From Sediminicola luteus (GTDB lineage: Bacteria > Bacteroidota > Bacteroidia > Flavobacteriales > Flavobacteriaceae): 64,000 nucleotides of DNA. Numbering within the stretch: position 1 is the stretch's first letter; each line of letters starts with the position of its first letter. The stretch lies in the NCBI RefSeq assembly GCF_002514735.1, contig NZ_NBWU01000005.1:434001-498000 (forward strand), read 5' to 3'. A model generated the notes under the pieces. It saw only the letters and a list, made by a program, of their open reading frames with translations, did not search any database and was not told the DNA's origin. Position numbers and translations under genes: made by a program. Below are positions 1-64,000 of the stretch, in pieces.

Positions 1-255
1 CTTGTCCATAGGAATATTGATGAAAGCTTCCAAAAATTGCCAACCATCCATTACTGGCATATTGATGTCAAGAAATATGACGTCGGGCATCCGTTTTTTT
101 TGGGTAAGGCTACGTTCAATATCGTCCAAGGCGGTTTTTCCGTTACAGAAAGGGGTTACCCCACCTGAAAAGCCTATTTGGCTCAGTAATTTCCGCAGTC
201 CGAAAACAATAATCGGATCATCGTCGATAATGTAGACCGATTTAGCGAATGTCAT
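1..255 (-). CDS. Response regulator receiver-domain protein (partial, C-terminus outside window)
   Basis: Translating the minus strand from ATG at 255 gives a CheY-like receiver domain: an N-terminal VYIIDDDP strand with the acidic Asp cluster, then IFLDINMPVMDGW, where the Asp of FLD is the expected phosphoacceptor. The first 85 codons are present and the gene leaves the window at base 1, so any output domain cannot be seen. The start overlaps the 3' end of the upstream histidine kinase by 14 bases, which indicates translational coupling and a cognate kinase/regulator pair. Receiver-only regulators are common beside PAS kinases in this lineage, but a DNA-binding regulator is equally possible. 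Confidence 0.85.
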   Translation of the reverse strand, partial: MTFAKSVYIIDDDPIIVFGLRKLLSQIGFSGGVTPFCNGKTALDDIERSLTQKKRMPDVIFLDINMPVMDGWQFLEAFINIPMDK

Positions 256-1705
256 GAAAATACACTTTAAAGACCGTACCAATACCTGGTTCACTGTTGC
301 ATTTTATCCTTCCGCCAATGGCTTCGATCTCGTTTTTGGTTCTGAATAGTCCGAGCCCCCTACTTTCTGGGGTTTCGTGAAAGGTCTTGTACATGCCGAA
401 TAATTTTTCCCCATCTTTTTCCAGATCAATACCAATGCCGTTGTCTTCGATCCTTAGAAAAATGGATCCTGGGGTTTGGGTGGCACAGATTTGAATAAAG
501 GGGTTGCGTTCGGGATGTTTGAATTTTATGGCGTTGCTGATCAGGTTTCGGAATAGGTTTTCTATATAGCTTGGAAATCCTTTAACGGTTAATCCATCAG
601 GGATTTCTTGGTGGATCAGGGCATTGTTTTTTTCGATCAGTTGCTCCATTTCCATGCGAACTCTGGCCAAACTTTCACCAAGGTTCACATCGACCAATTC
701 ATAGTCGCGGCTTTTGTTAATGGTTACTACATCGTTCAAATTGTCAATGGTATCCAATAAGTGATCGGAGGCGTCGGTTAACATGCCAATAATCTTGTCT
801 TGCTCTTTTTCGTCCCCTTCTTCATTTAAAAATGATAACAGCATAGAGAAGTTTGCCGATTGCGAACGGATGTTATGGGAGACGATATGGGCAAAATCGA
901 TGAGTTTTTTGTTCTGTTCGGCAGAAAGATTGATCAATTTATGCAGCTCTTCCTCTTTTTTCTTTCGATTGCTGATGTCGTGACTAAACCCGACCAGTCC
1001 GATTACATTGCCGTTTTCGGAACGTAACGGAATTTTTGAGGAAAGTACCGTCATGGCGGGTTTACCTTTTCTATGGATGGTGGTTTCCCTGTCTATTATC
1101 GGTCGCATGGAGGTCATCACCTCTATATCTTCCATACGGCTTTCTTGGGCATCTTCTTTTTCGAAAATGTCGTAATCGTCCTTGCCAATGACTTCGTCTT
1201 CAAAGTGGTAACCGCAAAAAGCTACCTCCGCTTGGTTGGCCAAAATACGTTTCGAGTTTTTGTCCTTAATATATACGTTTAGGGGAAGGTGGTCTATTAA
1301 GGTACGTAAGGTCTCGGCCTCTTCCATAATGGCGTTGTCCTGAACCACGGTAGTCGTAATGTCTTCTACCTCAAGAATGAGACCTATGATGTTTTCATGG
1401 TCGTCGTACCAAGGTACGAGTACCCATTCGATCCATTGCGCCCCATTTTTGGTCTGTACAAGTTCGCGACCTCGATTTTTGGCCTTACCGCGAAGCGCGG
1501 CATGCATTTGTTTAAGCCATTTGTCGGAAATATTATCGAATAGAGCATGTACGCTCTCACCTTTTAAATCGCGCTTACCATATCCGAAGCATTCGACCAT
1601 ACGGTCCGAGGCTAAGGAAACATGTAAGGTGGTGTCTACAAAAGCTACCGCCCTGGGCAATTGCCTTATGTAGTAGGCTTGGGTATGTTGTTGTGTCTTA
1701 CGCAA
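242..1705 (-). CDS. PAS-domain sensor histidine kinase
   Basis: A 487-residue protein with two PAS/PAC regions (about residues 14-118 and 130-250), a dimerisation/phosphoacceptor helix and a HATPase_c domain. The putative phosphoacceptor is His277 in VSHNIRSQ, a variant of the usual SHELRTP H-box. The N-box (NLISNAIKF, about 387-395), G1 box (DNGIGID, 421-427) and G2 box (RGLGL, 449-453) are intact, so ATP binding and autophosphorylation are expected. There is no signal peptide or membrane segment, so it probably senses a cytosolic cue through the PAS domains. It is coupled to the overlapping response regulator. The ligand cannot be read from the sequence. Confidence 0.9.
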   Translation of the reverse strand: MRKTQQHTQAYYIRQLPRAVAFVDTTLHVSLASDRMVECFGYGKRDLKGESVHALFDNISDKWLKQMHAALRGKAKNRGRELVQTKNGAQWIEWVLVPWYDDHENIIGLILEVEDITTTVVQDNAIMEEAETLRTLIDHLPLNVYIKDKNSKRILANQAEVAFCGYHFEDEVIGKDDYDIFEKEDAQESRMEDIEVMTSMRPIIDRETTIHRKGKPAMTVLSSKIPLRSENGNVIGLVGFSHDISNRKKKEEELHKLINLSAEQNKKLIDFAHIVSHNIRSQSANFSMLLSFLNEEGDEKEQDKIIGMLTDASDHLLDTIDNLNDVVTINKSRDYELVDVNLGESLARVRMEMEQLIEKNNALIHQEIPDGLTVKGFPSYIENLFRNLISNAIKFKHPERNPFIQICATQTPGSIFLRIEDNGIGIDLEKDGEKLFGMYKTFHETPESRGLGLFRTKNEIEAIGGRIKCNSEPGIGTVFKVYFHDIR

Positions 1706-1742
1706 TTTAAAATCAGTAATTTCCTACTAATATAAATATGCA

Positions 1743-1804
1743 TGTAGGTAAAAACCTACAATTGTTGTAAATATGTAAATTGCTGTGGTGTAGGTGTAAA
1801 AACC
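1743..1804. promoter_or_regulatory. Candidate operator upstream of the kinase gene
   Basis: The gap between the kinase start and coaD holds a perfect inverted repeat TGTAGGT-AAAA-ACCTACA (1743-1760). The same half-site TGTAGGT recurs at 1789-1795, also followed by an A-rich ACC tract. The position just upstream of the kinase start suits autoregulation by the partner regulator. Only the repeats are seen; regulator binding is inferred. Confidence 0.35.
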
Positions 1805-1884
1805 AAATATTTGATCGTTGAAATACCTAAACGTTTTAGAATAAAAGCAAAGGGTTCGTTTTTGAGGGAATTTGCCGCAATACC

Positions 1885-2343
1885 TTAATGGCTTTTAACT
1901 GCCTTCGGTACCAAACCACTATAGTCGCCCCCATAGCGCATTACTTCCCTAACGATAGAAGAGCTGATAAACGATTTACCCGAGGAGGTTAATAAGAAAA
2001 CGGTCTCGATTTCCGATAATTTGCGATTGGTGTGGGCAATGGCTTTTTCAAATTCAAAATCGGCCGGGTTTCGCAGGCCCCTCAAAATAAATTGGGCATC
2101 GATTTCTTTGCAAAAGTCTACGGTAAGTCCTTCGTAGGTCATTACGGTAATGTTGGGGATTTGTGCAAAGGTTTCTTCTACAAAGGCTTTGCGTTGTTCT
2201 TGTTCGAACATGTATTTTTTTTGCACGTTTATCCCGATGGCGATAACCAATTCATCGAAAAGGGTTACCCCACGTTGAATAATGTCTACATGCCCCAAGG
2301 TAATAGGGTCGAAAGATCCGGGAAATATCGCTTTTCGTTTCAT
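1885..2343 (-). CDS. coaD: Phosphopantetheine adenylyltransferase
   Basis: A 152-residue protein of the usual CoaD length. It transfers AMP from ATP to 4'-phosphopantetheine, giving dephospho-CoA, the penultimate step of coenzyme A synthesis. The nucleotidyltransferase signature GSFDPITLGH lies at residues 9-18. The C-terminal ISSSIVRE segment of the second conserved nucleotide-binding region is present, as is FLLTSS before it. It lies 37 bases after ddl on the same strand and is probably co-transcribed with it. The assignment is secure; no odd features are seen. Confidence 0.95.
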   Translation of the reverse strand: MKRKAIFPGSFDPITLGHVDIIQRGVTLFDELVIAIGINVQKKYMFEQEQRKAFVEETFAQIPNITVMTYEGLTVDFCKEIDAQFILRGLRNPADFEFEKAIAHTNRKLSEIETVFLLTSSGKSFISSSIVREVMRYGGDYSGLVPKAVKSH

Positions 2344-2380
2344 AACTCATTTTTTGGGAACAGGCCTTTGGTCTAAGGTA

Positions 2381-3358
2381 CTACTTTTTAAGGGCTTCGG
2401 TTAGGGCATTGTCGAATAATTCGGCCAAGGGTATTCCGGCTTCTGCCGCTTGTTGGGGCAATAAACTCTGTTCGGTAAGCCCAGGCGTGGTATTCATTTC
2501 AAGCATAAACGGGTTGCCGTCGACTATGATGAATTCTGATCGCGAAAAACCTTTCATGCCCAAAACCTCATAGGCCTTCTGGGCCAAGGCCGAAATCTTG
2601 TCGGTCATTTCCTGTGGAATGCGTGCCGGGGTGTATTCGGTAGACCCGCCCTCGTATTTGGCCTTATAATCGAACCAATCGCCATGGGGTACGATCTCGG
2701 TTATAGGTAATACCTTGGTCTTGCCTTTATAGGTAATAACCCCGACCGATACTTCGGTGCCATCCAGAAAAGCCTCAATCAAAACCTGATCGTCTTCGGC
2801 AAATGCGTTGGCCAGTGCCTGATCCAGTTCTTCTTTTTTATAAATCTTGCTTGTTCCCATACTGCTGCCAGCCCTATTGGCTTTTACAAAGCAGGGTAGG
2901 CCTACCTTGGCTAGAATAGCATCGGCATCTATGGGGTCGCCCTCATTCAAATAAACCGATTCGGCCGATCGTATGCCATAGGCCTTCAACACACTTAACA
3001 GGTCCCTTTTGTTAAAGGTTAGCGCGGCCTGATAAAAATCACAAGCGGTTTGGGGTATGCCCAACATTTCTAAATAGGCCTGCATATAGCCATCTTCCCC
3101 AGGGGTGCCGTGTATGGCGTTGAAAACCACTTCGAATTTGATTTTCTCCCCATGGATGAATGCCGAAAAATCACCTTTGTCGATTTCGACCTTTTGACCA
3201 TTGTCCAAAAGCACGTACCAGGCTTCCTTGGCGATAATAACCTTATACGGATTATAGCTGTTCCGATCTAGGTACTGGTACACCACAGATCCACTCTTAA
3301 TAGAGATATCATATTCGGTGGAATACCCACCCATTATTATGGCAACGTTTTTCTTCAT
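2381..3358 (-). CDS. ddl: D-alanine--D-alanine ligase
   Basis: An ATP-grasp ligase of about 325 residues that joins two D-Ala molecules for peptidoglycan precursor synthesis in the cytosol. Visible features are the N-terminal GGYSTEYDIS loop, the ATP-grasp segments FVKANRAGSSMG and EAFLDGTEVSVG, and the C-terminal metal/ATP-binding LEMNTTPGLTEQS. The reading frame extends upstream to a TTG at 3364, but the ATG at 3358 is preferred. It is followed by coaD and is divergent from the PASTA/pseudouridine synthase pair, a neighbourhood that suits a cell-envelope gene. Confidence 0.95.
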   Translation of the reverse strand: MKKNVAIIMGGYSTEYDISIKSGSVVYQYLDRNSYNPYKVIIAKEAWYVLLDNGQKVEIDKGDFSAFIHGEKIKFEVVFNAIHGTPGEDGYMQAYLEMLGIPQTACDFYQAALTFNKRDLLSVLKAYGIRSAESVYLNEGDPIDADAILAKVGLPCFVKANRAGSSMGTSKIYKKEELDQALANAFAEDDQVLIEAFLDGTEVSVGVITYKGKTKVLPITEIVPHGDWFDYKAKYEGGSTEYTPARIPQEMTDKISALAQKAYEVLGMKGFSRSEFIIVDGNPFMLEMNTTPGLTEQSLLPQQAAEAGIPLAELFDNALTEALKK

Positions 3359-3487
3359 CTTCAAAAGTTTGTTCGGTCCTTCACAAATATCCAGTATTTA
3401 CCCCAAAAGATGAAGCGGTAGTCTCAAATTATTATCGGCAAATATCCATTTGACGAAAAGGTGGGCCACCCTCTGGTATGGGTTTTA

Positions 3488-3495
3488 TATATTTG
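3488..3495 (+). promoter_or_regulatory. Candidate -7 promoter element of the PASTA gene
   Basis: TATATTTG matches the Bacteroidota -7 consensus TAnnTTTG and lies 17 bases before the ATG at 3513. No TTTG is found at the expected -33 spacing. The motif falls inside the longer reading frame starting at TTG 3450, which argues for the downstream ATG. Confidence 0.45.
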
Positions 3496-3512
3496 CCATC
3501 AAAGTAGCTAGC

Positions 3513-4100
3513 ATGCGGAATTTTTTCAATTTCTTAAAAAGTCGGTCGTTTTTGATCCAGTTGGGTTTGGCTTTTGCCGTAACCGTGGCCATCGTTTATG
3601 GGGGATTACAATGGTTGAAGAGCTCTACCCATCATGGCGAGTTTATAACCGTGCCCGATCTTTCGCGACTGTCGGTTATGGAAATGCGTGCGGCCATTGA
3701 AGAGGCCGATCTGCGTTACGAAGTGGTCGATTCGGCCAACTATAACCCAAAGTATCCGCGTTTTTCCATTATCGATCAAGACCCAAGGGCAGGCGATAAG
3801 GTGAAAAAGAACCGTACGATTTATGTAAACGTAAACCCATCGGGCTATAAAAAGGTAAGTGTACCCAAGATTATACAGGTAACCCGTCGTAATGCTACCG
3901 CCAAGTTAAGGGCCGTTGGCTTAGATGTGGGGCAGGTGACCTATATACCCGAGCTGGGGAAAGACATGGTGTACCGCATCAAATACAAGGGTAAGGATAT
4001 TTCGCCGGGCTATAAGTTGCCCAAGACCTCGAAGATTGAGCTGGTCTGTGGTAATGGCAGTATTACCGAAAAGGCCAAAGTACAAGCCGATTCGGAATAA
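3513..4100 (+). CDS. PASTA domain membrane protein
   Basis: About 195 residues from the preferred ATG: a short basic N-terminus, one transmembrane helix (about residues 13-35, ending in GGLQWL), then two PASTA domains (roughly 42-110 and 115-185), the first beginning FITVPDLSRLSVMEMRAAIE and the second KVSVPKIIQV. PASTA domains bind peptidoglycan fragments, usually on Ser/Thr kinases or penicillin-binding proteins. Here there is no kinase or transpeptidase domain, so this is a stand-alone membrane-anchored PASTA protein facing the periplasm. It stands divergent to ddl and is only 2 bases from the pseudouridine synthase gene, so it is likely co-transcribed with it. The precise role is unknown. 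Confidence 0.85.
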   Translation: MRNFFNFLKSRSFLIQLGLAFAVTVAIVYGGLQWLKSSTHHGEFITVPDLSRLSVMEMRAAIEEADLRYEVVDSANYNPKYPRFSIIDQDPRAGDKVKKNRTIYVNVNPSGYKKVSVPKIIQVTRRNATAKLRAVGLDVGQVTYIPELGKDMVYRIKYKGKDISPGYKLPKTSKIELVCGNGSITEKAKVQADSE

Positions 4101-4102
4101 GT

Positions 4103-5128
4103 ATGGAAAATACCGATACTTGGGAGGCCACCGATGGGCTTCACGAACATCATCATTTTGTGGCCGGCAAGGGGCAGTCGCCCTTACGCATCGATAAGTT
4201 TTTATTGGATCGTTTAGAGAATACCACCAGATCTAAAATAAAGCAAGCGGCCAAAGATGGCCATGTATGGGTGAACGGTAGCCCGGTGAAACAAAATTAT
4301 AAGGTAAAGCCAGATGATGCCATAAAGGTTTTATTCGCCCATCCGCCCTACGAAAACCTGTTGACCCCAGAAGATATTCCGCTCGATGTGGTCTATGAAG
4401 ACGATGCCGTGCTTGTGGTAAACAAACCTGCCGGGATGGTGGTACATCCGGGGCATGGGAATTATTCGGGTACTTTGGTCAATGCGCTTATCCATCATAT
4501 AGAAAACCTGCCTAATAATGCCGACCAACGCCCGGGCTTGGTGCATAGGATCGATAAAGATACTACCGGATTATTGGTCGTGGCCAAAACCGAGCATGCC
4601 ATGACGCATTTGGCCCAGCAGTTTTTTGAAAAGAGTACCCAGCGCGAATATATCGCTTTGGTCTGGGGGCATATAGCCGCCGATAAGGGGACCGTGGAAG
4701 GGCATATTGGGCGTAACCCCAAAAATAGGTTGCAAATGCAGGTGTTCCCAGAAGGCGAACAGGGCAAAGAAGCCGTTACCCATTTCGAGGTGCTCGAGCG
4801 TTTAGGCTATGTCACTCTAGTGAAATGCTGGTTGGAGACCGGTCGTACCCACCAAATCCGTGTCCATATGAAGCATATTGGACATACATTGTTCAACGAT
4901 GAACGCTACGGAGGCGAGAAAATATTGAAGGGCACCACCTTTACCAAATACAAGCAGTTCGTAGAAAATGCTTTTAAGGTATTGCCGCGGCAGGCGCTGC
5001 ATGCCAAGACCTTAGGCTTTATACATCCGGTGACCGGGGAGAAAATGTCCTTTGATTCCGAGATTCCTGAAGATATGGTGGCCTGTATCGAAAAATGGCG
5101 CAATTATGCCAAGCACAGCCAAGCATAG
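4103..5128 (+). CDS. rluD: RluD/RluA-family 23S rRNA pseudouridine synthase
   Basis: 341 residues: an N-terminal S4 RNA-binding domain (about 25-85, with KIKQAAKDGHVWVNG), then the pseudouridine synthase catalytic domain containing PGLVHRIDKDTTGLLVVAK, whose Asp in HRIDKDT is the family's catalytic nucleophile. The C-terminal GRTHQIRVHM motif is also intact. The family isomerises uridine in rRNA; RluD-type targets in the 23S helix 69 loop are inferred from the architecture, not proven. It starts two bases after the PASTA gene's stop. Confidence 0.9.
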   Translation: MENTDTWEATDGLHEHHHFVAGKGQSPLRIDKFLLDRLENTTRSKIKQAAKDGHVWVNGSPVKQNYKVKPDDAIKVLFAHPPYENLLTPEDIPLDVVYEDDAVLVVNKPAGMVVHPGHGNYSGTLVNALIHHIENLPNNADQRPGLVHRIDKDTTGLLVVAKTEHAMTHLAQQFFEKSTQREYIALVWGHIAADKGTVEGHIGRNPKNRLQMQVFPEGEQGKEAVTHFEVLERLGYVTLVKCWLETGRTHQIRVHMKHIGHTLFNDERYGGEKILKGTTFTKYKQFVENAFKVLPRQALHAKTLGFIHPVTGEKMSFDSEIPEDMVACIEKWRNYAKHSQA

Positions 5129-5218
5129 GTGTTCCCTATACTTTTATTGAAAAACAATTAGATGGCTGGGCCCGTTTTTTCTAAATAGGTCTTACTTTTA
5201 TACTATAATCATAACGCC

Positions 5219-5980
5219 ATGAAAATAGTAGTAAGTCCTGCCAAATCCCTTGATTTCGAAACTACCGTACCTACGGATCGCCATAGCCAGCTTTTATTTG
5301 AAAAAGAAGCTACCACCCTTAGTGAGGTGTTGAAGAAAAAGCGTCCGGTGACCTTGTCGAAGCTTATGGGAATATCGCCCAAATTGGCCGAGCTGAACTG
5401 GCAACGTAATCAAGATTTCGCTTTTCCGTTCACTACCGAAAATGCCCGTCAGGCGGTATTTGCCTTTAGTGGCGATGTGTACCAAGGTTTGGATGCCTAT
5501 TCGTTGACTGATGATAAACACGATGCCTTGCAAGATACCTTGCGTATCCTGTCTGGTCAGTATGGCTTGTTAAAACCTTTCGATCTTATGCAACCGTATC
5601 GTTTGGAAATGGGAACGAAAATGACCGTGAACCGGAAGCCCAATCTGTACAAGTTTTGGGGCGATAAAATTACCGATGCCCTCAATGATGAATTGGAAGA
5701 AGGGGAGTTGTTCCTTAACTTGGCCAGTAACGAATATTTTGGGGCTGTGAATACCAAAAAGTTGAAGGTACCCGTGGTAACGCCTATTTTCAAGGACTGG
5801 AAAGGCGATAAGCTAAAAGTGATCAGCTTCTTTGCCAAAAAAGCGCGGGGGGCCATGGTACGATATATTCTCGATAACCAGGTTCAAGATTTGGATGGTG
5901 TTACATCTTTCGATGTCGATGGGTATGGCTTTAGTGAACAGTATACCACAAATGCCATGGAGCCGGTTTTTGTAAGATAA
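5219..5980 (+). CDS. yaaA: Peroxide stress protein YaaA (DUF328)
   Basis: 253 residues, full length for the YaaA family, beginning with the family hallmark MKIVVSPAKSLDF. The PYRLEMGTK segment near residue 130 and the conserved NLASNEYF segment around 175 are also typical. In E. coli YaaA limits intracellular unincorporated iron and protects DNA and proteins from peroxide damage; the fold binds DNA. The gene stands alone between an RluD-type gene and ppc and is followed by a clear terminator hairpin, so it is probably monocistronic. Confidence 0.9.
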   Translation: MKIVVSPAKSLDFETTVPTDRHSQLLFEKEATTLSEVLKKKRPVTLSKLMGISPKLAELNWQRNQDFAFPFTTENARQAVFAFSGDVYQGLDAYSLTDDKHDALQDTLRILSGQYGLLKPFDLMQPYRLEMGTKMTVNRKPNLYKFWGDKITDALNDELEEGELFLNLASNEYFGAVNTKKLKVPVVTPIFKDWKGDKLKVISFFAKKARGAMVRYILDNQVQDLDGVTSFDVDGYGFSEQYTTNAMEPVFVR

Positions 5981-6003
5981 CATCCTGAAAATACAAAATA
6001 GAC

Positions 6004-6030
6004 AAAGGAAGCTTTAGGGCTTCCTTTTTT
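6004..6030 (+). terminator. Intrinsic terminator after yaaA
   Basis: Nine-base stem AAAGGAAGC / GCTTCCTTT with a six-base loop followed by a T run. It lies 24 bases past the yaaA stop. Confidence 0.8.
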
Positions 6031-6098
6031 GTTTCTACAAGGTATGTGTTGTTTAAATAGAAAAGCATTACAACGTTTTCGATTCAAAATGGAAATGG

Positions 6099-6149
6099 AG
6101 AAACAATAAATATATCTTAAATGAAACGTTTATGACGTTTATTGTTTCT
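6099..6149. promoter_or_regulatory. 12-bp inverted repeat upstream of ppc
   Basis: Perfect arms AGAAACAATAAA (6099-6110) and TTTATTGTTTCT (6138-6149) enclose 27 bases. Two direct ACGTTTAT copies lie at 6126-6133 and 6135-6142. A -7-like element TACTTTTG follows at 6181-6188. The rest of the 5981-6325 gap shows no gene. A regulator site controlling ppc is inferred. Confidence 0.4.
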
Positions 6150-6325
6150 AATCGTAAGTGTAATCTAAATATATATTCGGTACTTTTGATTGGCAATGGC
6201 AGGGGTATGTTATAGTGTTAACGGGCCTACATCTTTTAAGAAATTGTTACACCCGTAAAATCAAGGCTAGCATGCCAAAATGAATACAGACCTTTGCCAA
6301 GGAACCATTACAAAAAGAACCACCG

Positions 6326-8881
6326 ATGCGAAAATTACAGCAGGTACGAAGACTGGACGAATTCAAGAAATCCGTTATAAACAAATTCAATATTTATAAC
6401 AGTTTGTTTTTGAATTTGCCTTACACCGACGATGAGAACCTAGGGGCCATGATTCCTATTTTGCTCGATCAGTGTGAAAAAGGATTGGTCGCCGGAAAAG
6501 AGCCCCAGGCCATTCTTGAAGCCTTTTTTACCCAGTTTGCCGAATTGGAAGATGAACGGGATCGTCTCGATTTTATGTTCAAGATCGTGCAATATGTTGA
6601 GCGCCAAGTGGTGTTGTACGATAGTGTAGAAGATGCCGCTTTTCCGAAACTACAAAAGTTTACCAATTCACTGTCAATCAAAGATTATTTTGAACTGGTA
6701 GATCAAAACAAGAACTGGGATAAAATTGCCGAAAAACTCGCTACCTTCAGTGCCCGTATCGTATTAACGGCCCACCCGACCCAATTCTATAGTCCGGCCA
6801 TCTTGGATATAATGTCCAAGCTACGCGATTTGATCGACCATAACGAAATAGACCAAATAGACCAGACCCTACAACAGTTGGGATTGACCTCTTTGATCAA
6901 TTCGAAAAAGCCAACGCCGCTCGAAGAGGCCAAGAATATCATCCATATTCTAAGGCATACCTATTACGACGCGGTGGGGGAATTGTTCCAATATGTAAAA
7001 AACAACATCCGCAAAGAGCATTTCGATAACTACAACATTATTAAATTGGGATTTTGGCCCGGGGGCGACCGTGACGGTAACCCTTTTGTAACCGCTGCCG
7101 TTACCAAACAAGTGGCCGACGAACTTCGTATCAATTTAATGAAGTGTTATTATAACGAACTGAAATCGCTGCGTAAGAATTTGACTTTTAAAGGGGTGCA
7201 GCCGGCCTTGGAGGTTTTGAACCAAAAGCTGTACAAAGCTATGTTCGATCCCGGCTATAAAGTTTCATATGCTACTATTATCGCCCATTTGGAGGAGATC
7301 AAGGTGCAATTGCGCGATCACTACCATAGCTTGTACCAAAAAGAGGTGCAGCAGCTGATCGATAAGGTGCATATTTTTAAGACCCACTTTGCCTCACTGG
7401 ATATACGCCAAGATCATAGTAAGCATTACGAAACCGTACAGGAAGTGCTTAAAAGCCAAGGAGCCATAATGGAAAGTTTGGAAGAACTGGACGATGCTAC
7501 CTTAAAACATTGGTTGCTGGAAAAGGAAATTACCCTGAATCCAGATGATTTTGAAACGCCCATAGTAGCCGATACCCTTACCAATATCATGCAATTGGCC
7601 GAAATCCAAAAATCGAACGGGGAAGCGGGTTGTCATCGCTATATCATCAGTAATTCAGAAGATATTTACTCGGTGCTTTTTGTTTTTGGCCTTTTCCGCT
7701 GGTGTGGCTGGCAAGTAGAAGATATCAGTTTCGATATCGCCCCACTTTTCGAGACCATGAAGGGCATGGAAGCCTCTGAACAGGTAATGCAAGATCTTTT
7801 TGATCTGCCCATCTATCGCGAGCACCTGAAACGACGTCAAGAGACCCATACCATAATGCTCGGTTTTTCCGATGGTACCAAAGATGGGGGCTACCTCAAG
7901 GCCAACTGGTCCATCTTAAAGACCAAAGAGACCTTGAGCAAAGTCTGTAAAGAAAACGGAATTAAAGCCCTTTTCTTTGATGGTAGGGGCGGACCACCGG
8001 CACGTGGTGGTGGTAAAACCCACCGTTTCTATGCGGCCCAAACCAGAGATGTGGCCAACCACGAGATCCAAATGACGGTGCAAGGCCAGACCATTACCAG
8101 TACTTTCGGTACCAAAGAGCAGTTTAGACATAATGCCGAGCAATTGTTAACGGCCGGATTGAGCAATAATATCTTTGGGAAAGAAAATGTGATTTCCCAA
8201 GAACAACGTGCCCTTATCGAAGAATTGTCCGAGTCTAGTTTTGCCAAATACGATGCGCTAAAACAGCATCCTAGTTTTATTCCGTACCTCGAAAATCGCT
8301 CCACCTTGAAATACTATACCAAGGCCAATATTGGTAGTAGGCCGGGTAAAAGGGGCAATAAAAAACAATTGACCCTTTCCGATCTACGTGCTATTTCGTT
8401 CGTGGGATCTTGGAGTCAGTTAAAACAGAACGTACCGGGATATTTTGGTCTGGGAACGGCCCTACAGCAGTTTAAGGATGATGGAAGGCTGGAAACGGTA
8501 AAAGAGCTTTTCCGAGATGTACCATTCTTTAGGGCTTTGATGATGAACAGTATGATGTCTTTGGCCAAGACCAATTTTGAACTGACCAGTTATATGGCCA
8601 ACGATACCGAATTTGGGGACTTCTGGCGTATTTTGAAAACCGAGTACGAATTATCCAAAGCACTCTTGCTGGAAATCTCGGGCCATGAAATACTGATGGA
8701 AGACGAAACCATTTCCCGTGAGTCGGTGCAGATTCGGGAACAAATCGTATTGCCCTTATTGGTTATACAGCAAAATGCCTTGTTCCAGATTGCCAAAGGC
8801 TCCGAATATGCCGAACTCTATTCCAAGATCGTTACCCGATCACTCTATGGCAATATCAACGCCAGTAGAAACTCGGCCTAA
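6326..8881 (+). CDS. ppc: Phosphoenolpyruvate carboxylase
   Basis: 851 residues, slightly shorter than the approximately 880 usual for PEPC. It carboxylates phosphoenolpyruvate to oxaloacetate with bicarbonate, refilling the TCA cycle. All signature segments are visible: VLTAHPTQ with the catalytic His, FWPGGDRDGNP, GFSDGTKDGGYLKANW, the glycine-rich FFDGRGGPPARGGG loop and GSRPGKRG. The gene has its own long upstream region with a 12-bp inverted repeat and is closed by a strong terminator. Allosteric control cannot be judged from sequence. Confidence 0.95.
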   Translation: MRKLQQVRRLDEFKKSVINKFNIYNSLFLNLPYTDDENLGAMIPILLDQCEKGLVAGKEPQAILEAFFTQFAELEDERDRLDFMFKIVQYVERQVVLYDSVEDAAFPKLQKFTNSLSIKDYFELVDQNKNWDKIAEKLATFSARIVLTAHPTQFYSPAILDIMSKLRDLIDHNEIDQIDQTLQQLGLTSLINSKKPTPLEEAKNIIHILRHTYYDAVGELFQYVKNNIRKEHFDNYNIIKLGFWPGGDRDGNPFVTAAVTKQVADELRINLMKCYYNELKSLRKNLTFKGVQPALEVLNQKLYKAMFDPGYKVSYATIIAHLEEIKVQLRDHYHSLYQKEVQQLIDKVHIFKTHFASLDIRQDHSKHYETVQEVLKSQGAIMESLEELDDATLKHWLLEKEITLNPDDFETPIVADTLTNIMQLAEIQKSNGEAGCHRYIISNSEDIYSVLFVFGLFRWCGWQVEDISFDIAPLFETMKGMEASEQVMQDLFDLPIYREHLKRRQETHTIMLGFSDGTKDGGYLKANWSILKTKETLSKVCKENGIKALFFDGRGGPPARGGGKTHRFYAAQTRDVANHEIQMTVQGQTITSTFGTKEQFRHNAEQLLTAGLSNNIFGKENVISQEQRALIEELSESSFAKYDALKQHPSFIPYLENRSTLKYYTKANIGSRPGKRGNKKQLTLSDLRAISFVGSWSQLKQNVPGYFGLGTALQQFKDDGRLETVKELFRDVPFFRALMMNSMMSLAKTNFELTSYMANDTEFGDFWRILKTEYELSKALLLEISGHEILMEDETISRESVQIREQIVLPLLVIQQNALFQIAKGSEYAELYSKIVTRSLYGNINASRNSA

Positions 8882-8924
8882 ACCCGATTTTTGATATAAT
8901 CCGGTGGTACATACCGGTTAAATG

Positions 8925-8960
8925 GCCCGAAAGGTATACCCTATACTTTTCGGGCTTTTT
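8925..8960 (+). terminator. Intrinsic terminator after ppc
   Basis: A 14-base stem (GCCCGAAAGGTATA with TATACTTTTCGGGC, one G-T pair), a three-base loop, then a T run. It overlaps the upstream extension of the next reading frame, which supports the later ATG there. Confidence 0.85.
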
Positions 8961-9012
8961 GTTGAATTACCTTATATTGTATGAACCAAAGCGCCTAAAT
9001 CTTGAACACTGT

Positions 9013-9732
9013 ATGCATTACTATCTGATTATCGCACTGCAAGGGTATTGTATCTACCATTGCATTACCCATAGAAATGAGTATTATTGGTATTTCGTGA
9101 TTTTGTTCCTTCCCGTGATCGGTTCTTTGATATACCTTTTTGCCAATGTGTTTAAGAAACGGCAGCTGGACAAGGTACAAGACAATCTGACCCATATCAT
9201 CAATCCGACCAAAAAAATAACGGATTTGGAAAAACAACTTCAGTTTTCCAAATCTTTTGCGAACCAATCTGCATTGGCCGATGCTTATTTGGAGGCGGGA
9301 ATGTTCGAAAAGGCCATTCTAAATTATGAGGCCTGTCTCGATGGTATGTTCAAAAACGATTTTTATGTAATCTCGAAATTATGCGAGGCGTATTATGGGA
9401 ATGCAGATTACGAACAGGTGGTGCAAACGGCCAAAAGAATAGAGAAAGATGCCAAATACCGGAAATCGCGTGCGTTTATGTGCGTTGCCCTTTCCAAAGA
9501 ACGATTAGGGGAAGTAACCACCGCTGAAGAAATGTTGTTGACCTTCGATGCCCCTTTTTCGAATTACGAAGAACGCCTGACCCTATTACGTTTTCTAAAA
9601 AGGCATGGAAAATTGGATGAGGCCCAAAACTTGTTGGACGAATTGAAGGTGGAAATTTCACGTATGTCGAAAATGAGCTATAAGCAAAATAAAGAAGCCG
9701 TTCGGGCCATTACATTAGAGGGGAAACAATAG
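9013..9732 (+). CDS. Membrane-anchored TPR protein
   Basis: About 239 residues from ATG 9013; upstream TTG codons lie in the ppc terminator and are rejected. The N-terminus holds two hydrophobic helices separated by YHCITHRNEYYW, resembling the PLDc_N-type membrane module with FLPVIGSLIYLF. The remainder is helical with tetratricopeptide-like pairs (LADAYLEAGMFEKAILNYEA, LCEAYYGNADYEQVV). No catalytic motif is seen. TPRs suggest a protein-interaction or assembly role at the inner membrane. The product is conserved-hypothetical and its function is not assigned. Confidence 0.75.
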   Translation: MHYYLIIALQGYCIYHCITHRNEYYWYFVILFLPVIGSLIYLFANVFKKRQLDKVQDNLTHIINPTKKITDLEKQLQFSKSFANQSALADAYLEAGMFEKAILNYEACLDGMFKNDFYVISKLCEAYYGNADYEQVVQTAKRIEKDAKYRKSRAFMCVALSKERLGEVTTAEEMLLTFDAPFSNYEERLTLLRFLKRHGKLDEAQNLLDELKVEISRMSKMSYKQNKEAVRAITLEGKQ

Positions 9733-9905
9733 GGCATGATTCTGTGCTAGAACACAGCTTATTGGCCAAGTGTTAGCAGTAAGCTGTACATTTACCCCTA
9801 TAGTAAGCCAGTGGTTTTGGTGGATGCCCACTGACTTTTTTCCGTATTTTAGGGCCGAGTAAACAGAGGGGAAACCCAAACTGTAGACTTAAAACAAAAG
9901 AAAAA

Positions 9906-12197
9906 ATGGCATTATCCGCTAAAGAAAAAGCAGCCACTCCAGAGGGCTTCGAAAATATAAAAAGCAAAACCCCACCGACGAATAGTGTAGGTTGGGGGGC
10001 TTTAAAATCGGTATTCGGGCAAGTAAGCCAATATATGGATACCGGCGCCGCCCTGAAGATTATGGGCAAAATGAACCAAAAGAAAGGTTTTGATTGTCCG
10101 GGTTGTGCTTGGCCCGATCCAGACGACGAACGTTCGGCTCTGGGGGAGTTTTGTGAAAATGGTCTTAAGGCCATGGCCGAAGAGGCCCAGAACAAAACCA
10201 TTGGTGCCGAATTCTTTTCCCGTTACTCCGTAGATCAATTGTCGACTTGGTCCGATTTTGAGATAGGTAAATCAGGGCGGTTGGCCGAGCCGATGTACTT
10301 GGCTCCAGGTGCCGTCCATTACAGCCCTATTTCTTGGGAAGCCGCCTTTGCCAAGGTAGGCGAGCATTTGAATGCCTTGGATTCACCAGATGAAGCGGTG
10401 TTCTATACCTCGGGGCGAACTACGAACGAAGCGGCCTTTTTGTACCAGCTTTTCGTACGGGAATTCGGTACGGCCAATTTACCCGATTGCTCTAATATGT
10501 GTCACGAAGCCAGTGGTAAGGCCCTCTCGGAGACCTTGGGTATCGGTAAAGGCTCGGTAACCTTAAACGATCTGCATAAGTCCGAATTGGTATTGGTGGT
10601 GGGGCAGAACCCGGGTACCAACCATCCACGCATGCTTACGGCCTTGGAAAAATGCAAAAAGAATGGGGGCACCATAGTTACCATAAACCCTTTGCCCGAA
10701 GTAGGATTAATGCGTTTTACCGACCCCCAAAGTCCGCTTAAAATGCTTACCGGAGGTACGGCTTTAACCGATTTGTTCTTACCCGTTACCATTAATGGCG
10801 ATGTGGCTTTGATCAAGGCGGTGTTGCTAAAACTGTTGGCCGCCCAAGACGCTGGGGAACAGGTTTTCGATACCGACTTCATTGAAAACAGTACTACGGG
10901 TTATAGCGAGTTCATTGCCGATCTGCGCAAATACGATTTTGACGAATGTGTGCGCCTTTCCGGAGTTTCCGAGGCGTCTGTTTTGGAGTTGGTAGACTTG
11001 GTAAAATCCAAGGATAAGATCATTATTTGTTGGGCTATGGGGCTTACCCAACACGAAAATGCCGTGGATAACATTCGGGAATTGGTCAATTTGCTTTTAC
11101 TGAAAGGAAGTATCGGTAAAGAAGGTGCCGGTACCTGCCCGGTACGCGGGCATTCGAACGTACAGGGCGATCGTACCGTGGGTATTTGGGAAGCCGCACC
11201 TCAGGCTTTTTTAGATAAAATAGAGGCCAAATATGGCTTTAAGCCAACCACCAAACATGGGTATTCGGTTATTGAGGCCATTCAGGGGATGTATGAAAAG
11301 GAGGCCAAGGTTTTCTTTGGTCTTGGCGGCAACTTTATATCGGCCACACCCGATACTGATTATACGGCCCAGGCCTTGGCCCATTGTAACCTTACAGTAC
11401 ATGTAAGTACCAAATTGAACCGTTCACATTTGGTAACCGGTAAAGAAGCCCTGATCTTGCCTTGTTTGGGGCGTAGTGAAAAAGATTATCAGAAATCGGG
11501 GGAACAGATACAGAGTGTAGAAAACTCCATGGGCGTGGTTTCGTCTACCCAAGGTATTTTGGAGCCTTGCTCCGATAAATTGATCAGTGAAGTGGCCGTG
11601 GTCTGTGGTATTGCCCATGCTACCTTAAAAGACCGATCAAAAATCGATTGGTTGGGGTATGTAGACGATTATGCGCTAGTGCGAAACGATATTGCCGAAG
11701 TGGTCGATGGGTTTACCGATTACAACAAAAAACTCCAAAATCCGTCTGGCTTTTACCTACCCAATGGCGCTAGGATTGGTAATTTTAAGACGAAGAGCGG
11801 CAAGGCCCAATTTTCGATGAATAAATTGCCCGAATGGTCATTACAAGACGATGAGTTGATTATGATGACCATCCGTTCACACGATCAATTCAATACGACT
11901 ATTTACGGTTTGGATGACCGCTATCGTGGTATTTTCAACGAACGCCGTATTATTATGATGAATGGGGCCGATATGGAGGCCCGTGGACTAAAAAAGCACG
12001 ATGTGGTCCATATTCGTTCCGAATTCAATGGTGTTAGACGTGAAGCCCGGAATTTTAAGGTGGTGCCCTATACGATTCCTCCGAAATGTGTGGCCACCTA
12101 TTTTCCGGAAGCTAACGTTTTGGTGCCCTTGGACAGTTATGCCCATACGGCCAAGACCCCGGCATCGAAGAGTGTTGTAGTGAAGCTAGTGAAATAG
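9906..12197 (+). CDS. FdhF/YdeP-family molybdopterin oxidoreductase
   Basis: 763 residues. The N-terminus carries the DCPGCAWPDP motif typical of the YdeP branch, followed by the molybdopterin oxidoreductase core (FYTSGRTTNEAAFLYQLF, NMCHEASGKAL, VVGQNPGTNHPRM, GTCPVRGHSNVQGDRTVG) and a C-terminal dinucleotide-binding domain (about 635-760). These enzymes bind a bis-MGD cofactor; E. coli YdeP is linked to acid resistance, but the substrate is unknown. No electron-transfer subunit, FdhD or cofactor gene is adjacent, so it appears to act alone. A terminator follows. The family is secure, the reaction is not. Confidence 0.88.
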   Translation: MALSAKEKAATPEGFENIKSKTPPTNSVGWGALKSVFGQVSQYMDTGAALKIMGKMNQKKGFDCPGCAWPDPDDERSALGEFCENGLKAMAEEAQNKTIGAEFFSRYSVDQLSTWSDFEIGKSGRLAEPMYLAPGAVHYSPISWEAAFAKVGEHLNALDSPDEAVFYTSGRTTNEAAFLYQLFVREFGTANLPDCSNMCHEASGKALSETLGIGKGSVTLNDLHKSELVLVVGQNPGTNHPRMLTALEKCKKNGGTIVTINPLPEVGLMRFTDPQSPLKMLTGGTALTDLFLPVTINGDVALIKAVLLKLLAAQDAGEQVFDTDFIENSTTGYSEFIADLRKYDFDECVRLSGVSEASVLELVDLVKSKDKIIICWAMGLTQHENAVDNIRELVNLLLLKGSIGKEGAGTCPVRGHSNVQGDRTVGIWEAAPQAFLDKIEAKYGFKPTTKHGYSVIEAIQGMYEKEAKVFFGLGGNFISATPDTDYTAQALAHCNLTVHVSTKLNRSHLVTGKEALILPCLGRSEKDYQKSGEQIQSVENSMGVVSSTQGILEPCSDKLISEVAVVCGIAHATLKDRSKIDWLGYVDDYALVRNDIAEVVDGFTDYNKKLQNPSGFYLPNGARIGNFKTKSGKAQFSMNKLPEWSLQDDELIMMTIRSHDQFNTTIYGLDDRYRGIFNERRIIMMNGADMEARGLKKHDVVHIRSEFNGVRREARNFKVVPYTIPPKCVATYFPEANVLVPLDSYAHTAKTPASKSVVVKLVK

Positions 12198-12212
12198 TTG
12201 ATTGGTGTACCA

Positions 12213-12241
12213 GTGCTTTTTTTAATTAAAAGCGCTTTTTT
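12213..12241 (+). terminator. Intrinsic terminator after the molybdopterin oxidoreductase
   Basis: Arms GTGCTTTT and AAAAGCGC (one G-T pair) around a seven-base loop, followed by six T residues. Confidence 0.75.
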
Positions 12242-12262
12242 CAAATCTAAATTCTGAATCAC

Positions 12263-12916
12263 TTGTTTGAACATCGGCATCCTTATCCGCCCTTTTTGTT
12301 TCCCGGGATGGAAAAATTAATCGTGGGTACCTTACCACCTCCACGATTCAGTACGGGTGCGCTTAAAGCAGGCGATGTGCATTTCTGTTATGGTAGTAAA
12401 GATGGTCTTTTATGGCCTATTTTAGACCGGATTTTCGATTTGGGGCTGGTCTATGAAGATTCGCAATACGCCATCACCCAAAGGGAACACTTTCTTAAAA
12501 GCCGTAAAATTGGGGTATGTGATATCGTGAGCAAGGCGTATAGAACTAAAATCGATGCCTCTGACCTTGGGATGCAAAAAGCCGAACTGCGCGATGTACT
12601 TGGCGTGCTTCGTGAATATCAAAGTATTAAACGCATTCTGTTTACTGGCGGGAATAGTAAAAACGGACCCGAATATTTTTTTAGGAAACAACTTAAACTA
12701 GCAGGGAATAACCTAGAAGTGGTTTCCAACGATATTCCGAGAATACATCGTTTTACGCTTGATGACCGGGTCGTTGAAACCGTTTCCCTGACCGCCCCTT
12801 CCGGCTCGGCGAATAGGGCTATTGGAAGTATGGCGGCCTACAAAAAGGCCAAAGCACTAGATTCGAATTTCAATACCCTAGATTTCAGGGTGGATCAGTA
12901 TCGACCTTATTTTTGA
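12263..12916 (+). CDS. Uracil-DNA glycosylase superfamily protein
   Basis: 217 residues starting at TTG; keeping this start retains HPYPPFLFPGMEKLIVGTLPPP, which looks like an intact N-terminal strand of the fold, whereas the next ATG (12308) would remove most of it. LIVGTLPPPRF resembles the GxxPG-type active-site loop of the superfamily, and LTAPSGSANRAIG near the C-terminus resembles the conserved HPSP-type loop, but with A-P-S-G in place of the His. It may therefore be an atypical or non-catalytic member, or one with another substrate. No partner genes. Moderate confidence in family, low in function. Confidence 0.65.
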   Translation: MFEHRHPYPPFLFPGMEKLIVGTLPPPRFSTGALKAGDVHFCYGSKDGLLWPILDRIFDLGLVYEDSQYAITQREHFLKSRKIGVCDIVSKAYRTKIDASDLGMQKAELRDVLGVLREYQSIKRILFTGGNSKNGPEYFFRKQLKLAGNNLEVVSNDIPRIHRFTLDDRVVETVSLTAPSGSANRAIGSMAAYKKAKALDSNFNTLDFRVDQYRPYF

Positions 12917-12981
12917 ATGTATACGGAAATCAGGCCGGTACAGCCCAGATCAAAGTAGTTTAATCGTATGGGAACTACAAC

Positions 12982-14148
12982 CTACACCTTTAAACTATAG
13001 CCTTTGCCGTGTAACCACTCCACCGATTTTACTACCAGAAAAGCAAAGACCATTGATTTTAAAAGACCGAGCCATCCGGCAGATAGTATTTCTGGCAAGG
13101 CCAAGGTAGTCAGTGCTACCAAGGGATACACAAAATAGGGGATAAGGTAACAGGCCAATGTCGCCGTTCCGGCCGCTTTAATGGGTTTGGCCCAGTTTAC
13201 CGCACCCCATGTTTCCGTTAGATAAATTAAGATGGCCAAGCAGACCAAGCCTATGCCTATACAAAGTAGGGTCCAAGATGGGGTGGCCCATATTTTTGAT
13301 AGGATATAGAATTTCCGCAATATGAAGCCATAGCTGATACCTACCAAACCTATCGCTCCTAAGATGCCACTGATTTGGGTGGGTTTCCATTTCTTTCGGA
13401 GCCGCTGCATAAAAAGGGTAGCACAGGCCCCGGCCATGACCAAACTGTAGTTCGAGGCACTGATTACGATTTTAAACGCAGGCATATGGGCCGAATCGGT
13501 ATGTTCCCATATATTCAACCCGTGAAAAATCAAGAATACCATACAGGCTTTCCAAAGGCTACCCTGAATTAAAAGATAGCCCAGGCTTACCACTAAATAA
13601 CTCCAACCTATAAGACCTAATATGCCCCACCAATGGGGTTTTAGGGCGACTACGCCGGTATCAGGACCATTGGTGTAGTTAAGGGCGAGCATGAGTAATA
13701 TAAAAATACCAATCCCTTTGAAAAGGCGCGATCTTTGGTCGGTGTTCCCGGGCATTCTCTTATGGTTGAGCCAAAGGAGACTAAGTCCCAGGGCCATGCC
13801 GATTTCCCATAGGTAAGCCCAGTTGGTTTTGGGCATGGATTCAAAATTAACCATAAAGAATCCCATGCAAATCAAGGCGATAGCCCTGCTCAGAATATGT
13901 TTCACCATGTCAACGGTAGATTCCCCCTTGCCTTTTCGGGTTTGCAGGGCCAGAGGTATAGAAAGGCCTACAATAAAAAGGAACAAAGGAAAAATGACAT
14001 CTGAAAAACCCATGCCGTCTTCATTGGCCTTGGTGTGTAACAACCATGTGGGGATATTGGTAAGCGACCAAAGGTCATTTACGAATAACATAAAAAACAT
14101 GGTAAGGGCCCTTAAGATGTCAATGGCTATGATACGATTTCCTTTCAT
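12982..14148 (-). CDS. DUF5009 / heparan-alpha-glucosaminide N-acetyltransferase-like membrane protein
   Basis: About 388 residues with roughly ten hydrophobic helices. The first segment RIIAIDILRALTMFFMLFVND and the GFSDVIFPLFLFIVGLSIPLAL segment are typical of the HGSNAT/NagX-like acyltransferase family, in which a membrane enzyme passes an acetyl group from cytosolic acetyl-CoA to glucosamine on the other side. The ATG at 14148 follows the GH9 gene's stop by two bases; a TTG at 14154 would overlap it. This tight spacing indicates co-expression with the GH9-deacetylase protein, suggesting the substrate is an amino sugar released in the periplasm. Substrate inferred only. Confidence 0.8.
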   Translation of the reverse strand: MKGNRIIAIDILRALTMFFMLFVNDLWSLTNIPTWLLHTKANEDGMGFSDVIFPLFLFIVGLSIPLALQTRKGKGESTVDMVKHILSRAIALICMGFFMVNFESMPKTNWAYLWEIGMALGLSLLWLNHKRMPGNTDQRSRLFKGIGIFILLMLALNYTNGPDTGVVALKPHWWGILGLIGWSYLVVSLGYLLIQGSLWKACMVFLIFHGLNIWEHTDSAHMPAFKIVISASNYSLVMAGACATLFMQRLRKKWKPTQISGILGAIGLVGISYGFILRKFYILSKIWATPSWTLLCIGIGLVCLAILIYLTETWGAVNWAKPIKAAGTATLACYLIPYFVYPLVALTTLALPEILSAGWLGLLKSMVFAFLVVKSVEWLHGKGYSLKV

Positions 14149-14150
14149 GG

Positions 14151-16652
14151 TCAACGGTGTAGCTTTCCTAAATTCTTGTTCAAGGATACCAGGTCGTACC
14201 CTTTTTGTTTTAAATATTGGATCAAACGGTCTAGTTGGTCATAGAACTTATCCGTTCGGTCGGAATGTGTGCCTATATGGCTGAGCAGAAGATAACCGTT
14301 AAGGCCATTGGCTTTTTCTTCTTTGATTATAGATTGGTAAATGGTCTCACTACTTCTATAATTATCCATGTTCGGGGTAGTATAATCGGCATGGGATAGG
14401 GTTCCTTTGGTGTAATTTATTAAACGCAGATCCATTTGGTAGGCCCATTGGGTAATGTGGTCGTCGTGCCATTCGTAGGGAGGTAAAAAATATGGGGCAT
14501 CCGATTTTAAGATGCCGAAACTTTCCATTTTTTGATAATTGGCCTTTAGGTCCTTGGTAAAGCTGGTATGGTCTACCAGGCGCTTTTTGCCTTTCGACCA
14601 ATCGTTGTATAACAAATGCTGGTCGGAATGTGCTCCTAAATAATGGCCATCGGCTTTTAGGGTTTGTATGAGATCTTTAAAAGCAGGCTGGGCGTAAAAG
14701 TTTCCGGTCAGGAAAAACGAGGCTTTTACTTGGTGTTTGCGCAATACCTTTACAATAGTTTGGGCACCATCGGCATAGCTATCTCCTGTAAATACCAAAC
14801 TCAATTGTTTTTTGTGCGGGTTGCCCCGTACCAAGGCACCATCGGCATCGTATTCGCCCATTACTTTCTGGGTCCCTTTTTGACGGGCTTGGTTTTCCAA
14901 AGAGGCCAGATAATAGATCAAACTAGCGGTTCCATCCATGGTAGGTTCGTTGGTGGAATAATCGCCCACATCGTCGTGATACACCCCAAAATCGGATTGA
15001 AAGGGAGCGTAGCTATCGGGCTCCAGAAGTTGGATACCGATAAGCGAGTTGTAGATACTACCGTAAACAGGGCCATCTACCAAACCGCCATAGGTTTGGT
15101 AATCTGCCAAATGGTATAGGGAAGAATGAGGTTTGGTAGGGGCGTCGCCATGGTAGGGAAGACGAACGATCATAGTGGTTCCCCAAGGGTTGCAACCGAA
15201 AAGCCAATCGCGTAGGGCCGCTTCCATTTCATGAAATTTCTGGTCTCCGCTCAATTTTCGGTACAGTTGGGCTTGGGTAACAGCAGCGGCCACAAAGTTG
15301 TTGGAACACCAAACCAATGGGGTACCGATCATAAAGGGGTTTTTAATGCCCCGCTCTTGAATCTTGGTCAACCCTTTTTCATAATACCCCAGGGTCTGTG
15401 TCCGATCTTTTTGGTTTTGGGTGCTGGCCAAGGCATAGTGACCTGCATTTAAAAAGGGGTAATATTGGTAGTGGTTAACCGAATCTTTCCCAATCCATGG
15501 ACTTAAGGGTTCCTTGTACGCGTACTCTTTAGCGGCTTTTTGGTATTTCAGTTCTTGGTTAAGTTGATATAAGGTGGCCCCAGCCAATTCCATATCGTCT
15601 ACCCAATTGTCTTCTTCATAAAAATAAGGGCCTTTACAAGGTGCGGTCTGGCTTACCCCCGGATGGGCGGTGCCATGGGCAAAGGCCTTAGTGGCCCTAT
15701 GTTTTAAATCTTGGGTGTAGTTTGGGTAGAATTCCGGGAGTACCAGTGCACCCATAGCAAAGGCAGATGCGAATTTGCCGGCCGTATTGGCTGCCCCGGT
15801 TGAACGGTTTTTGTATTTTAACAACCCTTGCTTTTCGGCCGAGGCTAAATACACCGGTCTACCCAATTGGGTGGAATCGTAAACGACACTGTCTTGGGTT
15901 GGTAAGCGGTATCCGGCATGATCCCGATCATCGGCAATTTGGTTATAGTACTCCTGATCGGAAGGGTTCATTTTTTTTAGCCAGTCCATTCCAAATTTGG
16001 CTTCGTCAATAACATCGGGTATGCCATTGGGGCCGGGGAGACCATTGGCCTTATGGGTATCGATAAAAACCTTTGGGTATTCTTTGAAGGCGAATAAAAG
16101 TTGATAGACCGCATTGGCCGATGTGGCCGTATATTGTAAATAATCGGTGGCATCGTGCCAACCTCCGGTTACATCTAAACGTTGACCTGTTTTGGTAGGG
16201 TGATATACGATGAATCCGTCGTTCACATGGCAAGAATCCGCAAAGAAAGGATTGTACCCACAACGCTGCTGGCGCATATACTTCAATAAGAAGTCGGCCG
16301 TATGGTCGTACACGTCCCAGTCAATGGAAAATTCAGGCGACTCAATCCCATGGGCCTTTAGTTTAAACGTACCTATACTGTTAAACTGACTAAAATTCAA
16401 TCGGGCACTATAGGCAAAAGGGCCAAAATCCCTGTATTCCGAAGTTATATTGCCTTTAAAAACTGTTTTACGAGTTCGAACATCTACAATCTCAAATTCA
16501 GATAGGGGTTGGTTTTCCTTGCTGACAAAAACAGCCACCTTGGTGCTTTCAGGCAAATAGCCCAGATTATTGATACGGATCCACGATTGGAGCTGTTGCG
16601 CCTGTAAAAAGGGTAAGGACAACAGGAAAATGCCTACTAGTAACTTTTTCAC
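14151..16652 (-). CDS. Secreted GH9 hydrolase fused to a NodB-like polysaccharide deacetylase
   Basis: About 833 residues from GTG 16652, which places an ideal signal peptide (KKLLVGIFLLSLPFLQAQ) at the very N-terminus; an ATG at 16718 adds 22 residues. Order: Ig-like CelD_N domain (about 20-110), GH9 catalytic domain (about 120-600), then a NodB/CE4-like domain (about 610-830). GH9 signatures are DVTGGWHDATDY, with the catalytic Asp pair, and the acid Glu in STNEPTMDGTA. In the deacetylase, HSDQH matches the metal-binding HxxxH motif, while the usual TFDDG is altered to FTGDSYADG. It may act on a partly N-acetylated glucosamine glycan. Secreted or periplasmic; cellulose is an alternative substrate. 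Confidence 0.85.
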   Translation of the reverse strand: MKKLLVGIFLLSLPFLQAQQLQSWIRINNLGYLPESTKVAVFVSKENQPLSEFEIVDVRTRKTVFKGNITSEYRDFGPFAYSARLNFSQFNSIGTFKLKAHGIESPEFSIDWDVYDHTADFLLKYMRQQRCGYNPFFADSCHVNDGFIVYHPTKTGQRLDVTGGWHDATDYLQYTATSANAVYQLLFAFKEYPKVFIDTHKANGLPGPNGIPDVIDEAKFGMDWLKKMNPSDQEYYNQIADDRDHAGYRLPTQDSVVYDSTQLGRPVYLASAEKQGLLKYKNRSTGAANTAGKFASAFAMGALVLPEFYPNYTQDLKHRATKAFAHGTAHPGVSQTAPCKGPYFYEEDNWVDDMELAGATLYQLNQELKYQKAAKEYAYKEPLSPWIGKDSVNHYQYYPFLNAGHYALASTQNQKDRTQTLGYYEKGLTKIQERGIKNPFMIGTPLVWCSNNFVAAAVTQAQLYRKLSGDQKFHEMEAALRDWLFGCNPWGTTMIVRLPYHGDAPTKPHSSLYHLADYQTYGGLVDGPVYGSIYNSLIGIQLLEPDSYAPFQSDFGVYHDDVGDYSTNEPTMDGTASLIYYLASLENQARQKGTQKVMGEYDADGALVRGNPHKKQLSLVFTGDSYADGAQTIVKVLRKHQVKASFFLTGNFYAQPAFKDLIQTLKADGHYLGAHSDQHLLYNDWSKGKKRLVDHTSFTKDLKANYQKMESFGILKSDAPYFLPPYEWHDDHITQWAYQMDLRLINYTKGTLSHADYTTPNMDNYRSSETIYQSIIKEEKANGLNGYLLLSHIGTHSDRTDKFYDQLDRLIQYLKQKGYDLVSLNKNLGKLHR

Positions 16653-16786
16653 GGGTTTGGGTTTGGTAGTTGGATAACCCAATAAAGATAAGCGATATTC
16701 AGGTATGAACCATGCCAAACCAGTGAATCGTGCTATCTACCCGAAAGCAATTTTCTAGTATGCTTATGTTCTTAATGCCAATGGAC

Positions 16787-18274
16787 TTACTTACTCAAAA
16801 TCCCATAAAACACCCGAATGCCATAATCGAGCTGACCGATCCTGAGGTTTTCATTTGGTGCGTGTTGGTTGTTGTCGTGGTTAACCAAAGGTACTATGAA
16901 AGCCGGTATGCCCAATTGCTTAATGAATGGGGCCATAGGCACGGTACCGCCCATCATTCTAATATTCACAACTTCCGCTTCCGATAATTGGGCCAGTTTG
17001 TCTCGAAGGAATTGCCCGTTGGGGTTTTCCATATCGGTACGGAAAGCATTGGAAATGCTACCATTGGTCAGTTTGACTATCCTTTCGTTTTGGGTACGTT
17101 CGTCAGTACTAGGCTCGTGGTCCAAAACCGTATATCCCTGATTTGATATGTGTTTTTGTATCAGGTTTTGTAATCGGGCCCCGTCGGTTTCCGGCACCAA
17201 ACGAATTCCGATTTCGGCCGTAGCCTTGTCAGGAACGATTGTTCGGGTTTGGTCGCCTACCCAGGCGGATTGCATTCCTCGAATATTCAAAGAAGGGTAT
17301 TGTAGTGCCTCTTGATACGATTGGCCCACCAGATCTACCCGACCTAATTGCTGGCTGGCTTTTATGGCTTCAACATCGTCGGGTACCGCCTCTAGAAGTG
17401 CTTTAGTGTCGGCGTCTATTTTTATACCATCATAATAGCCCTTAATGGTTATCCTGCCTTCGGCATCTTTCATACTGGCCAAAAGTTGACTCAGTTCCAT
17501 GGCCGGATTTGGGGTGTAGTTCCCGTAATGACCACTATGCTGTGGCTTTATGGGGCCATAGGTGGTAAGACTGATTCCTGTTATGCCCCTACAGCCATAA
17601 ACTATCGTGGGCTGGCCACTGGCATGCATAGGGCCATCGTTGATTACCAGAAAATCGGCTTGGAGTAGCTCTTTATACTCCGCCACCGCTTTGGGTAAGG
17701 GTTTGCTTCCTTTTTCTTCTTCCGAATCTAATATTACCTTGATGTTATAGGCCAATTCCACCCCATTTTCCTGCAACAGGTCTATGGCATTTAAAAACAT
17801 GACAATTGGGCCTTTGTCATCGGCGGTAGAACGCCCGAATAGTCGCCAATCGTAGTTGAGGTCACTATTTAAATCGGATTTTTCTTTGACAACCAAAGAA
17901 TCGCCTTGCTGGGCCTTGATAATCATTTGGTAGGGGTCGTTTTGATCCCATTTGGAGGCATCAACGCCTTGACCATCTAAATGCATATAGAACAGAATGG
18001 TGGGTTTGCTGTCTTCCATGGGTAAGGCAGCAAAAAATAGGGGTGCCCCGCTCGTGGGTAATACCGAAGAGTTAAAACCCCTTTGGTTGAAGGCCTCGGT
18101 AAGCCAAGTGATGTTTCGATTGATATCGGCAATATCCAAAGCATCGTTGGGAATGGATACAAAACCGCCGAGCATATCGATACTCTTACGGACTTTCGAT
18201 TTTACTTGGGCAGAATCTTGGGCTTGCCCCATACAAAAAATCAGCAGGGCAAGTAGGGTGGTAGGGAATCTCAT
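16787..18274 (-). CDS. Exported M20-family metallopeptidase
   Basis: About 495 residues from ATG 18274, chosen because it puts the signal peptide MRFPTTLLALLIFCMGQAQ at the N-terminus. M20 dizinc motifs are visible: FYMHLDGQG (His-x-Asp metal site), GRSTADDKGP and the catalytic/metal DSEEEKGS, with a dimerisation domain inserted around residues 210-360. Family members hydrolyse dipeptides, acyl-amino acids or related amides. It sits 35 bases after a small membrane-protein gene and upstream of the GH9 fusion on the same strand. Substrate unknown; a periplasmic dipeptidase is most likely. Confidence 0.85.
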   Translation of the reverse strand: MRFPTTLLALLIFCMGQAQDSAQVKSKVRKSIDMLGGFVSIPNDALDIADINRNITWLTEAFNQRGFNSSVLPTSGAPLFFAALPMEDSKPTILFYMHLDGQGVDASKWDQNDPYQMIIKAQQGDSLVVKEKSDLNSDLNYDWRLFGRSTADDKGPIVMFLNAIDLLQENGVELAYNIKVILDSEEEKGSKPLPKAVAEYKELLQADFLVINDGPMHASGQPTIVYGCRGITGISLTTYGPIKPQHSGHYGNYTPNPAMELSQLLASMKDAEGRITIKGYYDGIKIDADTKALLEAVPDDVEAIKASQQLGRVDLVGQSYQEALQYPSLNIRGMQSAWVGDQTRTIVPDKATAEIGIRLVPETDGARLQNLIQKHISNQGYTVLDHEPSTDERTQNERIVKLTNGSISNAFRTDMENPNGQFLRDKLAQLSEAEVVNIRMMGGTVPMAPFIKQLGIPAFIVPLVNHDNNQHAPNENLRIGQLDYGIRVFYGILSK

Positions 18275-18309
18275 TAATTGGGTGTTAGCAATGCCTAAAA
18301 GTAGCAAAA

Positions 18310-18537
18310 CTACGCCTTAAACCGTCCCATTGTTTTCAAAATTAACAGTCGGATCAATAGCAGCCACGGAAAACCATGAAATACCAGGTCGAACCAATCC
18401 ATGGGTTGCATGCCAACCGCCCCGCCGGCTACCCATTTGAGTTTACCCCATAAATGCGGTTCGGGCTGAAAGGGGGCCAAGCCCAAGGTAAGGCATAAAA
18501 GGGCAATTGTTTTCCAGTCGTTTATAAAGGATTTCAT
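18310..18537 (-). CDS. Small conserved membrane protein
   Basis: 75 residues from ATG 18537 (an upstream ATG at 18573 is possible). Two hydrophobic segments, WKTIALLCLTLGLAPF and GFPWLLLIRLLIL, flank PEPHLWGKLKWVAGGAVGMQ, which is strongly patterned and looks conserved. I recall similar small flavobacterial proteins being loosely labelled RND transporter, but nothing here shows a transport domain. It is probably co-transcribed with the M20 peptidase gene 35 bases downstream. Function unassigned. Confidence 0.65.
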   Translation of the reverse strand: MKSFINDWKTIALLCLTLGLAPFQPEPHLWGKLKWVAGGAVGMQPMDWFDLVFHGFPWLLLIRLLILKTMGRFKA

Positions 18538-18729
18538 TTGGAGCAGAATTTTCTCAAAAGTAAGGTGCCACAATGGATTGTTTTGTAAACGGGGTTACAA
18601 AGGAAGGAATGTTGGCAGTTACGAATAGGAATAATACCAAGCCATTTCTTTCCTTATCGATTATTAGGACTTTTGGACTTACATTTTATGCCATCTTTTG
18701 ATTAGAAATTATTTTAATAGGGTGAGGCA

Positions 18730-18780
18730 GCTCCATAGGAGCGTCATCCATTTAGATTTTAAAACGAGCTCCATAGGAGC
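18730..18780. repeat. Two REP-like hairpins upstream of the transposase
   Basis: Two identical 13-base hairpins GCTCC-ATA-GGAGC at 18730-18742 and 18768-18780, 38 bases apart start to start, directly before the transposase gene. They match the downstream array in design: five-base stem, three-base loop. Confidence 0.8.
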
Positions 18781-18804
18781 GGTATCCCCAAAGGCTTCAA
18801 TGTT

Positions 18805-19263
18805 ATGGCCAATACATATACCCAATTATATTTTCATGTTGTTTTTGCGGTCAAAGGTCGCGCCAACCATATTTCGCCTCAATGGAAGGAGGAATTGTAT
18901 AAATATATTTCAGGGGTAGTACGGAATAAGAACCAAAAATTGATGATTATCAATGGTATGTCGGATCATGTACATATTTTACTAGGAACCAAACCGAATT
19001 GTAATTTATCTGATTTGGTCCGTGACATTAAAGCGAATTCGTCTAAATGGATCAATGAAAGAAGGTTGGTTTCAGGGGAGTTTCGTTGGCAAACCGGATT
19101 TGGGGCATTCACCGTTGGACAACGTGGTCTAAAAAAGGTTATTGCCTATATCGAGAATCAAGAAGAGCATCATAAAAGAAAAAAATTCCGGAAGGAATAT
19201 GAGGAATTCTTGAAAACCTATGGGGTAGATTATGATTCCGATTATTTATTCGAACCGGATTGA
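18805..19263 (+). CDS. REP-associated tyrosine transposase (Y1/IS200-like, RAYT)
   Basis: 152 residues of the Y1 transposase family (PF01797 type). The HUH metal site is HVHIL near residue 55, and the nucleophile candidate is the Tyr of VIAYIENQEEHHK near residue 112. The protein begins NTYTQLYFHVVFAVKG, typical of the family. Unlike IS200, the gene is not bounded by two IS ends but by clusters of very short hairpins on both sides, the hallmark of domesticated RAYTs that move or maintain REP/BIME elements in other phyla. The gene is intact. It stands alone between the small membrane protein and trpA. Confidence 0.85.
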   Translation: MANTYTQLYFHVVFAVKGRANHISPQWKEELYKYISGVVRNKNQKLMIINGMSDHVHILLGTKPNCNLSDLVRDIKANSSKWINERRLVSGEFRWQTGFGAFTVGQRGLKKVIAYIENQEEHHKRKKFRKEYEEFLKTYGVDYDSDYLFEPD

Positions 19264-19269
19264 TATTCC

Positions 19270-19408
19270 GCCCCTACGGGGCTAGGGATATGTCACACCT
19301 CTGGTGCTAAGGGGATGACACTCCTCCGGAGTTTTTTTGGGTGACGCCCCGCTGGGGCTAGGGATATGCTGCTCCTACGGAGCTATTTGGATGTCGCTCC
19401 TATGGATC
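19270..19408. repeat. Array of six REP-like hairpins downstream of the transposase
   Basis: Hairpins of four- or five-base stems with three-base loops: GCCCC-TAC-GGGGC (19270-19282), CACC-TCT-GGTG (19296-19306), ACTCC-TCC-GGAGT (19320-19332), GCCCC-GCT-GGGGC (19346-19358), GCTCC-TAC-GGAGC (19371-19383) and a decayed GCTCC-TAT-GGATC (19396-19408). Stem bases change in pairs while the shape is kept. The spacer GCTAGGGATATG occurs twice (19281-19292, 19357-19368), indicating duplication of a larger unit. Confidence 0.85.
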
Positions 19409-19426
19409 TCAATGGGGTTGAGGTAT

Positions 19427-19457
19427 TTTACCCTCTGGCCTTAAACCAGAGGGTAAA
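19427..19457. terminator. Hairpin at the end of the trp operon
   Basis: Twelve-base arms TTTACCCTCTGG and CCAGAGGGTAAA around seven bases, just past the trpA stop. No long T run follows on the trp strand, so termination is likely but imperfect. It could also belong to the adjacent hairpin array. Confidence 0.55.
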
Positions 19458-19461
19458 TATT

Positions 19462-20232
19462 TTAAGGCCTTACACTTTTTACGAACGTATCAATCCCTTG
19501 CGGACCATTTTCAGTTAGATGTTTAATACAGGCCGATCCTATAATGGCGCCTTGGGTATATTCCGTAGCCGTGTCAAAAGTTTCCTGGTCTTTGATGCCG
19601 AAACCGACGATCAATGGGTTTTTTAGGCCCATGTCAGATACTCTTTTGAAATAGGTGGTTTGCTCGGGCCCAAAACCACTTTTGCTACCCGTAACGCTGG
19701 CCGTACTTACCATATAGATAAAAGCATTGGATGCGGCATCGATCTGTCGGATACGGGCATCGGAGGTTTGTGGTGTAATCAAAAAAATGTTGGCCAAACC
19801 GTATTTTTCAAAAATAGGTTGGTAGTGTTCTTGGTATTCTTCCAAGGGTAGGTCGGGCAAAATGAGACCATCTATACCTATTTGGGCACATTGGGCACAA
19901 AAGGCATCTACCCCGTATTGCAGTACCGGATTAAAATAGCCCATGATGATTAAAGGCATATTAATATGTTCACGTACCCCGGCCAACTGTTCGAACAGTT
20001 TTTGGGTGGTCATGCCATTGTTCAAGGCCTGTGTTGAGCTGTTTTGAATGGTAGGCCCATCGGCCAAAGGGTCGCTAAAAGGGAGTCCGATCTCAACCAA
20101 ATCTACGTCGGCGGCTTCCATTTGTTTAAGCGTTGGCAAGGTATCGGCCAAATTCGGATAACCAGCAGTAAAGTATAGGGAAAGGATTTTTTTATTCTCT
20201 TTTAGTTTTGAGACGATTCGGTTCATAAACAT
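19462..20232 (-). CDS. trpA: Tryptophan synthase alpha subunit
   Basis: 256 residues, normal for TrpA. It cleaves indole-3-glycerol phosphate to indole and glyceraldehyde 3-phosphate and channels indole to TrpB. The catalytic Glu is in DLVEIGLPFSDPLADGP, the second acidic residue in IDGLILPDLPLEE, and the phosphate-binding loop in PLIVGFGI. It is the last gene of the trp operon, 35 bases after the trpF-trpB fusion. Start is ATG 20232 or ATG 20226; both leave the fold intact. Confidence 0.96.
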   Translation of the reverse strand: MFMNRIVSKLKENKKILSLYFTAGYPNLADTLPTLKQMEAADVDLVEIGLPFSDPLADGPTIQNSSTQALNNGMTTQKLFEQLAGVREHINMPLIIMGYFNPVLQYGVDAFCAQCAQIGIDGLILPDLPLEEYQEHYQPIFEKYGLANIFLITPQTSDARIRQIDAASNAFIYMVSTASVTGSKSGFGPEQTTYFKRVSDMGLKNPLIVGFGIKDQETFDTATEYTQGAIIGSACIKHLTENGPQGIDTFVKSVRP

Positions 20233-20267
20233 TATTGTTTTTCATTTCCGCGAGGGAGGAAATGTAA

Positions 20268-22154
20268 TTAAAGTTTAAAATAGTCGATATATGTATTCAA
20301 GTCCTTATCGCCTCGACCGCTGAGGTTTATGACCACCACATCGTCCGGTTTGAATTGTTTTTTCTCCAATACGGCAAAGGCATGTGAGCTTTCAATGGCC
20401 GGGATAATGCCCTCGAGTTCGCATAGTTCGAGTCCCGCCTTCATGGCGTCGGCATCGGTTATGCTGATGAACTCGCCCCGCCCTGACTGGAATAAATGCG
20501 CATGCATGGGACCCACACCCGGGTAATCGAGTCCGGCCGAGATTGAGTAGGGTTCTGTAATTTGTCCATCTGGGGTCTGCATCAACAGGGTTTTACTACC
20601 ATGTATAATACCCACCTTGCCCAAGGCCGATGTGGCGGCACTTTCACCGGAATCTACCCCTTTACCTGCAGCTTCTACGGCAATGATACCTACTTCGGGC
20701 CTATCGAGATATTGATAAAAGGCCCCTGCGGCATTAGAGCCCCCGCCGACACAGGCGATTACATAATCAGGGTTTTTACGGCCTTCTTTTTCCAGTAACT
20801 GCCATTCGATTTCCTCAGAAATAACGGCTTGGAACCGGGCTACCATATCGGGGTAGGGGTGTGGACCTACTACCGATCCTATGATGTAGTGCGTATCTAT
20901 CGGATTGTTGATCCAATCGCGAATGGCTTCGTTGGTGGCGTCTTTTAGGGTTCTACTACCCGAAAGTGCCGGTACCACAGTCGCACCCAACATTTTCATT
21001 CGGGCCACATTGGGGGCTTGGCGGGCGATATCTATTTCGCCCATATACACGATACATTCCATACCCATTAAGGCACACACTGTGGCGGTAGCCACTCCGT
21101 GTTGCCCCGCCCCGGTTTCGGCGATAATGCGCTTTTTGCCCAAGCGTTTGGCCATTAAGATCTGACCGATGGTGTTATTGACCTTATGGGCACCGGTATG
21201 GTTTAGGTCTTCTCGTTTGAGATAGATTTTGGTGTTGTAGCGTTCCGACAGTCGTTTGGCAAAATATAACGGGCTAGGTCGCCCAACATAATCTTTGAGC
21301 AGTTGTTGGAACTCTTCCTGGAACGAAGGCTCGGCCATAATCTCTAGGTATTTGGCTTTGAGCTCCGCCACATTCGGGTAGAGCATTTCAGGAATATAGG
21401 CACCCCCGAATTCTCCGTAATAGCCGTTTTCGTCGGCATGATAAGTTTGCATATTGGGTGTTCTTATGATCGTTATAAAGGCTTCCAAGGCCTGGGTATC
21501 CTTGAGGCCGGGAGCTGTTTCAAATTTACTGTTGAGGTCTAAGGCATGGCAATGGGCTGCGGCCGGACTCGCTAAAAACTCCTGTATGTTGGTGAGGTTC
21601 TCCGGCCCAATGCCCCCACTTAAAAAAAATGGTGTGGTGCTAGGGTAGTCTTGTAACAAGGTCCAATCAAAGGCGGCACCATTACCTCCTGGTAATTTAC
21701 CTTTGGTGTCGAAAAGAAAGTAATCGGTATGGGCTTCAAAGGCCTTCAAAATCGAAAAATCGAAGGTACTGCCTACGGCAAAGGCTTTGATGATGACTGG
21801 GGCTTCGACTGCCTGCCTGTCGGCAGACACGGCGCTCAGCCTAACATCGCTTTCCACTTTTTTGGGTTGGGTTAACTCTTGACGTAAGCTAGCACAATAT
21901 TCTGGGCTTTCGGAACCGTGTAACTGCACGCCGTCCAAATCAAACTCGGTTGTTTTTTGTAGTACTTCCTTAATGGATGCATCCACAAAAACCCCGATTT
22001 TTTTAGTATTAGGCGCTAATACGGGCATTTTTCCTTGAAAGGCCCGTTTGGAGGGCTCCCAAAAGATGAAGCCGAGATAATCAGCTGCCAAGGCATCAAC
22101 TTCAGCCGTATTGCGGTTCATACCGCAAACTTTTATTTTGGGATTACTTGTCAT
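20268..22154 (-). CDS. trpFB: Bifunctional phosphoribosylanthranilate isomerase / tryptophan synthase beta (TrpF-TrpB fusion)
   Basis: One uninterrupted 628-residue frame. Residues 1-234 are TrpF, with the catalytic Cys in KVCGM, GVQLHG and the catalytic Asp in [11 protein letters not shown]. Residues 235-628 are TrpB, beginning at an internal Met (ATG 21450-21452, [19 protein letters not shown]), with the PLP lysine in [10 protein letters not shown] and the PLP phosphate loop in [10 protein letters not shown]. The junction residues IIRTPN have no stop or frameshift. TrpB could also be made alone from the internal ATG. The TrpF half carries an unusual insert (about residues 100-120). The start overlaps trpC by 11 bases. 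Confidence 0.93.
21801..21850. repeat. Short palindromic element inside the trpF part
   Basis: The perfect hairpin CTGCC-TGTC-GGCAG lies at 21813-21826 in a segment coding [12 protein letters not shown]. It sits where TrpF proteins normally have a short connection before the VIIKAF strand. The insert keeps the frame. Origin as a mobile palindrome is inferred. Confidence 0.5.
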
Positions 22155-22935
22155 GTGTCAAACTTTCAATAAAGGTTTTGGCAGCTGTGCCTGGGCACTC
22201 TGTTTTCATAAAATTCTCACCGATCAAAAAACCTTTATAACCATAGGGCTGCAATTCTTGTATGGCCGATACCGAACTAATGCCGCTTTCAGAGACCTTT
22301 ACGAATTCGTCGGGTATTTGTGCTGCCAAGGTTTTACTAGTGTCCAAACTAACCGCAAAGGTTTTTAGGTCGCGGTTGTTTACCCCCAGCATATCTAAAC
22401 TGGGCATTATGGATTTTTCGAGTTCTTCTTGGTTGTGTACTTCCAATAATACCTCCAAACCTAAACTTTGTGCGGTTTCGGATAGTGTTTTTATTTCTTG
22501 GTGGGTGAGTACCGCGGCAATTAATAAAATAACATCGGCCCCATGGGCCTTGGCTTCCAGTAATTGGTATTCGTCTACAATGAATTCTTTGCGGAGCAAG
22601 GGCATAGCTACACTGGCCCGGGCCAAAAGCAAGTCTTCCAATGAACCGCCAAAATACTTGATGTCGGTGAGCACACTCATTCCGCAGGCCCCGGCACTTT
22701 CGTAGCCTTTTGCTACCTGGCCCACATTGGTGTTTTGGTTGATGGTTTGTTTGGAGGGTGAACGCCTTTTGTGTTCGGCAATAATACCCGAAGCACTCTG
22801 GCGAAGTGCATTCGAAAGCGATTTTCCCTTTCGGTCGAACAGTACCGAAGTTTCGTATTGACTAACCGGAATCAAGGCTTTTTTAAGCGCTACCTCTTTA
22901 TGTTTGTCGGCTACAATCTTATCTAGAATATTCAT
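22144..22935 (-). CDS. trpC: Indole-3-glycerol phosphate synthase
   Basis: 263 residues, standard TrpC. It closes the indole ring from CdRP. The N-terminal Lys/Glu helix [38 protein letters not shown] (catalytic Lys) and VGVNNRDL-like [11 protein letters not shown], then VSESGIS and GFLIGENFM, all match the TIM-barrel catalytic loops. It is not fused to trpF in this genome. It overlaps the trpF start by 11 bases and lies 44 bases after trpD. Confidence 0.96.
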
Positions 22936-22979
22936 TTTTGCGGGTTGTTCTAGGGTTTTGGTCTCTTGCTTGGGATACC

Positions 22980-23972
22980 TTATTTACTTAATTCTTGCAA
23001 TTTCCGAAGCGCTTGTAAACCTTTGCCGCCCAACAACGATTCTTGGGCCGTTTCAAAGCCTTCCTTCGGACTCTTGCCGGTTACCGTGGCAATGGCCATG
23101 CCTGCATTGGCACAGACTACATGGTTCTGGGCTTGACTGCCTTTACCTTCCAGGATGTTGATGAAGATCTTGGCGGAATCTTCCACGGTATCCCCGCCTA
23201 CGATTTCAGATTGTCTTACTGCGCTTACCCCAAAATCCTCAGGTCGGATCATGCTTTCTACTCGGTTCGAGATGGTTTTGGTATCCCCGGTAAGGGAAAT
23301 TTCGTCATAACCATCCAGGGCGTGAAGTACGGTAAAGTTCTTGTCAGTGTTCTGATAGAGATAGCCATACATTCGGGCCAGCTCTAAGTTGAATACCCCC
23401 ACCATTTGGTTTTTCGGAAATGCCGGGTTTACCATGGGGCCCAACATATTGAAAAAGGTTTTAACGGCCAGTTCTTTTCGGATGGGGCCTACATTTTTCA
23501 TGGCCGGGTGAAACAATGGGGCATGTAGCACACATATACCCGCTTGGTCTATACTGCGTTCTAAAAAGTCGGCATCGTTTTTAAAGGCAATGCCCAAATG
23601 TTCCATAACGTTACTGCTTCCACATTTAGAAGATACCCCATAATTACCGTGTTTGGTAACCTTGATGCCTGCACCGGCCGTCACGAACGACGCCAAGGTC
23701 GATATATTAAAAGTATCCTTACCGTCGCCCCCGGTACCACAAAGGTCTACCGGATTGTAATCGGCCAGGTCGATGGCAATACAGAGTTCCAGTAGGGCGT
23801 CGCGAAAGCCTTCCAGTTCATGTAGACTGATGCTACGCATCATATACACGGTTAAAAATGCCGCGATCTGACTTTGGTTGTATTGGCCTTGGGCAATATT
23901 AACCAGTACCTCACGGGCCTCGGCCTTGCTGAGTACTTCGTGGTTTATGAGTTTATTTAGGATTTTTTTCAT
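22980..23972 (-). CDS. trpD: Anthranilate phosphoribosyltransferase
   Basis: 330 residues, full length. It transfers phosphoribose from PRPP to anthranilate. The PRPP-binding signature CGTGGDGKDTFNIST, the KHGNYGVSSKCGSSNVME anthranilate/PRPP loop and the GPMVNPA segment are all present. It is separated from trpG by 4 bases and so is translationally close-coupled. No fusion with trpG is seen, unlike in enterobacteria. Confidence 0.96.
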   Translation of the reverse strand: MKKILNKLINHEVLSKAEAREVLVNIAQGQYNQSQIAAFLTVYMMRSISLHELEGFRDALLELCIAIDLADYNPVDLCGTGGDGKDTFNISTLASFVTAGAGIKVTKHGNYGVSSKCGSSNVMEHLGIAFKNDADFLERSIDQAGICVLHAPLFHPAMKNVGPIRKELAVKTFFNMLGPMVNPAFPKNQMVGVFNLELARMYGYLYQNTDKNFTVLHALDGYDEISLTGDTKTISNRVESMIRPEDFGVSAVRQSEIVGGDTVEDSAKIFINILEGKGSQAQNHVVCANAGMAIATVTGKSPKEGFETAQESLLGGKGLQALRKLQELSK

Positions 23973-23976
23973 TCCG

Positions 23977-24546
23977 CTATTTTTTATCTACCCAATTTTT
24001 GATCATTTGTTTCCCTTCGGGGGTCAACACCGATTCGGGGTGGAATTGCACCGCCCTAACATCGTATTCGGTATGGCGTAACGACATGATCTGTCCGTTC
24101 GCATCTACCGAGGTCACTTCTAAACAATCGGGCAGGCCTTTTTGGTCTACTACCCAAGAGTGGTACCGGCCCACTTCCAAATTTTGTGGTAATCCCTCAA
24201 ACAGTATATCGGACTGGGTGACCTCAATAGTGGTGGCCACACCATGGTACACTTGGTCTAAGTTTACCAAACGGGCCCCGAATACTTCCCCGATGGCTTG
24301 TTGGCCCAAGCATACCCCCAAAATGGATTTACTGGCCGCATAACGCTCTATTATGGGTTTTAAGAGTCCGGCTTCATCGGGTATTCCCGGTCCGGGCGAC
24401 AATACGATTTTAGTATAGGCGTCAACCTCTTCCAAGGTCAGTTGATCGTTGCGTTTTACGATTACCTCACAACCTAGGTCTTCTAGGTAATGCACCAAAT
24501 TAAAGGTGAAGCTATCGTAATTATCTATCATGAGTATGGGTTCCAT
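23977..24546 (-). CDS. trpG: Anthranilate synthase glutaminase subunit
   Basis: 189 residues; class I glutamine amidotransferase. MIDNYDSFTFNLVHYLE starts the domain; the nucleophile Cys is in ILGVCLGQQAIGE, and the His-Glu pair in VRAVQFHPESV. It supplies ammonia to TrpE. Between trpE (10 bases upstream) and trpD. A dual role with PabB in folate synthesis is known for some TrpG proteins and cannot be excluded. Confidence 0.95.
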   Translation of the reverse strand: MEPILMIDNYDSFTFNLVHYLEDLGCEVIVKRNDQLTLEEVDAYTKIVLSPGPGIPDEAGLLKPIIERYAASKSILGVCLGQQAIGEVFGARLVNLDQVYHGVATTIEVTQSDILFEGLPQNLEVGRYHSWVVDQKGLPDCLEVTSVDANGQIMSLRHTEYDVRAVQFHPESVLTPEGKQMIKNWVDKK

Positions 24547-24556
24547 ATCGTCTGTC

Positions 24557-25972
24557 TTAAAGAATGTTTTCGGCCATGTTCAAGGCCTTGTTCAAAGCAC
24601 CGAGTTTGTTGTAGGTTTCCTGTAATTCACTTTCTGGGTCACTATCGGCCACCAAGCCGGCCCCGGCCTGAAAATGTAGGCTGTGGTCTTTGCTCAAAAA
24701 GGTACGGATCATAATAGCGTGGTTAAAATTCCCTGAAAAATCCATAAAACCTATGGCACCCCCATAATAACCCCTGCTGGTGGGTTCATACTTTTCTATG
24801 AGCTGTAAGGCCATATGCTTGGGCGCCCCGCTTAGCGTACCGGCCGGAAAGGTGTCGGCCACCAATTGGGTGGTAGGTATGGCTTCTTTTTTACGCCCGA
24901 TAACTTTAGAAACCAAATGGATCACATGTGAAAAAAATTGTACTTCTTTGTAGGTGTCCACCTGTACGGTATTACAGCTGCGGCTCAGGTCGTTTCGGGC
25001 CAGATCTACCAACATCACATGCTCGCTGTTTTCCTTATTATCCTTACTCAGTTTTTGGGCCAGATCGGCATCTTGTACGTCGTTACCCGTACGTTTAAAA
25101 GTGCCGGCTATGGGGTGGATCTCGGCGGAGCCATCGGCCACTACCAATTGGGCTTCGGGCGAACTACCGAAAATCTTAAAGTTTCCGTAGTCGAAATAGA
25201 ATAGGTAAGGTGAGGGGTTTACCGAACGTAGGGCCCGGTATACATTAAATTCATCGCCTTTAAAGGCTTGTGAAAACCGGCGTGACAATACCAGTTGGAA
25301 AACATCGCCACGTCCACAATGCTTTTTGGCCTGTACCACCAGTTCTTTGTAGGCATCATCGGAGATATTGGTGCGGGCTTCCCCTGTTTTTTCAAACGGA
25401 TAGGCCGCAAAATTCTTGACATTCAATATTTGCTCGATCTCGGCAATATTGTCGCTGCTTTCGTAACAATTAGAGAATATATAGGCCTCGTTTTTAAAGT
25501 GGTCGATGGCGATGATATTCTGGTATACCGAATAGTGAAGGTCTGGAATATCGGGGGAGTCCGATTTTTTGGTTACGGCTATATCTTCAAAATAACGAAC
25601 GGCGTCGTAGGCCATATAACCGAAAATGCCGTTTTGTATGAATTTGTAATCCGGATGGGTATTGCTGCTGAATCGTTGTGCAAATGCCTCAAGACCTCTT
25701 GTCACCTGTTGGCGCTCGGTTATGGCTGTTTTAACCTCTTGTCCGTCTGGGTAGGTTTCGGTTATGGTTTCTTGGGCTACCGTAAAATGGGCCAACGGAT
25801 TGCAACAGATATATGAAAAGCTGTTGTCGTTGGCGTGGTAGTCGCTACTTTCCAGCAAAATACTGTTCGGAAAGCGATCGCGAATCTTAAGGTAAACACT
25901 TACCGGGGTAAAGGTGTCGGCCAGTATTTTTTTACTGTGCGAGACCAATGGGTATTTCTCTTTTAGTTCCAT
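24557..25972 (-). CDS. trpE: Anthranilate synthase component I
   Basis: 471 residues, chorismate-binding enzyme that makes anthranilate from chorismate with ammonia from TrpG. The N-terminal domain contains LLESSDYHANDNSFSYI, resembling the Trp feedback site LLES of TrpE. The catalytic core shows GRGDVFQLVLSRRFS, IAGTFKRTG, EHVMLVDLARNDL and GTLSGAPK, ending with QAGAGLVADSDPE. First structural gene of the operon, 83 bases after the attenuator terminator, so control by Trp-dependent attenuation plus feedback inhibition is expected. Confidence 0.95.
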   Translation of the reverse strand: MELKEKYPLVSHSKKILADTFTPVSVYLKIRDRFPNSILLESSDYHANDNSFSYICCNPLAHFTVAQETITETYPDGQEVKTAITERQQVTRGLEAFAQRFSSNTHPDYKFIQNGIFGYMAYDAVRYFEDIAVTKKSDSPDIPDLHYSVYQNIIAIDHFKNEAYIFSNCYESSDNIAEIEQILNVKNFAAYPFEKTGEARTNISDDAYKELVVQAKKHCGRGDVFQLVLSRRFSQAFKGDEFNVYRALRSVNPSPYLFYFDYGNFKIFGSSPEAQLVVADGSAEIHPIAGTFKRTGNDVQDADLAQKLSKDNKENSEHVMLVDLARNDLSRSCNTVQVDTYKEVQFFSHVIHLVSKVIGRKKEAIPTTQLVADTFPAGTLSGAPKHMALQLIEKYEPTSRGYYGGAIGFMDFSGNFNHAIMIRTFLSKDHSLHFQAGAGLVADSDPESELQETYNKLGALNKALNMAENIL

Positions 25973-26055
25973 CTGTCTATAATCTGGTTCTATATGGGGT
26001 TGCCATTATTCTTATTGCGTAATGCGCCTATTCGAAATCACGGATTATTGTAATG

Positions 26056-26085
26056 AAAAAGGCCTGTCGTGATCGACAGGCCTTT
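26056..26085 (-). terminator. trp attenuator (intrinsic terminator in the leader)
   Basis: On the minus strand a perfect 12-base stem AAAGGCCTGTCG / CGACAGGCCTTT with loop ATCA runs into a T run. It lies between the leader peptide and trpE. A competing pairing is possible between GTCGTG at the leader stop codon and CACGAC in the terminator's loop and 3' arm. Confidence 0.85.
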
Positions 26086-26115
26086 GGTATCATTGTACAC
26101 TATAGGGGAGTCTGC

Positions 26116-26172
26116 TCACGACGTCTGACGTAAGTTGCTCCACCACCAAGTATTTGTTCTTTCTCTAAACAC
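26116..26172 (-). CDS. trpL: trp operon leader peptide
   Basis: Eighteen codons from GTG 26172 to TGA 26116, read as MFRERTNTWWWSNLRQTS. Three consecutive TGG codons make it a Trp sensor: when charged tRNA-Trp is scarce the ribosome should stall there and prevent formation of the terminator 30 bases downstream. The GTG lies 5 bases beyond the -7 promoter element, so the message would be nearly leaderless and no Shine-Dalgarno is seen. No in-frame ATG exists upstream. Assignment follows from the WWW run, the promoter, the terminator and trpE in order; no experiment is implied. Confidence 0.82.
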   Translation of the reverse strand: MFRERTNTWWWSNLRQTS

Positions 26173-26177
26173 GAAGC

Positions 26178-26208
26178 CAAATGTAGCAAAGAAATCGTGA
26201 AATGCAAA
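26178..26208 (-). promoter_or_regulatory. trp operon promoter
   Basis: On the minus strand TTTG (26208-26205), exactly 19 bases, then TACATTTG (26185-26178): an ideal match to the Bacteroidota -33/-7 consensus. It lies just before the trpL start. Confidence 0.85.
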
Positions 26209-26225
26209 TCTTTGTTGGCTGAAAA

Positions 26226-26253
26226 ACAAAAAGGCCCCAAATTGTGGGGCCTT
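26226..26253 (-). terminator. Intrinsic terminator after the yceI gene
   Basis: On the minus strand AAGGCCCCA / TGGGGCCTT with a five-base loop, then a T-rich tract. It insulates marR-yceI from the trp promoter. Confidence 0.85.
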
Positions 26254-26288
26254 GGTAACGATAATCTTCTTTTTCTATGTGTATTTTG

Positions 26289-26864
26289 TTAAAACTGTAA
26301 AGCCACGTTCAGGTCGAACTCGTCGTAAATGGCCTTGTCTCCTAAAGCGCTAAAAATACTGGCAGATTTGTATTCTATTCCGTATTTGGTGCGATCTACC
26401 TTTAATTCGGCCATAGCTTTGTTCCCGTTTACCGTCATTACAAAACTAATAGGATGGGTCTTTCCTTTAATGGTCAGATCACCGGTTATCTCATAAGTAT
26501 CAGCGCCAGTAGCCGCAACTTGTTTCATTGTAAAACTAGCCGTAGGGTGGTTGGCCGTACCAAAGAAATCATCCGATTTCAAATGGCCCTCTAACTTGCC
26601 TTTGTATTCCCCCTCTAGATCGGTACAGGCAATACTGGCCATGTCTACCGTGAATGAACCACCAGTTAGCTTACCGTTTGCCATTTCCAAATGACCCGAT
26701 TTTAGATTGATGGTGCCCTCGTGGGAACCGGTTACCTTATGCCCTTTCCATACCACGGTACTTTCAGATACTTTAATATCCTTCTTGTCTCCCTTAATGG
26801 GTTCCGTAGCTTGGGCGTTGGCGAATACCAAGGCGATTACAAGGCTAAAAATGCTCTTTTTCAT
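26289..26864 (-). CDS. YceI-family periplasmic protein
   Basis: 191 residues with a signal peptide (MKKSIFSLVIALVFANAQA) and a YceI beta-barrel domain: STVVWKGHKVTGSHEGTINLKSGHL, then the paired FTVDMASI and HLKSDDFFGTANHPTASF segments and DLTIKGKTHPISF. YceI proteins have a lipocalin-like fold that binds isoprenoid-type lipids or amphiphiles; the physiological role is often unknown. It lies 26 bases after a marR gene, so it is probably repressed or controlled by that regulator. Confidence 0.9.
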   Translation of the reverse strand: MKKSIFSLVIALVFANAQATEPIKGDKKDIKVSESTVVWKGHKVTGSHEGTINLKSGHLEMANGKLTGGSFTVDMASIACTDLEGEYKGKLEGHLKSDDFFGTANHPTASFTMKQVAATGADTYEITGDLTIKGKTHPISFVMTVNGNKAMAELKVDRTKYGIEYKSASIFSALGDKAIYDEFDLNVALQF

Positions 26865-26890
26865 GGGTGTTGTTTTTAGTTTATAAGTGT

Positions 26891-27337
26891 TTAAAATTTA
26901 TCTAATAGTTGGTTCAATTGAACCAGATCTTCCTTTTCGAAATTCTTAAAAATGGCCTGCTCCGTTTGGTGTACGATGACACTCATTTGTTCCAAGTCGC
27001 GAAGGCCTTTATCGGTTATACGTATTTCTACTTCCCTGCGGTTGTTGGGGCATAGCGTACGTTCTACCTGGCCTTTTTTCATCAACTTGTCTACGATCCT
27101 ACTGGTATTGCTCATTTTGGTTACCATACGGGAGTTGATTCCTGACAGGTTAATGGGGCTTCCTTTTTGGCCCCGAAGTATACGGAGGACGTTAAAATGT
27201 TGCAGGGTTGTATCCATGGACTCCATGGCCAAGTTCATACGCTCCTTTACGGATTGGCAAACTAGACTCAAATGGATGGCCGTACGGCTTGGCAGCGGCA
27301 TATTGACCTTGGTCTGTATGATTTTTTCAACTTCCAT
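26891..27337 (-). CDS. MarR-family transcriptional regulator
   Basis: 148 residues. The winged helix-turn-helix spans roughly residues 45-115: FNVLRILRGQKGSPINL, the recognition region NSRMVTKMSNTSRIVDKLMKKG, and the wing CPNNRREVEIRITDKG. Dimerisation helices lie at both ends. It heads a two-gene unit with the YceI gene, an arrangement in which MarR usually controls its neighbour and responds to a small amphipathic ligand. A -7-like TATATTTG lies upstream on the minus strand, but no clean operator palindrome was found. Confidence 0.9.
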   Translation of the reverse strand: MEVEKIIQTKVNMPLPSRTAIHLSLVCQSVKERMNLAMESMDTTLQHFNVLRILRGQKGSPINLSGINSRMVTKMSNTSRIVDKLMKKGQVERTLCPNNRREVEIRITDKGLRDLEQMSVIVHQTEQAIFKNFEKEDLVQLNQLLDKF

Positions 27338-27494
27338 GTAGGTACAACTATTTACTATGCAAATATAAAATCAATTTTGGATGATGAGGTAAAAGGAAGC
27401 TTAAACTTGTGTTAAAGATGTTATGTTGGGGGCAGAATTTTGAACGGCTTGAGTCCGATAGAAAGAAATATGGCGATCGTAACAAATGTGACAG

Positions 27495-27523
27495 TTTGCG
27501 TTAGTCGGTTTTATGTATTTTTG
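27495..27523 (+). promoter_or_regulatory. Promoter of the rhodanese gene
   Basis: TTTG at 27495-27498, a 17-base spacer, and TATTTTTG at 27516-27523, 21 bases before the ATG. The spacer is slightly shorter than the usual 19. Confidence 0.55.
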
Positions 27524-27544
27524 GACATTGATAAAAAATAGACT

Positions 27545-27856
27545 ATGGCTGATTTAAACCAAGAAGAATGGACTAGCCGCTTAGCCGCGGACGATAACGC
27601 TTTTATTTTGGATGTACGCACCGCAGACGAAGTGTCTGAAGGATATATTCCTGGGGCTACCAATATCGATATTTTTATGGGACAGGGCTTTTTGGATGCC
27701 TTGGAAGAGCTCGACAAATCAAAAAACTATTATGTATATTGTAGGTCGGGTAACCGCAGTGGCCAAGCCTGTGCCTTAATGAACCAGGCCGGTTTTGAGA
27801 CCGCTTATAACCTAATGGGTGGTTTTATGTCTTGGGACGGCGAGGTAGCCCAATAA
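27545..27856 (+). CDS. Single-domain rhodanese-like protein
   Basis: 103 residues, one rhodanese fold. The active-site loop is VYCRSGNRSG with the catalytic Cys, preceded by FILDVRTADEVSEGYIPGATNID. These small cytosolic proteins carry persulfide sulfur between donors and acceptors. Length and loop size are typical of the PspE/GlpE kind. There is no sulfur-metabolism partner nearby, so the acceptor is unknown. Own promoter upstream. Confidence 0.9.
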   Translation: MADLNQEEWTSRLAADDNAFILDVRTADEVSEGYIPGATNIDIFMGQGFLDALEELDKSKNYYVYCRSGNRSGQACALMNQAGFETAYNLMGGFMSWDGEVAQ

Positions 27857-27907
27857 GCTCCAAAAGTTTACTGGTGATGTAAACCTCTTATGTCTAATTG
27901 AGGGCAT

Positions 27908-29179
27908 ATGAAAGAGGAATTGCTTCATTTTATTTGGAAATACGCAAAGTTTCCCTTGAACGGTCTTTCGACGGTTTCAGGGGAAACTTTGTCGGTTAAA
28001 AACCTGGGTAGGCACAACCACTTGGCAGGCCCCGATTTTTTGGAAGCGCAAATTTGGATAGGGGGCCAATTGTGGGCCGGTAGCGTAGAGATCCATGTAA
28101 AAAGCTCCGATTGGTTTAAACACAACCATCAGTCCGATACCAACTATAATAACGTAATTCTGCACGTGGTTTGGGAACACGACCTCCCGGTTGTTCGCCC
28201 TACCGGGGAAACCATTCCTACACTTCAATTGGCCAAGGTTATCCCAAAAACTTTTGTAAATAGTTACCGCCAACTGATGCAGCCCAAGTCTTTTGTGAAT
28301 TGCGAAACGGATCTACATCAATTTAATGGGTTTGACCGGGAACATTGGTTGGAAAGGGTGTTTTTCGAGCGACTGGAGACCAAAGCGAAAAAGGTGTATG
28401 CCCTATTGGAACAAACCGCCAACAATTGGGAGCAGGTTTTATTTCTAATGTTGTTAAAGGGTTTCGGTACTAAAGTGAATGGGGAGTTCTTTTTACAACA
28501 AGGGCTTAAAATCCCCATTCAGGTTTGGCGAAGTTGTCTTAACGACCCCTTGGAATTGGAAGCATTGCTTTTCGGTACCATGGGTATGTTTTCCAAAGAA
28601 GAGCCTCAAGATACCTATTTTAATGAGCAATCAAATAGGTTTACTTATCTGAAGCATAAGTTTAGGCTACAGGAATCCTATGGGCCCGGGGCCAATTATT
28701 ACGGATTGCGCCCACCGAATTTCCCAACCCTTCGCCTGGCACAATTAAGTCGATTGCTCTGTAGGGAAAAACAGTTGTTTCTTGAACTGATGCAAACTTG
28801 GCAGGTGGAACAACTTAAATCGCTATTGCAGGTAAGGCTAAATGACTATTGGGCCAGTCATTTCGTTTTTGGGAAATCGGTGGTCGAAAAAACACGGTCT
28901 ACTACCGATTCATTTCTAGAGTTGTTGTTGGTCAATACCGTAATACCGTTAAAATTCGCCTATGCCAAGTATAAAGGCCAGCAGGCAACTGAAAAGCTAC
29001 TCGAATTGGTAATGCAATTAAAACCTGAAAAGAACACCGTTATTAACCGATTTGCGATGCGGGGTTGGCAGGCCGATCATGCCCTGCACACCCAAGCCCT
29101 ACTCGGTTTGTATACCCAATATTGCCAACAACATCGTTGTTTGCAATGTGCTGTGGGTTCAAGATTGCTTCATGACTAA
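27908..29179 (+). CDS. DUF2851 family protein
   Basis: 423 residues, matching what I recognise as the DUF2851 family common in Bacteroidota. Recognisable parts are FIWKYAKFPLNGLSTVSGETL, HNHLAGPDFLEAQIWIGGQLWAGSVEIHVKSSDW with the acidic/His cluster, NVILHVVWEHD, and a C-terminal Cys-rich tail (CQQHRCLQCAVG) that could bind metal. The GPDF..A..I / GSVEIH pattern followed by VILHVV recalls nuclease-like folds, but no function has been shown to my knowledge. It precedes a PspC-like gene, a pairing I believe is common in the family. Confidence 0.8.
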   Translation: MKEELLHFIWKYAKFPLNGLSTVSGETLSVKNLGRHNHLAGPDFLEAQIWIGGQLWAGSVEIHVKSSDWFKHNHQSDTNYNNVILHVVWEHDLPVVRPTGETIPTLQLAKVIPKTFVNSYRQLMQPKSFVNCETDLHQFNGFDREHWLERVFFERLETKAKKVYALLEQTANNWEQVLFLMLLKGFGTKVNGEFFLQQGLKIPIQVWRSCLNDPLELEALLFGTMGMFSKEEPQDTYFNEQSNRFTYLKHKFRLQESYGPGANYYGLRPPNFPTLRLAQLSRLLCREKQLFLELMQTWQVEQLKSLLQVRLNDYWASHFVFGKSVVEKTRSTTDSFLELLLVNTVIPLKFAYAKYKGQQATEKLLELVMQLKPEKNTVINRFAMRGWQADHALHTQALLGLYTQYCQQHRCLQCAVGSRLLHD

Positions 29180-29276
29180 AAAGGTAATCTCAATTCTAAT
29201 ACCCAAGATAAATTTTCGAAAGGAACAAATTCGTTGAATTTGCATTATGACAAGGGGATAGGGGGTTTAACTCGAA

Positions 29277-29549
29277 ATGCCTAAATTTATCCTCAAAATC
29301 AAACTAGCCGTAAAGGCCCGCATGAAAATCCAGCATCAATTATTGTATTCCTTGCAAAAAAGGGGTTTCGAAGTATGTAGGCGTATAGCCGAACGATTGG
29401 GTATTCGCACCAAAATCGTACGTACATCTTTTATCTACCTCACTTTTGTGACCTTAGGTTTCGGATTTGCCCTGTACCTTTTTCTGGCCTTTTGGTTAAA
29501 AATCAAAGATTTGGTCTATACCAAAAGGACCTCGGTCTTTGATCTTTGA
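29277..29549 (+). CDS. PspC-domain small membrane protein
   Basis: 90 residues. The pattern GFEVCRRIAERLGIRTKIVRTSFIYLTFVTLGFGFALYLFLAFWLKIKD matches the PspC domain: a short amphipathic stretch, then one hydrophobic helix (about 58-78). Classical PspC is a phage-shock regulator at the inner membrane; this shorter Bacteroidota version has no visible psp partners. The N-terminal basic helix is unusual. Likely an envelope-stress or structural membrane protein; role inferred. Confidence 0.7.
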   Translation: MPKFILKIKLAVKARMKIQHQLLYSLQKRGFEVCRRIAERLGIRTKIVRTSFIYLTFVTLGFGFALYLFLAFWLKIKDLVYTKRTSVFDL

Positions 29550-29628
29550 AACGGTTGCAATGGGAATAACCTAACATGTTGGGTGGGTTTCCTTTGTACC
29601 AAAGAATGAAATGGTATAAAATAGATTT

Positions 29629-30645
29629 GTGAAGCATATTTTTAGATCCAAAATTTATACGGCTGTAGCCCTCTTGGTATCGGTGCTTTTGGTCGGGACC
29701 ATGGGGTTTAAGTGGTTAGAAGACTTTACCTGGCTCGATTCATTGTATATGACCGTTATTACCATGACCACGGTGGGCTTTAGTGAAGTGTCTCCCTTAG
29801 ATACTTCGGGTCGTATTTTTACCATTGCCCTAATTTTGTACAGTGTATTGGTCTTGGGGTATTCCATTTCCATTATTACCGAATACATTATGGGGAGGAA
29901 TTCCCTGCAAATCCTAAAACGAAAGAAAGTGAAAAGCAAGATCAAAGACCTAAAGGAACATGTGATCGTCTGTGGTTTCGGACGTAACGGGATGCAGGCC
30001 GCCGAACGCCTTACGGCTTTTAACAGGCCTTTTGTGGTTATAGAACGCAACAAAGAAATCGTAGAGAAATACGAGGAGGAAATTCTTTTTGTAGAAGGCG
30101 ATGCCAATGAAGATGAGGTGCTCTATGAGGCGGGGATAGACCGGGCCAGTTATTTGATTACCGCCATGCCAGATGATGCAGCCAACTTATTCGTGGTGCT
30201 CTCGGCCCGGCAATTAAACCAAAAGCTTTTCATTATCTCAAGGGCCAGTCAGGTGGGGTCTTTTAAAAAATTGCAATTGGCTGGGGCCAATAAGGTAATT
30301 ATGCCCGATCGCATTGGTGGCGACCATATGGCCTCGCTCGTGGTGAACCCCGATTTGATCACCTTTATGGACAACCTCTCTACCGATGGCCATACCACTA
30401 ACTTGGAAGAGGTCGCCATTGAAGCCTTGGAAGATAAATTGGAGAATGCCTCTATACGCGGCTTGGACTTAAGGCGCAAAACAGGTTGTACCATAATCGG
30501 TTATGTTACCCCCGAAGGTGAATATATTATCAATCCAGAGCCGGAACTTACCCTTTTGCCAGGTAGTAAGGTAATCGTTTTGGGTAGGCCCGAACAGATT
30601 CAGAAGCTGAATAAGATGTTCCATATCGATCCTACCGAAGTATAG
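29629..30645 (+). CDS. Two-TM potassium channel with RCK (TrkA-N/TrkA-C) domains
   Basis: 338 residues from GTG 29629. Two transmembrane helices (about 10-28 and 65-88) flank a pore loop TVITMTTVGFSEVSP, in which TVGFS replaces the usual TVGYG of K+ filters. It is followed by a TrkA-N Rossmann domain with the NAD-type HVIVCGFGRNGMQAAERL and a TrkA-C domain (about 255-338). The design is that of MthK-like ligand-gated channels of the inner membrane. The filter change may alter selectivity. No ligand can be assigned. Confidence 0.85.
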   Translation: MKHIFRSKIYTAVALLVSVLLVGTMGFKWLEDFTWLDSLYMTVITMTTVGFSEVSPLDTSGRIFTIALILYSVLVLGYSISIITEYIMGRNSLQILKRKKVKSKIKDLKEHVIVCGFGRNGMQAAERLTAFNRPFVVIERNKEIVEKYEEEILFVEGDANEDEVLYEAGIDRASYLITAMPDDAANLFVVLSARQLNQKLFIISRASQVGSFKKLQLAGANKVIMPDRIGGDHMASLVVNPDLITFMDNLSTDGHTTNLEEVAIEALEDKLENASIRGLDLRRKTGCTIIGYVTPEGEYIINPEPELTLLPGSKVIVLGRPEQIQKLNKMFHIDPTEV

Positions 30646-30823
30646 GCATAGCCTCTGTTTTATGTGGAATAAAGCCTTGGTTGCCTAACATGGGCTAGCT
30701 GAGCTAAGGTCTTTTGGCTGCGGCCATTCTTTTGGCAGCTTGATACCTTATAATTTGATTGGCTAGGATTTTTTTAGGATATTGTTCGCCGCTAACAACT
30801 AATTCAAATTTTAAAAACGTATT

Positions 30824-32428
30824 ATGAAGAAGTTTCTTGCGCCTTTTTTGATGGCGATGTTACCCCTAATTTCAACAGCCCAAGAAAAAGGTCTAGATCA
30901 ACAGATCGATGAAGCGTTTAAGCCTATTTCCGATTTTTTCAGCAGTGTAATCTTCTTCAACGTATGGCACGATCCCGACATTCCGTTCGTATTGGTTCTA
31001 TTGGTGGGTAGTGCCTTGTTTTTTACCCTGTATTTTAAATTCCCGAATATTTTCCATTTTCCAACGGCCATTAATGTGGTACGTGGTAAATATGACGATG
31101 TAGACCATCCTGTGGTTGAGCCTGCTTATGGCGATGTAACCCCAGGTGGCGATAGTATTGAAACCATTCGCGATGAAAGTAAAGAGGGTGAGGTCTCCCA
31201 CTTTCAGGCTTTGGCTACGGCAGTTTCGGGTACCGTGGGTAACGGAAATATTGCCGGTGTGGCCTTAGCGATCGCCTTAGGTGGCCCGGGAGCAACCTTT
31301 TGGATGGTAATCTGTGGTCTTTTGGGTATGTCCACCAAATTCGTGGAATGTACCTTGGGGGTGCAATACCGCGATGTGGGTGAAGATGGTACCGTATATG
31401 GTGGCCCCATGTACTATTTGTCAAAAGGATTAAAGGACAAAGGTTTTAAAACATTGGGCAAGATAGCGGCGGTTATCTTTGCTATTTTCTGTATCGGGGG
31501 ATCTTTTGGGGGCGGTAACGCGGCCCAATCGAACCAAGCCACCGTGGTTTTAAAAGAACTTATGGGGCTAGAAAGTACCAGTGCCGGTGCCATTATCGGA
31601 CTTGTATTGGCCATTATAGTAGGTGTGATCATTATCGGTGGTATCAAAAGGATCGCTACCGTAACCGAAAAAGTAGTGCCTTTTATGGCTTTGCTATACA
31701 TCTTGGCCTGTCTGTATATATTAGGTAGTAACTTCAGCTTGGTAGACGATGCCTTTGGTTTGATCGTATCCGAGGCTTTTAATCCGCAGGCTATCGGCGT
31801 TGGCGGATTTATCGGGGTTTTGTTGGTCGGTTTTAAAAGAGCGGCCTTCTCTAACGAGGCAGGTGCCGGTTCGGCTTCTATTGCCCACTCGGCCGTAAAA
31901 ACAAAATATTCCGCTTCAGAAGGTTTGGTAGCCTTGTTGGAGCCCTTTATCGATACCGTAGTTATCTGTACCATGACCGCCTTGGTTATTATCGTGTTCA
32001 ACTTCGGAGGTTTCTTCGAGTACGGTGGCGATGGTACCGGAGGGGTATTGATCGAAGGGGTGCGTTTAGAAGGTGCCGGTATTACCTCGGCCGCCTTTGC
32101 CGAGTATATTCCTTTCTCCAATGTATTCTTGACCGTTGCGGTGGTATTGTTCGCCGTGTCTACTATGATTTCTTGGTCATATTACGGATTACAATCGTGG
32201 AAATTCCTTTTCGGAAGGGGTAAGACCGCCGATTTAGTATACAAACTATTGTTCTTGACCTTTGTGGTTATCGGTGCTGCGGCCAGTATGAAATCTATTT
32301 GGGATTTCTCCGATGCCATGATCTTTGCCATGGTGTTCCCGAACATGGTCGGTCTCTATTTCTTGATGCCGGTTGTGAAAAAGCAATTGGGAAGATATCT
32401 TGAAGCCATTAAAGGCAACAAGTCATAA
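30824..32428 (+). CDS. Alanine/glycine:cation symporter (AGCS family)
   Basis: 534 residues with about eleven transmembrane helices. It couples uptake of alanine or glycine to Na+ or H+. Characteristic segments are ALATAVSGTVGNGNIAGVALAIALGGPGATFWM, GGPMYYLSKG and FSNEAGAGSASIAHSAVKT. The N-terminus looks like a signal peptide ending in LISTAQEKG before the first transport helix, a feature seen in Bacteroidota members. An amino-acid symporter in the inner membrane; the cation and exact substrate are family inferences. Confidence 0.93.
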   Translation: MKKFLAPFLMAMLPLISTAQEKGLDQQIDEAFKPISDFFSSVIFFNVWHDPDIPFVLVLLVGSALFFTLYFKFPNIFHFPTAINVVRGKYDDVDHPVVEPAYGDVTPGGDSIETIRDESKEGEVSHFQALATAVSGTVGNGNIAGVALAIALGGPGATFWMVICGLLGMSTKFVECTLGVQYRDVGEDGTVYGGPMYYLSKGLKDKGFKTLGKIAAVIFAIFCIGGSFGGGNAAQSNQATVVLKELMGLESTSAGAIIGLVLAIIVGVIIIGGIKRIATVTEKVVPFMALLYILACLYILGSNFSLVDDAFGLIVSEAFNPQAIGVGGFIGVLLVGFKRAAFSNEAGAGSASIAHSAVKTKYSASEGLVALLEPFIDTVVICTMTALVIIVFNFGGFFEYGGDGTGGVLIEGVRLEGAGITSAAFAEYIPFSNVFLTVAVVLFAVSTMISWSYYGLQSWKFLFGRGKTADLVYKLLFLTFVVIGAAASMKSIWDFSDAMIFAMVFPNMVGLYFLMPVVKKQLGRYLEAIKGNKS

Positions 32429-32439
32429 GCGAAAAAAAA

Positions 32440-33297
32440 ATGAAAGATTGGAAATCCCACTTCAGTTTCACAAAACAGGAACGGAGTGGGATTTTCTTTT
32501 TGTTGGCCCTGGTGGTCGTATTGCAATTGGGGTATTGGTGGCTGGCCAACCGACCGGCTGCTACAATACCAACAATAGTAGTAAATGAAGAGGGCCAACG
32601 CTGGGTAGACAGTCTTAAAGCCGCGCAGCAGAAAGATAGTGCCCGGGTGTTCTTGGTCAACCCTAATTATCTGTCTGATTATAGGGCGTATGTATTGGGT
32701 ATATCTGCCGAGGCTTTGTCTCGGATTCAAGCCTATCGAAATAATGGTAAGTATTTTAATGATGCTGCCGGGTTTCAAGAAGTCGCCCAATTACCCGATT
32801 CTACTTGGCAACAAGTAAAGCCACTGCTGAAATTTCCAAAAATCTTTAAACGGGGTCAAAAGGTAAAAGTGGCTTCTTCCGATAATGGAGTTAGGGTGAA
32901 AAAGGATATAAACACCGCCACGGAAGCCGAGTTGAGCAAGGTTCGTGGTATAGGGGAGGTGCTTTCTAAACGTATTGTAAAATTCCGTACCAGTCTGGGC
33001 GGTTTTCTGGACGATGCCCAAGTACGCGAAACTTTTGGTTTGGAACCGGAAGTGGCCGATAGGTTGCTACAAGTATTCAAGGTGGTAGATGCGCCTCAGA
33101 TTAAAAAAGTCTTGATTAACCAAGCTTCGGCCGGTCAATTGGCGGCCAATCCGTATATACGTTACCAAGATGCCCGGAAAATAGTAGCCCTGCGCGATAG
33201 TTTGGGACGTATTTCCAATTGGTCGGAAATTACCGCCATTCCCGGTTTTCCGAAGGAACGGATTGCTAGAATTCAGTTATATTTGTCCCTTGATTAA
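32440..33297 (+). CDS. Helix-hairpin-helix (ComEA-like) membrane-anchored protein
   Basis: 285 residues: one N-terminal transmembrane helix (IFFLLALVVVLQLGYWWL, about 18-36), then tandem HhH motifs, including DINTATEAELSKVRGIGEVLSKRIVKFR (about 152-180) and LINQASAGQLAANPYIRYQDARKIVALR (about 223-250). ComEA-like proteins bind DNA outside the inner membrane during uptake, but Bacteroidota homologues of this multi-HhH type are uncharacterised. It lies 11 bases after the symporter gene, so the two may be co-transcribed. Confidence 0.8.
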   Translation: MKDWKSHFSFTKQERSGIFFLLALVVVLQLGYWWLANRPAATIPTIVVNEEGQRWVDSLKAAQQKDSARVFLVNPNYLSDYRAYVLGISAEALSRIQAYRNNGKYFNDAAGFQEVAQLPDSTWQQVKPLLKFPKIFKRGQKVKVASSDNGVRVKKDINTATEAELSKVRGIGEVLSKRIVKFRTSLGGFLDDAQVRETFGLEPEVADRLLQVFKVVDAPQIKKVLINQASAGQLAANPYIRYQDARKIVALRDSLGRISNWSEITAIPGFPKERIARIQLYLSLD

Positions 33298-33402
33298 AAA
33301 GGGAAGTTTTTTCCGGTTTTGGTTAGCTGATTTTTTCAGAATCGTGTAAGGGCTAAAGCAGGAATACTCGTTTTTCGAGTTAACAGGTATAGCAAGAATT
33401 TT

Positions 33403-34575
33403 ATGGATAATAGGTATTTGTCCGAAGAGCATCGGCTTTTTCGTGAAAGTTTAAAGGACTTTTTGAAAAAAGAAGTAGTGCCGCATGTAGATCGCTGGGA
33501 ACAAACCGGATCTATTGATCGTGAAGTGTGGAAGAAGTTTGGCGATATGGGGTATTTCGGACTGCATTATCCCGAAGTCTATGGCGGACTGGATCTGGAT
33601 CTATTTTATACCCTGATACTTTTAGAGGAATTACAATGCGTGAATTCCGGTGGATTTGCCGCAGCCATTTGGGCCCATGTGTATTTGGCCATGACCCATT
33701 TGGCCAAAGAAGGCGATGAGCGTATTAAACAAGAGTATTTGGCGCCGAGTATTACAGGCGATAAAATCGGTTGTTTGTGTATCACCGAACCTTTTGGGGG
33801 TTCCGATGTGGCCGGAATGCGATCCATAGCCAAGAAGGATGGTGATCACTATATTTTGAACGGATCCAAAACCTTTATTACCAATGGGGTGTATAGCGAT
33901 TATTTGGTGGTAGCTGCCAAAACTTCACCTGAACTGGGTAATAAGGGTATCAGTATTTTTGTGGTGGATCGCGATACCCCCGGGGTTTCCGCGACCAAAC
34001 TCGATAAATTGGGCTGGCGTGCTTCCGATACGGGCGAAATCGCATTTGATAATGTAAAGATTCCGGTCGCCAACCTGATGGGGGAAGAGGGCAAGGGCTT
34101 TGCCTACATCATGCAGCATTTTGCTTTGGAACGTTTGGTTATGGGTATCAATGCCCATGCCCGTGCCGAATTTGCCCTCGATTATGCCCTGCAATATATG
34201 TCGGAGCGCACGGCTTTTGGCAAGAACATCAATAGTTTTCAGGCCTTAAGGCATACCATGGTAGAGCATTATGCCGAAATGGAGGTCTGTAAAGAATACA
34301 ATTATGCCATTACCGCCCGTCTCGATAAAGGGGAATACGTGGTAAAAGAGGCAACGATATCCAAATTAATGTCCACTAAAATGGCCGATAAGGTCATTTA
34401 CGATTGCTTGCAGATGCTTGGGGGGTATGGGTATATGGAAGAATACCCCATGGCCCGTATGTTGCGCGATAGTCGCCTTGGGCCTATCGGTGGGGGTACC
34501 TCAGAGATTTTGAAAGAGATCTTATCGAAAATGATCGTAGATAAAAAGAGTTATAAGCCGGCGACCGATGTCTAA
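33403..34575 (+). CDS. Acyl-CoA dehydrogenase family protein
   Basis: 390 residues, FAD-dependent. Signatures are CLCITEPFGGSDVAG, LNGSKTFITNG and QMLGGYGYMEEYPMARMLRDSRLGPIGGGTSEI. At the site where medium-chain enzymes carry the catalytic Glu (YEGT) this protein has GGGT, as in long-chain and related members, where the base is an earlier Glu; the Glu of FALERLVMG is a candidate. It oxidises an acyl-CoA at the alpha-beta position; chain length is unknown. No electron-transfer flavoprotein gene is nearby. Confidence 0.9.
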   Translation: MDNRYLSEEHRLFRESLKDFLKKEVVPHVDRWEQTGSIDREVWKKFGDMGYFGLHYPEVYGGLDLDLFYTLILLEELQCVNSGGFAAAIWAHVYLAMTHLAKEGDERIKQEYLAPSITGDKIGCLCITEPFGGSDVAGMRSIAKKDGDHYILNGSKTFITNGVYSDYLVVAAKTSPELGNKGISIFVVDRDTPGVSATKLDKLGWRASDTGEIAFDNVKIPVANLMGEEGKGFAYIMQHFALERLVMGINAHARAEFALDYALQYMSERTAFGKNINSFQALRHTMVEHYAEMEVCKEYNYAITARLDKGEYVVKEATISKLMSTKMADKVIYDCLQMLGGYGYMEEYPMARMLRDSRLGPIGGGTSEILKEILSKMIVDKKSYKPATDV

Positions 34576-34620
34576 AGCAAAGGGAGGAATTGGGTTTCAA
34601 GTCTAATTTTCATCTTTTCC

Positions 34621-34650
34621 TTTGTCCTTTAATCTATTGTCGTATATTTG
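34621..34650 (+). promoter_or_regulatory. rpsU promoter
   Basis: TTTG at 34621-34624, 18 bases, then TATATTTG at 34643-34650, 35 bases before the ATG: a near-ideal Bacteroidota promoter. Confidence 0.8.
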
Positions 34651-34670
34651 CGGCCCGAATGCTAAAAGAG

Positions 34671-34677
34671 AGGAGGT
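34671..34677 (+). promoter_or_regulatory. Strong Shine-Dalgarno of rpsU
   Basis: AGGAGGT lies 8 bases before the rpsU ATG. It is the one full-strength Shine-Dalgarno I noticed in the window; starts of neighbouring genes are A-rich instead. Confidence 0.85.
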
Positions 34678-34685
34678 AGTCAGAT

Positions 34686-34880
34686 ATGCTTATTATACCA
34701 GTAAAAGAAGGAGAGAATATTGACAGGGCGCTGAAGCGTTTCAAGCGTAAGTTCGACAGAACTGGCGGAATGCGTCAACTAAGAAGCCGTAAACAATATG
34801 TAAAGCCATCTGTTGTTCGTAGAACCCAGATTCAAAAGGCACAATACATCCAGCATCTTAGAGATCAAGAAGAAATCTAG
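34686..34880 (+). CDS. rpsU: 30S ribosomal protein bS21
   Basis: 64 residues, the typical length for Bacteroidota bS21, starting MLIIPVKEGENIDRALKRFKRKFDRTG and rich in Lys/Arg. It binds the small subunit near the 3' end of 16S rRNA. In this phylum bS21, with bS18 and bS6, is known to help hide the anti-Shine-Dalgarno, and rpsU itself keeps a strong Shine-Dalgarno, consistent with feedback on its own translation. Own promoter and terminator make it monocistronic. Confidence 0.95.
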   Translation: MLIIPVKEGENIDRALKRFKRKFDRTGGMRQLRSRKQYVKPSVVRRTQIQKAQYIQHLRDQEEI

Positions 34881-34907
34881 GTTATAGCTATTGTACAATA
34901 TACATTT

Positions 34908-34940
34908 CCCCTTTGGGCTTCGCCCGGAGGGGATTTTTTT
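34908..34940 (+). terminator. Intrinsic terminator after rpsU
   Basis: Eleven-base stem CCCCTTTGGGC / GCCCGGAGGGG (two G-T pairs) with a TTC loop, then a long T run. Confidence 0.85.
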
Positions 34941-35419
34941 TGCTCGATACTCCTGACTGCCGTTTGGAATGTTGCTCTAGGGTAAAGAGGGTCTGGATGC
35001 TTCGGAATGTAGAAAGAAAATTTCGTCGATTTTCTTTTTGGTTAATTTGAGGAGTTGGACTTGGATTTTTATTAGTGTTCGAAGTTAGGTGTTATCCTGA
35101 TTGTACCCGTACAGCTGTCAGGACGGGGCGCTTTGCTGTCCTATGGTGTGAGTAGAGCATAGAAAATAAGTTTTTTGGTGTTAAAGTTTTGCGTTATGGT
35201 TTTCTTTAATTGTGCTCAATCGAATCAAATTAAGAGAAACTATACAGGTTTGGTTTAGAAGTAACAAAAATGTAATTGCCAGACATTCAGCAGTCTTTTT
35301 TCTTTGTTCTTTGCTCTTTTGGTCTGAAGCCATCAAGTTTAGGATGGCTTCGTTCGAATTTTTCATTTCCCCATTGTTTTATAGGTGACTTTCGTACCTT
35401 GTTGTTTCTATTTTAGAGC
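34941..35419. other. Intergenic region before xerC, with two hairpins and no convincing gene
   Basis: No supported gene. A nested hairpin runs from 35095 to 35123 (TCCTGA..TCAGGA outside TGTAC-CC-GTACA). A nine-base perfect inverted repeat GAAGCCATC / GATGGCTTC lies at 35326-35351. Near 35395 TACCTTGT resembles a -7 element for the recombinase gene. A minus-strand frame of 61 codons (35181-35366) is low-complexity and not believed. Confidence 0.5.
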
Positions 35420-36307
35420 ATGGCCTTAGATGCATTTTTAGATTATTTAAAGGTAGAGCGTAATTACTCTAAGCATACCCTAGAGGCTTATGGTAAAGAT
35501 TTAAGTGATTTTACTGGCTTTTGTGAGCAAGGGGATGGGGTGTTGGTAGCCGCGGCCCAATATATTCATATACGATCTTGGATCGTGGCCTTGTCGCAGC
35601 AAGGGGTGTCCAATAGGTCTATTAATAGAAAGGTGTCTTCGTTACGGGCGTATTACAGATTTTTGCGCAAGATCGGACAACGAACCGATGATCCTTTGGT
35701 AAAACATCGGGCGCTAAAAGTGGCCAAACAAGTCGAAGTGCCTTTTTCGCAACAGGAGATGGATGCCGTGCTTTTACAGATAGATTATGGGGAAGGCTTT
35801 ACAGGGGCTAGGGATAAAGCAATGGTCGAGTTGTTATATGGTACGGGCATGCGTAGGGCCGAGTTGATCGAATTGCGCCTATCCGATGTAGATTTTTCCG
35901 GTCGTACATTAAAGGTGTTGGGTAAACGTAATAAAGAACGCTTGATCCCTATATTGGATACCTTGTCCCAAACACTTTCCGAATACCTGAAGTATCGTAA
36001 CCAATTGGCTACATTGGAAGCTAACGAATATTTCTTTTTGTTGGAATCGGGCAAGAAAATCTATCCCAATCTTGTTTATCGTACCATTAATAAGTATCTT
36101 GGAGAGGTGTCGGCCAAGGTAAAAAAAAGCCCACATATGCTCCGACACACCTTTGCGACCCATTTATTGGCCCAAGGTGCCGATATCAACTCCGTAAAAG
36201 AGCTTCTAGGTCATGCCGGTTTGGCTGCTACACAGATTTATACCCATCAGGGCATAGCCGAACTGAAAAAAGTACATAGGTCGGCGCATCCGCGCAACAA
36301 AGGTTAG
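35420..36307 (+). CDS. xerC: XerC/XerD-type tyrosine recombinase
   Basis: 295 residues: an N-terminal SAM-like core-binding domain (LDYLKVERNYSKHTLEAYGKDL) and the catalytic domain. The catalytic residues are visible: Arg in YGTGMRRAELIEL, Lys in VLGKRNKERLIP, HMLRHTFATHL (His-x-x-Arg), His in LLGHAGL and Tyr in TQIYTHQ. It resolves chromosome dimers at dif with a partner recombinase. Position ahead of the hibernation factor, tRNAs and tuf suggests the chromosomal XerC-like copy rather than a phage integrase. XerC versus XerD cannot be fixed from sequence alone. Confidence 0.9.
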   Translation: MALDAFLDYLKVERNYSKHTLEAYGKDLSDFTGFCEQGDGVLVAAAQYIHIRSWIVALSQQGVSNRSINRKVSSLRAYYRFLRKIGQRTDDPLVKHRALKVAKQVEVPFSQQEMDAVLLQIDYGEGFTGARDKAMVELLYGTGMRRAELIELRLSDVDFSGRTLKVLGKRNKERLIPILDTLSQTLSEYLKYRNQLATLEANEYFFLLESGKKIYPNLVYRTINKYLGEVSAKVKKSPHMLRHTFATHLLAQGADINSVKELLGHAGLAATQIYTHQGIAELKKVHRSAHPRNKG

Positions 36308-36336
36308 GGCAATTGTCTAATTTTAATTTTTGTTCT

Positions 36337-36642
36337 ATGAGAGTACATGCGCAATCCGTAAATTTTAACGCAGATGCCAAATTGATCGATTTTGTTCAGC
36401 AACGCATGGACAAGCTCGATCTTTTTTATGATCGTGTGATCCATTCCGATGTGTTTATGAAGGTGGAAAACACGAGTGCTAAAGAGAATAAAGTGGTGGA
36501 AATCAAGGTGCACGTGCCCAAGGATAGCTTTGTGGTAAAGAAACAATGTAAGTCGTTCGAGGAAGCTGTTGACTCGGCCTGTAGTTCCTTGGAAAGACGC
36601 CTGATCAAACGAAAACAGAAATTGAAATCGAAGGCAGTTTAA
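36337..36642 (+). CDS. Ribosome hibernation-promoting factor (HPF/RaiA family)
   Basis: 101 residues from ATG 36337, chosen because the family start VHAQSVNFNADAKLIDFVQQRMDKL follows directly; an earlier in-frame start gives eight unconserved residues. The beta-alpha-beta-beta-beta-alpha fold ends in the basic helix SLERRLIKRKQKLKSK that contacts the 30S decoding region. It has no long C-terminal dimerisation domain, so it is a short HPF/YfiA type. It lies 29 bases after the recombinase and just before the tRNA block. Confidence 0.9.
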   Translation: MRVHAQSVNFNADAKLIDFVQQRMDKLDLFYDRVIHSDVFMKVENTSAKENKVVEIKVHVPKDSFVVKKQCKSFEEAVDSACSSLERRLIKRKQKLKSKAV

Positions 36643-36741
36643 ATTTTTTTCGCCAAAAATTTTGATTAAAAAAATAAAGCTCTACATTTGCAGTCCGTTA
36701 GAAATAGCGGACTTTTTTACAGCCGATTTGGAGGTAAAAAT

Positions 36742-36815
36742 GCCGATATAGCTCAGCTGGCTAGAGCAGCTGATTTGTAATCAGCAGGTCGTGGGTTCGA
36801 GTCCCTCTATCGGCT
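36742..36815 (+). tRNA. tRNA-Thr (anticodon UGU)
   Basis: 74 bases. Acceptor stem GCCGATA / TATCGGC, D arm GCTC..GAGC, anticodon stem GCTGA/TCAGC with loop TTTGTAA, and T arm around GTTCGAG all fold. CCA is not encoded. Confidence 0.95.
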
Positions 36816-36853
36816 CAAGTTCATTGAAAAAGTAAATTGAAAATATAGGTTTT

Positions 36854-36935
36854 GGGGAGATACTCAAGCGGCCAACGAGGGCAGACTGTAAATCTGCTGG
36901 TTTTACCTTCGCAGGTTCGAATCCTGCTCTCCCCA
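36854..36935 (+). tRNA. tRNA-Tyr (anticodon GUA)
   Basis: 82 bases with a long variable arm, as expected of a class II tRNA. Acceptor stem GGGGAGA / TCTCCCC; anticodon stem GCAGA/TCTGC with loop CTGTAAA. Confidence 0.95.
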
Positions 36936-37017
36936 CTAAATTTTTCTTTGCAAGAATAAAAACTTGTTTTTATCTTTGCAGACCTTTTGTCGGGCCCTAT
37001 GGGGCAAGGCAATAAAC

Positions 37018-37090
37018 GCGGGAGTAGCTCAGTTGGTAGAGCGTCAGCCTTCCAAGCTGAATGTCGCCGGTTCGAACCCGGTCTCCCGCT
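37018..37090 (+). tRNA. tRNA-Gly (anticodon UCC)
   Basis: 73 bases. Acceptor stem GCGGGAG / CTCCCGC; anticodon stem TCAGC/GCTGA with loop CTTCCAA. The bases CCA follow the discriminator but probably by chance, as the other tRNAs here lack them. Confidence 0.95.
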
Positions 37091-37146
37091 CCAAATTAGT
37101 CCATCTTTACTTCTTTGTTAAAAAGAGAGGTAGGTATGGACTAAAA

Positions 37147-37218
37147 GCCGGTGTAGCTCAGGGGTAGAGCGCTTCCTTGGTAAGGAAGAGGTCACGAGTT
37201 CAACTCTCGTCATTGGCT
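37147..37218 (+). tRNA. tRNA-Thr (anticodon GGU)
   Basis: 72 bases. Acceptor stem GCCGGTG / CATTGGC with two G-T pairs; anticodon stem CTTCC/GGAAG with loop TTGGTAA. It directly precedes tuf. Confidence 0.93.
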
Positions 37219-37270
37219 CAATTTCGGTATAATTTGTACACTAATATAAACTAAGTTAAATTCATTTAAA

Positions 37271-38458
37271 ATGGCTAAGGAAACTTTTGATCGTTCCAAA
37301 CCGCACTTAAATATCGGTACCATTGGACACGTGGATCACGGTAAGACTACCTTGACTGCAGCTATTACTACAGTATTGGCTAACGCCGGTCTGTCTGAAA
37401 AGAGGGATTTCGATACTATCGATAACGCTCCTGAAGAGAAGGAAAGGGGTATTACCATTAACACTTCCCACGTTGAGTATCAAACAGCTAACCGTCACTA
37501 CGCCCACGTTGACTGTCCTGGTCACGCGGATTACGTAAAGAACATGGTTACTGGTGCTGCCCAAATGGACGGTGCTATCTTGGTTGTTGCTGCTACTGAC
37601 GGGCCTATGCCGCAGACTCGTGAGCACATCCTATTGGGTCGTCAGGTTGGTATTCCTCGTATCGTTGTTTTCTTGAACAAAGTTGATATGGTGGATGATG
37701 AAGAGCTTTTGGAGCTTGTTGAGATGGAAGTGCGTGAGTTGCTTTCTTTCTACGAGTACGATGGTGATAATGGTCCTGTTATCTCTGGTTCTGCTTTAGG
37801 TGCCTTGAACGGTGAGCAAAAGTGGGTTGATACCGTAATGGAGTTGATGGAAGCTGTTGATACTTGGATCGAACTTCCTAAGCGTGATGTAGATAAAGAT
37901 TTCTTGATGCCAATCGAGGATGTATTTACTATTACTGGTCGTGGTACTGTTGCTACTGGTCGTATCGAAACTGGTGTTGCCAACACAGGTGATGCTGTTG
38001 ATATTATCGGTATGGGTGCTGAAAAACTTTCTTCTACCATTACTGGTGTTGAGATGTTCCGTAAGATTTTGGATCGCGGTGAGGCCGGTGATAACGTAGG
38101 TATCCTTTTGAGAGGTATCGATAAGAGTGATATCAAGCGTGGTATGGTGATCTGTAAGCCAGGTTCTGTTACTCCTCACGCTAAATTCAAAGCTGAGGTG
38201 TATATCCTTAAGAAGGAAGAAGGTGGTCGTCATACACCATTCCATAATAACTACCGTCCACAGTTCTACGTTAGGACTACTGATGTTACCGGTAACATCA
38301 ACCTACCTGATGGAGTTGAGATGGTAATGCCTGGTGATAACCTTACTATTACTGTAGATCTTATCCAGCCTATCGCCTTGAACGTAGGTCTTCGTTTCGC
38401 TGTTCGTGAAGGAGGTCGTACCGTAGGTGCTGGTCAGGTAACTGAAATCTTGGATTAA
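37271..38458 (+). CDS. tuf: Translation elongation factor Tu
   Basis: 395 residues. It delivers aminoacyl-tRNA to the ribosome as the GTP form. G motifs are [21 protein letters not shown] and [27 protein letters not shown] is switch I. Domain 2 ([16 protein letters not shown]) and domain 3 ([21 protein letters not shown]) follow. Codons are strongly biased (GGT, GTT, CGT), as expected for a highly expressed gene. Preceded by four tRNA genes, followed by tRNA-Trp, secE and nusG. Confidence 0.98.
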
Positions 38459-38486
38459 TTTCCAATAGATTATAAAAGTATTTGAG

Positions 38487-38516
38487 GGTGTCCCGCCTTT
38501 TGGTGGGATACCTTTC
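38487..38516 (+). terminator. Hairpin after tuf
   Basis: Eleven-base stem GGTGTCCCGCC / GGTGGGATACC with loop TTTT (two G-T pairs), then a short T run. Probably a partial terminator between tuf and the tRNA-Trp/secE unit. Confidence 0.6.
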
Positions 38517-38553
38517 AATGTAAAATAAGATCCTGCTTTGGTGGGGTTGGTAT

Positions 38554-38593
38554 ACGGGTGTAGCTCATCCCGATAGCTATCGGGAGGTAGAGC
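38554..38593 (+). pseudogene. Truncated tRNA-Trp copy interrupted by an 18-bp palindrome
   Basis: Bases 38554-38567 repeat the first 14 bases of the intact tRNA-Trp (ACGGGTGTAGCTCA). Then comes the perfect palindrome TCCCGATAGCTATCGGGA (38568-38585), followed by GGTAGAGC (38586-38593), the second half of the tRNA D arm. The copy stops before the anticodon. The palindrome replaces GTT of the D loop. Confidence 0.8.
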
Positions 38594-38602
38594 ATCCAAA
38601 AA

Positions 38603-38675
38603 ACGGGTGTAGCTCAGTTGGTAGAGCGCTGGTCTCCAAAACCAGATGTCGGGAGTTCGAGTCTCTCCTCCCGTG
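38603..38675 (+). tRNA. tRNA-Trp (anticodon CCA)
   Basis: 73 bases. Acceptor ACGGGTG / CTCCCGT has one T-T mismatch at the sixth pair; anticodon stem CTGGT/ACCAG with loop CTCCAAA. It lies between tuf and secE, a conserved position in bacteria. Confidence 0.95.
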
Positions 38676-38720
38676 CGTAGTAGACGCACAGTCTTAAAGA
38701 ACCATTATAATAATCGCATC

Positions 38721-38912
38721 ATGCTAACATATATCAAAGAATCCGTAGAGGAACTTAGGAATAACGTGACCTTGCCTTCAAGGGCCGAATCTTCCAATCT
38801 TATGGTGGTGGTAGCGGTATTCTCTATTCTCTTCGCTTTGGCCACTTGGGGTGTAGATAGCGCCTTTGCACAGGTGATCAAGGCTTATTTCGGATTTTTA
38901 TCTGGTAACTAA
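38721..38912 (+). CDS. secE: Preprotein translocase subunit SecE
   Basis: 63 residues from ATG 38721; longer frames run into the tRNA-Trp gene and are rejected. It shows the SecE amphipathic helix YIKESVEELRNNVTLPSR and one transmembrane helix (NLMVVVAVFSILFALATW). It stabilises SecY in the inner membrane. Short, single-helix form as usual outside enterobacteria. nusG follows after 12 bases. Confidence 0.95.
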   Translation: MLTYIKESVEELRNNVTLPSRAESSNLMVVVAVFSILFALATWGVDSAFAQVIKAYFGFLSGN

Positions 38913-38924
38913 ATCCAATCGGTT

Positions 38925-39476
38925 ATGTCTGAAGTGTTAGAGAAAAAATGGTATGTGGTTCGGGCCGTAAGTGGTCAAGAAAACAAAATCAAAGGATATA
39001 TCGAGAGTGAGGTTGCCCGTCATGGGTTGGCCGATTACCTAGAAGAGGTGTTAGTGCCTATGGAAAAGGTAATCCAGATTCGTAACGGCAAAAAAATAAA
39101 CAAAGAGCGTGTTTATTTTCCTGGGTATATCATGGTAAAAGCCAATTTAGGTGGTGAGATGGTGCACGTTATCCGTTCCATTACCAATGTGATCGGCTTT
39201 TTAGGTGAAACCAAAGGTGGTGATCCCGTGCCTTTGCGTAAGTCTGAGGTAAACCGAATGTTAGGTAAGGTAGATGAGTTGGCCGTGAGTAAAGATCAGG
39301 TGGCCATACCTTATGTGATCGGTGAGACCGTTAAGGTGATCGACGGACCGTTCAATGGTTTTAACGGTAGCGTAGAGAAGGTGAACGAAGAAAAGCGTAA
39401 GCTTGAGGTTATGGTAAAGATCTTTGGTAGAAAGACGCCGCTTGAGCTTAGTTATATGCAGGTAGAAAAAATTTAG
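38925..39476 (+). CDS. nusG: Transcription termination/antitermination protein NusG
   Basis: 183 residues: NGN domain starting KKWYVVRAVSGQENKIKGYIE with FPGYIMVKANL, and a C-terminal KOW domain starting GETVKVIDGPFNGFNGSVEKVNEEKRKL. It binds RNA polymerase and links transcription to Rho or the ribosome. Normal length; no insertion. Confidence 0.97.
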   Translation: MSEVLEKKWYVVRAVSGQENKIKGYIESEVARHGLADYLEEVLVPMEKVIQIRNGKKINKERVYFPGYIMVKANLGGEMVHVIRSITNVIGFLGETKGGDPVPLRKSEVNRMLGKVDELAVSKDQVAIPYVIGETVKVIDGPFNGFNGSVEKVNEEKRKLEVMVKIFGRKTPLELSYMQVEKI

Positions 39477-39537
39477 AACTGTTACATCTTTATAGGTGCA
39501 TAGCTTCCAATTTATGCACTGTAATTAATCAAACACA

Positions 39538-39975
39538 ATGGCAAAAGAAGTAAGTAAAGTAGTTAAACTACAAGTTAGGGGAGGTGCTGCGAATCCGTCG
39601 CCACCGGTTGGACCCGCTTTAGGTGCCGCAGGTGTTAACATCATGGAGTTCTGTAAGCAATTTAATGCGCGTACACAGGACAAACAAGGTAAGGTTTTAC
39701 CGGTTGTTATCACCGTATACAGCGATAAGTCATTCGAATTCGTTGTTAAGACACCGCCGGCGGCAGTTCAGCTTTTGGAAGCGGCTAAGATTAAAAAAGG
39801 ATCCGGAGAACCCAACCGTAGTAAGGTAGGCTCTGTAACCTGGGATCAGGTAAAACAGATTGCCGAAGACAAAATGCAAGATCTCAACGCGTTTACCGTT
39901 GAGTCTGCTATGAGTATGGTAGCCGGTACGGCACGTTCAATGGGGCTTAAGGTTTCCGGAACCCGTCCATTTTAA
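39538..39975 (+). CDS. rplK: 50S ribosomal protein uL11
   Basis: 145 residues, starting with [34 protein letters not shown], the hallmark L11 N-terminal loop, and ending with the rRNA-binding domain [12 protein letters not shown]. It forms the GTPase-associated centre with L10/L7-L12. Same-strand cluster with rplA. Confidence 0.97.
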
Positions 39976-39994
39976 TCTTTAAAGTATTCTAGAA

Positions 39995-40687
39995 ATGGCA
40001 AAACTCACTAAAAAGCAAAAAGAAGCACGCGCCAAAGTAGATAAGAACAAATTGTATTCTTTGGAAGAAGCTTCTGCTTTATTAAAAGAAATCACCAACG
40101 TAAACTTCGATGCTTCTGTAGACATCGCCGTACGTTTGGGTGTAGATCCTAGAAAAGCGAATCAAATGGTACGTGGGGTGGTAACCCTACCGCATGGTAC
40201 CGGTAAAGATGTAAAGGTGTTGGCCTTGGTTACTCCAGACAAAGAGTCTGAAGCCAAAGAAGCTGGTGCTGATTACGTTGGTTTGCAAGAGTATTTGGAT
40301 AAGATCAAAGGCGGTTGGACAGATGTTGATGTCATCATCACTATGCCAAGTGTTATGGGTAAATTGGGTCCTTTGGGTCGTATTTTGGGTCCTCGCGGAC
40401 TTATGCCGAACCCTAAGACCGGTACCGTAACCATGGATGTAGCCAAAGCCGTAAGCGAGGTTAAAGCTGGTAAAATTGATTTTAAGGTTGATAAGACCGG
40501 AATCGTTCATGCCGGTATCGCCAAAGTTTCCTTCCCAGCGGAGAACATCGTTGGAAATGCCAAGGAGCTTTTGGATACCTTGCAGAAAATGAAGCCATCG
40601 GCCGCTAAGGGGGTATATATGAAGAGTATCTACCTTTCCAGTACCATGAGCCCAAGTATACAGTTAGATCCCCGGATCGTTAGCTAA
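39995..40687 (+). CDS. rplA: 50S ribosomal protein uL1
   Basis: 230 residues, full-length L1 of the mobile L1 stalk. Signatures are [30 protein letters not shown] and the [23 protein letters not shown] block. Nineteen bases after rplK, probably co-transcribed. In other bacteria L1 represses its own rplK-rplA message; whether it does so here is not visible. Confidence 0.97.
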
Positions 40688-40712
40688 TCATTGATCGTCT
40701 AAAGACTAAATC

Positions 40713-41228
40713 ATGACAAGAGAAGAAAAACAAAGCGTTATAGAGGATCTTACTGCAACCTTGGCCGAGAGTTCTACCATTTATTTGGCTGATATCTCTG
40801 GTTTGGACGCCGGTACTACCTCAGATTTAAGAAGGGCTTGTTTTAAGGCCGACATCAAATTGTCGGTGGTTAAAAACACCCTGCTTGCCAAAGCTATGGA
40901 AGCTTCCGATAAAGATTTTGGCGAATTGCCAGAGGCTTTGAAAGGGAATACTTCCATGATGCTTGCCGAAACTGGTAATGCCCCAGCTAAATTGATCAAG
41001 AACTTCCGTAAGAAGAGCGACAAGCCTTTATTGAAAGGTGCTTTTGTAGAGGAAGCAGTTTATTTGGGAGACGACCAGTTAGAGACCTTGGTGAACATCA
41101 AGTCCAAGGAAGAGTTGATAGGAGATGTGATTACCTTGCTACAATCGCCTGCTAAGAACGTTATCAGCGGTCTTAAGTCTGGTGGTGGTAAGTTGGCCGG
41201 TATTCTTAAAACCCTATCCGAAAAATAA
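40713..41228 (+). CDS. rplJ: 50S ribosomal protein uL10
   Basis: 171 residues. The rRNA-binding N-terminal domain holds YLADISGLDAGTTSDLRR and VVKNTLLAKAM. The C-terminal helix (SGLKSGGGKLAGILKTLSEK) docks L7/L12 dimers. It precedes rplL by 50 bases. Confidence 0.96.
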   Translation: MTREEKQSVIEDLTATLAESSTIYLADISGLDAGTTSDLRRACFKADIKLSVVKNTLLAKAMEASDKDFGELPEALKGNTSMMLAETGNAPAKLIKNFRKKSDKPLLKGAFVEEAVYLGDDQLETLVNIKSKEELIGDVITLLQSPAKNVISGLKSGGGKLAGILKTLSEK

Positions 41229-41278
41229 GTTCGCACTAATAATTATTATATTTTACATTTACATTAAACGATAGAAAA

Positions 41279-41656
41279 ATGGCAGATTTGAAAGATTTCG
41301 CAGAACAGTTGGTAAACCTTACCGTAAAAGAGGTAAACGAGTTAGCCGACATCCTTAAAGAAGAGTACGGTATTGAGCCTGCTGCTGCTGCTGTAGCCGT
41401 TGCCGGTGGTGCCGCTGCCGGAGGTGGTGAAGCTGCTGAAGAGAAAACTGAATTCGATGTAATCCTTAAAGCCGCTGGAGGTTCTAAGCTAGCTGTAGTT
41501 AAGTTGGTTAAGGAATTGACCGGTCTTGGATTGAAAGACGCCAAAGAGATTGTTGATAGCGCCCCTAAAGCCGTTAAGGAAGGTGTTGCTAAAGACGAAG
41601 CTGAAGGTATCAAAAAATCATTGGAAGAAGCCGGAGCAGAAGTTGAGCTTAAATAA
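41279..41656 (+). CDS. rplL: 50S ribosomal protein bL12 (L7/L12)
   Basis: 125 residues: N-terminal dimerisation helices, an Ala/Gly hinge ([19 protein letters not shown]) and the C-terminal factor-binding domain with [24 protein letters not shown]. It recruits translation GTPases. Strong codon bias marks high expression. Confidence 0.97.
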
Positions 41657-41679
41657 GAAGCGAATACCAATAATGTAAT

Positions 41680-41725
41680 GGTTTAGGTCTTTCCGCCCTT
41701 TGGTGGCTAGACCTAAACCTTTTTA
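41680..41725 (+). terminator. rplL-rpoB intergenic attenuator hairpin
   Basis: Perfect 11-base arms GGTTTAGGTCT and AGACCTAAACC enclose a smaller CCGCC..GGTGG hairpin and end in TTTTT. It sits inside an otherwise continuous operon, so it probably lets only part of transcription pass into rpoBC. Confidence 0.75.
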
Positions 41726-41795
41726 TGCATATTGTGTATCAAGGCATACACAACCCCCATTTTTCTTAATTTATTTAATTAAATTTTGTCCATAG

Positions 41796-44700
41796 ATGTT
41801 CACGACCAAAACTGAAAGAATCAACTTCGCATCCGCTAAGAACATACCGGATTACCCGGATTTCTTGGACATTCAGATCAAGTCTTTCCAGGATTTTTTC
41901 CAATTGGAGACCAAATCTGACGAAAGGGGCAATGAAGGGCTCTACAATACCTTCATGGAAAACTTCCCCATTACGGATACCCGTAACCAGTTTGTATTGG
42001 AATTTTTGGATTATTTCATTGATCCACCTAGATATAGTATTCAAGAATGTATTGAAAGGGGCCTTACCTATAGCGTTCCTTTAAAAGCTAGGCTTAAACT
42101 ATACTGTACCGATCCCGAACACGAAGATTTCGAGACCATTGTACAAGATGTGTATTTGGGTACCATCCCTTATATGACGCCTAGTGGTACCTTTGTGATC
42201 AATGGCGCCGAGCGTGTGGTTGTATCACAGCTACACCGTTCACCTGGTGTGTTCTTTGGTCAGTCTTTCCACGCCAATGGTACCAAATTGTACTCCGCTA
42301 GGGTAATTCCTTTTAAAGGGTCTTGGATAGAATTCGCTACCGATATCAATGGTGTTATGTACGCCTATATCGATAGGAAAAAGAAATTACCGGTAACCAC
42401 TTTGTTCCGTGCCATTGGGTACGAAAGGGATAAGGATATTTTGGAGATTTTTGACCTATCGGAAGAAATCAAGGTTTCCAATGCCGGACTTAAAAAAGTA
42501 TTGGGTCGTAAATTGGCCGCTAGGGTATTGAATACCTGGCACGAGGATTTCGTAGATGAAGATACGGGTGAAGTGGTATCTATCGAAAGAAACGAAATCG
42601 TATTGGATCGTGACACCGTTTTGGAAAAAGAACACATCCAAGAAATTTTAGATGCCGATGTAAAGACCATTCTGTTGCATAAAGAGAACAATGCGCAGAG
42701 TGATTATGCCATTATACACAACACCTTACAGAAAGATCCTACTAACTCTGAAAAGGAAGCCGTAGAACATATCTACCGCCAGTTGCGTAATGCCGAACCA
42801 CCAGATGAGGAAACGGCACGTGGTATCATCGACAAATTGTTCTTCTCTGACCAGCGTTATAACTTGGGTGAGGTAGGACGTTACCGAATGAACAAAAAAT
42901 TAGGTCTTGATATCGGAATGGATAAGCAGGTGCTTACCAAAGACGATATTATTACCATTATCAAATATTTGATCGAGTTGATCAACTCTAAAGCGGAGAT
43001 TGATGATATCGATCACTTGTCAAACCGTCGTGTACGTACCGTTGGGGAGCAGTTGTCTTCTCAGTTCGGTGTGGGTCTGGCCCGTATGGCCCGAACCATC
43101 CGTGAGCGTATGAACGTAAGGGACAACGAAGTATTTACCCCGATCGATTTGATCAATGCCAAGACTTTGTCTTCGGTGATCAACTCTTTCTTCGGTACCA
43201 ACCAGTTGAGCCAGTTTATGGATCAGACCAACCCCTTGGCCGAGATTACACACAAGCGTCGTCTGTCTGCCTTAGGACCAGGTGGTCTATCGCGTGAAAG
43301 GGCCGGTTTCGAGGTACGTGACGTTCACTATACGCACTACGGTCGTTTGTGTCCGATTGAAACTCCTGAAGGACCGAACATTGGTCTTATTTCTTCACTT
43401 TCGGTGTTTGCCAAGGTAAACCCAATGGGCTTCTTGGAGACCCCATACCGCAAGGTAGAAGACGGAAAAGTAGATTTGGACAGTTTTATGTACCTATCTG
43501 CCGAAGAGGAAGAAGAGCGCAAGATCGCCCAAGCGAACATTCCGCTTAAAGAAGACGGAACCATTGATAGCGAAACCGTAATTGCCCGTGAAGATGGCGA
43601 TTTCCCGGTGGTAGATCCTTCGGCCATTCAATATACCGATGTGGCGCCAAACCAGATCGCTTCCATCTCGGCTTCCTTGATCCCGTTCTTGGAACACGAT
43701 GATGCGAACCGTGCCTTGATGGGATCGAACATGATGCGTCAGGCCGTACCCTTATTACGTCCGCAGTCACCTATCGTGGGTACCGGTTTGGAACGCCAAG
43801 TAGCTTCCGATTCCAGAGTATTGATCAATGCCGAGGATCATGGTGTGGTGGAGTACGTAGATTCACAGAAAATCACCATCCGTTACAATAAAACGGAGAC
43901 TGAAAAGCTGATCAGCTTCGATAGCGAGAGCAAGACCTATAACCTTATTAAGTTCCGTAAGACCAACCAAGGTACTTCCATTAACCTAAAACCAATCGTT
44001 AAAAAAGGCGATAAGGTACGTAGGGGACAGGTACTTTGTGAGGGTTATGCTACTGAAAAAGGTGAGTTGGCCTTGGGTAGGAACATGAAAGTGGCCTTTA
44101 TGCCTTGGAAAGGGTATAACTTTGAGGATGCGATCGTGATTTCTGAAAAAGTGGTACGTGAAGATATCTTTACCTCCATCCATATCGATGAATATTCATT
44201 AGAGGTTCGTGACACCAAATTAGGTGCCGAGGAACTGACCAACGATATCCCTAACGTTTCTGAAGAAGCTACCAAAGACCTTGATGAAAACGGTATGATC
44301 CGTATCGGGGCCGAGGTTAAGCCTGGTGATATCCTGATCGGTAAGATTACTCCGAAAGGGGAATCCGATCCTACTCCGGAAGAAAAATTACTTCGTGCCA
44401 TTTTCGGTGATAAGGCCGGTGATGTAAAAGATGCTTCCTTAAAAGCTTCGCCATCTTTGCGTGGTGTGGTAATCGATAAGAAATTGTTCTCTCGTTCTAT
44501 CAAAGACAAGCGCAAACGTACCGAAGATAAAGAGGCCATCTCTAAATTGGAGTTGGAATACGAAGTAAAGTTCCAGCAGCTAAAAGATGTGTTACTAGAG
44601 AAATTGTTCTCTTTGGTAAACGGAAAAACATCGCAAGGGGTACACAACGATTTGGGTGAGGAAGTACTTCCGAAAGGAAAGAAATACACCATGAAGATGT

Positions 44701-45605
44701 TGAACGCCGTAGACGATTTCGCCCACTTGGTTGGCGGAAGCTGGACTACGGATAAGGATACCAATGCCTTGGTGGCCGATTTGCTGCACAACTATAAGAT
44801 TAAACTGAACGACCTTCAAGGTAACCTACGTAGGGACAAATTCACCATTTCGGTGGGGGATGAGCTACCTGCAGGTATCATGAAATTGGCCAAGGTATAC
44901 ATCGCCAAAAAGCGTAAGCTTAAGGTAGGTGATAAAATGGCGGGTCGTCACGGTAACAAAGGTATCGTGGCCCGTATCGTAAGACAAGAAGATATGCCTT
45001 TCTTGGAAGACGGTACGCCGGTAGACATCGTGTTGAACCCACTTGGGGTACCATCGCGTATGAACATTGGGCAGATCTACGAAACCGTATTGGGCTGGGC
45101 CGGATTGAACCTAGGTGAGAAGTTCGCTACCCCTATTTTCGATGGGGCCTCGCTAGACGAGATCAACGCACTTACCGACAAGGCCGGGGTACCACGTTTC
45201 GGACATACCCACTTGTACGATGGTGGAACCGGACAGCGTTTTGATCAGGCCGCTACCGTTGGTGTGATCTATATGCTGAAACTGGGCCATATGGTAGACG
45301 ATAAGATGCACGCCCGTTCAATTGGACCATACTCACTTATTACCCAGCAACCTTTGGGTGGTAAGGCGCAGTTCGGTGGACAGCGTTTTGGGGAAATGGA
45401 AGTTTGGGCACTTGAGGCCTATGGTGCTTCTGCCACCCTAAGGGAGATCTTAACGGTGAAATCCGATGATGTTATCGGTAGGGCCAAAACCTACGAAAGC
45501 ATCGTTAAGGGTGAATCCATGCCGGAACCTGGCTTGCCAGAATCCTTCAATGTATTGATGCACGAACTTAAGGGATTAGGTTTGGATATCCGTCTTGAGG
45601 AATAA
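41796..45605 (+). CDS. rpoB: RNA polymerase beta subunit
   Basis: 1269 residues. Recognisable regions are the rifampicin pocket [34 protein letters not shown] (about 470-505), [36 protein letters not shown] and the C-terminal [26 protein letters not shown]. The rifampicin-site residues His, Arg and Ser of HKRRLSALG are wild-type. Precedes rpoC by 53 bases. Confidence 0.98.
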
Positions 45606-45658
45606 AGCAACACTAGGTATATTTTAAGAATACGTTTTAAATAGCATAGCATTTTATC

Positions 45659-48600
45659 ATGGCTAGAATAAAAGATAACAATACTCCTAAAAGGTTCGAT
45701 AAGATTTCCATTGGTTTGGCATCGCCAGAGTCTATCTTGGCTGCTTCCAAAGGGGAGGTTTTAAAACCTGAGACCATTAACTACCGTACGCACAAACCAG
45801 AGCGTGATGGTCTTTTCTGTGAGCGTATCTTCGGTCCGGTTAAGGATTACGAATGTGCCTGTGGAAAATACAAGCGTATCCGTTACCGCGGTATCGTTTG
45901 TGACCGTTGTGGGGTAGAAGTTACCGAGAAAAAAGTACGTAGGGATCGTGTAGGGCACATCAACTTGGTGGTGCCGGTTGCCCATATTTGGTATTTCCGT
46001 TCCCTTCCTAATAAAATTGGATATCTATTAGGTCTTCCTTCCAAGAAATTGGATATGATCATTTACTACGAAAGGTATGTGGTTATCCAACCCGGTATCG
46101 CCAAAGGTCCGGAAGGGGAAGAGTTGAACAAAATGGATTTCCTTACCGAGGAGGAATACTTGAACATTTTAGAGAGTATCCCTACCGAGAACCAATATTT
46201 AGAAGACAACGACCCTAACAAATTCATCGCCAAGATGGGGGCCGAGTGTTTGATCGAGCTTTTGAGCCGTATCGACCTTAAGGAGTTGTCTTACCAATTG
46301 AGGCATAAGGCCAATACCGAGACCTCTAAGCAGCGTAAGACCGAGGCTTTGAAGCGTTTGCAGGTAGTTGAGGCCCTTCGCGAGTCGCAAGACAACCGCG
46401 AGAACAACCCAGAGTGGATGATCATGAAGGTCATTCCGGTAATTCCGCCAGAATTGCGTCCGTTGGTACCTTTGGATGGCGGTCGTTTCGCTACTTCCGA
46501 TCTTAACGATCTATACCGTAGGGTAATTATCCGTAACAATCGTTTAAAGCGTTTGATGGAGATCAAAGCCCCTGAGGTGATCTTAAGGAACGAAAAGCGT
46601 ATGCTTCAAGAGGCGGTAGATTCGTTGTTCGATAACACCCGTAAAGCTTCTGCGGTTAAAACCGAAAGCAACCGTCCGTTGAAATCTCTTTCCGATTCCT
46701 TAAAAGGTAAACAAGGGCGTTTCCGTCAGAACCTTTTGGGTAAAAGGGTAGATTACTCGGCACGTTCGGTAATTGTTGTTGGACCCGAGATGAAATTGTA
46801 CGAATGTGGTCTGCCTAAAGACATGGCGGCCGAATTGTACAAGCCTTTCGTAATCCGTAAACTGATTGAGCGCGGTATCGTAAAAACGGTAAAATCCGCC
46901 AAGAAGATCATAGATAAAAAAGAGCCTGTAGTTTGGGATATCCTTGAAAATGTATTGAAAGGGCACCCTGTACTATTGAACCGGGCCCCCACATTGCACC
47001 GTTTGGGTATCCAGGCCTTCCAGCCTAAGCTGATCGAAGGTAAGGCGATTCGTCTACACCCCTTGGTATGTACCGCATTTAACGCGGATTTCGATGGGGA
47101 TCAGATGGCGGTTCACTTACCGTTGGGCCCAGAGGCTATTTTGGAAGCCCAATTGTTAATGTTGGCTTCGCACAATATCCTAAACCCTGCGAATGGTTCG
47201 CCTATTACCGTACCTTCCCAGGATATGGTATTGGGGCTTTACTATATGACCAAAGAACGTAAGTCTACGCCAGAGTTCGAAGTGAAGGGTGAAGGTACTA
47301 CCTTCTATTCTGAGGAAGAAGTGGTTATTGCCCATAGCGAGGGTAAAGTAGCCTTGAACGCCGGAGTAAAGGTGCGTGCCAAAGACTTTAACGAAGAAGG
47401 GGAGTTGGTGTATCAGATTATCGAAACTACGGTAGGGCGTATCCTGTTCAACAGGGTTGTGCCGGAAGCTGCTGGTTTCGTGAACAAGGTATTGAACAAA
47501 AAAGCCCTTAGGGATATTATTGGCGATATTTTGGCCGTAACCGATGTGCCAACTACAGCCGATTTCCTAGATAAGATTAAGACCATGGGGTACGAATTCG
47601 CCTTTAAAGGTGGCTTGTCGTTCTCATTGGGTGATATCATTATCCCAGCCGAGAAACACACCATGATCGAAGAGGCCCGTGGCCAGGTTGGTGGTATTAT
47701 GACCAACTATAATATGGGTCTTATTACCAATAATGAACGTTACAATCAGGTAATTGACGTTTGGACCTCTACCAATGCCCAATTGACCGAGCTTTCCATG
47801 AAACGTATCCGTGAGGATCAGCAAGGGTTTAACTCGGTATATATGATGCTTGACTCTGGAGCGAGGGGATCTAAAGAGCAGATTCGTCAGCTTACCGGTA
47901 TGCGTGGTCTGATGGCCAAGCCTAAAAAATCTACCGCCGGTGGTGGGGAGATTATCGAAAACCCAATTCTTTCGAACTTTAAGGAAGGACTTTCGATTCT
48001 AGAGTACTTTATCTCTACCCACGGTGCCCGTAAAGGTCTGGCGGATACGGCCTTGAAAACGGCAGATGCCGGGTACTTGACCCGTCGTTTGGTAGATGTA
48101 GCCCAAGATGTGATTGTAAATATAGACGACTGTGGTACTCTAAGGGGTATCGAGGTTTCCGCCTTGAAGAAAAACGAAGAGGTGGTCGAGACCTTGGCCG
48201 AACGTATTATCGGTAGGGTTTCTTTGTACGATGTGTACGATCCCATTACCGAAGAATTATTACTTAAAGGTGGTGAACAGATCATGGAGGCCGATGCCGC
48301 CCGTGTAGAGAACTCACCTATCGATAAGGTTGAAGTACGTTCTGCCCTTACTTGTGAGGCCAGAAAAGGTATTTGTGCCAAGTGTTATGGTCGTAACCTG
48401 TCTACCAATAAAATGGTACAACGTGGTGAAGCCGTTGGTGTGGTTGCCGCCCAGTCTATTGGAGAGCCGGGTACCCAGCTTACCCTACGTACGTTCCACG
48501 TGGGTGGTATCGCAGGAAACATTTCCGAAGAGAACCGTCTCGAAGTTAAATTCGATGGTAAGGCCGAAATCGAGGACTTACGTACCGTTAACGGAACGGA

Positions 48601-49957
48601 TTCCGAAGGTAACGCCGTTAAGATCGTAATTTCACGTACTTCTGAGGTTAAGGTTATCGACGAGAAAACCGGAATCGTTTTGAGTACTAACAACATTCCT
48701 TATGGATCGCACTTGTTCATTAAAGACGGACAGAAACTGAAAAAAGGTGATGTCGTTTGTCAATGGGATCCATTTAACGGGGTTATCGTTTCTGAATTTG
48801 CCGGTAAGATCGGTTACGAGAATATAGAGCAAGGGGTTACTTATCAGGTAGAAATAGATGAACAGACCGGTTTCCAAGAGAAGGTTATCTCTGAATCTCG
48901 AAATAAGAAGTTGATCCCTACCTTACTTATCAAAAACGATAAGGATGAAGTGTTGCGTTCGTATAACCTTCCGGTAGGTTCTCATATTATGGTAGACGAT
49001 GGCGATGCCATCGAAGAAGGTAAGGTATTGGTTAAGATACCACGTAAATCGGCCAAAGCGGGTGATATTACTGGTGGTCTTCCAAGGGTAACCGAGCTTT
49101 TCGAAGCCCGTAACCCGTCTAACCCTGCCGTGGTTTCTGAAATTGACGGTGTGGTTTCCTTTGGGAAGATTAAACGTGGTAACCGTGAAATTATCATCGA
49201 ATCTAAATTGGGTGAGATCAAAAAGTACTTGGTTAAACTTTCGAACCAGATCTTGGTTCAAGAGAATGATTACGTACGTGCCGGAATGCCATTATCCGAT
49301 GGATCCATTACCCCAGAAGATATTCTATCTATCAAAGGGCCATCTGCGGTGCAACAATACTTGGTGAACGAAGTACAGGAAGTTTACCGTTTACAGGGTG
49401 TGAAGATCAACGATAAGCACTTTGAGGTGGTTGTTCGCCAGATGATGCGTAAAGTACGTATCCAAGATCCAGGTGATTCTATTTTCTTGGAGAACCAATT
49501 GGTACATAAGTTCGACTTTATCGAGGAGAACGATGCCATGTACGGTAAAAAAGTAGTGGTCGAGGCCGGAGATTCCGAGAATCTTAAGGCTGGACAGATC
49601 ATTACCGCACGTGAATTGCGTGACGAGAATTCTATCTTAAGAAGAAACGATAAAAACTTGGTTGAGGCCCGTGATGCGGTTGCTGCTACGGCCACCCCAA
49701 TACTTCAAGGTATTACTAGGGCATCGTTACAGACCAAGTCGTTTATCTCTGCTGCATCCTTCCAGGAAACTACCAAGGTATTGAACGAAGCTGCTGTAAG
49801 TGGTAAGGTCGACGGATTGGAAGGTCTGAAGGAGAATGTTATCGTCGGTCACAGGATTCCAGCCGGTACCGGTATGAAGGATTACGAGAGCATCATCGTA
49901 GGTTCTAAGGAAGAATACGATGAGATTATGGCACGTAAGGAAGAATTCAAATTCTAA
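45659..49957 (+). CDS. rpoC: RNA polymerase beta-prime subunit
   Basis: 1432 residues. The N-terminal zinc finger is [20 protein letters not shown]; the active-site magnesium triad is in [12 protein letters not shown]; the trigger-loop region contains [15 protein letters not shown]; a second Cys cluster is [13 protein letters not shown]. Length is in the normal bacterial range. Followed after 8 bases by the DUF3467 gene, so the three are co-transcribed. Confidence 0.98.
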
Positions 49958-49965
49958 ACAGCACC

Positions 49966-50274
49966 ATGGATAATAACAAGAACCAGCAACAGATCAATAT
50001 TGAACTGGACGAAAAAATGGCCGACGGAATCTATTCCAATTTGGCTATTATCAACCATTCGGTATCTGAATTTGTGGTAGACTTTATCTCAATGATGCCA
50101 GGAGCGCCAAAGGCCAAGGTGAAAAGCCGTATCGTGCTTACACCACAGCATGCCAAAAAGTTCCTAAAAGCATTGAACGATAATGTAAACCGGTTCGAAA
50201 AAGCCCATGGCACTATCAAGGATTACGAACAAACGCCAATACCCATGAATTTTGGTCCAACTGGCGAGGCGTAG
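49966..50274 (+). CDS. DUF3467 family protein
   Basis: 102 residues. QINIELDEKMADGIYSNLAIINHSVSEFVVDFISMMPGAPKAKVKSRIVLTPQHAKKFLKAL matches the DUF3467 family, small proteins that commonly follow rpoC in Bacteroidota. No function is known to me; the position at the end of rpoBC suggests a link to transcription, but this is guilt by association. A terminator follows. Confidence 0.85.
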   Translation: MDNNKNQQQINIELDEKMADGIYSNLAIINHSVSEFVVDFISMMPGAPKAKVKSRIVLTPQHAKKFLKALNDNVNRFEKAHGTIKDYEQTPIPMNFGPTGEA

Positions 50275-50295
50275 GCCTGAATGATAAAAACCGTA

Positions 50296-50329
50296 AAATC
50301 CCGGATACGAAAGTGTCCGGGATTTTTTT
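50296..50329 (+). terminator. Intrinsic terminator after rpoC-DUF3467
   Basis: Twelve-base stem AAATCCCGGATA / TGTCCGGGATTT with a six-base loop and one G-T pair, then seven T residues. Confidence 0.85.
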
Positions 50330-50496
50330 GTCGATAATCGACACTGGATATAACTTCAGAATCTATAATCATAGGGAGAATCTTAAAGGATTAATTTGTC
50401 AATCCTCCTGTTGGGGTAAATAGTACGACCATGTACGAACACGGATTTCGGTAGCTTACATTGGCTAGCTTTGTGCCGGTGTGGTCAGGAGCGGAT

Positions 50497-50526
50497 TTTG
50501 TAATGGGTACCCGTATCCTTATTTTG
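50497..50526 (+). promoter_or_regulatory. Promoter of the methionine aminotransferase gene
   Basis: TTTG at 50497-50500, 19 bases, then TATTTTG at 50520-50526, 23 bases before the ATG. One base short of the full TAnnTTTG motif. Confidence 0.6.
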
Positions 50527-50549
50527 CCGATTGAATAAACCCTGATCAG

Positions 50550-51683
50550 ATGTTCAAATTGCCTGAAAAACCCGAATCTATCTTTAGCCAAATGTCCAAT
50601 TTGGCCGCTCAGCATCAAGCCATAAACCTTTCCCAGGGCTTCCCTGATTTTGAGGGGGATCCCTATTTAACCGAATTGGTTATCAAGGCCATGCAAGATG
50701 GGTATAACCAGTACGCGCCCATGGCCGGTGATTTGGGTTTTAGAGAGCGTATTTCAGCTATGGTTGACCGCTTATATGGTGCTCAATACGACCCTAATGC
50801 AGAAATAACCATTAGTAACGGTGCCACCCAAGCCCTATTCTGTGCTATGGCTTCCGTTTTAGAAAAAGGGGATGAAGTAATTGTCTTTAGTCCGGCTTAT
50901 GATTCTTACAAGCCAGTGGTAGAACTATTTGGGGCCAAAGTCGTGGCCATTCCCTTAAAACCCCCACATTTTAGACCGGATTGGGGAGCGGTAACCAATC
51001 TTCTTACGACCAAGACCAAGATGATTATTATCAACAACCCACATAATCCCTGTGGTACGGTTTTAAGCTTGGAAGATATGCAAGCTTTAGAGCGGATTGT
51101 GGTTGAACATAAGTTGTGGTTATTGAGTGATGAAGTCTATGCCCATATGGTATTTGATGAAGTGCCCTTTTATAGTGCTTCGAGTTTGCCTGAATTGGCC
51201 AAACGCAGTTTTGTTGCGGCATCTTTTGGGAAGACCTTTCATAATACCGGTTGGAAAATGGGCTATTGTGTGGCACCTAAACTGCTGATGGATGAATATA
51301 GAAAGGTACATGAGTTTAACGCTTACTGTGTCAACCATCCCATGCAAAAGGCCATGGCGACTTATTTGGAAGAACCAGAGACCTATTTGGGGCTACCTGC
51401 TTTATTCCAGGCGAAACGAGATCGATTTTTAAAAGGGCTGCAGGGTACAGGTTTTACGGCCACGCCAACCCAAGGCACTTATTTCCAAGTATTGGATTAT
51501 ACCGCCATTACCGATGAGAACGATATAGATTTGGCCATTAGGCTTACCAAAGAGTTAGGGGTAGCCAGTATTCCCATGTCACGTTTAGATCTGTTCGGTA
51601 GGCAATTGGGGTATTTACGGTTTTGTTTTGCCAAAAAGGATGAAACCTTGGGGAAAGCAGTAGCCATTCTTAATGCACTATAA
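50550..51683 (+). CDS. Methionine/keto-methylthiobutyrate-type aminotransferase (class I/II, PLP)
   Basis: 377 residues. The fold type I PLP pattern is clear: INLSQGFPDFEGDP near the N-terminus, NPHNPCGTVLS, LLSDEVYAHMVFD and the PLP-binding Lys in SFGKTFHNTGWKMGY. The substrate-shaping N-terminus and overall similarity resemble E. coli YbdL (methionine aminotransferase) and related enzymes. Own promoter upstream; convergent with prfC, 16 bases away. Preferred substrate inferred. Confidence 0.88.
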   Translation: MFKLPEKPESIFSQMSNLAAQHQAINLSQGFPDFEGDPYLTELVIKAMQDGYNQYAPMAGDLGFRERISAMVDRLYGAQYDPNAEITISNGATQALFCAMASVLEKGDEVIVFSPAYDSYKPVVELFGAKVVAIPLKPPHFRPDWGAVTNLLTTKTKMIIINNPHNPCGTVLSLEDMQALERIVVEHKLWLLSDEVYAHMVFDEVPFYSASSLPELAKRSFVAASFGKTFHNTGWKMGYCVAPKLLMDEYRKVHEFNAYCVNHPMQKAMATYLEEPETYLGLPALFQAKRDRFLKGLQGTGFTATPTQGTYFQVLDYTAITDENDIDLAIRLTKELGVASIPMSRLDLFGRQLGYLRFCFAKKDETLGKAVAILNAL

Positions 51684-51699
51684 TCTTAAAAACAGCCTT

Positions 51700-53289
51700 T
51701 TAATCAAATTCAGATGTAAAATGTAGTTGTACCGAGGGGTATTTTTGCTGGGTCATTTGTAATGAGAACATCGAATCGGCCAAAAATACCAATTGATTTT
51801 GTTTGTCTTTGGCCAAAAATTTCTGTTTTACTCTTTTAAATTCTAGGAACTCAGGGTTTTTCTCATCTTCTACGGATACCCAACAAGCTTTGTGTACCGG
51901 AAAGTTCTCATAAGAACATTTGGCACCGTATTCATGTTCCAGTCGATACTGGATTACCTCATATTGTAAGGCACCAACGGTTCCGATTACTTTTCGGCCG
52001 TTCATTTCCAGAGTGAATAATTGGGCCACCCCTTCATCCATTAACTGGTCTATGCCTTTACCCAATTGTTTAGATTTCATAGGGTCGGCATTATTGATAT
52101 AGCGGAAATGCTCAGGTGAAAAACTAGGGATTCCTTTATAATGAAGTACTTCGCCTTCCGTTAGGGTGTCTCCAATCTTAAAATTACCGGTATCATGTAA
52201 TCCCACGATATCCCCAGGATAACTGACATCTACGATTTCCTTCTTTTCCGCAAAAAAGGCATTCGGACTCGAGAATTTTAGTTTTTTGTTATTCCGTACA
52301 TGCAAGTACGGCTTGTTACGTTCAAAGGTTCCCGATACGATTTTAACAAAGGCCAAGCGGTCACGGTGTTTGGGATCCATATTGGCATGGATCTTAAAAA
52401 CGAAACCAGAGAATTTGGTTTCGTCGGATTTTACCAAACGCTCCTCAGCCATTTTATCACGGGGGGCTGGTGCTATGTCAATAAAACAGTCCAACAATTC
52501 CCTTACCCCAAAATTGTTCAAGGCCGAACCGAAAAACACCGGCTGCTGGGTCCCGGCACGATAGGCTTCGAGATCAAAGGCAGGGTATACCCCATCGACC
52601 AATTCGAGGTTCTCCCGTAAGGTGTCTGCCGCTTCAGAACCCACTAATTCGTCTAATTGAGGGTCGTTTACATCGTCGATGGCAATGGTTTCCTCAATGT
52701 TTTTTTTGCTGTCTCCACTAAAAAGGTTCACGTTTTTCTCGTAGAGGTTGTAAATACCCTTAAAGTCGTATCCCATCCCAATGGGGAAACTCATAGGGAC
52801 GACACTTAATCCCAGTTTTTGCTCCACCTCGTCCAAAAGGTCAAAGGCATCCTTACCTTCACGATCCAATTTATTGATGAACACGATCATGGGAATGTTG
52901 CGCATACGGCAGACCTCTACCAGTTTTTCGGTCTGTTCCTCGACCCCTTTGGCCACGTCGATAACTACAATAACACTATCAACGGCTGTTAGGGTTCTAA
53001 ACGTATCCTCGGCAAAATCTTTGTGTCCGGGTGTATCAAGAATATTAATCTTCTTATCACGATAAATAAATGCCAGAACAGAAGTAGCCACGGATATTCC
53101 CCGTTGACGTTCAATTTCCATAAAATCACTCGTGGCCGACTTTTTGATCTTATTGTTCTTTACGGCACCGGCCTCTTGAATGGCCCCTCCAAAAAGCAAT
53201 AGTTTTTCGGTCAAAGTGGTTTTACCTGCATCGGGGTGGGAGATGATTCCGAATGTACGTCTTTTGGCAATTTCTTCTTGAAAACCCAT
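51700..53289 (-). CDS. prfC: Peptide chain release factor 3
   Basis: 529 residues from ATG 53289, the standard RF3 length; a TTG at 53307 would add six. It is a GTPase that removes RF1/RF2 after termination. G motifs are IISHPDAGKTT, DTPGHKDFAEDT and NKLDREGKD; ATSDFMEIERQRGIS is switch I. The C-terminal RF3 domain holds TVGALQYEVIQYRLEHEYG. Divergent from the adhesin gene. Confidence 0.95.
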   Translation of the reverse strand: MGFQEEIAKRRTFGIISHPDAGKTTLTEKLLLFGGAIQEAGAVKNNKIKKSATSDFMEIERQRGISVATSVLAFIYRDKKINILDTPGHKDFAEDTFRTLTAVDSVIVVIDVAKGVEEQTEKLVEVCRMRNIPMIVFINKLDREGKDAFDLLDEVEQKLGLSVVPMSFPIGMGYDFKGIYNLYEKNVNLFSGDSKKNIEETIAIDDVNDPQLDELVGSEAADTLRENLELVDGVYPAFDLEAYRAGTQQPVFFGSALNNFGVRELLDCFIDIAPAPRDKMAEERLVKSDETKFSGFVFKIHANMDPKHRDRLAFVKIVSGTFERNKPYLHVRNNKKLKFSSPNAFFAEKKEIVDVSYPGDIVGLHDTGNFKIGDTLTEGEVLHYKGIPSFSPEHFRYINNADPMKSKQLGKGIDQLMDEGVAQLFTLEMNGRKVIGTVGALQYEVIQYRLEHEYGAKCSYENFPVHKACWVSVEDEKNPEFLEFKRVKQKFLAKDKQNQLVFLADSMFSLQMTQQKYPSVQLHFTSEFD

Positions 53290-53635
53290 GGATTCGATTT
53301 CCGGCAAAAATAGGGCATTTTGGTAAAATGTGACTTGCTATGCTATGACTGTGTCTAAATATTGAAACCCCTTTGCTGAATAAATGATGTAAAGGGGATT
53401 TTCGCGCTTAAGAAAAGGTGTTTTTTAAGGATTCTCCAATGGAAACGAATTGATTTGAGGAATTCGAAATAAGAATACGCTTAAGCGCTACATTTTGTCG
53501 ATTATCGGTTTTTTGACGGATGTAATACTTCATTTGAGGTATATTTGAACTGTCTAAGAGCCGGAAGCGATTCCCCAATCTTAGTGTCCCTTCTTACTTA
53601 ATTGTTATGGCGTTGATAACTAAGAACCAACGTCT
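53290..53635. other. Divergent region between prfC and the adhesin gene
   Basis: No gene. For the plus strand a -7-like TATATTTG lies at 53540-53547, 88 bases before the adhesin ATG. The nearest upstream TTTG is 24 bases away, longer than normal. No clear repeats or operator were seen. Confidence 0.4.
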
Positions 53636-56600
53636 ATGATGCCATTTATACCTGTTATTAAATATTCTTTTCGGATCGTTTTTTTATTGGTTTGCCCCAT
53701 ATTCTTAATGTCCCACATTGATATTGAAATAGGTGGGTATGTAATAAAAGAAAACAATGAACCCTATTTTCATTTCACTTCATTATCTGTTTTAGATTCT
53801 GATGGTGATGGTATTAATAATGATATTGATATAGATGATGACAACGATGGGATATTAGATACTGAGGAGGACCTAAACCTTGACGGGGACATAGATTATA
53901 CTACCAATCCATCTGATGTGGATGGTGACGGTATACCAAATTATTTGGATGTTGATTCGGATAATGATGGAATACTGGATAATAGAGAAGCTCAGTCCGA
54001 TATTGACTTTGTACCTCCCAGCGGGAATGATCTAAATTCCAATGGCTTGGATGATGTGTATGAACAAAATGGAAAATTGGGATTAAATCCGGTCAATACT
54101 GATAGCCGAAAAATACCTGATTATTTAGATTTAGATTCGGATATAGATGGCATCTTCGACAATATTGAGGCCCAGTCCTTTTTATATTTTGTGACTCCAT
54201 CAGGATTGGATACAAATTCCAATGGATTAGATGATGCTTATGAGGGAAGTTACGGATTTGGTATTATCCCTTTGAATTCGGATGATGATGAGTATTCCGA
54301 TTTTAGGGATTTCGACTCCGACAATGATGGAATTAAGGATAAAGTAGAAGCCCAGTTGATAGCTAATTATCAACCGCCTTTAGAAGATGGAAATGATAAT
54401 GATATTGATGATGCGTACGAGTCCGGTTTACAACCTTTTGATTCGGATGGGGATGGGCTTCCAGATACACGGGATATTGACTCTGATAATGATGGTGTCT
54501 TAGATAATCGTGAGGCGCAATATCATCTTGAGTATATAGCCCCTTCAGGTATCGATAATAATGGAAATGGAATGGATGATGTTTATGGTAGCGGGATTTT
54601 TCCGATTAGGACTGATTCCGATACCATCGCAGATTTCCGTGACATCGATTCCGACAACGACGGCATCCCGGATAATGTAGAGGGCCAACCTACCCAAGGG
54701 TATATTCCGCCAACGGGTAACGATGCCGATAACGATGGCCTCGACGATGCCTACGAGGGTGCGGGCGACGAAGGCATCACCCCCGAGGATACTGATGGTG
54801 ATACCACGCCCGATTATTTAGATCAGGACAGTGACGACGACACGGTACCCGATAACAACGAGGGCAACGACTTCAACTTCGATGGCCAACCCGATCAGAC
54901 CTATACCGGTACCGACACCGATGGTGACGGACTTGACGATGGCTACGAGGGCAGTGACGTAAACGATGGCTTCGACGTGAACGACGAGATCGACGATCCG
55001 GCCAACGATCTACCCGATACCGATGGTACCGAAGATGTGAACTACCGCGACCTGGACGACGACGGTGATGGGATCGAGACCGAAGATGAGGACGATAATG
55101 GTAACGGTGACCCTACCGACGATGATACCGACGATGATGGTACGCCAGATTACCTGGATCCCACCGATGATACGGATACCGATGATGACGGTGTCCCGGA
55201 TCATACCGATATAGACGACGATAACGACGGTATCCTAGATACCACTGAGGACCCAAACAACGACGGGGACAACGACCCGTTGACCGATACCTTGGACAGT
55301 GACGGGGACGGTATCCCGAACCATAGGGATATCGATTCCGACAACGACGGCATCCCTGATAATGTTGAGGGCCAACCTACCCAAGGGTATATTCCGCCCA
55401 CGGGCAACGATTCCGATAACGATGGCCTCGACGATGCCTACGAGGGCGTGGGCGACGAAGGCATCACCCCTGAGGATACCGATGGCGATACCACGCCCGA
55501 TTATTTGGATCAGGACAGTGACGATGATACGGTACCCGACAACAACGAGGGCAACGACTTCAACTTCGATGGCCAACCCGATCAGACCTATACCGGTACC
55601 GACACCGATGGTGACGGACTTGACGATGGCTACGAGGGGAGCGACGTTAATGATGGCTTCGATGTAAACGACGAGATCGACGATCCGGCCAACGACCTAC
55701 CCGATACCGATGGTATCGAAGATGTAAACTACCGCGATCTGGACGACGATGGCGATGGGATCGATACCGAAAACGAGGACGATAATGGAAACGGTGACCC
55801 TACCGACGACGATACCGATGATGATGGTACGCCAGATTACCTGGATCCGACCGACGATACGGATACGGATGATGATGGTGTTCCTGACCATACCGATATA
55901 GATGACGACAACGATGGTATCCTGGATACCGTTGAAGACCCGAACAATGATGGCGATAACGACCCCTTGACCGACCCCTTGGACAGTGACGGTGACGGTA
56001 TCCCGAACCATAGGGACATCGATTCCGACAACGACGGCATCCCTGATAATGTTGAGGGCCAACCTACCCAAGGGTATATCCCCCCTACGGGCAACGATGC
56101 CGACAACGACGGTTTGGACGATGCCTACGAGGGCACGGGGGACGAAGGGGTTACCCCTGAGGACACCGATGGCGACACGACCCCGGATTATATCGATCAG
56201 GACAGTGACGACGATACGGTACCCGATAACAACGAGGGGAACGACTTCAACTTCGATGGCCAACCCGATCAGACCTATACAGGTACCGATACCGATAGTG
56301 ACGGACTTGACGACGGTTACGAGGGCAGTGATGTGGACGATGGTTTCGATGTGAACGACGAGATCGACGATCCGGCCAATGATCTACCCGATACCGATGG
56401 TACCGAAGATGTAAACTATCGCGATTTGGACGACGATGGCGATGGGATCGATACCGAAGACGAGGACGATAATGGTAACGGTGACCCTACCGACGACGAT
56501 ACCGATGATGATGGTACGCCAGATTACCTCGATCCCACCGACGATACGGATACGGATGATGATGGTGTTCCTGACCATACCGATATAGATGACGACAACG

Positions 56601-58231
56601 ATGGTATCCTGGATACCGTTGAAGACCCGAACAATGATGGCGATAACGACCCGTTGACCGACCCCTTGGACAGTGACGGGAACGGTATCCCGAACCATAG
56701 GGACATCGATTCCGACAACGACGGGATCCCTGATAATGTGGAGGGTCAACCTACCCAAGGGTATATTCCGCCAACGGGCAACGATGCCGATAACGATGGC
56801 CTCGACGATGCCTACGAGGGCGCGGGCGACGAAGGCATCACCCCTGAGGATACCGATGGCGATACCACGCCCGATTATTTGGATCAGGACAGTGACGATG
56901 ATACGGTACCCGATAATAATGAGGGGAACGATTTCAACTTCGATGGCCAACCCGATCAGACCTATACGGGCACCGATACCGATGGCGACGGACTTGACGA
57001 TGGCTATGAGGGGAGCGACGTTAACGATGGCTTCGATGTAAACGACGAGATCGACGATCCGGCCAATGATCTACCCGATACCGATGGTACCGAAGATGTA
57101 AACTATCGCGATTTGGACGACGATGGCGATGGGATCGATACCGAAGACGAGGACGATAATGGTAACGGTGACCCTACCGACGACGATACCGATGATGATG
57201 GTACGCCAGATTACCTCGATCCCACCGACGATACGGATACGGATGATGATGGTGTTCCTGACCATACCGATATAGATGACGACAACGATGGTATCCTGGA
57301 TACCGTTGAAGACCCGAACAATGATGGCGATAACGACCCGTTGACCGACCCCTTGGACAGTGACGGGAACGGTATCCCGAACCATAGGGACATCGATTCC
57401 GACAACGACGGGATCCCTGATAATGTGGAGGGTCAACCTACCCAAGGGTATATTCCGCCAACGGGCAACGATGCCGATAACGATGGCCTCGACGATGCCT
57501 ACGAGGGCGCGGGAGACGAAGGCATCACCCCCGAGGATACCGATGGCGATACCACGCCCGATTATTTAGATCAGGACAGTGACGATGATACGGTACCCGA
57601 TAATAATGAGGGGAACGACTTTAACTTCGATGGCCAACCCGATCAGACCTATTCGGGCACCGATACCGATGGCGACGGACTTGACGATGGCTATGAGGGG
57701 AGCGACGTTAACGATGGCTTCGATGTAAACGACGAGATCGACGATCCGGCCAACGACCTACCCGATACCGATGGTACCGAAGATGTAAACTACCGCGACC
57801 TGGACGACGATGGCGATGGGATCGATACCGAAAACGAGGACGATAATGGTAACGGTGACCCCACCGACGACGATACCGACGATGATGGTACGCCAGATTA
57901 TCTGGATCCCACCGATGATTCAATAAGTGGTGATTTGTTGGTTTTTGAGTTTGTAACGCCTAATGGTGATGGGATTAATGACTTCCTATTTATTCGTGGT
58001 GTAGAGCAGTACCCAGATAATAATCTCAGAATTTATAATAGATGGGGTATCGAGGTATACAATGGAAAGGGGTATAACAACGTTAATAATGTGTTCGATG
58101 GACGTTCTAGAGGTCGTTCGACCGTAAAAGTAAAAGAATACTTACCTTCAGGAGTGTATTATTACATTTTTGATTACGTAAAAGAAGACAAGTCCATAAC
58201 TTTGAACGGTTATTTTTATACAAGTAAGTAG
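53636..58231 (+). CDS. Asp-rich repeat protein secreted by T9SS (type B sorting domain)
   Basis: 1531 residues. Signal segment [26 protein letters not shown]; then degenerate TSP3-like calcium repeats (about 35-335; [19 protein letters not shown] style); then about 4.8 near-identical 229-residue units (about 336-1428); then a C-terminal gliding-associated type B sorting domain (about 1430-1531) with [15 protein letters not shown] and [14 protein letters not shown]. DxDxDG repeats bind calcium and stiffen the chain, so a long surface adhesin or gliding-like filament is likely. Only 6 bases separate it from a PorP/SprF-like gene. Base composition of the repeat block differs from both ends of the gene. 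Confidence 0.9.
54641..57919 (+). repeat. 687-bp tandem coding repeats, 4.8 copies
   Basis: Units begin at 54641, 55328, 56015, 56702 and 57389, exactly 687 bases (229 codons) apart; the fifth stops after about 530 bases. Each opens with GACATCGATTCCGACAACGA or a close variant. Copies 3 and 4 are identical over about 470 bases by eye (56354-56826 against 57041-57513), showing recent duplication or conversion. Confidence 0.95.
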
Positions 58232-58237
58232 CAGCGT

Positions 58238-59191
58238 ATGCACAACAAGAAAGTATGTTTTGCCCTTTTGTTTCTTTGGGCTTTAGGTTCTCATTTCGTA
58301 GCGGCACAACAAGATGCCCAATACACTCAGTATATGTTTAATACTATGAGTGTGAATCCGGCTTATGCCGGGTCTAGGGGGCAGCTAAGTATTGCCGCCT
58401 TATACCGTTCCCAATGGGCGGGACTAGAAGGAGCACCAAAAACACAGACCCTAAATTTACATTCTCCTATACGTAACAGTAAGTTGGGTTATGGGGTATC
58501 AATAGTTAATGATAATATTGGCGATGGAACTGTTCAAGAAACTTATTTGGACGGTGTGATTTCATACACCTTGGATGTAGGTTTTGAGAAAAAGCTTTCC
58601 TTTGGGCTTAAAGCGGGGGGAAGTTTGTTAAGTCTTGACTTTAGTAAGCTTCAAGGTTTTGAAAACGAACCCATTTCCCAACAAAATATAGATAATAAGT
58701 TTTCTCCCAATGTGGGCCTTGGGGTGTATTACCACACCAATGTGGCCTATTTTGGGGTATCGGTTCCTAATTTATTACAAACCGAACATTTTGATAACTC
58801 CTCTGCCGACACCTCGGGTTCAACCTTCCTCGTTAAGGAGCGGTTGAATTTTTATGTGATTGGTGGTTATGTGTTTGAACTCAACCCAAATCTTAAATTT
58901 AAACCCTCATTCTTAACCAAGGCGGTTTCAGGTGCACCGATTCAAGTGGATCTTTCGGCCAACTTTTTGCTAAATGATAGATTCTATCTTGGGGCGGCCT
59001 ACCGTTGGGATGCCGCTGTAAGTGGATTATTCGGGTTCCAGATTAGTGATCAAATCATGCTGGGACTGGCGTACGATAGGGAGACTACCGAATTAGGGGC
59101 AACCCAATTCAATGACGGCTCCTTTGAGGTGTTTTTGAGGTTTGAACTGGTCAAGGCATTCCGTGGTCTGGTTTCACCTCGTTTCTTTTAA
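58238..59191 (+). CDS. PorP/SprF-family type IX secretion outer-membrane protein
   Basis: 317 residues: signal peptide ending FVAAQQ, then the family hallmark DAQYTQYMFNTMSVNPAYAGSRGQLS and a predicted outer-membrane beta-barrel (YRSQWAGLEGAPKTQTLNLHSPI, VGLGVYYH, GAAYRWDAAVSGLFGFQI). In Flavobacterium, SprF-like proteins are needed for secretion of the type B protein encoded next to them. Here the adhesin gene is 6 bases upstream, matching that rule. Specific pairing is inferred. Confidence 0.92.
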   Translation: MHNKKVCFALLFLWALGSHFVAAQQDAQYTQYMFNTMSVNPAYAGSRGQLSIAALYRSQWAGLEGAPKTQTLNLHSPIRNSKLGYGVSIVNDNIGDGTVQETYLDGVISYTLDVGFEKKLSFGLKAGGSLLSLDFSKLQGFENEPISQQNIDNKFSPNVGLGVYYHTNVAYFGVSVPNLLQTEHFDNSSADTSGSTFLVKERLNFYVIGGYVFELNPNLKFKPSFLTKAVSGAPIQVDLSANFLLNDRFYLGAAYRWDAAVSGLFGFQISDQIMLGLAYDRETTELGATQFNDGSFEVFLRFELVKAFRGLVSPRFF

Positions 59192-59202
59192 ATGGTGTAA
59201 AC

Positions 59203-61107
59203 ATGCGGCAATTGGTGCTGGCCATCCTATGTATGGTAGGATTGGGCCAATTAGGTTTTTCCCAAGAAAGATTATTGGAAAAAGCCGACAAAGATTACAA
59301 GGAATTTTCCTTTAAACCGGCTATTGATATCTATGAAAAAGTCTGGGAGAAAGGTTATGTATCTCCAGATTTGTTAAAAAAATTGGGTAATGCCTATTAT
59401 TTTAACGCCAATTATTCCCAAGCGGCAAAGGCCTATGGCGAACTCGTGCAAAAATATCCTGATAAAGTGGGGCCTGAGTATCACTTTAAATACGGGCAAA
59501 CTCTTAAATCCTTAGGAAAGTCGGAAATGGCACGAGAACAATTCGAGCTTTTTGCCAAGGGAACCGACGACGACTTAAGGGCCGTACTTATGGAAAAAGA
59601 TACGGCCAATGATACAAGTGGACCACGTTTTAAATTAGGGAAATTCGAGCATAATTCTGAATATTCCGATTTTGCCCCATCTTTTTATAATGGACATTTG
59701 GTTTTTGCTTCCGATCGGGATACTGGAAATTTTTCCAGATACCGTCATACTTGGAACCAGCGTGATTTTCTGGACTTATACGAGGTTACTACGGACTCTG
59801 CACAAATTCAGCATGTAGTAAAATTGGCCGGAGATGTCAATACTAGGTTGCACGAATCTACAACGGCTTTCAGTAAAGATGGCCAAACCCTGTATTTTAC
59901 CCGAAACAATTTTAAGGAGGGTAAATACAAAAGGGATGAAGAGGGCTTTATTAGGTTAAAGATTTTTAAGGCAAGCCATACCGAAGAAGGTTGGCAAAAC
60001 ATTGCTGAGCTTCGCTTTAATGGTGATCGCTATTCCGTAGCCCACCCAACCCTAAGTCCCGATGGGAAATTTATGTATTTCGCCTCCGATATGCCCGGTG
60101 GATTTGGACAATCGGATATTTATAAAATAGAGATTAGGGAAGATGGTTCCTTTGGAAGGTTTGAGAATTTAGGCGATAAAATCAATACCGAGGGTCGCGA
60201 AACCTTCCCCTTTATGGCAGCCGATAGTACCTTGTATTTTGCCTCTGATGCCAGGGGAGGCTTGGGTGGCCTAGATATTTATGAAGTTCCTGCCGACCTA
60301 AGTAAAGCACCCCAAAACCTGGGAGCGCCAATTAATAGCGCCCAAGACGATTTTACTTTTATTATAAATTCCGAAAAAGGTGTCGGCTATTTTGCCTCCA
60401 ATAGAAATGGTAATACGGAAACCGACGATATTTTTATGTTTAGCGATCGCGGACGCCCTTGTCAAAGACCTATTTCTGGTACGGTGCGCGATAAAATATC
60501 AGGAGAGGTACTTTCTGGTGCTACTGTAAAGGTCATTGATGGCAATAACCAAGAAGTGTCTAGTACGATTACTGATGCAGCTGGGAATTATAAAGTAGAG
60601 ATTGATTGCAACAAAGTGAATTTTATTCGGGCCCTAATGCAAGGTTATGTGCCTTCTGAAGAGTATTTGGAAGCATCTAACGAAAAGCCTGGTATAGTCG
60701 ATTTTTATCTGGAAAGGGAAACTGTAACAGCAGGTTATGGCGACGATTTAGCAAAATTGCTCCAACTGAGTACTATATACTTTGATTTGAATAAATATGA
60801 TGTTAGACCAGATGCCGAGATAGAGATCCAAAAAGTAATCGCGGCTATGGAGAAATATCCAAGCTTGAACATTACCGTAAAATCCCATACCGATTCTAGG
60901 GGCAGGGATGCCTATAATTTATGGCTTTCGCAGATGCGTGCCGAGTCTACGGTAGATTATATGGTCTCTAAAGGAATTGCCCGTATTCGATTGGAAGGCA
61001 TAGGTTTTGGAGAGACCCAGTTAATCAATGATTGCGGTAATGGTGCAAATTGTCCGGAAGATGAACATGAATTGAACCGAAGATCGGAATTCATAATCAA
61101 GGAGTAA
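59203..61107 (+). CDS. PorE-like TPR/beta-propeller/CRD/OmpA protein
   Basis: 634 residues. Signal peptide (about 1-20), TPR-like helices (about 22-115), WD40/PD40-type propeller repeats (about 145-415; FAPSFYNGHLVFASDRDTG, HPTLSPDGKFMYFASDMPGGFGQSDIYK), a carboxypeptidase-regulatory-like domain (about 425-500; ISGTVRDKISGEVLSGATVKV) and a C-terminal OmpA domain (about 515-634; TVKSHTDSRGRDAYNLWLS). That order is the one described for PorE of Porphyromonas. No lipobox Cys. It should bind peptidoglycan and hold the secretion apparatus. Third gene of the adhesin operon, 11 bases after the PorP/SprF gene. Confidence 0.9.
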   Translation: MRQLVLAILCMVGLGQLGFSQERLLEKADKDYKEFSFKPAIDIYEKVWEKGYVSPDLLKKLGNAYYFNANYSQAAKAYGELVQKYPDKVGPEYHFKYGQTLKSLGKSEMAREQFELFAKGTDDDLRAVLMEKDTANDTSGPRFKLGKFEHNSEYSDFAPSFYNGHLVFASDRDTGNFSRYRHTWNQRDFLDLYEVTTDSAQIQHVVKLAGDVNTRLHESTTAFSKDGQTLYFTRNNFKEGKYKRDEEGFIRLKIFKASHTEEGWQNIAELRFNGDRYSVAHPTLSPDGKFMYFASDMPGGFGQSDIYKIEIREDGSFGRFENLGDKINTEGRETFPFMAADSTLYFASDARGGLGGLDIYEVPADLSKAPQNLGAPINSAQDDFTFIINSEKGVGYFASNRNGNTETDDIFMFSDRGRPCQRPISGTVRDKISGEVLSGATVKVIDGNNQEVSSTITDAAGNYKVEIDCNKVNFIRALMQGYVPSEEYLEASNEKPGIVDFYLERETVTAGYGDDLAKLLQLSTIYFDLNKYDVRPDAEIEIQKVIAAMEKYPSLNITVKSHTDSRGRDAYNLWLSQMRAESTVDYMVSKGIARIRLEGIGFGETQLINDCGNGANCPEDEHELNRRSEFIIKE

Positions 61108-61565
61108 AATTTCCTTTAATTATATTAACCTCTATAAACTGGCTATGGGTTTTTCCCTCTGGCTTTCTAAACCTCCTACTTTCTTGGGGTAGCCGTTATG
61201 GTCATTACCAGGAAAAATGATGAATGGTGTTTATACGGCCATTAGAGATTTAAAATTTGTTGTTTTTCCTGTATTTCATGCTGGTTATTAAAACCTTCTG
61301 ATAAAATTCAGGATTGTTTTCTTACAGAACAACTCATTTTTTCTCAAGGGTTTTCGTACTTCATATTAGCCGTCGATTAACCATCCAATTTATTCGTTGT
61401 AGGTAAATACGTTTATTGCGTCAGGAAAACGGCTTCCGTGAAAACAGGTATTTCATCGACATTTTAGCTCATTTTACAACAAATCTTTCCTTTAGCGGTT
61501 TAATTCACTGAATTTTGTTGTAGGAAATTCCCATTTCTTACCCAAAAACACTAAACCACAGTTCT
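61108..61565. other. Intergenic region between the OmpA gene and the second adhesin
   Basis: No gene and no clear terminator. A nine-base inverted repeat TACAACAAA (61475-61483) / TTTGTTGTA (61514-61522) lies 44 bases before the adhesin ATG and may be regulatory. No full TAnnTTTG promoter was found. Confidence 0.4.
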
Positions 61566-64000
61566 ATGATTAGAACGCACACAACCTACAAAGGACATCT
61601 GTCCGGTCGCGAAAAGCTTTCCAGTTCGAAGGCAAATACGCTATGGCAAACATTCCGTTCCGTTTATTCGTTAAGTCTGAATGGTTTCTATTTGCTAGTA
61701 GCTATATTGTTTTTTGTTTCTACAAGTTTGAAAGCGCAGCAAAACGATCCTGCCGTTACAGCGCCAAGTATTAATCCAATTCCCTTTACCTATCCTGCCG
61801 GCGGCGATTATGGTTTTAGGGTGATTAATAATGGTTATGATGATGTGCTGGTAAACCCTGGCGATGATTTCAGGATTAATATGATTTTTGGGAAGTCGGA
61901 GATTACCGACATGGCGAATCCCATCAATGCCTTGTCCGGAAACGGCGTGGCCATGTTCAGTTGGACCTATTTCGACAACCCTGCGGGAGATGATATACTC
62001 GAGGGGACTTTGATAAATCCATTACAACCGGGCATTGGGTATAACATTAATGTAACCGTTTTGCCGAAAACGAGTTCCACGGCAAATGATGTTGGTTTTT
62101 TAGTGAATATTATCCCTTCTTTCGATGTAAATTCCAAAGGAAATTTAACCAGCAATGACGATACCAACCGATTTACCCGAGCTGTGTTGGATACCGATAA
62201 TGATGGAGTAGAAGATGGACTAGATATTGACGACGATAACGATGGCATTCTTGATATTGTTGAGGTACCTGATTCCGATGGGGATAATAATCCTTTAACT
62301 GAGTCCGTGGATAGTGATAATGATGGGGTTCTAGATCATTTGGATACCGATTCCGACAACGACGGTATCCCCGATAATATAGAGGCCCAGACCACTGCAG
62401 GATATATTGCTCCATTGGGTGCCGACGCCGATGGCGACGGATTGGACGATGCCTATGAGGGTAGCGGCGATGAAGGGCTAACCCCGGTGAATACCGATAC
62501 TACCGACCAACCCGATTATCTAGATACTGATAGTGATAACGATACGGTTCTAGATAATAACGAAGGCAATGACTTTGATTTTAATGGGCAACCTGATGCT
62601 ACTTATTTGGGTATTGATTCCGATTTTGACGGATTGGACGATGGTTACGAAGGCACCGATGTTAATGATGGCTTCGATGTCAATGACGAAATAAACAACC
62701 CAGCCACCGATTTGCCGGATACCGATGGTACCGAAGATGTAAACTACCGCGATACCGACGACGATGGCGATGGTACCGATACTGAAGATGAAGATGATAA
62801 TGGTAATGGCGACCCCACCGACGATGACGGTGATGGTAACGGAACACCAAATTATTTACAACCCACTGACGACGATGACGATGGTGTGCCAAATTCCCTA
62901 GATATAGACGATGATAACGATGGGATATTGGATGCTGTTGAAGATGCCAATACCGATGGTGATAACGATCCACTGACCAATTCTACCGATAGCGATAATG
63001 ATGGTAGACCCGATCATTTGGATATCGATTCCGACAACGACGGTATCCCCGATAATGTAGAGGCCCAGACCACTGCAGGTTATATTTCCCCATCGGGTAC
63101 AGATGCCGATGGCGACGGTTTGGACGATGCTTATGAAGGTAGTGGTAACGAAGGACTAACCCCTGTAAATACCGATGGAGTCGATCAACCCGATTATCTA
63201 GATACTGATAGTGATAACGATACCGTGGCCGATAACAACGAAGGCAACGATTTTGACTTCAACGGTCAGCCCGATTGGTCGTATACCGGAACCGATAGTG
63301 ATAATGACGGTTTAGACGATGGTTATGAAGGTGCCGATGTTAACGATGGCTTCGATGTCAATGACGAAATAAACAACCCAGCCACCGATTTGCCGGATAC
63401 CGATGGTACCGAAGATGTAAACTACCGCGATACCGATGATGATGGTGATGGCACCGATACCGAAGATGAAGATGAAGATGGTAATGGCGACCCCACCGAC
63501 GACGATGACGATGGTAATGGTACCCCAAATTATTTGCAACCCACCGACGACGATGACGATGGCGTGCCAAATTCCCTCGACCTAGACGATGATAATGATG
63601 GTATATTGGATTCTGTAGAAGATGCCAATATCGATGGCGATAACGATCCACTGACCAATTCTACCGATAGCGATAATGATGGTAGACCCGATCATTTGGA
63701 TATCGATTCAGATAACGATGGTATCCCCGATAATGTAGAGGCCCAGACCACTGCGGGTTATATTGCCCCGTCGGGTACCGATGGCGATGGCGACGGATTG
63801 GACGATGCTTATGAAGGTACTGGAAACGAAGGACTAATCCCTGTAAATACCGATGGAGTCGATGTGCCCGATTACATAGACTTGGATAGTGATAACGATA
63901 CCGTGACCGATAATAACGAAGGTAATGATTTCGATTTCAACGGTCAGCCCAATTGGTCGTATACCGGAACCGATAGTGATAACGACGGTTTGGACGATGG
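61566..64000 (+). CDS. Second Asp-rich repeat surface protein (partial, runs off the window)
   Basis: At least 811 codons, no stop before the window end. A long basic N-terminus leads into a signal helix ([18 protein letters not shown]), then an Ig-like or beta-rich domain (about residues 60-195; [26 protein letters not shown]). From about residue 200 it is TSP3-like Asp-rich repeat. Its unit shares [21 protein letters not shown] and [11 protein letters not shown] with the first adhesin, so the two are paralogues. A T9SS C-terminal domain would be expected past the window. Calcium binding and surface location are inferred. Confidence 0.88.
62349..64000 (+). repeat. 678-bp tandem coding repeats (second adhesin)
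   Basis: GATTCCGACAACGACGGTAT and its variant GATTCAGATAACGATGGTAT begin units at 62349, 63027 and 63705, exactly 678 bases (226 codons) apart. The last is cut by the window. Copies are more diverged than in the first adhesin. Confidence 0.92.

Follow-up and report, generated by a model that had tools for sequence, protein, structure and literature searches.

A probable ribosome-mediated trp attenuator with a predicted near-leaderless GTG start upstream of trpE in Sediminicola luteus

The tryptophan operon of Sediminicola luteus raises the question of whether a ribosome-mediated attenuator can operate on an mRNA that begins almost exactly at the start codon of its leader peptide. In the window, the whole 64,000-nucleotide stretch of DNA analysed here, the operon is encoded on the minus strand and starts with trpE (24557..25972, with its ATG at 25972, identified with Pfam), followed by trpG, trpD, trpC, a trpF-trpB fusion and trpA, down to position 19462, as assigned from open reading frames and Pfam matches. 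The fusion is a single 628-aa open reading frame (20268-22154) encompassing TrpF and TrpB. A search of 26 genomes identified similarly fused, stop-free TrpF-TrpB frames in G006 and G014, with TrpF and TrpB in separate frames in most other matching relatives.

The sequence-only reading had outlined upstream of trpE a promoter, a short frame opening at a GTG with three tandem Trp codons, and a perfect terminator, and the whole layout was recovered on the minus strand. A possible -33 element, TTTG (26205..26208, assigned under a weak criterion), is read 19 nt 5' of TACATTTG (26178..26185), which corresponds to the -7 element that the primary sigma factor of flavobacteria recognizes (consensus TAHHTTTG) and has similar boxes before the leader in relatives. 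Re-measured on the window, 5 nt separate this box from the GTG (26172-26170), which opens an 18-codon leader frame (26116..26172) encoding VFRERTNTWWWSNLRQTS and read through to a TGA at 26118-26116. Codons 9-11 (26140..26148) are consecutive Trp codons and define the predicted stalling site. Beyond the frame lies a rho-independent terminator (26058..26085), whose 12-bp arms (26085-26074 and 26069-26058) pair perfectly around the loop ATCA and which ends 85 nt before the start of trpE. The locus hence presents two features that characterize ribosome-mediated attenuators: a short frame, here of 18 codons, in which codons for the pathway's end product stand in tandem (WWW), and an intrinsic terminator before the first structural gene.

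Searches with the Bacteroid-trp covariance model (RF01692) placed this element in a known family, in agreement with its earlier interpretation as an attenuator. The model matched positions 26192-26075 of the window with a score of 53.5 bits, against a gathering threshold of 49, over model positions 1-131 of 131, and with an E-value of 2.1e-5 over the whole genome, where it was the sole match at E <= 0.001. The other traits of the motif, a location upstream of tryptophan biosynthesis genes (trpE at 25972) and tandem Trp codons (codons 9-11), are present as well. Matches at E <= 0.001 were obtained in 208 of the 299 genomes of the family, 184 of them above the gathering cut-off, with 91 genomes yielding no match at that threshold, and in 20 of 345 genomes of a class-wide sample. 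Chance resemblance was rejected on the basis of the score above gathering, the E-value and the matches in 208 of the 299 family genomes. The proteobacterial Trp_leader (RF00513) was also rejected, since its match is sub-threshold (21.9 bits against a gathering threshold of 41) and falls elsewhere, at 26225-26300, off the element.

A trp attenuator in the Bacteroidota is therefore nothing new in itself, and neither is the motif, which was listed in 2010 by Weinberg et al. and, like the element in the window, is found in this phylum upstream of trpE and contains tandem Trp codons (PMC2864571). Similarly, Flavobacterium psychrophilum presents a Bacteroid-trp element before its trp operon (PMC6414381). 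The locus nonetheless goes beyond the family description. The Rfam model stops within the 5' arm of the terminator and includes neither the whole terminator nor the GTCGTGA/TCACGAC pairing described below, both of which are present in the window. Furthermore, the near-leaderless start and the GTG are features of the window that receive no mention for the Bacteroid-trp motif in the available portions of PMC2864571.

Leaders were compared across two sets of relatives with overlapping species. The first comprised 80 named trpE loci, picked solely by the similarity of TrpE to that of the window and hence leaning towards near relatives. A leader with WW or WWW precedes trpE in all 80, in two of them further upstream. 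Promoter box and start codon are separated by 4-8 nt in 56 of these loci, 33 of which have a gap of exactly 5 nt. In the other 24 the separation is 9-30 nt, with 2 loci at 9-13 nt and 22 at 15-30 nt. The box reads TATATTTG in 63 of the 78 leaders tabulated. The short class extends over many genera, among them Maribacter, Arenibacter, Zobellia, Cellulophaga, Muricauda/Flagellimonas, Eudoraea and Muriicola, as well as Galbibacter and Joostella with a gap of 8 nt, and across these genera the bases of the spacer vary while its length stays at 4-8 nt. Long-gap genera include Aquimarina, Gelidibacter, Lacinutrix and Mariniflexile. The second set was drawn from RF01692 matches; of the family-wide places, 30 were taken as loci, and 80 places were hand-picked. 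It holds 122 distinct leaders after removal of 12 duplicates and six weak matches lacking WW (L049, L051, L056-L059), with gaps of 4-8 nt in 42, 9-12 nt in 15 and at least 14 nt in 61, and with 4 left unread; being partly hand-picked, with later picks leaning to short matches, it does not lend itself to estimating proportions. Two of the weak matches, L049 and L058 (G299:C26:75-332), are neighbours near the end of a contig from a different family of the order. Among nine RF01692 leaders from outside the family, inspected by eye, none showed a gap of 4-8 nt; three had gaps of about 10-11 nt and the rest were longer or unclear.

In some relatives, the region between the trp terminator and trpE harbours an open reading frame of about 95 codons encoding a GIY-YIG nuclease. 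This insert was identified by open reading frame and Pfam match in L067 and L080, by eye in L069 and L122 and from distance only in L079 and L100. In L069 and L122, short inverted repeats were likewise seen by eye beside it. Such an insert might represent a small mobile unit landing in the attenuator region.

The position of the Trp run provides a means of assessing the GTG as leader start. The Trp run begins at codon 9 in 90 of 96 leaders with gaps of 0-8 nt and in 78 of 82 with gaps of at least 14 nt, in counts that leave out L069, L080 and L122 (gaps by eye of 7, 5 and 17 nt). Because the first Trp codon of the window is also codon 9, its GTG occupies the place of the relatives' ATG, as expected if it is the start proposed from the sequence. 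The notion that the GTG is an error standing for a lost start was rejected, given that its position and gap fit those of the relatives and that two other genomes (L165 and L200) likewise have a GTG 5 nt past the box. Among leaders with gaps of at least 14 nt, the start codons assigned by script include three TTG and no GTG.

In the window, +1 is predicted to be either the G of the GUG or the C that precedes it, yielding a 5' UTR of 0 or 1 nt. The pyrimidine-purine step C-G at this position would favour the G. The prediction follows from the spacing of flavobacterial sigma-A promoters, where starts fall 4-5 nt past the box: in F. psychrophilum the TAnnTTTG box spans -12 to -5 (PMC9723704), and of the 434 candidate boxes in F. 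johnsoniae, 241 are separated from the start by 4 or 5 nt and were regarded as probable promoters, with a -33 motif that is much less evident (PMC6847099). The part of the sequence-only reading that placed the leader almost at the transcription start is thus sustained by published promoter spacing, with the term leaderless still standing for a prediction.

An alternative that we consider unlikely retains the attenuator but has transcription begin upstream, so that the box 5 nt before the GTG goes unused and the leader frame acquires an ordinary 5' UTR. It accords with the predominance of leadered mRNAs in flavobacteria (PMC9723704, PMC6847099), where leaderless mRNAs account for 5.5% of 890 CDSs with a TSS in F. 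psychrophilum (PMC9723704) and 87% of predicted leaders in F. johnsoniae exceed 10 nt (PMC6847099), and with the relatives that carry the same element at gaps of at least 14 nt, with ordinary predicted leaders. Set against this are the recurrence of TATATTTG in 63 of 78 tabulated leaders, the location of the box 4-8 nt before the start codon in 56 of 80 loci, and a spacer that in the short class keeps this length while its bases vary. In addition, the terminator scan placed an intrinsic terminator (26231..26253, minus strand) after the upstream gene (26289-26864, with a YceI-like domain according to Pfam), which would insulate that gene from the trp promoter and leaves about 45 nt for another promoter. 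Because this terminator sits just above the trp promoter, a far-upstream start becomes less likely. The box-to-start spacing is not a general habit of the S. luteus genome, since TAHHTTTG-N5-ATG occurs 58 times in it, with no excess over the 58 occurrences of the reversed pattern, and leaderless genes as a general habit of this genome were rejected on these grounds.

The distribution of the short gap bears on whether the near-leaderless spacing matters for attenuation. On the TrpE tree, the short label requires 4 changes with three unread rows taken as not short (shuffled mean 22.1, with 0 of 500 shuffles as low) and 2 once those rows are set aside. The label is clustered, yet it does not form one clean clade: Pareuzebyella (L085), with a gap of 30 nt, is placed amid short rows, and in this tree, built with a quick method, the TrpE of the window is a long branch joined to another long branch, so that its exact place is unsure. 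Since the label follows the tree with few changes, shared descent accounts for most short-gap members.

Other amino acid operons of the same genome offer a further comparison. In F. psychrophilum, clues of attenuation have been described before amino acid operons, with structured elements before hisG and pheA (PMC9723704). The S. luteus hisG leader (L240, G000:C3) encodes the His-rich MKNNSRTHHHHFHFHAQAR after TACTTTTA-N7-ATG and is near-leaderless, with a gap of 7 nt and a hairpin and T run downstream. The pheA leader (L241, G000:C4) encodes the Phe/Tyr-rich MQRNYFWNGFYFYFFFKRGTGPL at a gap of 19 nt after TACCTTAG; it is leadered and also carries a hairpin and T run. A box reading TACNTTAG recurs before pheA in many relatives. 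His-rich short open reading frames were found at 47 of the 49 hisG loci read, and his gaps of at most 9 nt were observed in 9 of 11 genomes with a trp gap of at most 9 nt, against 0 of 14 with a longer trp gap (Fisher p 2.7e-5 over 25 genomes, entered by hand and uncorrected for kinship). Long his leaders occur in 2 of the 11 trp-short genomes, and the his leaders of long-gap relatives are leadered. This table excludes G008, whose trp box is ambiguous (trp gap 8, his gap 18) and whose inclusion would give 9 of 12, as well as genomes where no his leader or box was found (G020, G039, G051 and others), and it holds no his value for G001 and G031, the former later read as 7 nt. In ten trp-short relatives with a pheA box found, the pheA gap is 9-22 nt; gaps of 6-7 nt before pheA were seen in G004 and G025, whose trp gap is unread. 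In this lineage, the trp and his attenuators hence tend to be near-leaderless together, and that of pheA does not.

These patterns have to be weighed against a neutral explanation, in which the near-leaderless spacing is incidental and inherited within the clade, and attenuation proceeds as in leadered relatives. The few changes of the label on the TrpE tree speak for it, as do the pheA leaders that remain leadered in the same genomes, and it is a serious contender, if short of even odds. It accounts less readily for a gap that many genera keep at 4-8 nt with different spacer bases, and an accident at one locus would not be expected to have a counterpart in the his leader, although the 9 of 11 against 0 of 14 contrast is uncorrected for kinship.

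The terminator of the window is well conserved and has a modest T run. In the 92 short-gap leaders, pairing is kept in 987 of 998 cells over 11 stem pairs, and comparison of the regions upstream of trpE indicates that the WWW run and the stem both persist in relatives; their loss, which the sequence-only reading had named as grounds for abandoning the attenuator, was not observed. Only five T follow the G+C core, three of which are able to pair within the stem. This short, partly stem-pairing run explains why a simple terminator scan of the region listed the hairpin of the upstream gene (26253-26231) and omitted that of trp.

Pairing, conservation and folding all point to an antiterminator made up of GTCGTGA (26116..26122, minus strand), which includes the stop codon, and TCACGAC (26066..26072, minus strand), which comprises part of the terminator loop and the beginning of its 3' arm. 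It extends to 7 bp the alternative pairing of GTCGTG with CACGAC, overlapping the terminator, that had been noted as possible. A survey of 231 loci, in 228 of which a terminator was found, identified CGTGA together with TCACGA in 201 of the 228. Terminator function does not call for a fixed loop sequence, which leaves the common TCAC loop without any other explanation. In the 92 short-gap leaders, each of the five CGTGA pairs is kept in 91, the next pair in 85 (failing in 7) and the outermost in 56 (failing in 36), and a possible eighth pair is available in 9 of 87 leaders. Divergent members appear to lend the pairing covariation support: over 25 distinct divergent pairs, the score with each sequence's own partner was 14.72, against a permuted mean of 12.94, and 1 of 2000 permutations scored as high, with kinship uncorrected. 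A predicted protector hairpin, in which CTTACG (26129..26134, minus strand) pairs with CGTGAG (26120-26115), is paired in 504 of 552 cells in the same 92 leaders. Leaders from other families of the class (L221, L223, L224 and L234) present CGTAAG at the leader end, a compensated version of the antiterminator, with its partner at the terminator loop reading CTTGCG in the first three and CTTTACG in L234; in L225 and L234 the run of consecutive Trp codons is shorter.

Among the leaders listed, CGTGA serves as the stop or lies 5' or 3' of it, and this varied placement points to its conservation as RNA. It also fits an RNA pairing lying beside a translated frame, and the Trp run is kept, usually 8 codons past the start and before the stop, while the tail and length of the peptide vary. 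Both observations make it very improbable that the GTG frame is untranslated and that the region acts instead as a riboswitch-like element sensing a protein or tRNA.

To follow the computed pairings in their order of appearance, transcripts of increasing length were folded with the ribosome masked; these are equilibrium folds of truncated RNAs and not kinetic simulations. With the third Trp codon in the A site, 4 to 6 antiterminator pairs were predicted when 11 to 9 bases of the terminator stem were still missing, and the structure of lowest energy contained all 7 pairs when 8 to 4 were missing. With the first Trp codon in the A site, which leaves CTTACG unmasked, 5 to 7 pairs were predicted at 10 to 6 bases before completion, and the advantage of the antiterminator ended two bases sooner. 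In the folds with the ribosome at the stop codon or absent, the antiterminator was never the minimum-energy state. In silico, stalling thus exposes an antiterminator that is mutually exclusive with the terminator. Once the stem is fully transcribed, every simulated state has the terminator as its minimum, so antitermination would have to be kinetic, acting by delay while the polymerase advances.

Taken together, these results suggest, with a probability of roughly four in five, that the element controls the trpEGDC(FB)A operon as a ribosome-mediated transcription attenuator of the Bacteroid-trp family, on an mRNA that starts at the GTG or one base before it. The parts, their order, spacing and conservation are read directly from the genomes; we infer from them the start site, leaderless GUG initiation and the response to tryptophan. 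RNA polymerase would start at the G of the GUG or at the preceding C, and a ribosome would load onto the bare 5' end and translate VFRERTNTWWWSNLRQTS. When charged tRNA-Trp is scarce, the ribosome would stall on the Trp codons and hide CTTACG, while GTCGTGA would stay accessible and capture the emerging TCACGAC, in the loop and at the base of the 3' arm of the terminator. Nucleation of the terminator would thereby be delayed, and the polymerase would read into trpE. When tryptophan is plentiful, a ribosome reaching the TGA inside GTCGTGA would hide this segment, allowing the 12-bp terminator to fold and transcription to stop. If the leader is not translated, CTTACG would pair with CGTGAG and the terminator would form as well.

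The logic of this model is that of the Escherichia coli trpL leader (RF00513), where stalling at Trp codons also selects an antiterminator over the terminator. The E. coli antiterminator takes the 5' arm of the terminator, whereas that of the window takes its loop and 3' arm. The layout of the antiterminator also differs from that of the Sinorhizobium meliloti trpL, judged by the classical arrangement. The predicted start of the window does have a counterpart in this Alphaproteobacterium, in which the first codon of a WWW peptide also marks the 5' end of the trpL RNA (rnTrpL/peTrpL), a leaderless trp attenuator (PMC7298713). The S. meliloti leader opens with ATG and that of S. luteus with GTG behind a TAHHTTTG promoter. 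In mycobacteria, another phylum, an ATG or GTG at +1 suffices for initiation, whereas in E. coli a GTG gives less than 10% of leaderless activity (PMC4633059). Unlike mycobacteria with their leaderless ATG/GTG genes, flavobacteria have mostly leadered mRNAs (PMC9723704, PMC6847099). For a leaderless attenuator in the Bacteroidota, listings of the open-access literature yielded no description. The window carries a genuine, conserved regulatory element from a known family; its near-leaderless form is one for which those listings gave no Bacteroidota description.

We tentatively propose, giving it a little less than an even chance, that in a lineage of the Flavobacteriaceae the start of transcription has shifted to the leader start codon, or to within a few bases of it, in trp and his but not in pheA, that leaderless initiation, including at GUG in the S. 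luteus genome, is a working part of attenuation, and that the antiterminator seizes the terminator loop before nucleation. If true, the ribosome would load as soon as the 5' end emerges, fixing the coupling of ribosome and polymerase for a decision taken within about 115 nt of the start. Attenuators being sensitive reporters of ribosome loading time, this would bear on the choice of start codon in the Bacteroidota, a phylum without Shine-Dalgarno sequences. The analysis also extends the description of a common Rfam motif with its terminator and antiterminator. Related clades furthermore provide a natural experiment, in that they carry the same trp attenuator with predicted 5' ends of 0-4 nt in some and of roughly 9-18 nt in others, and a single genome combines short trp and his leaders with a long pheA leader, a setting in which to ask whether leaderless loading alters attenuation.
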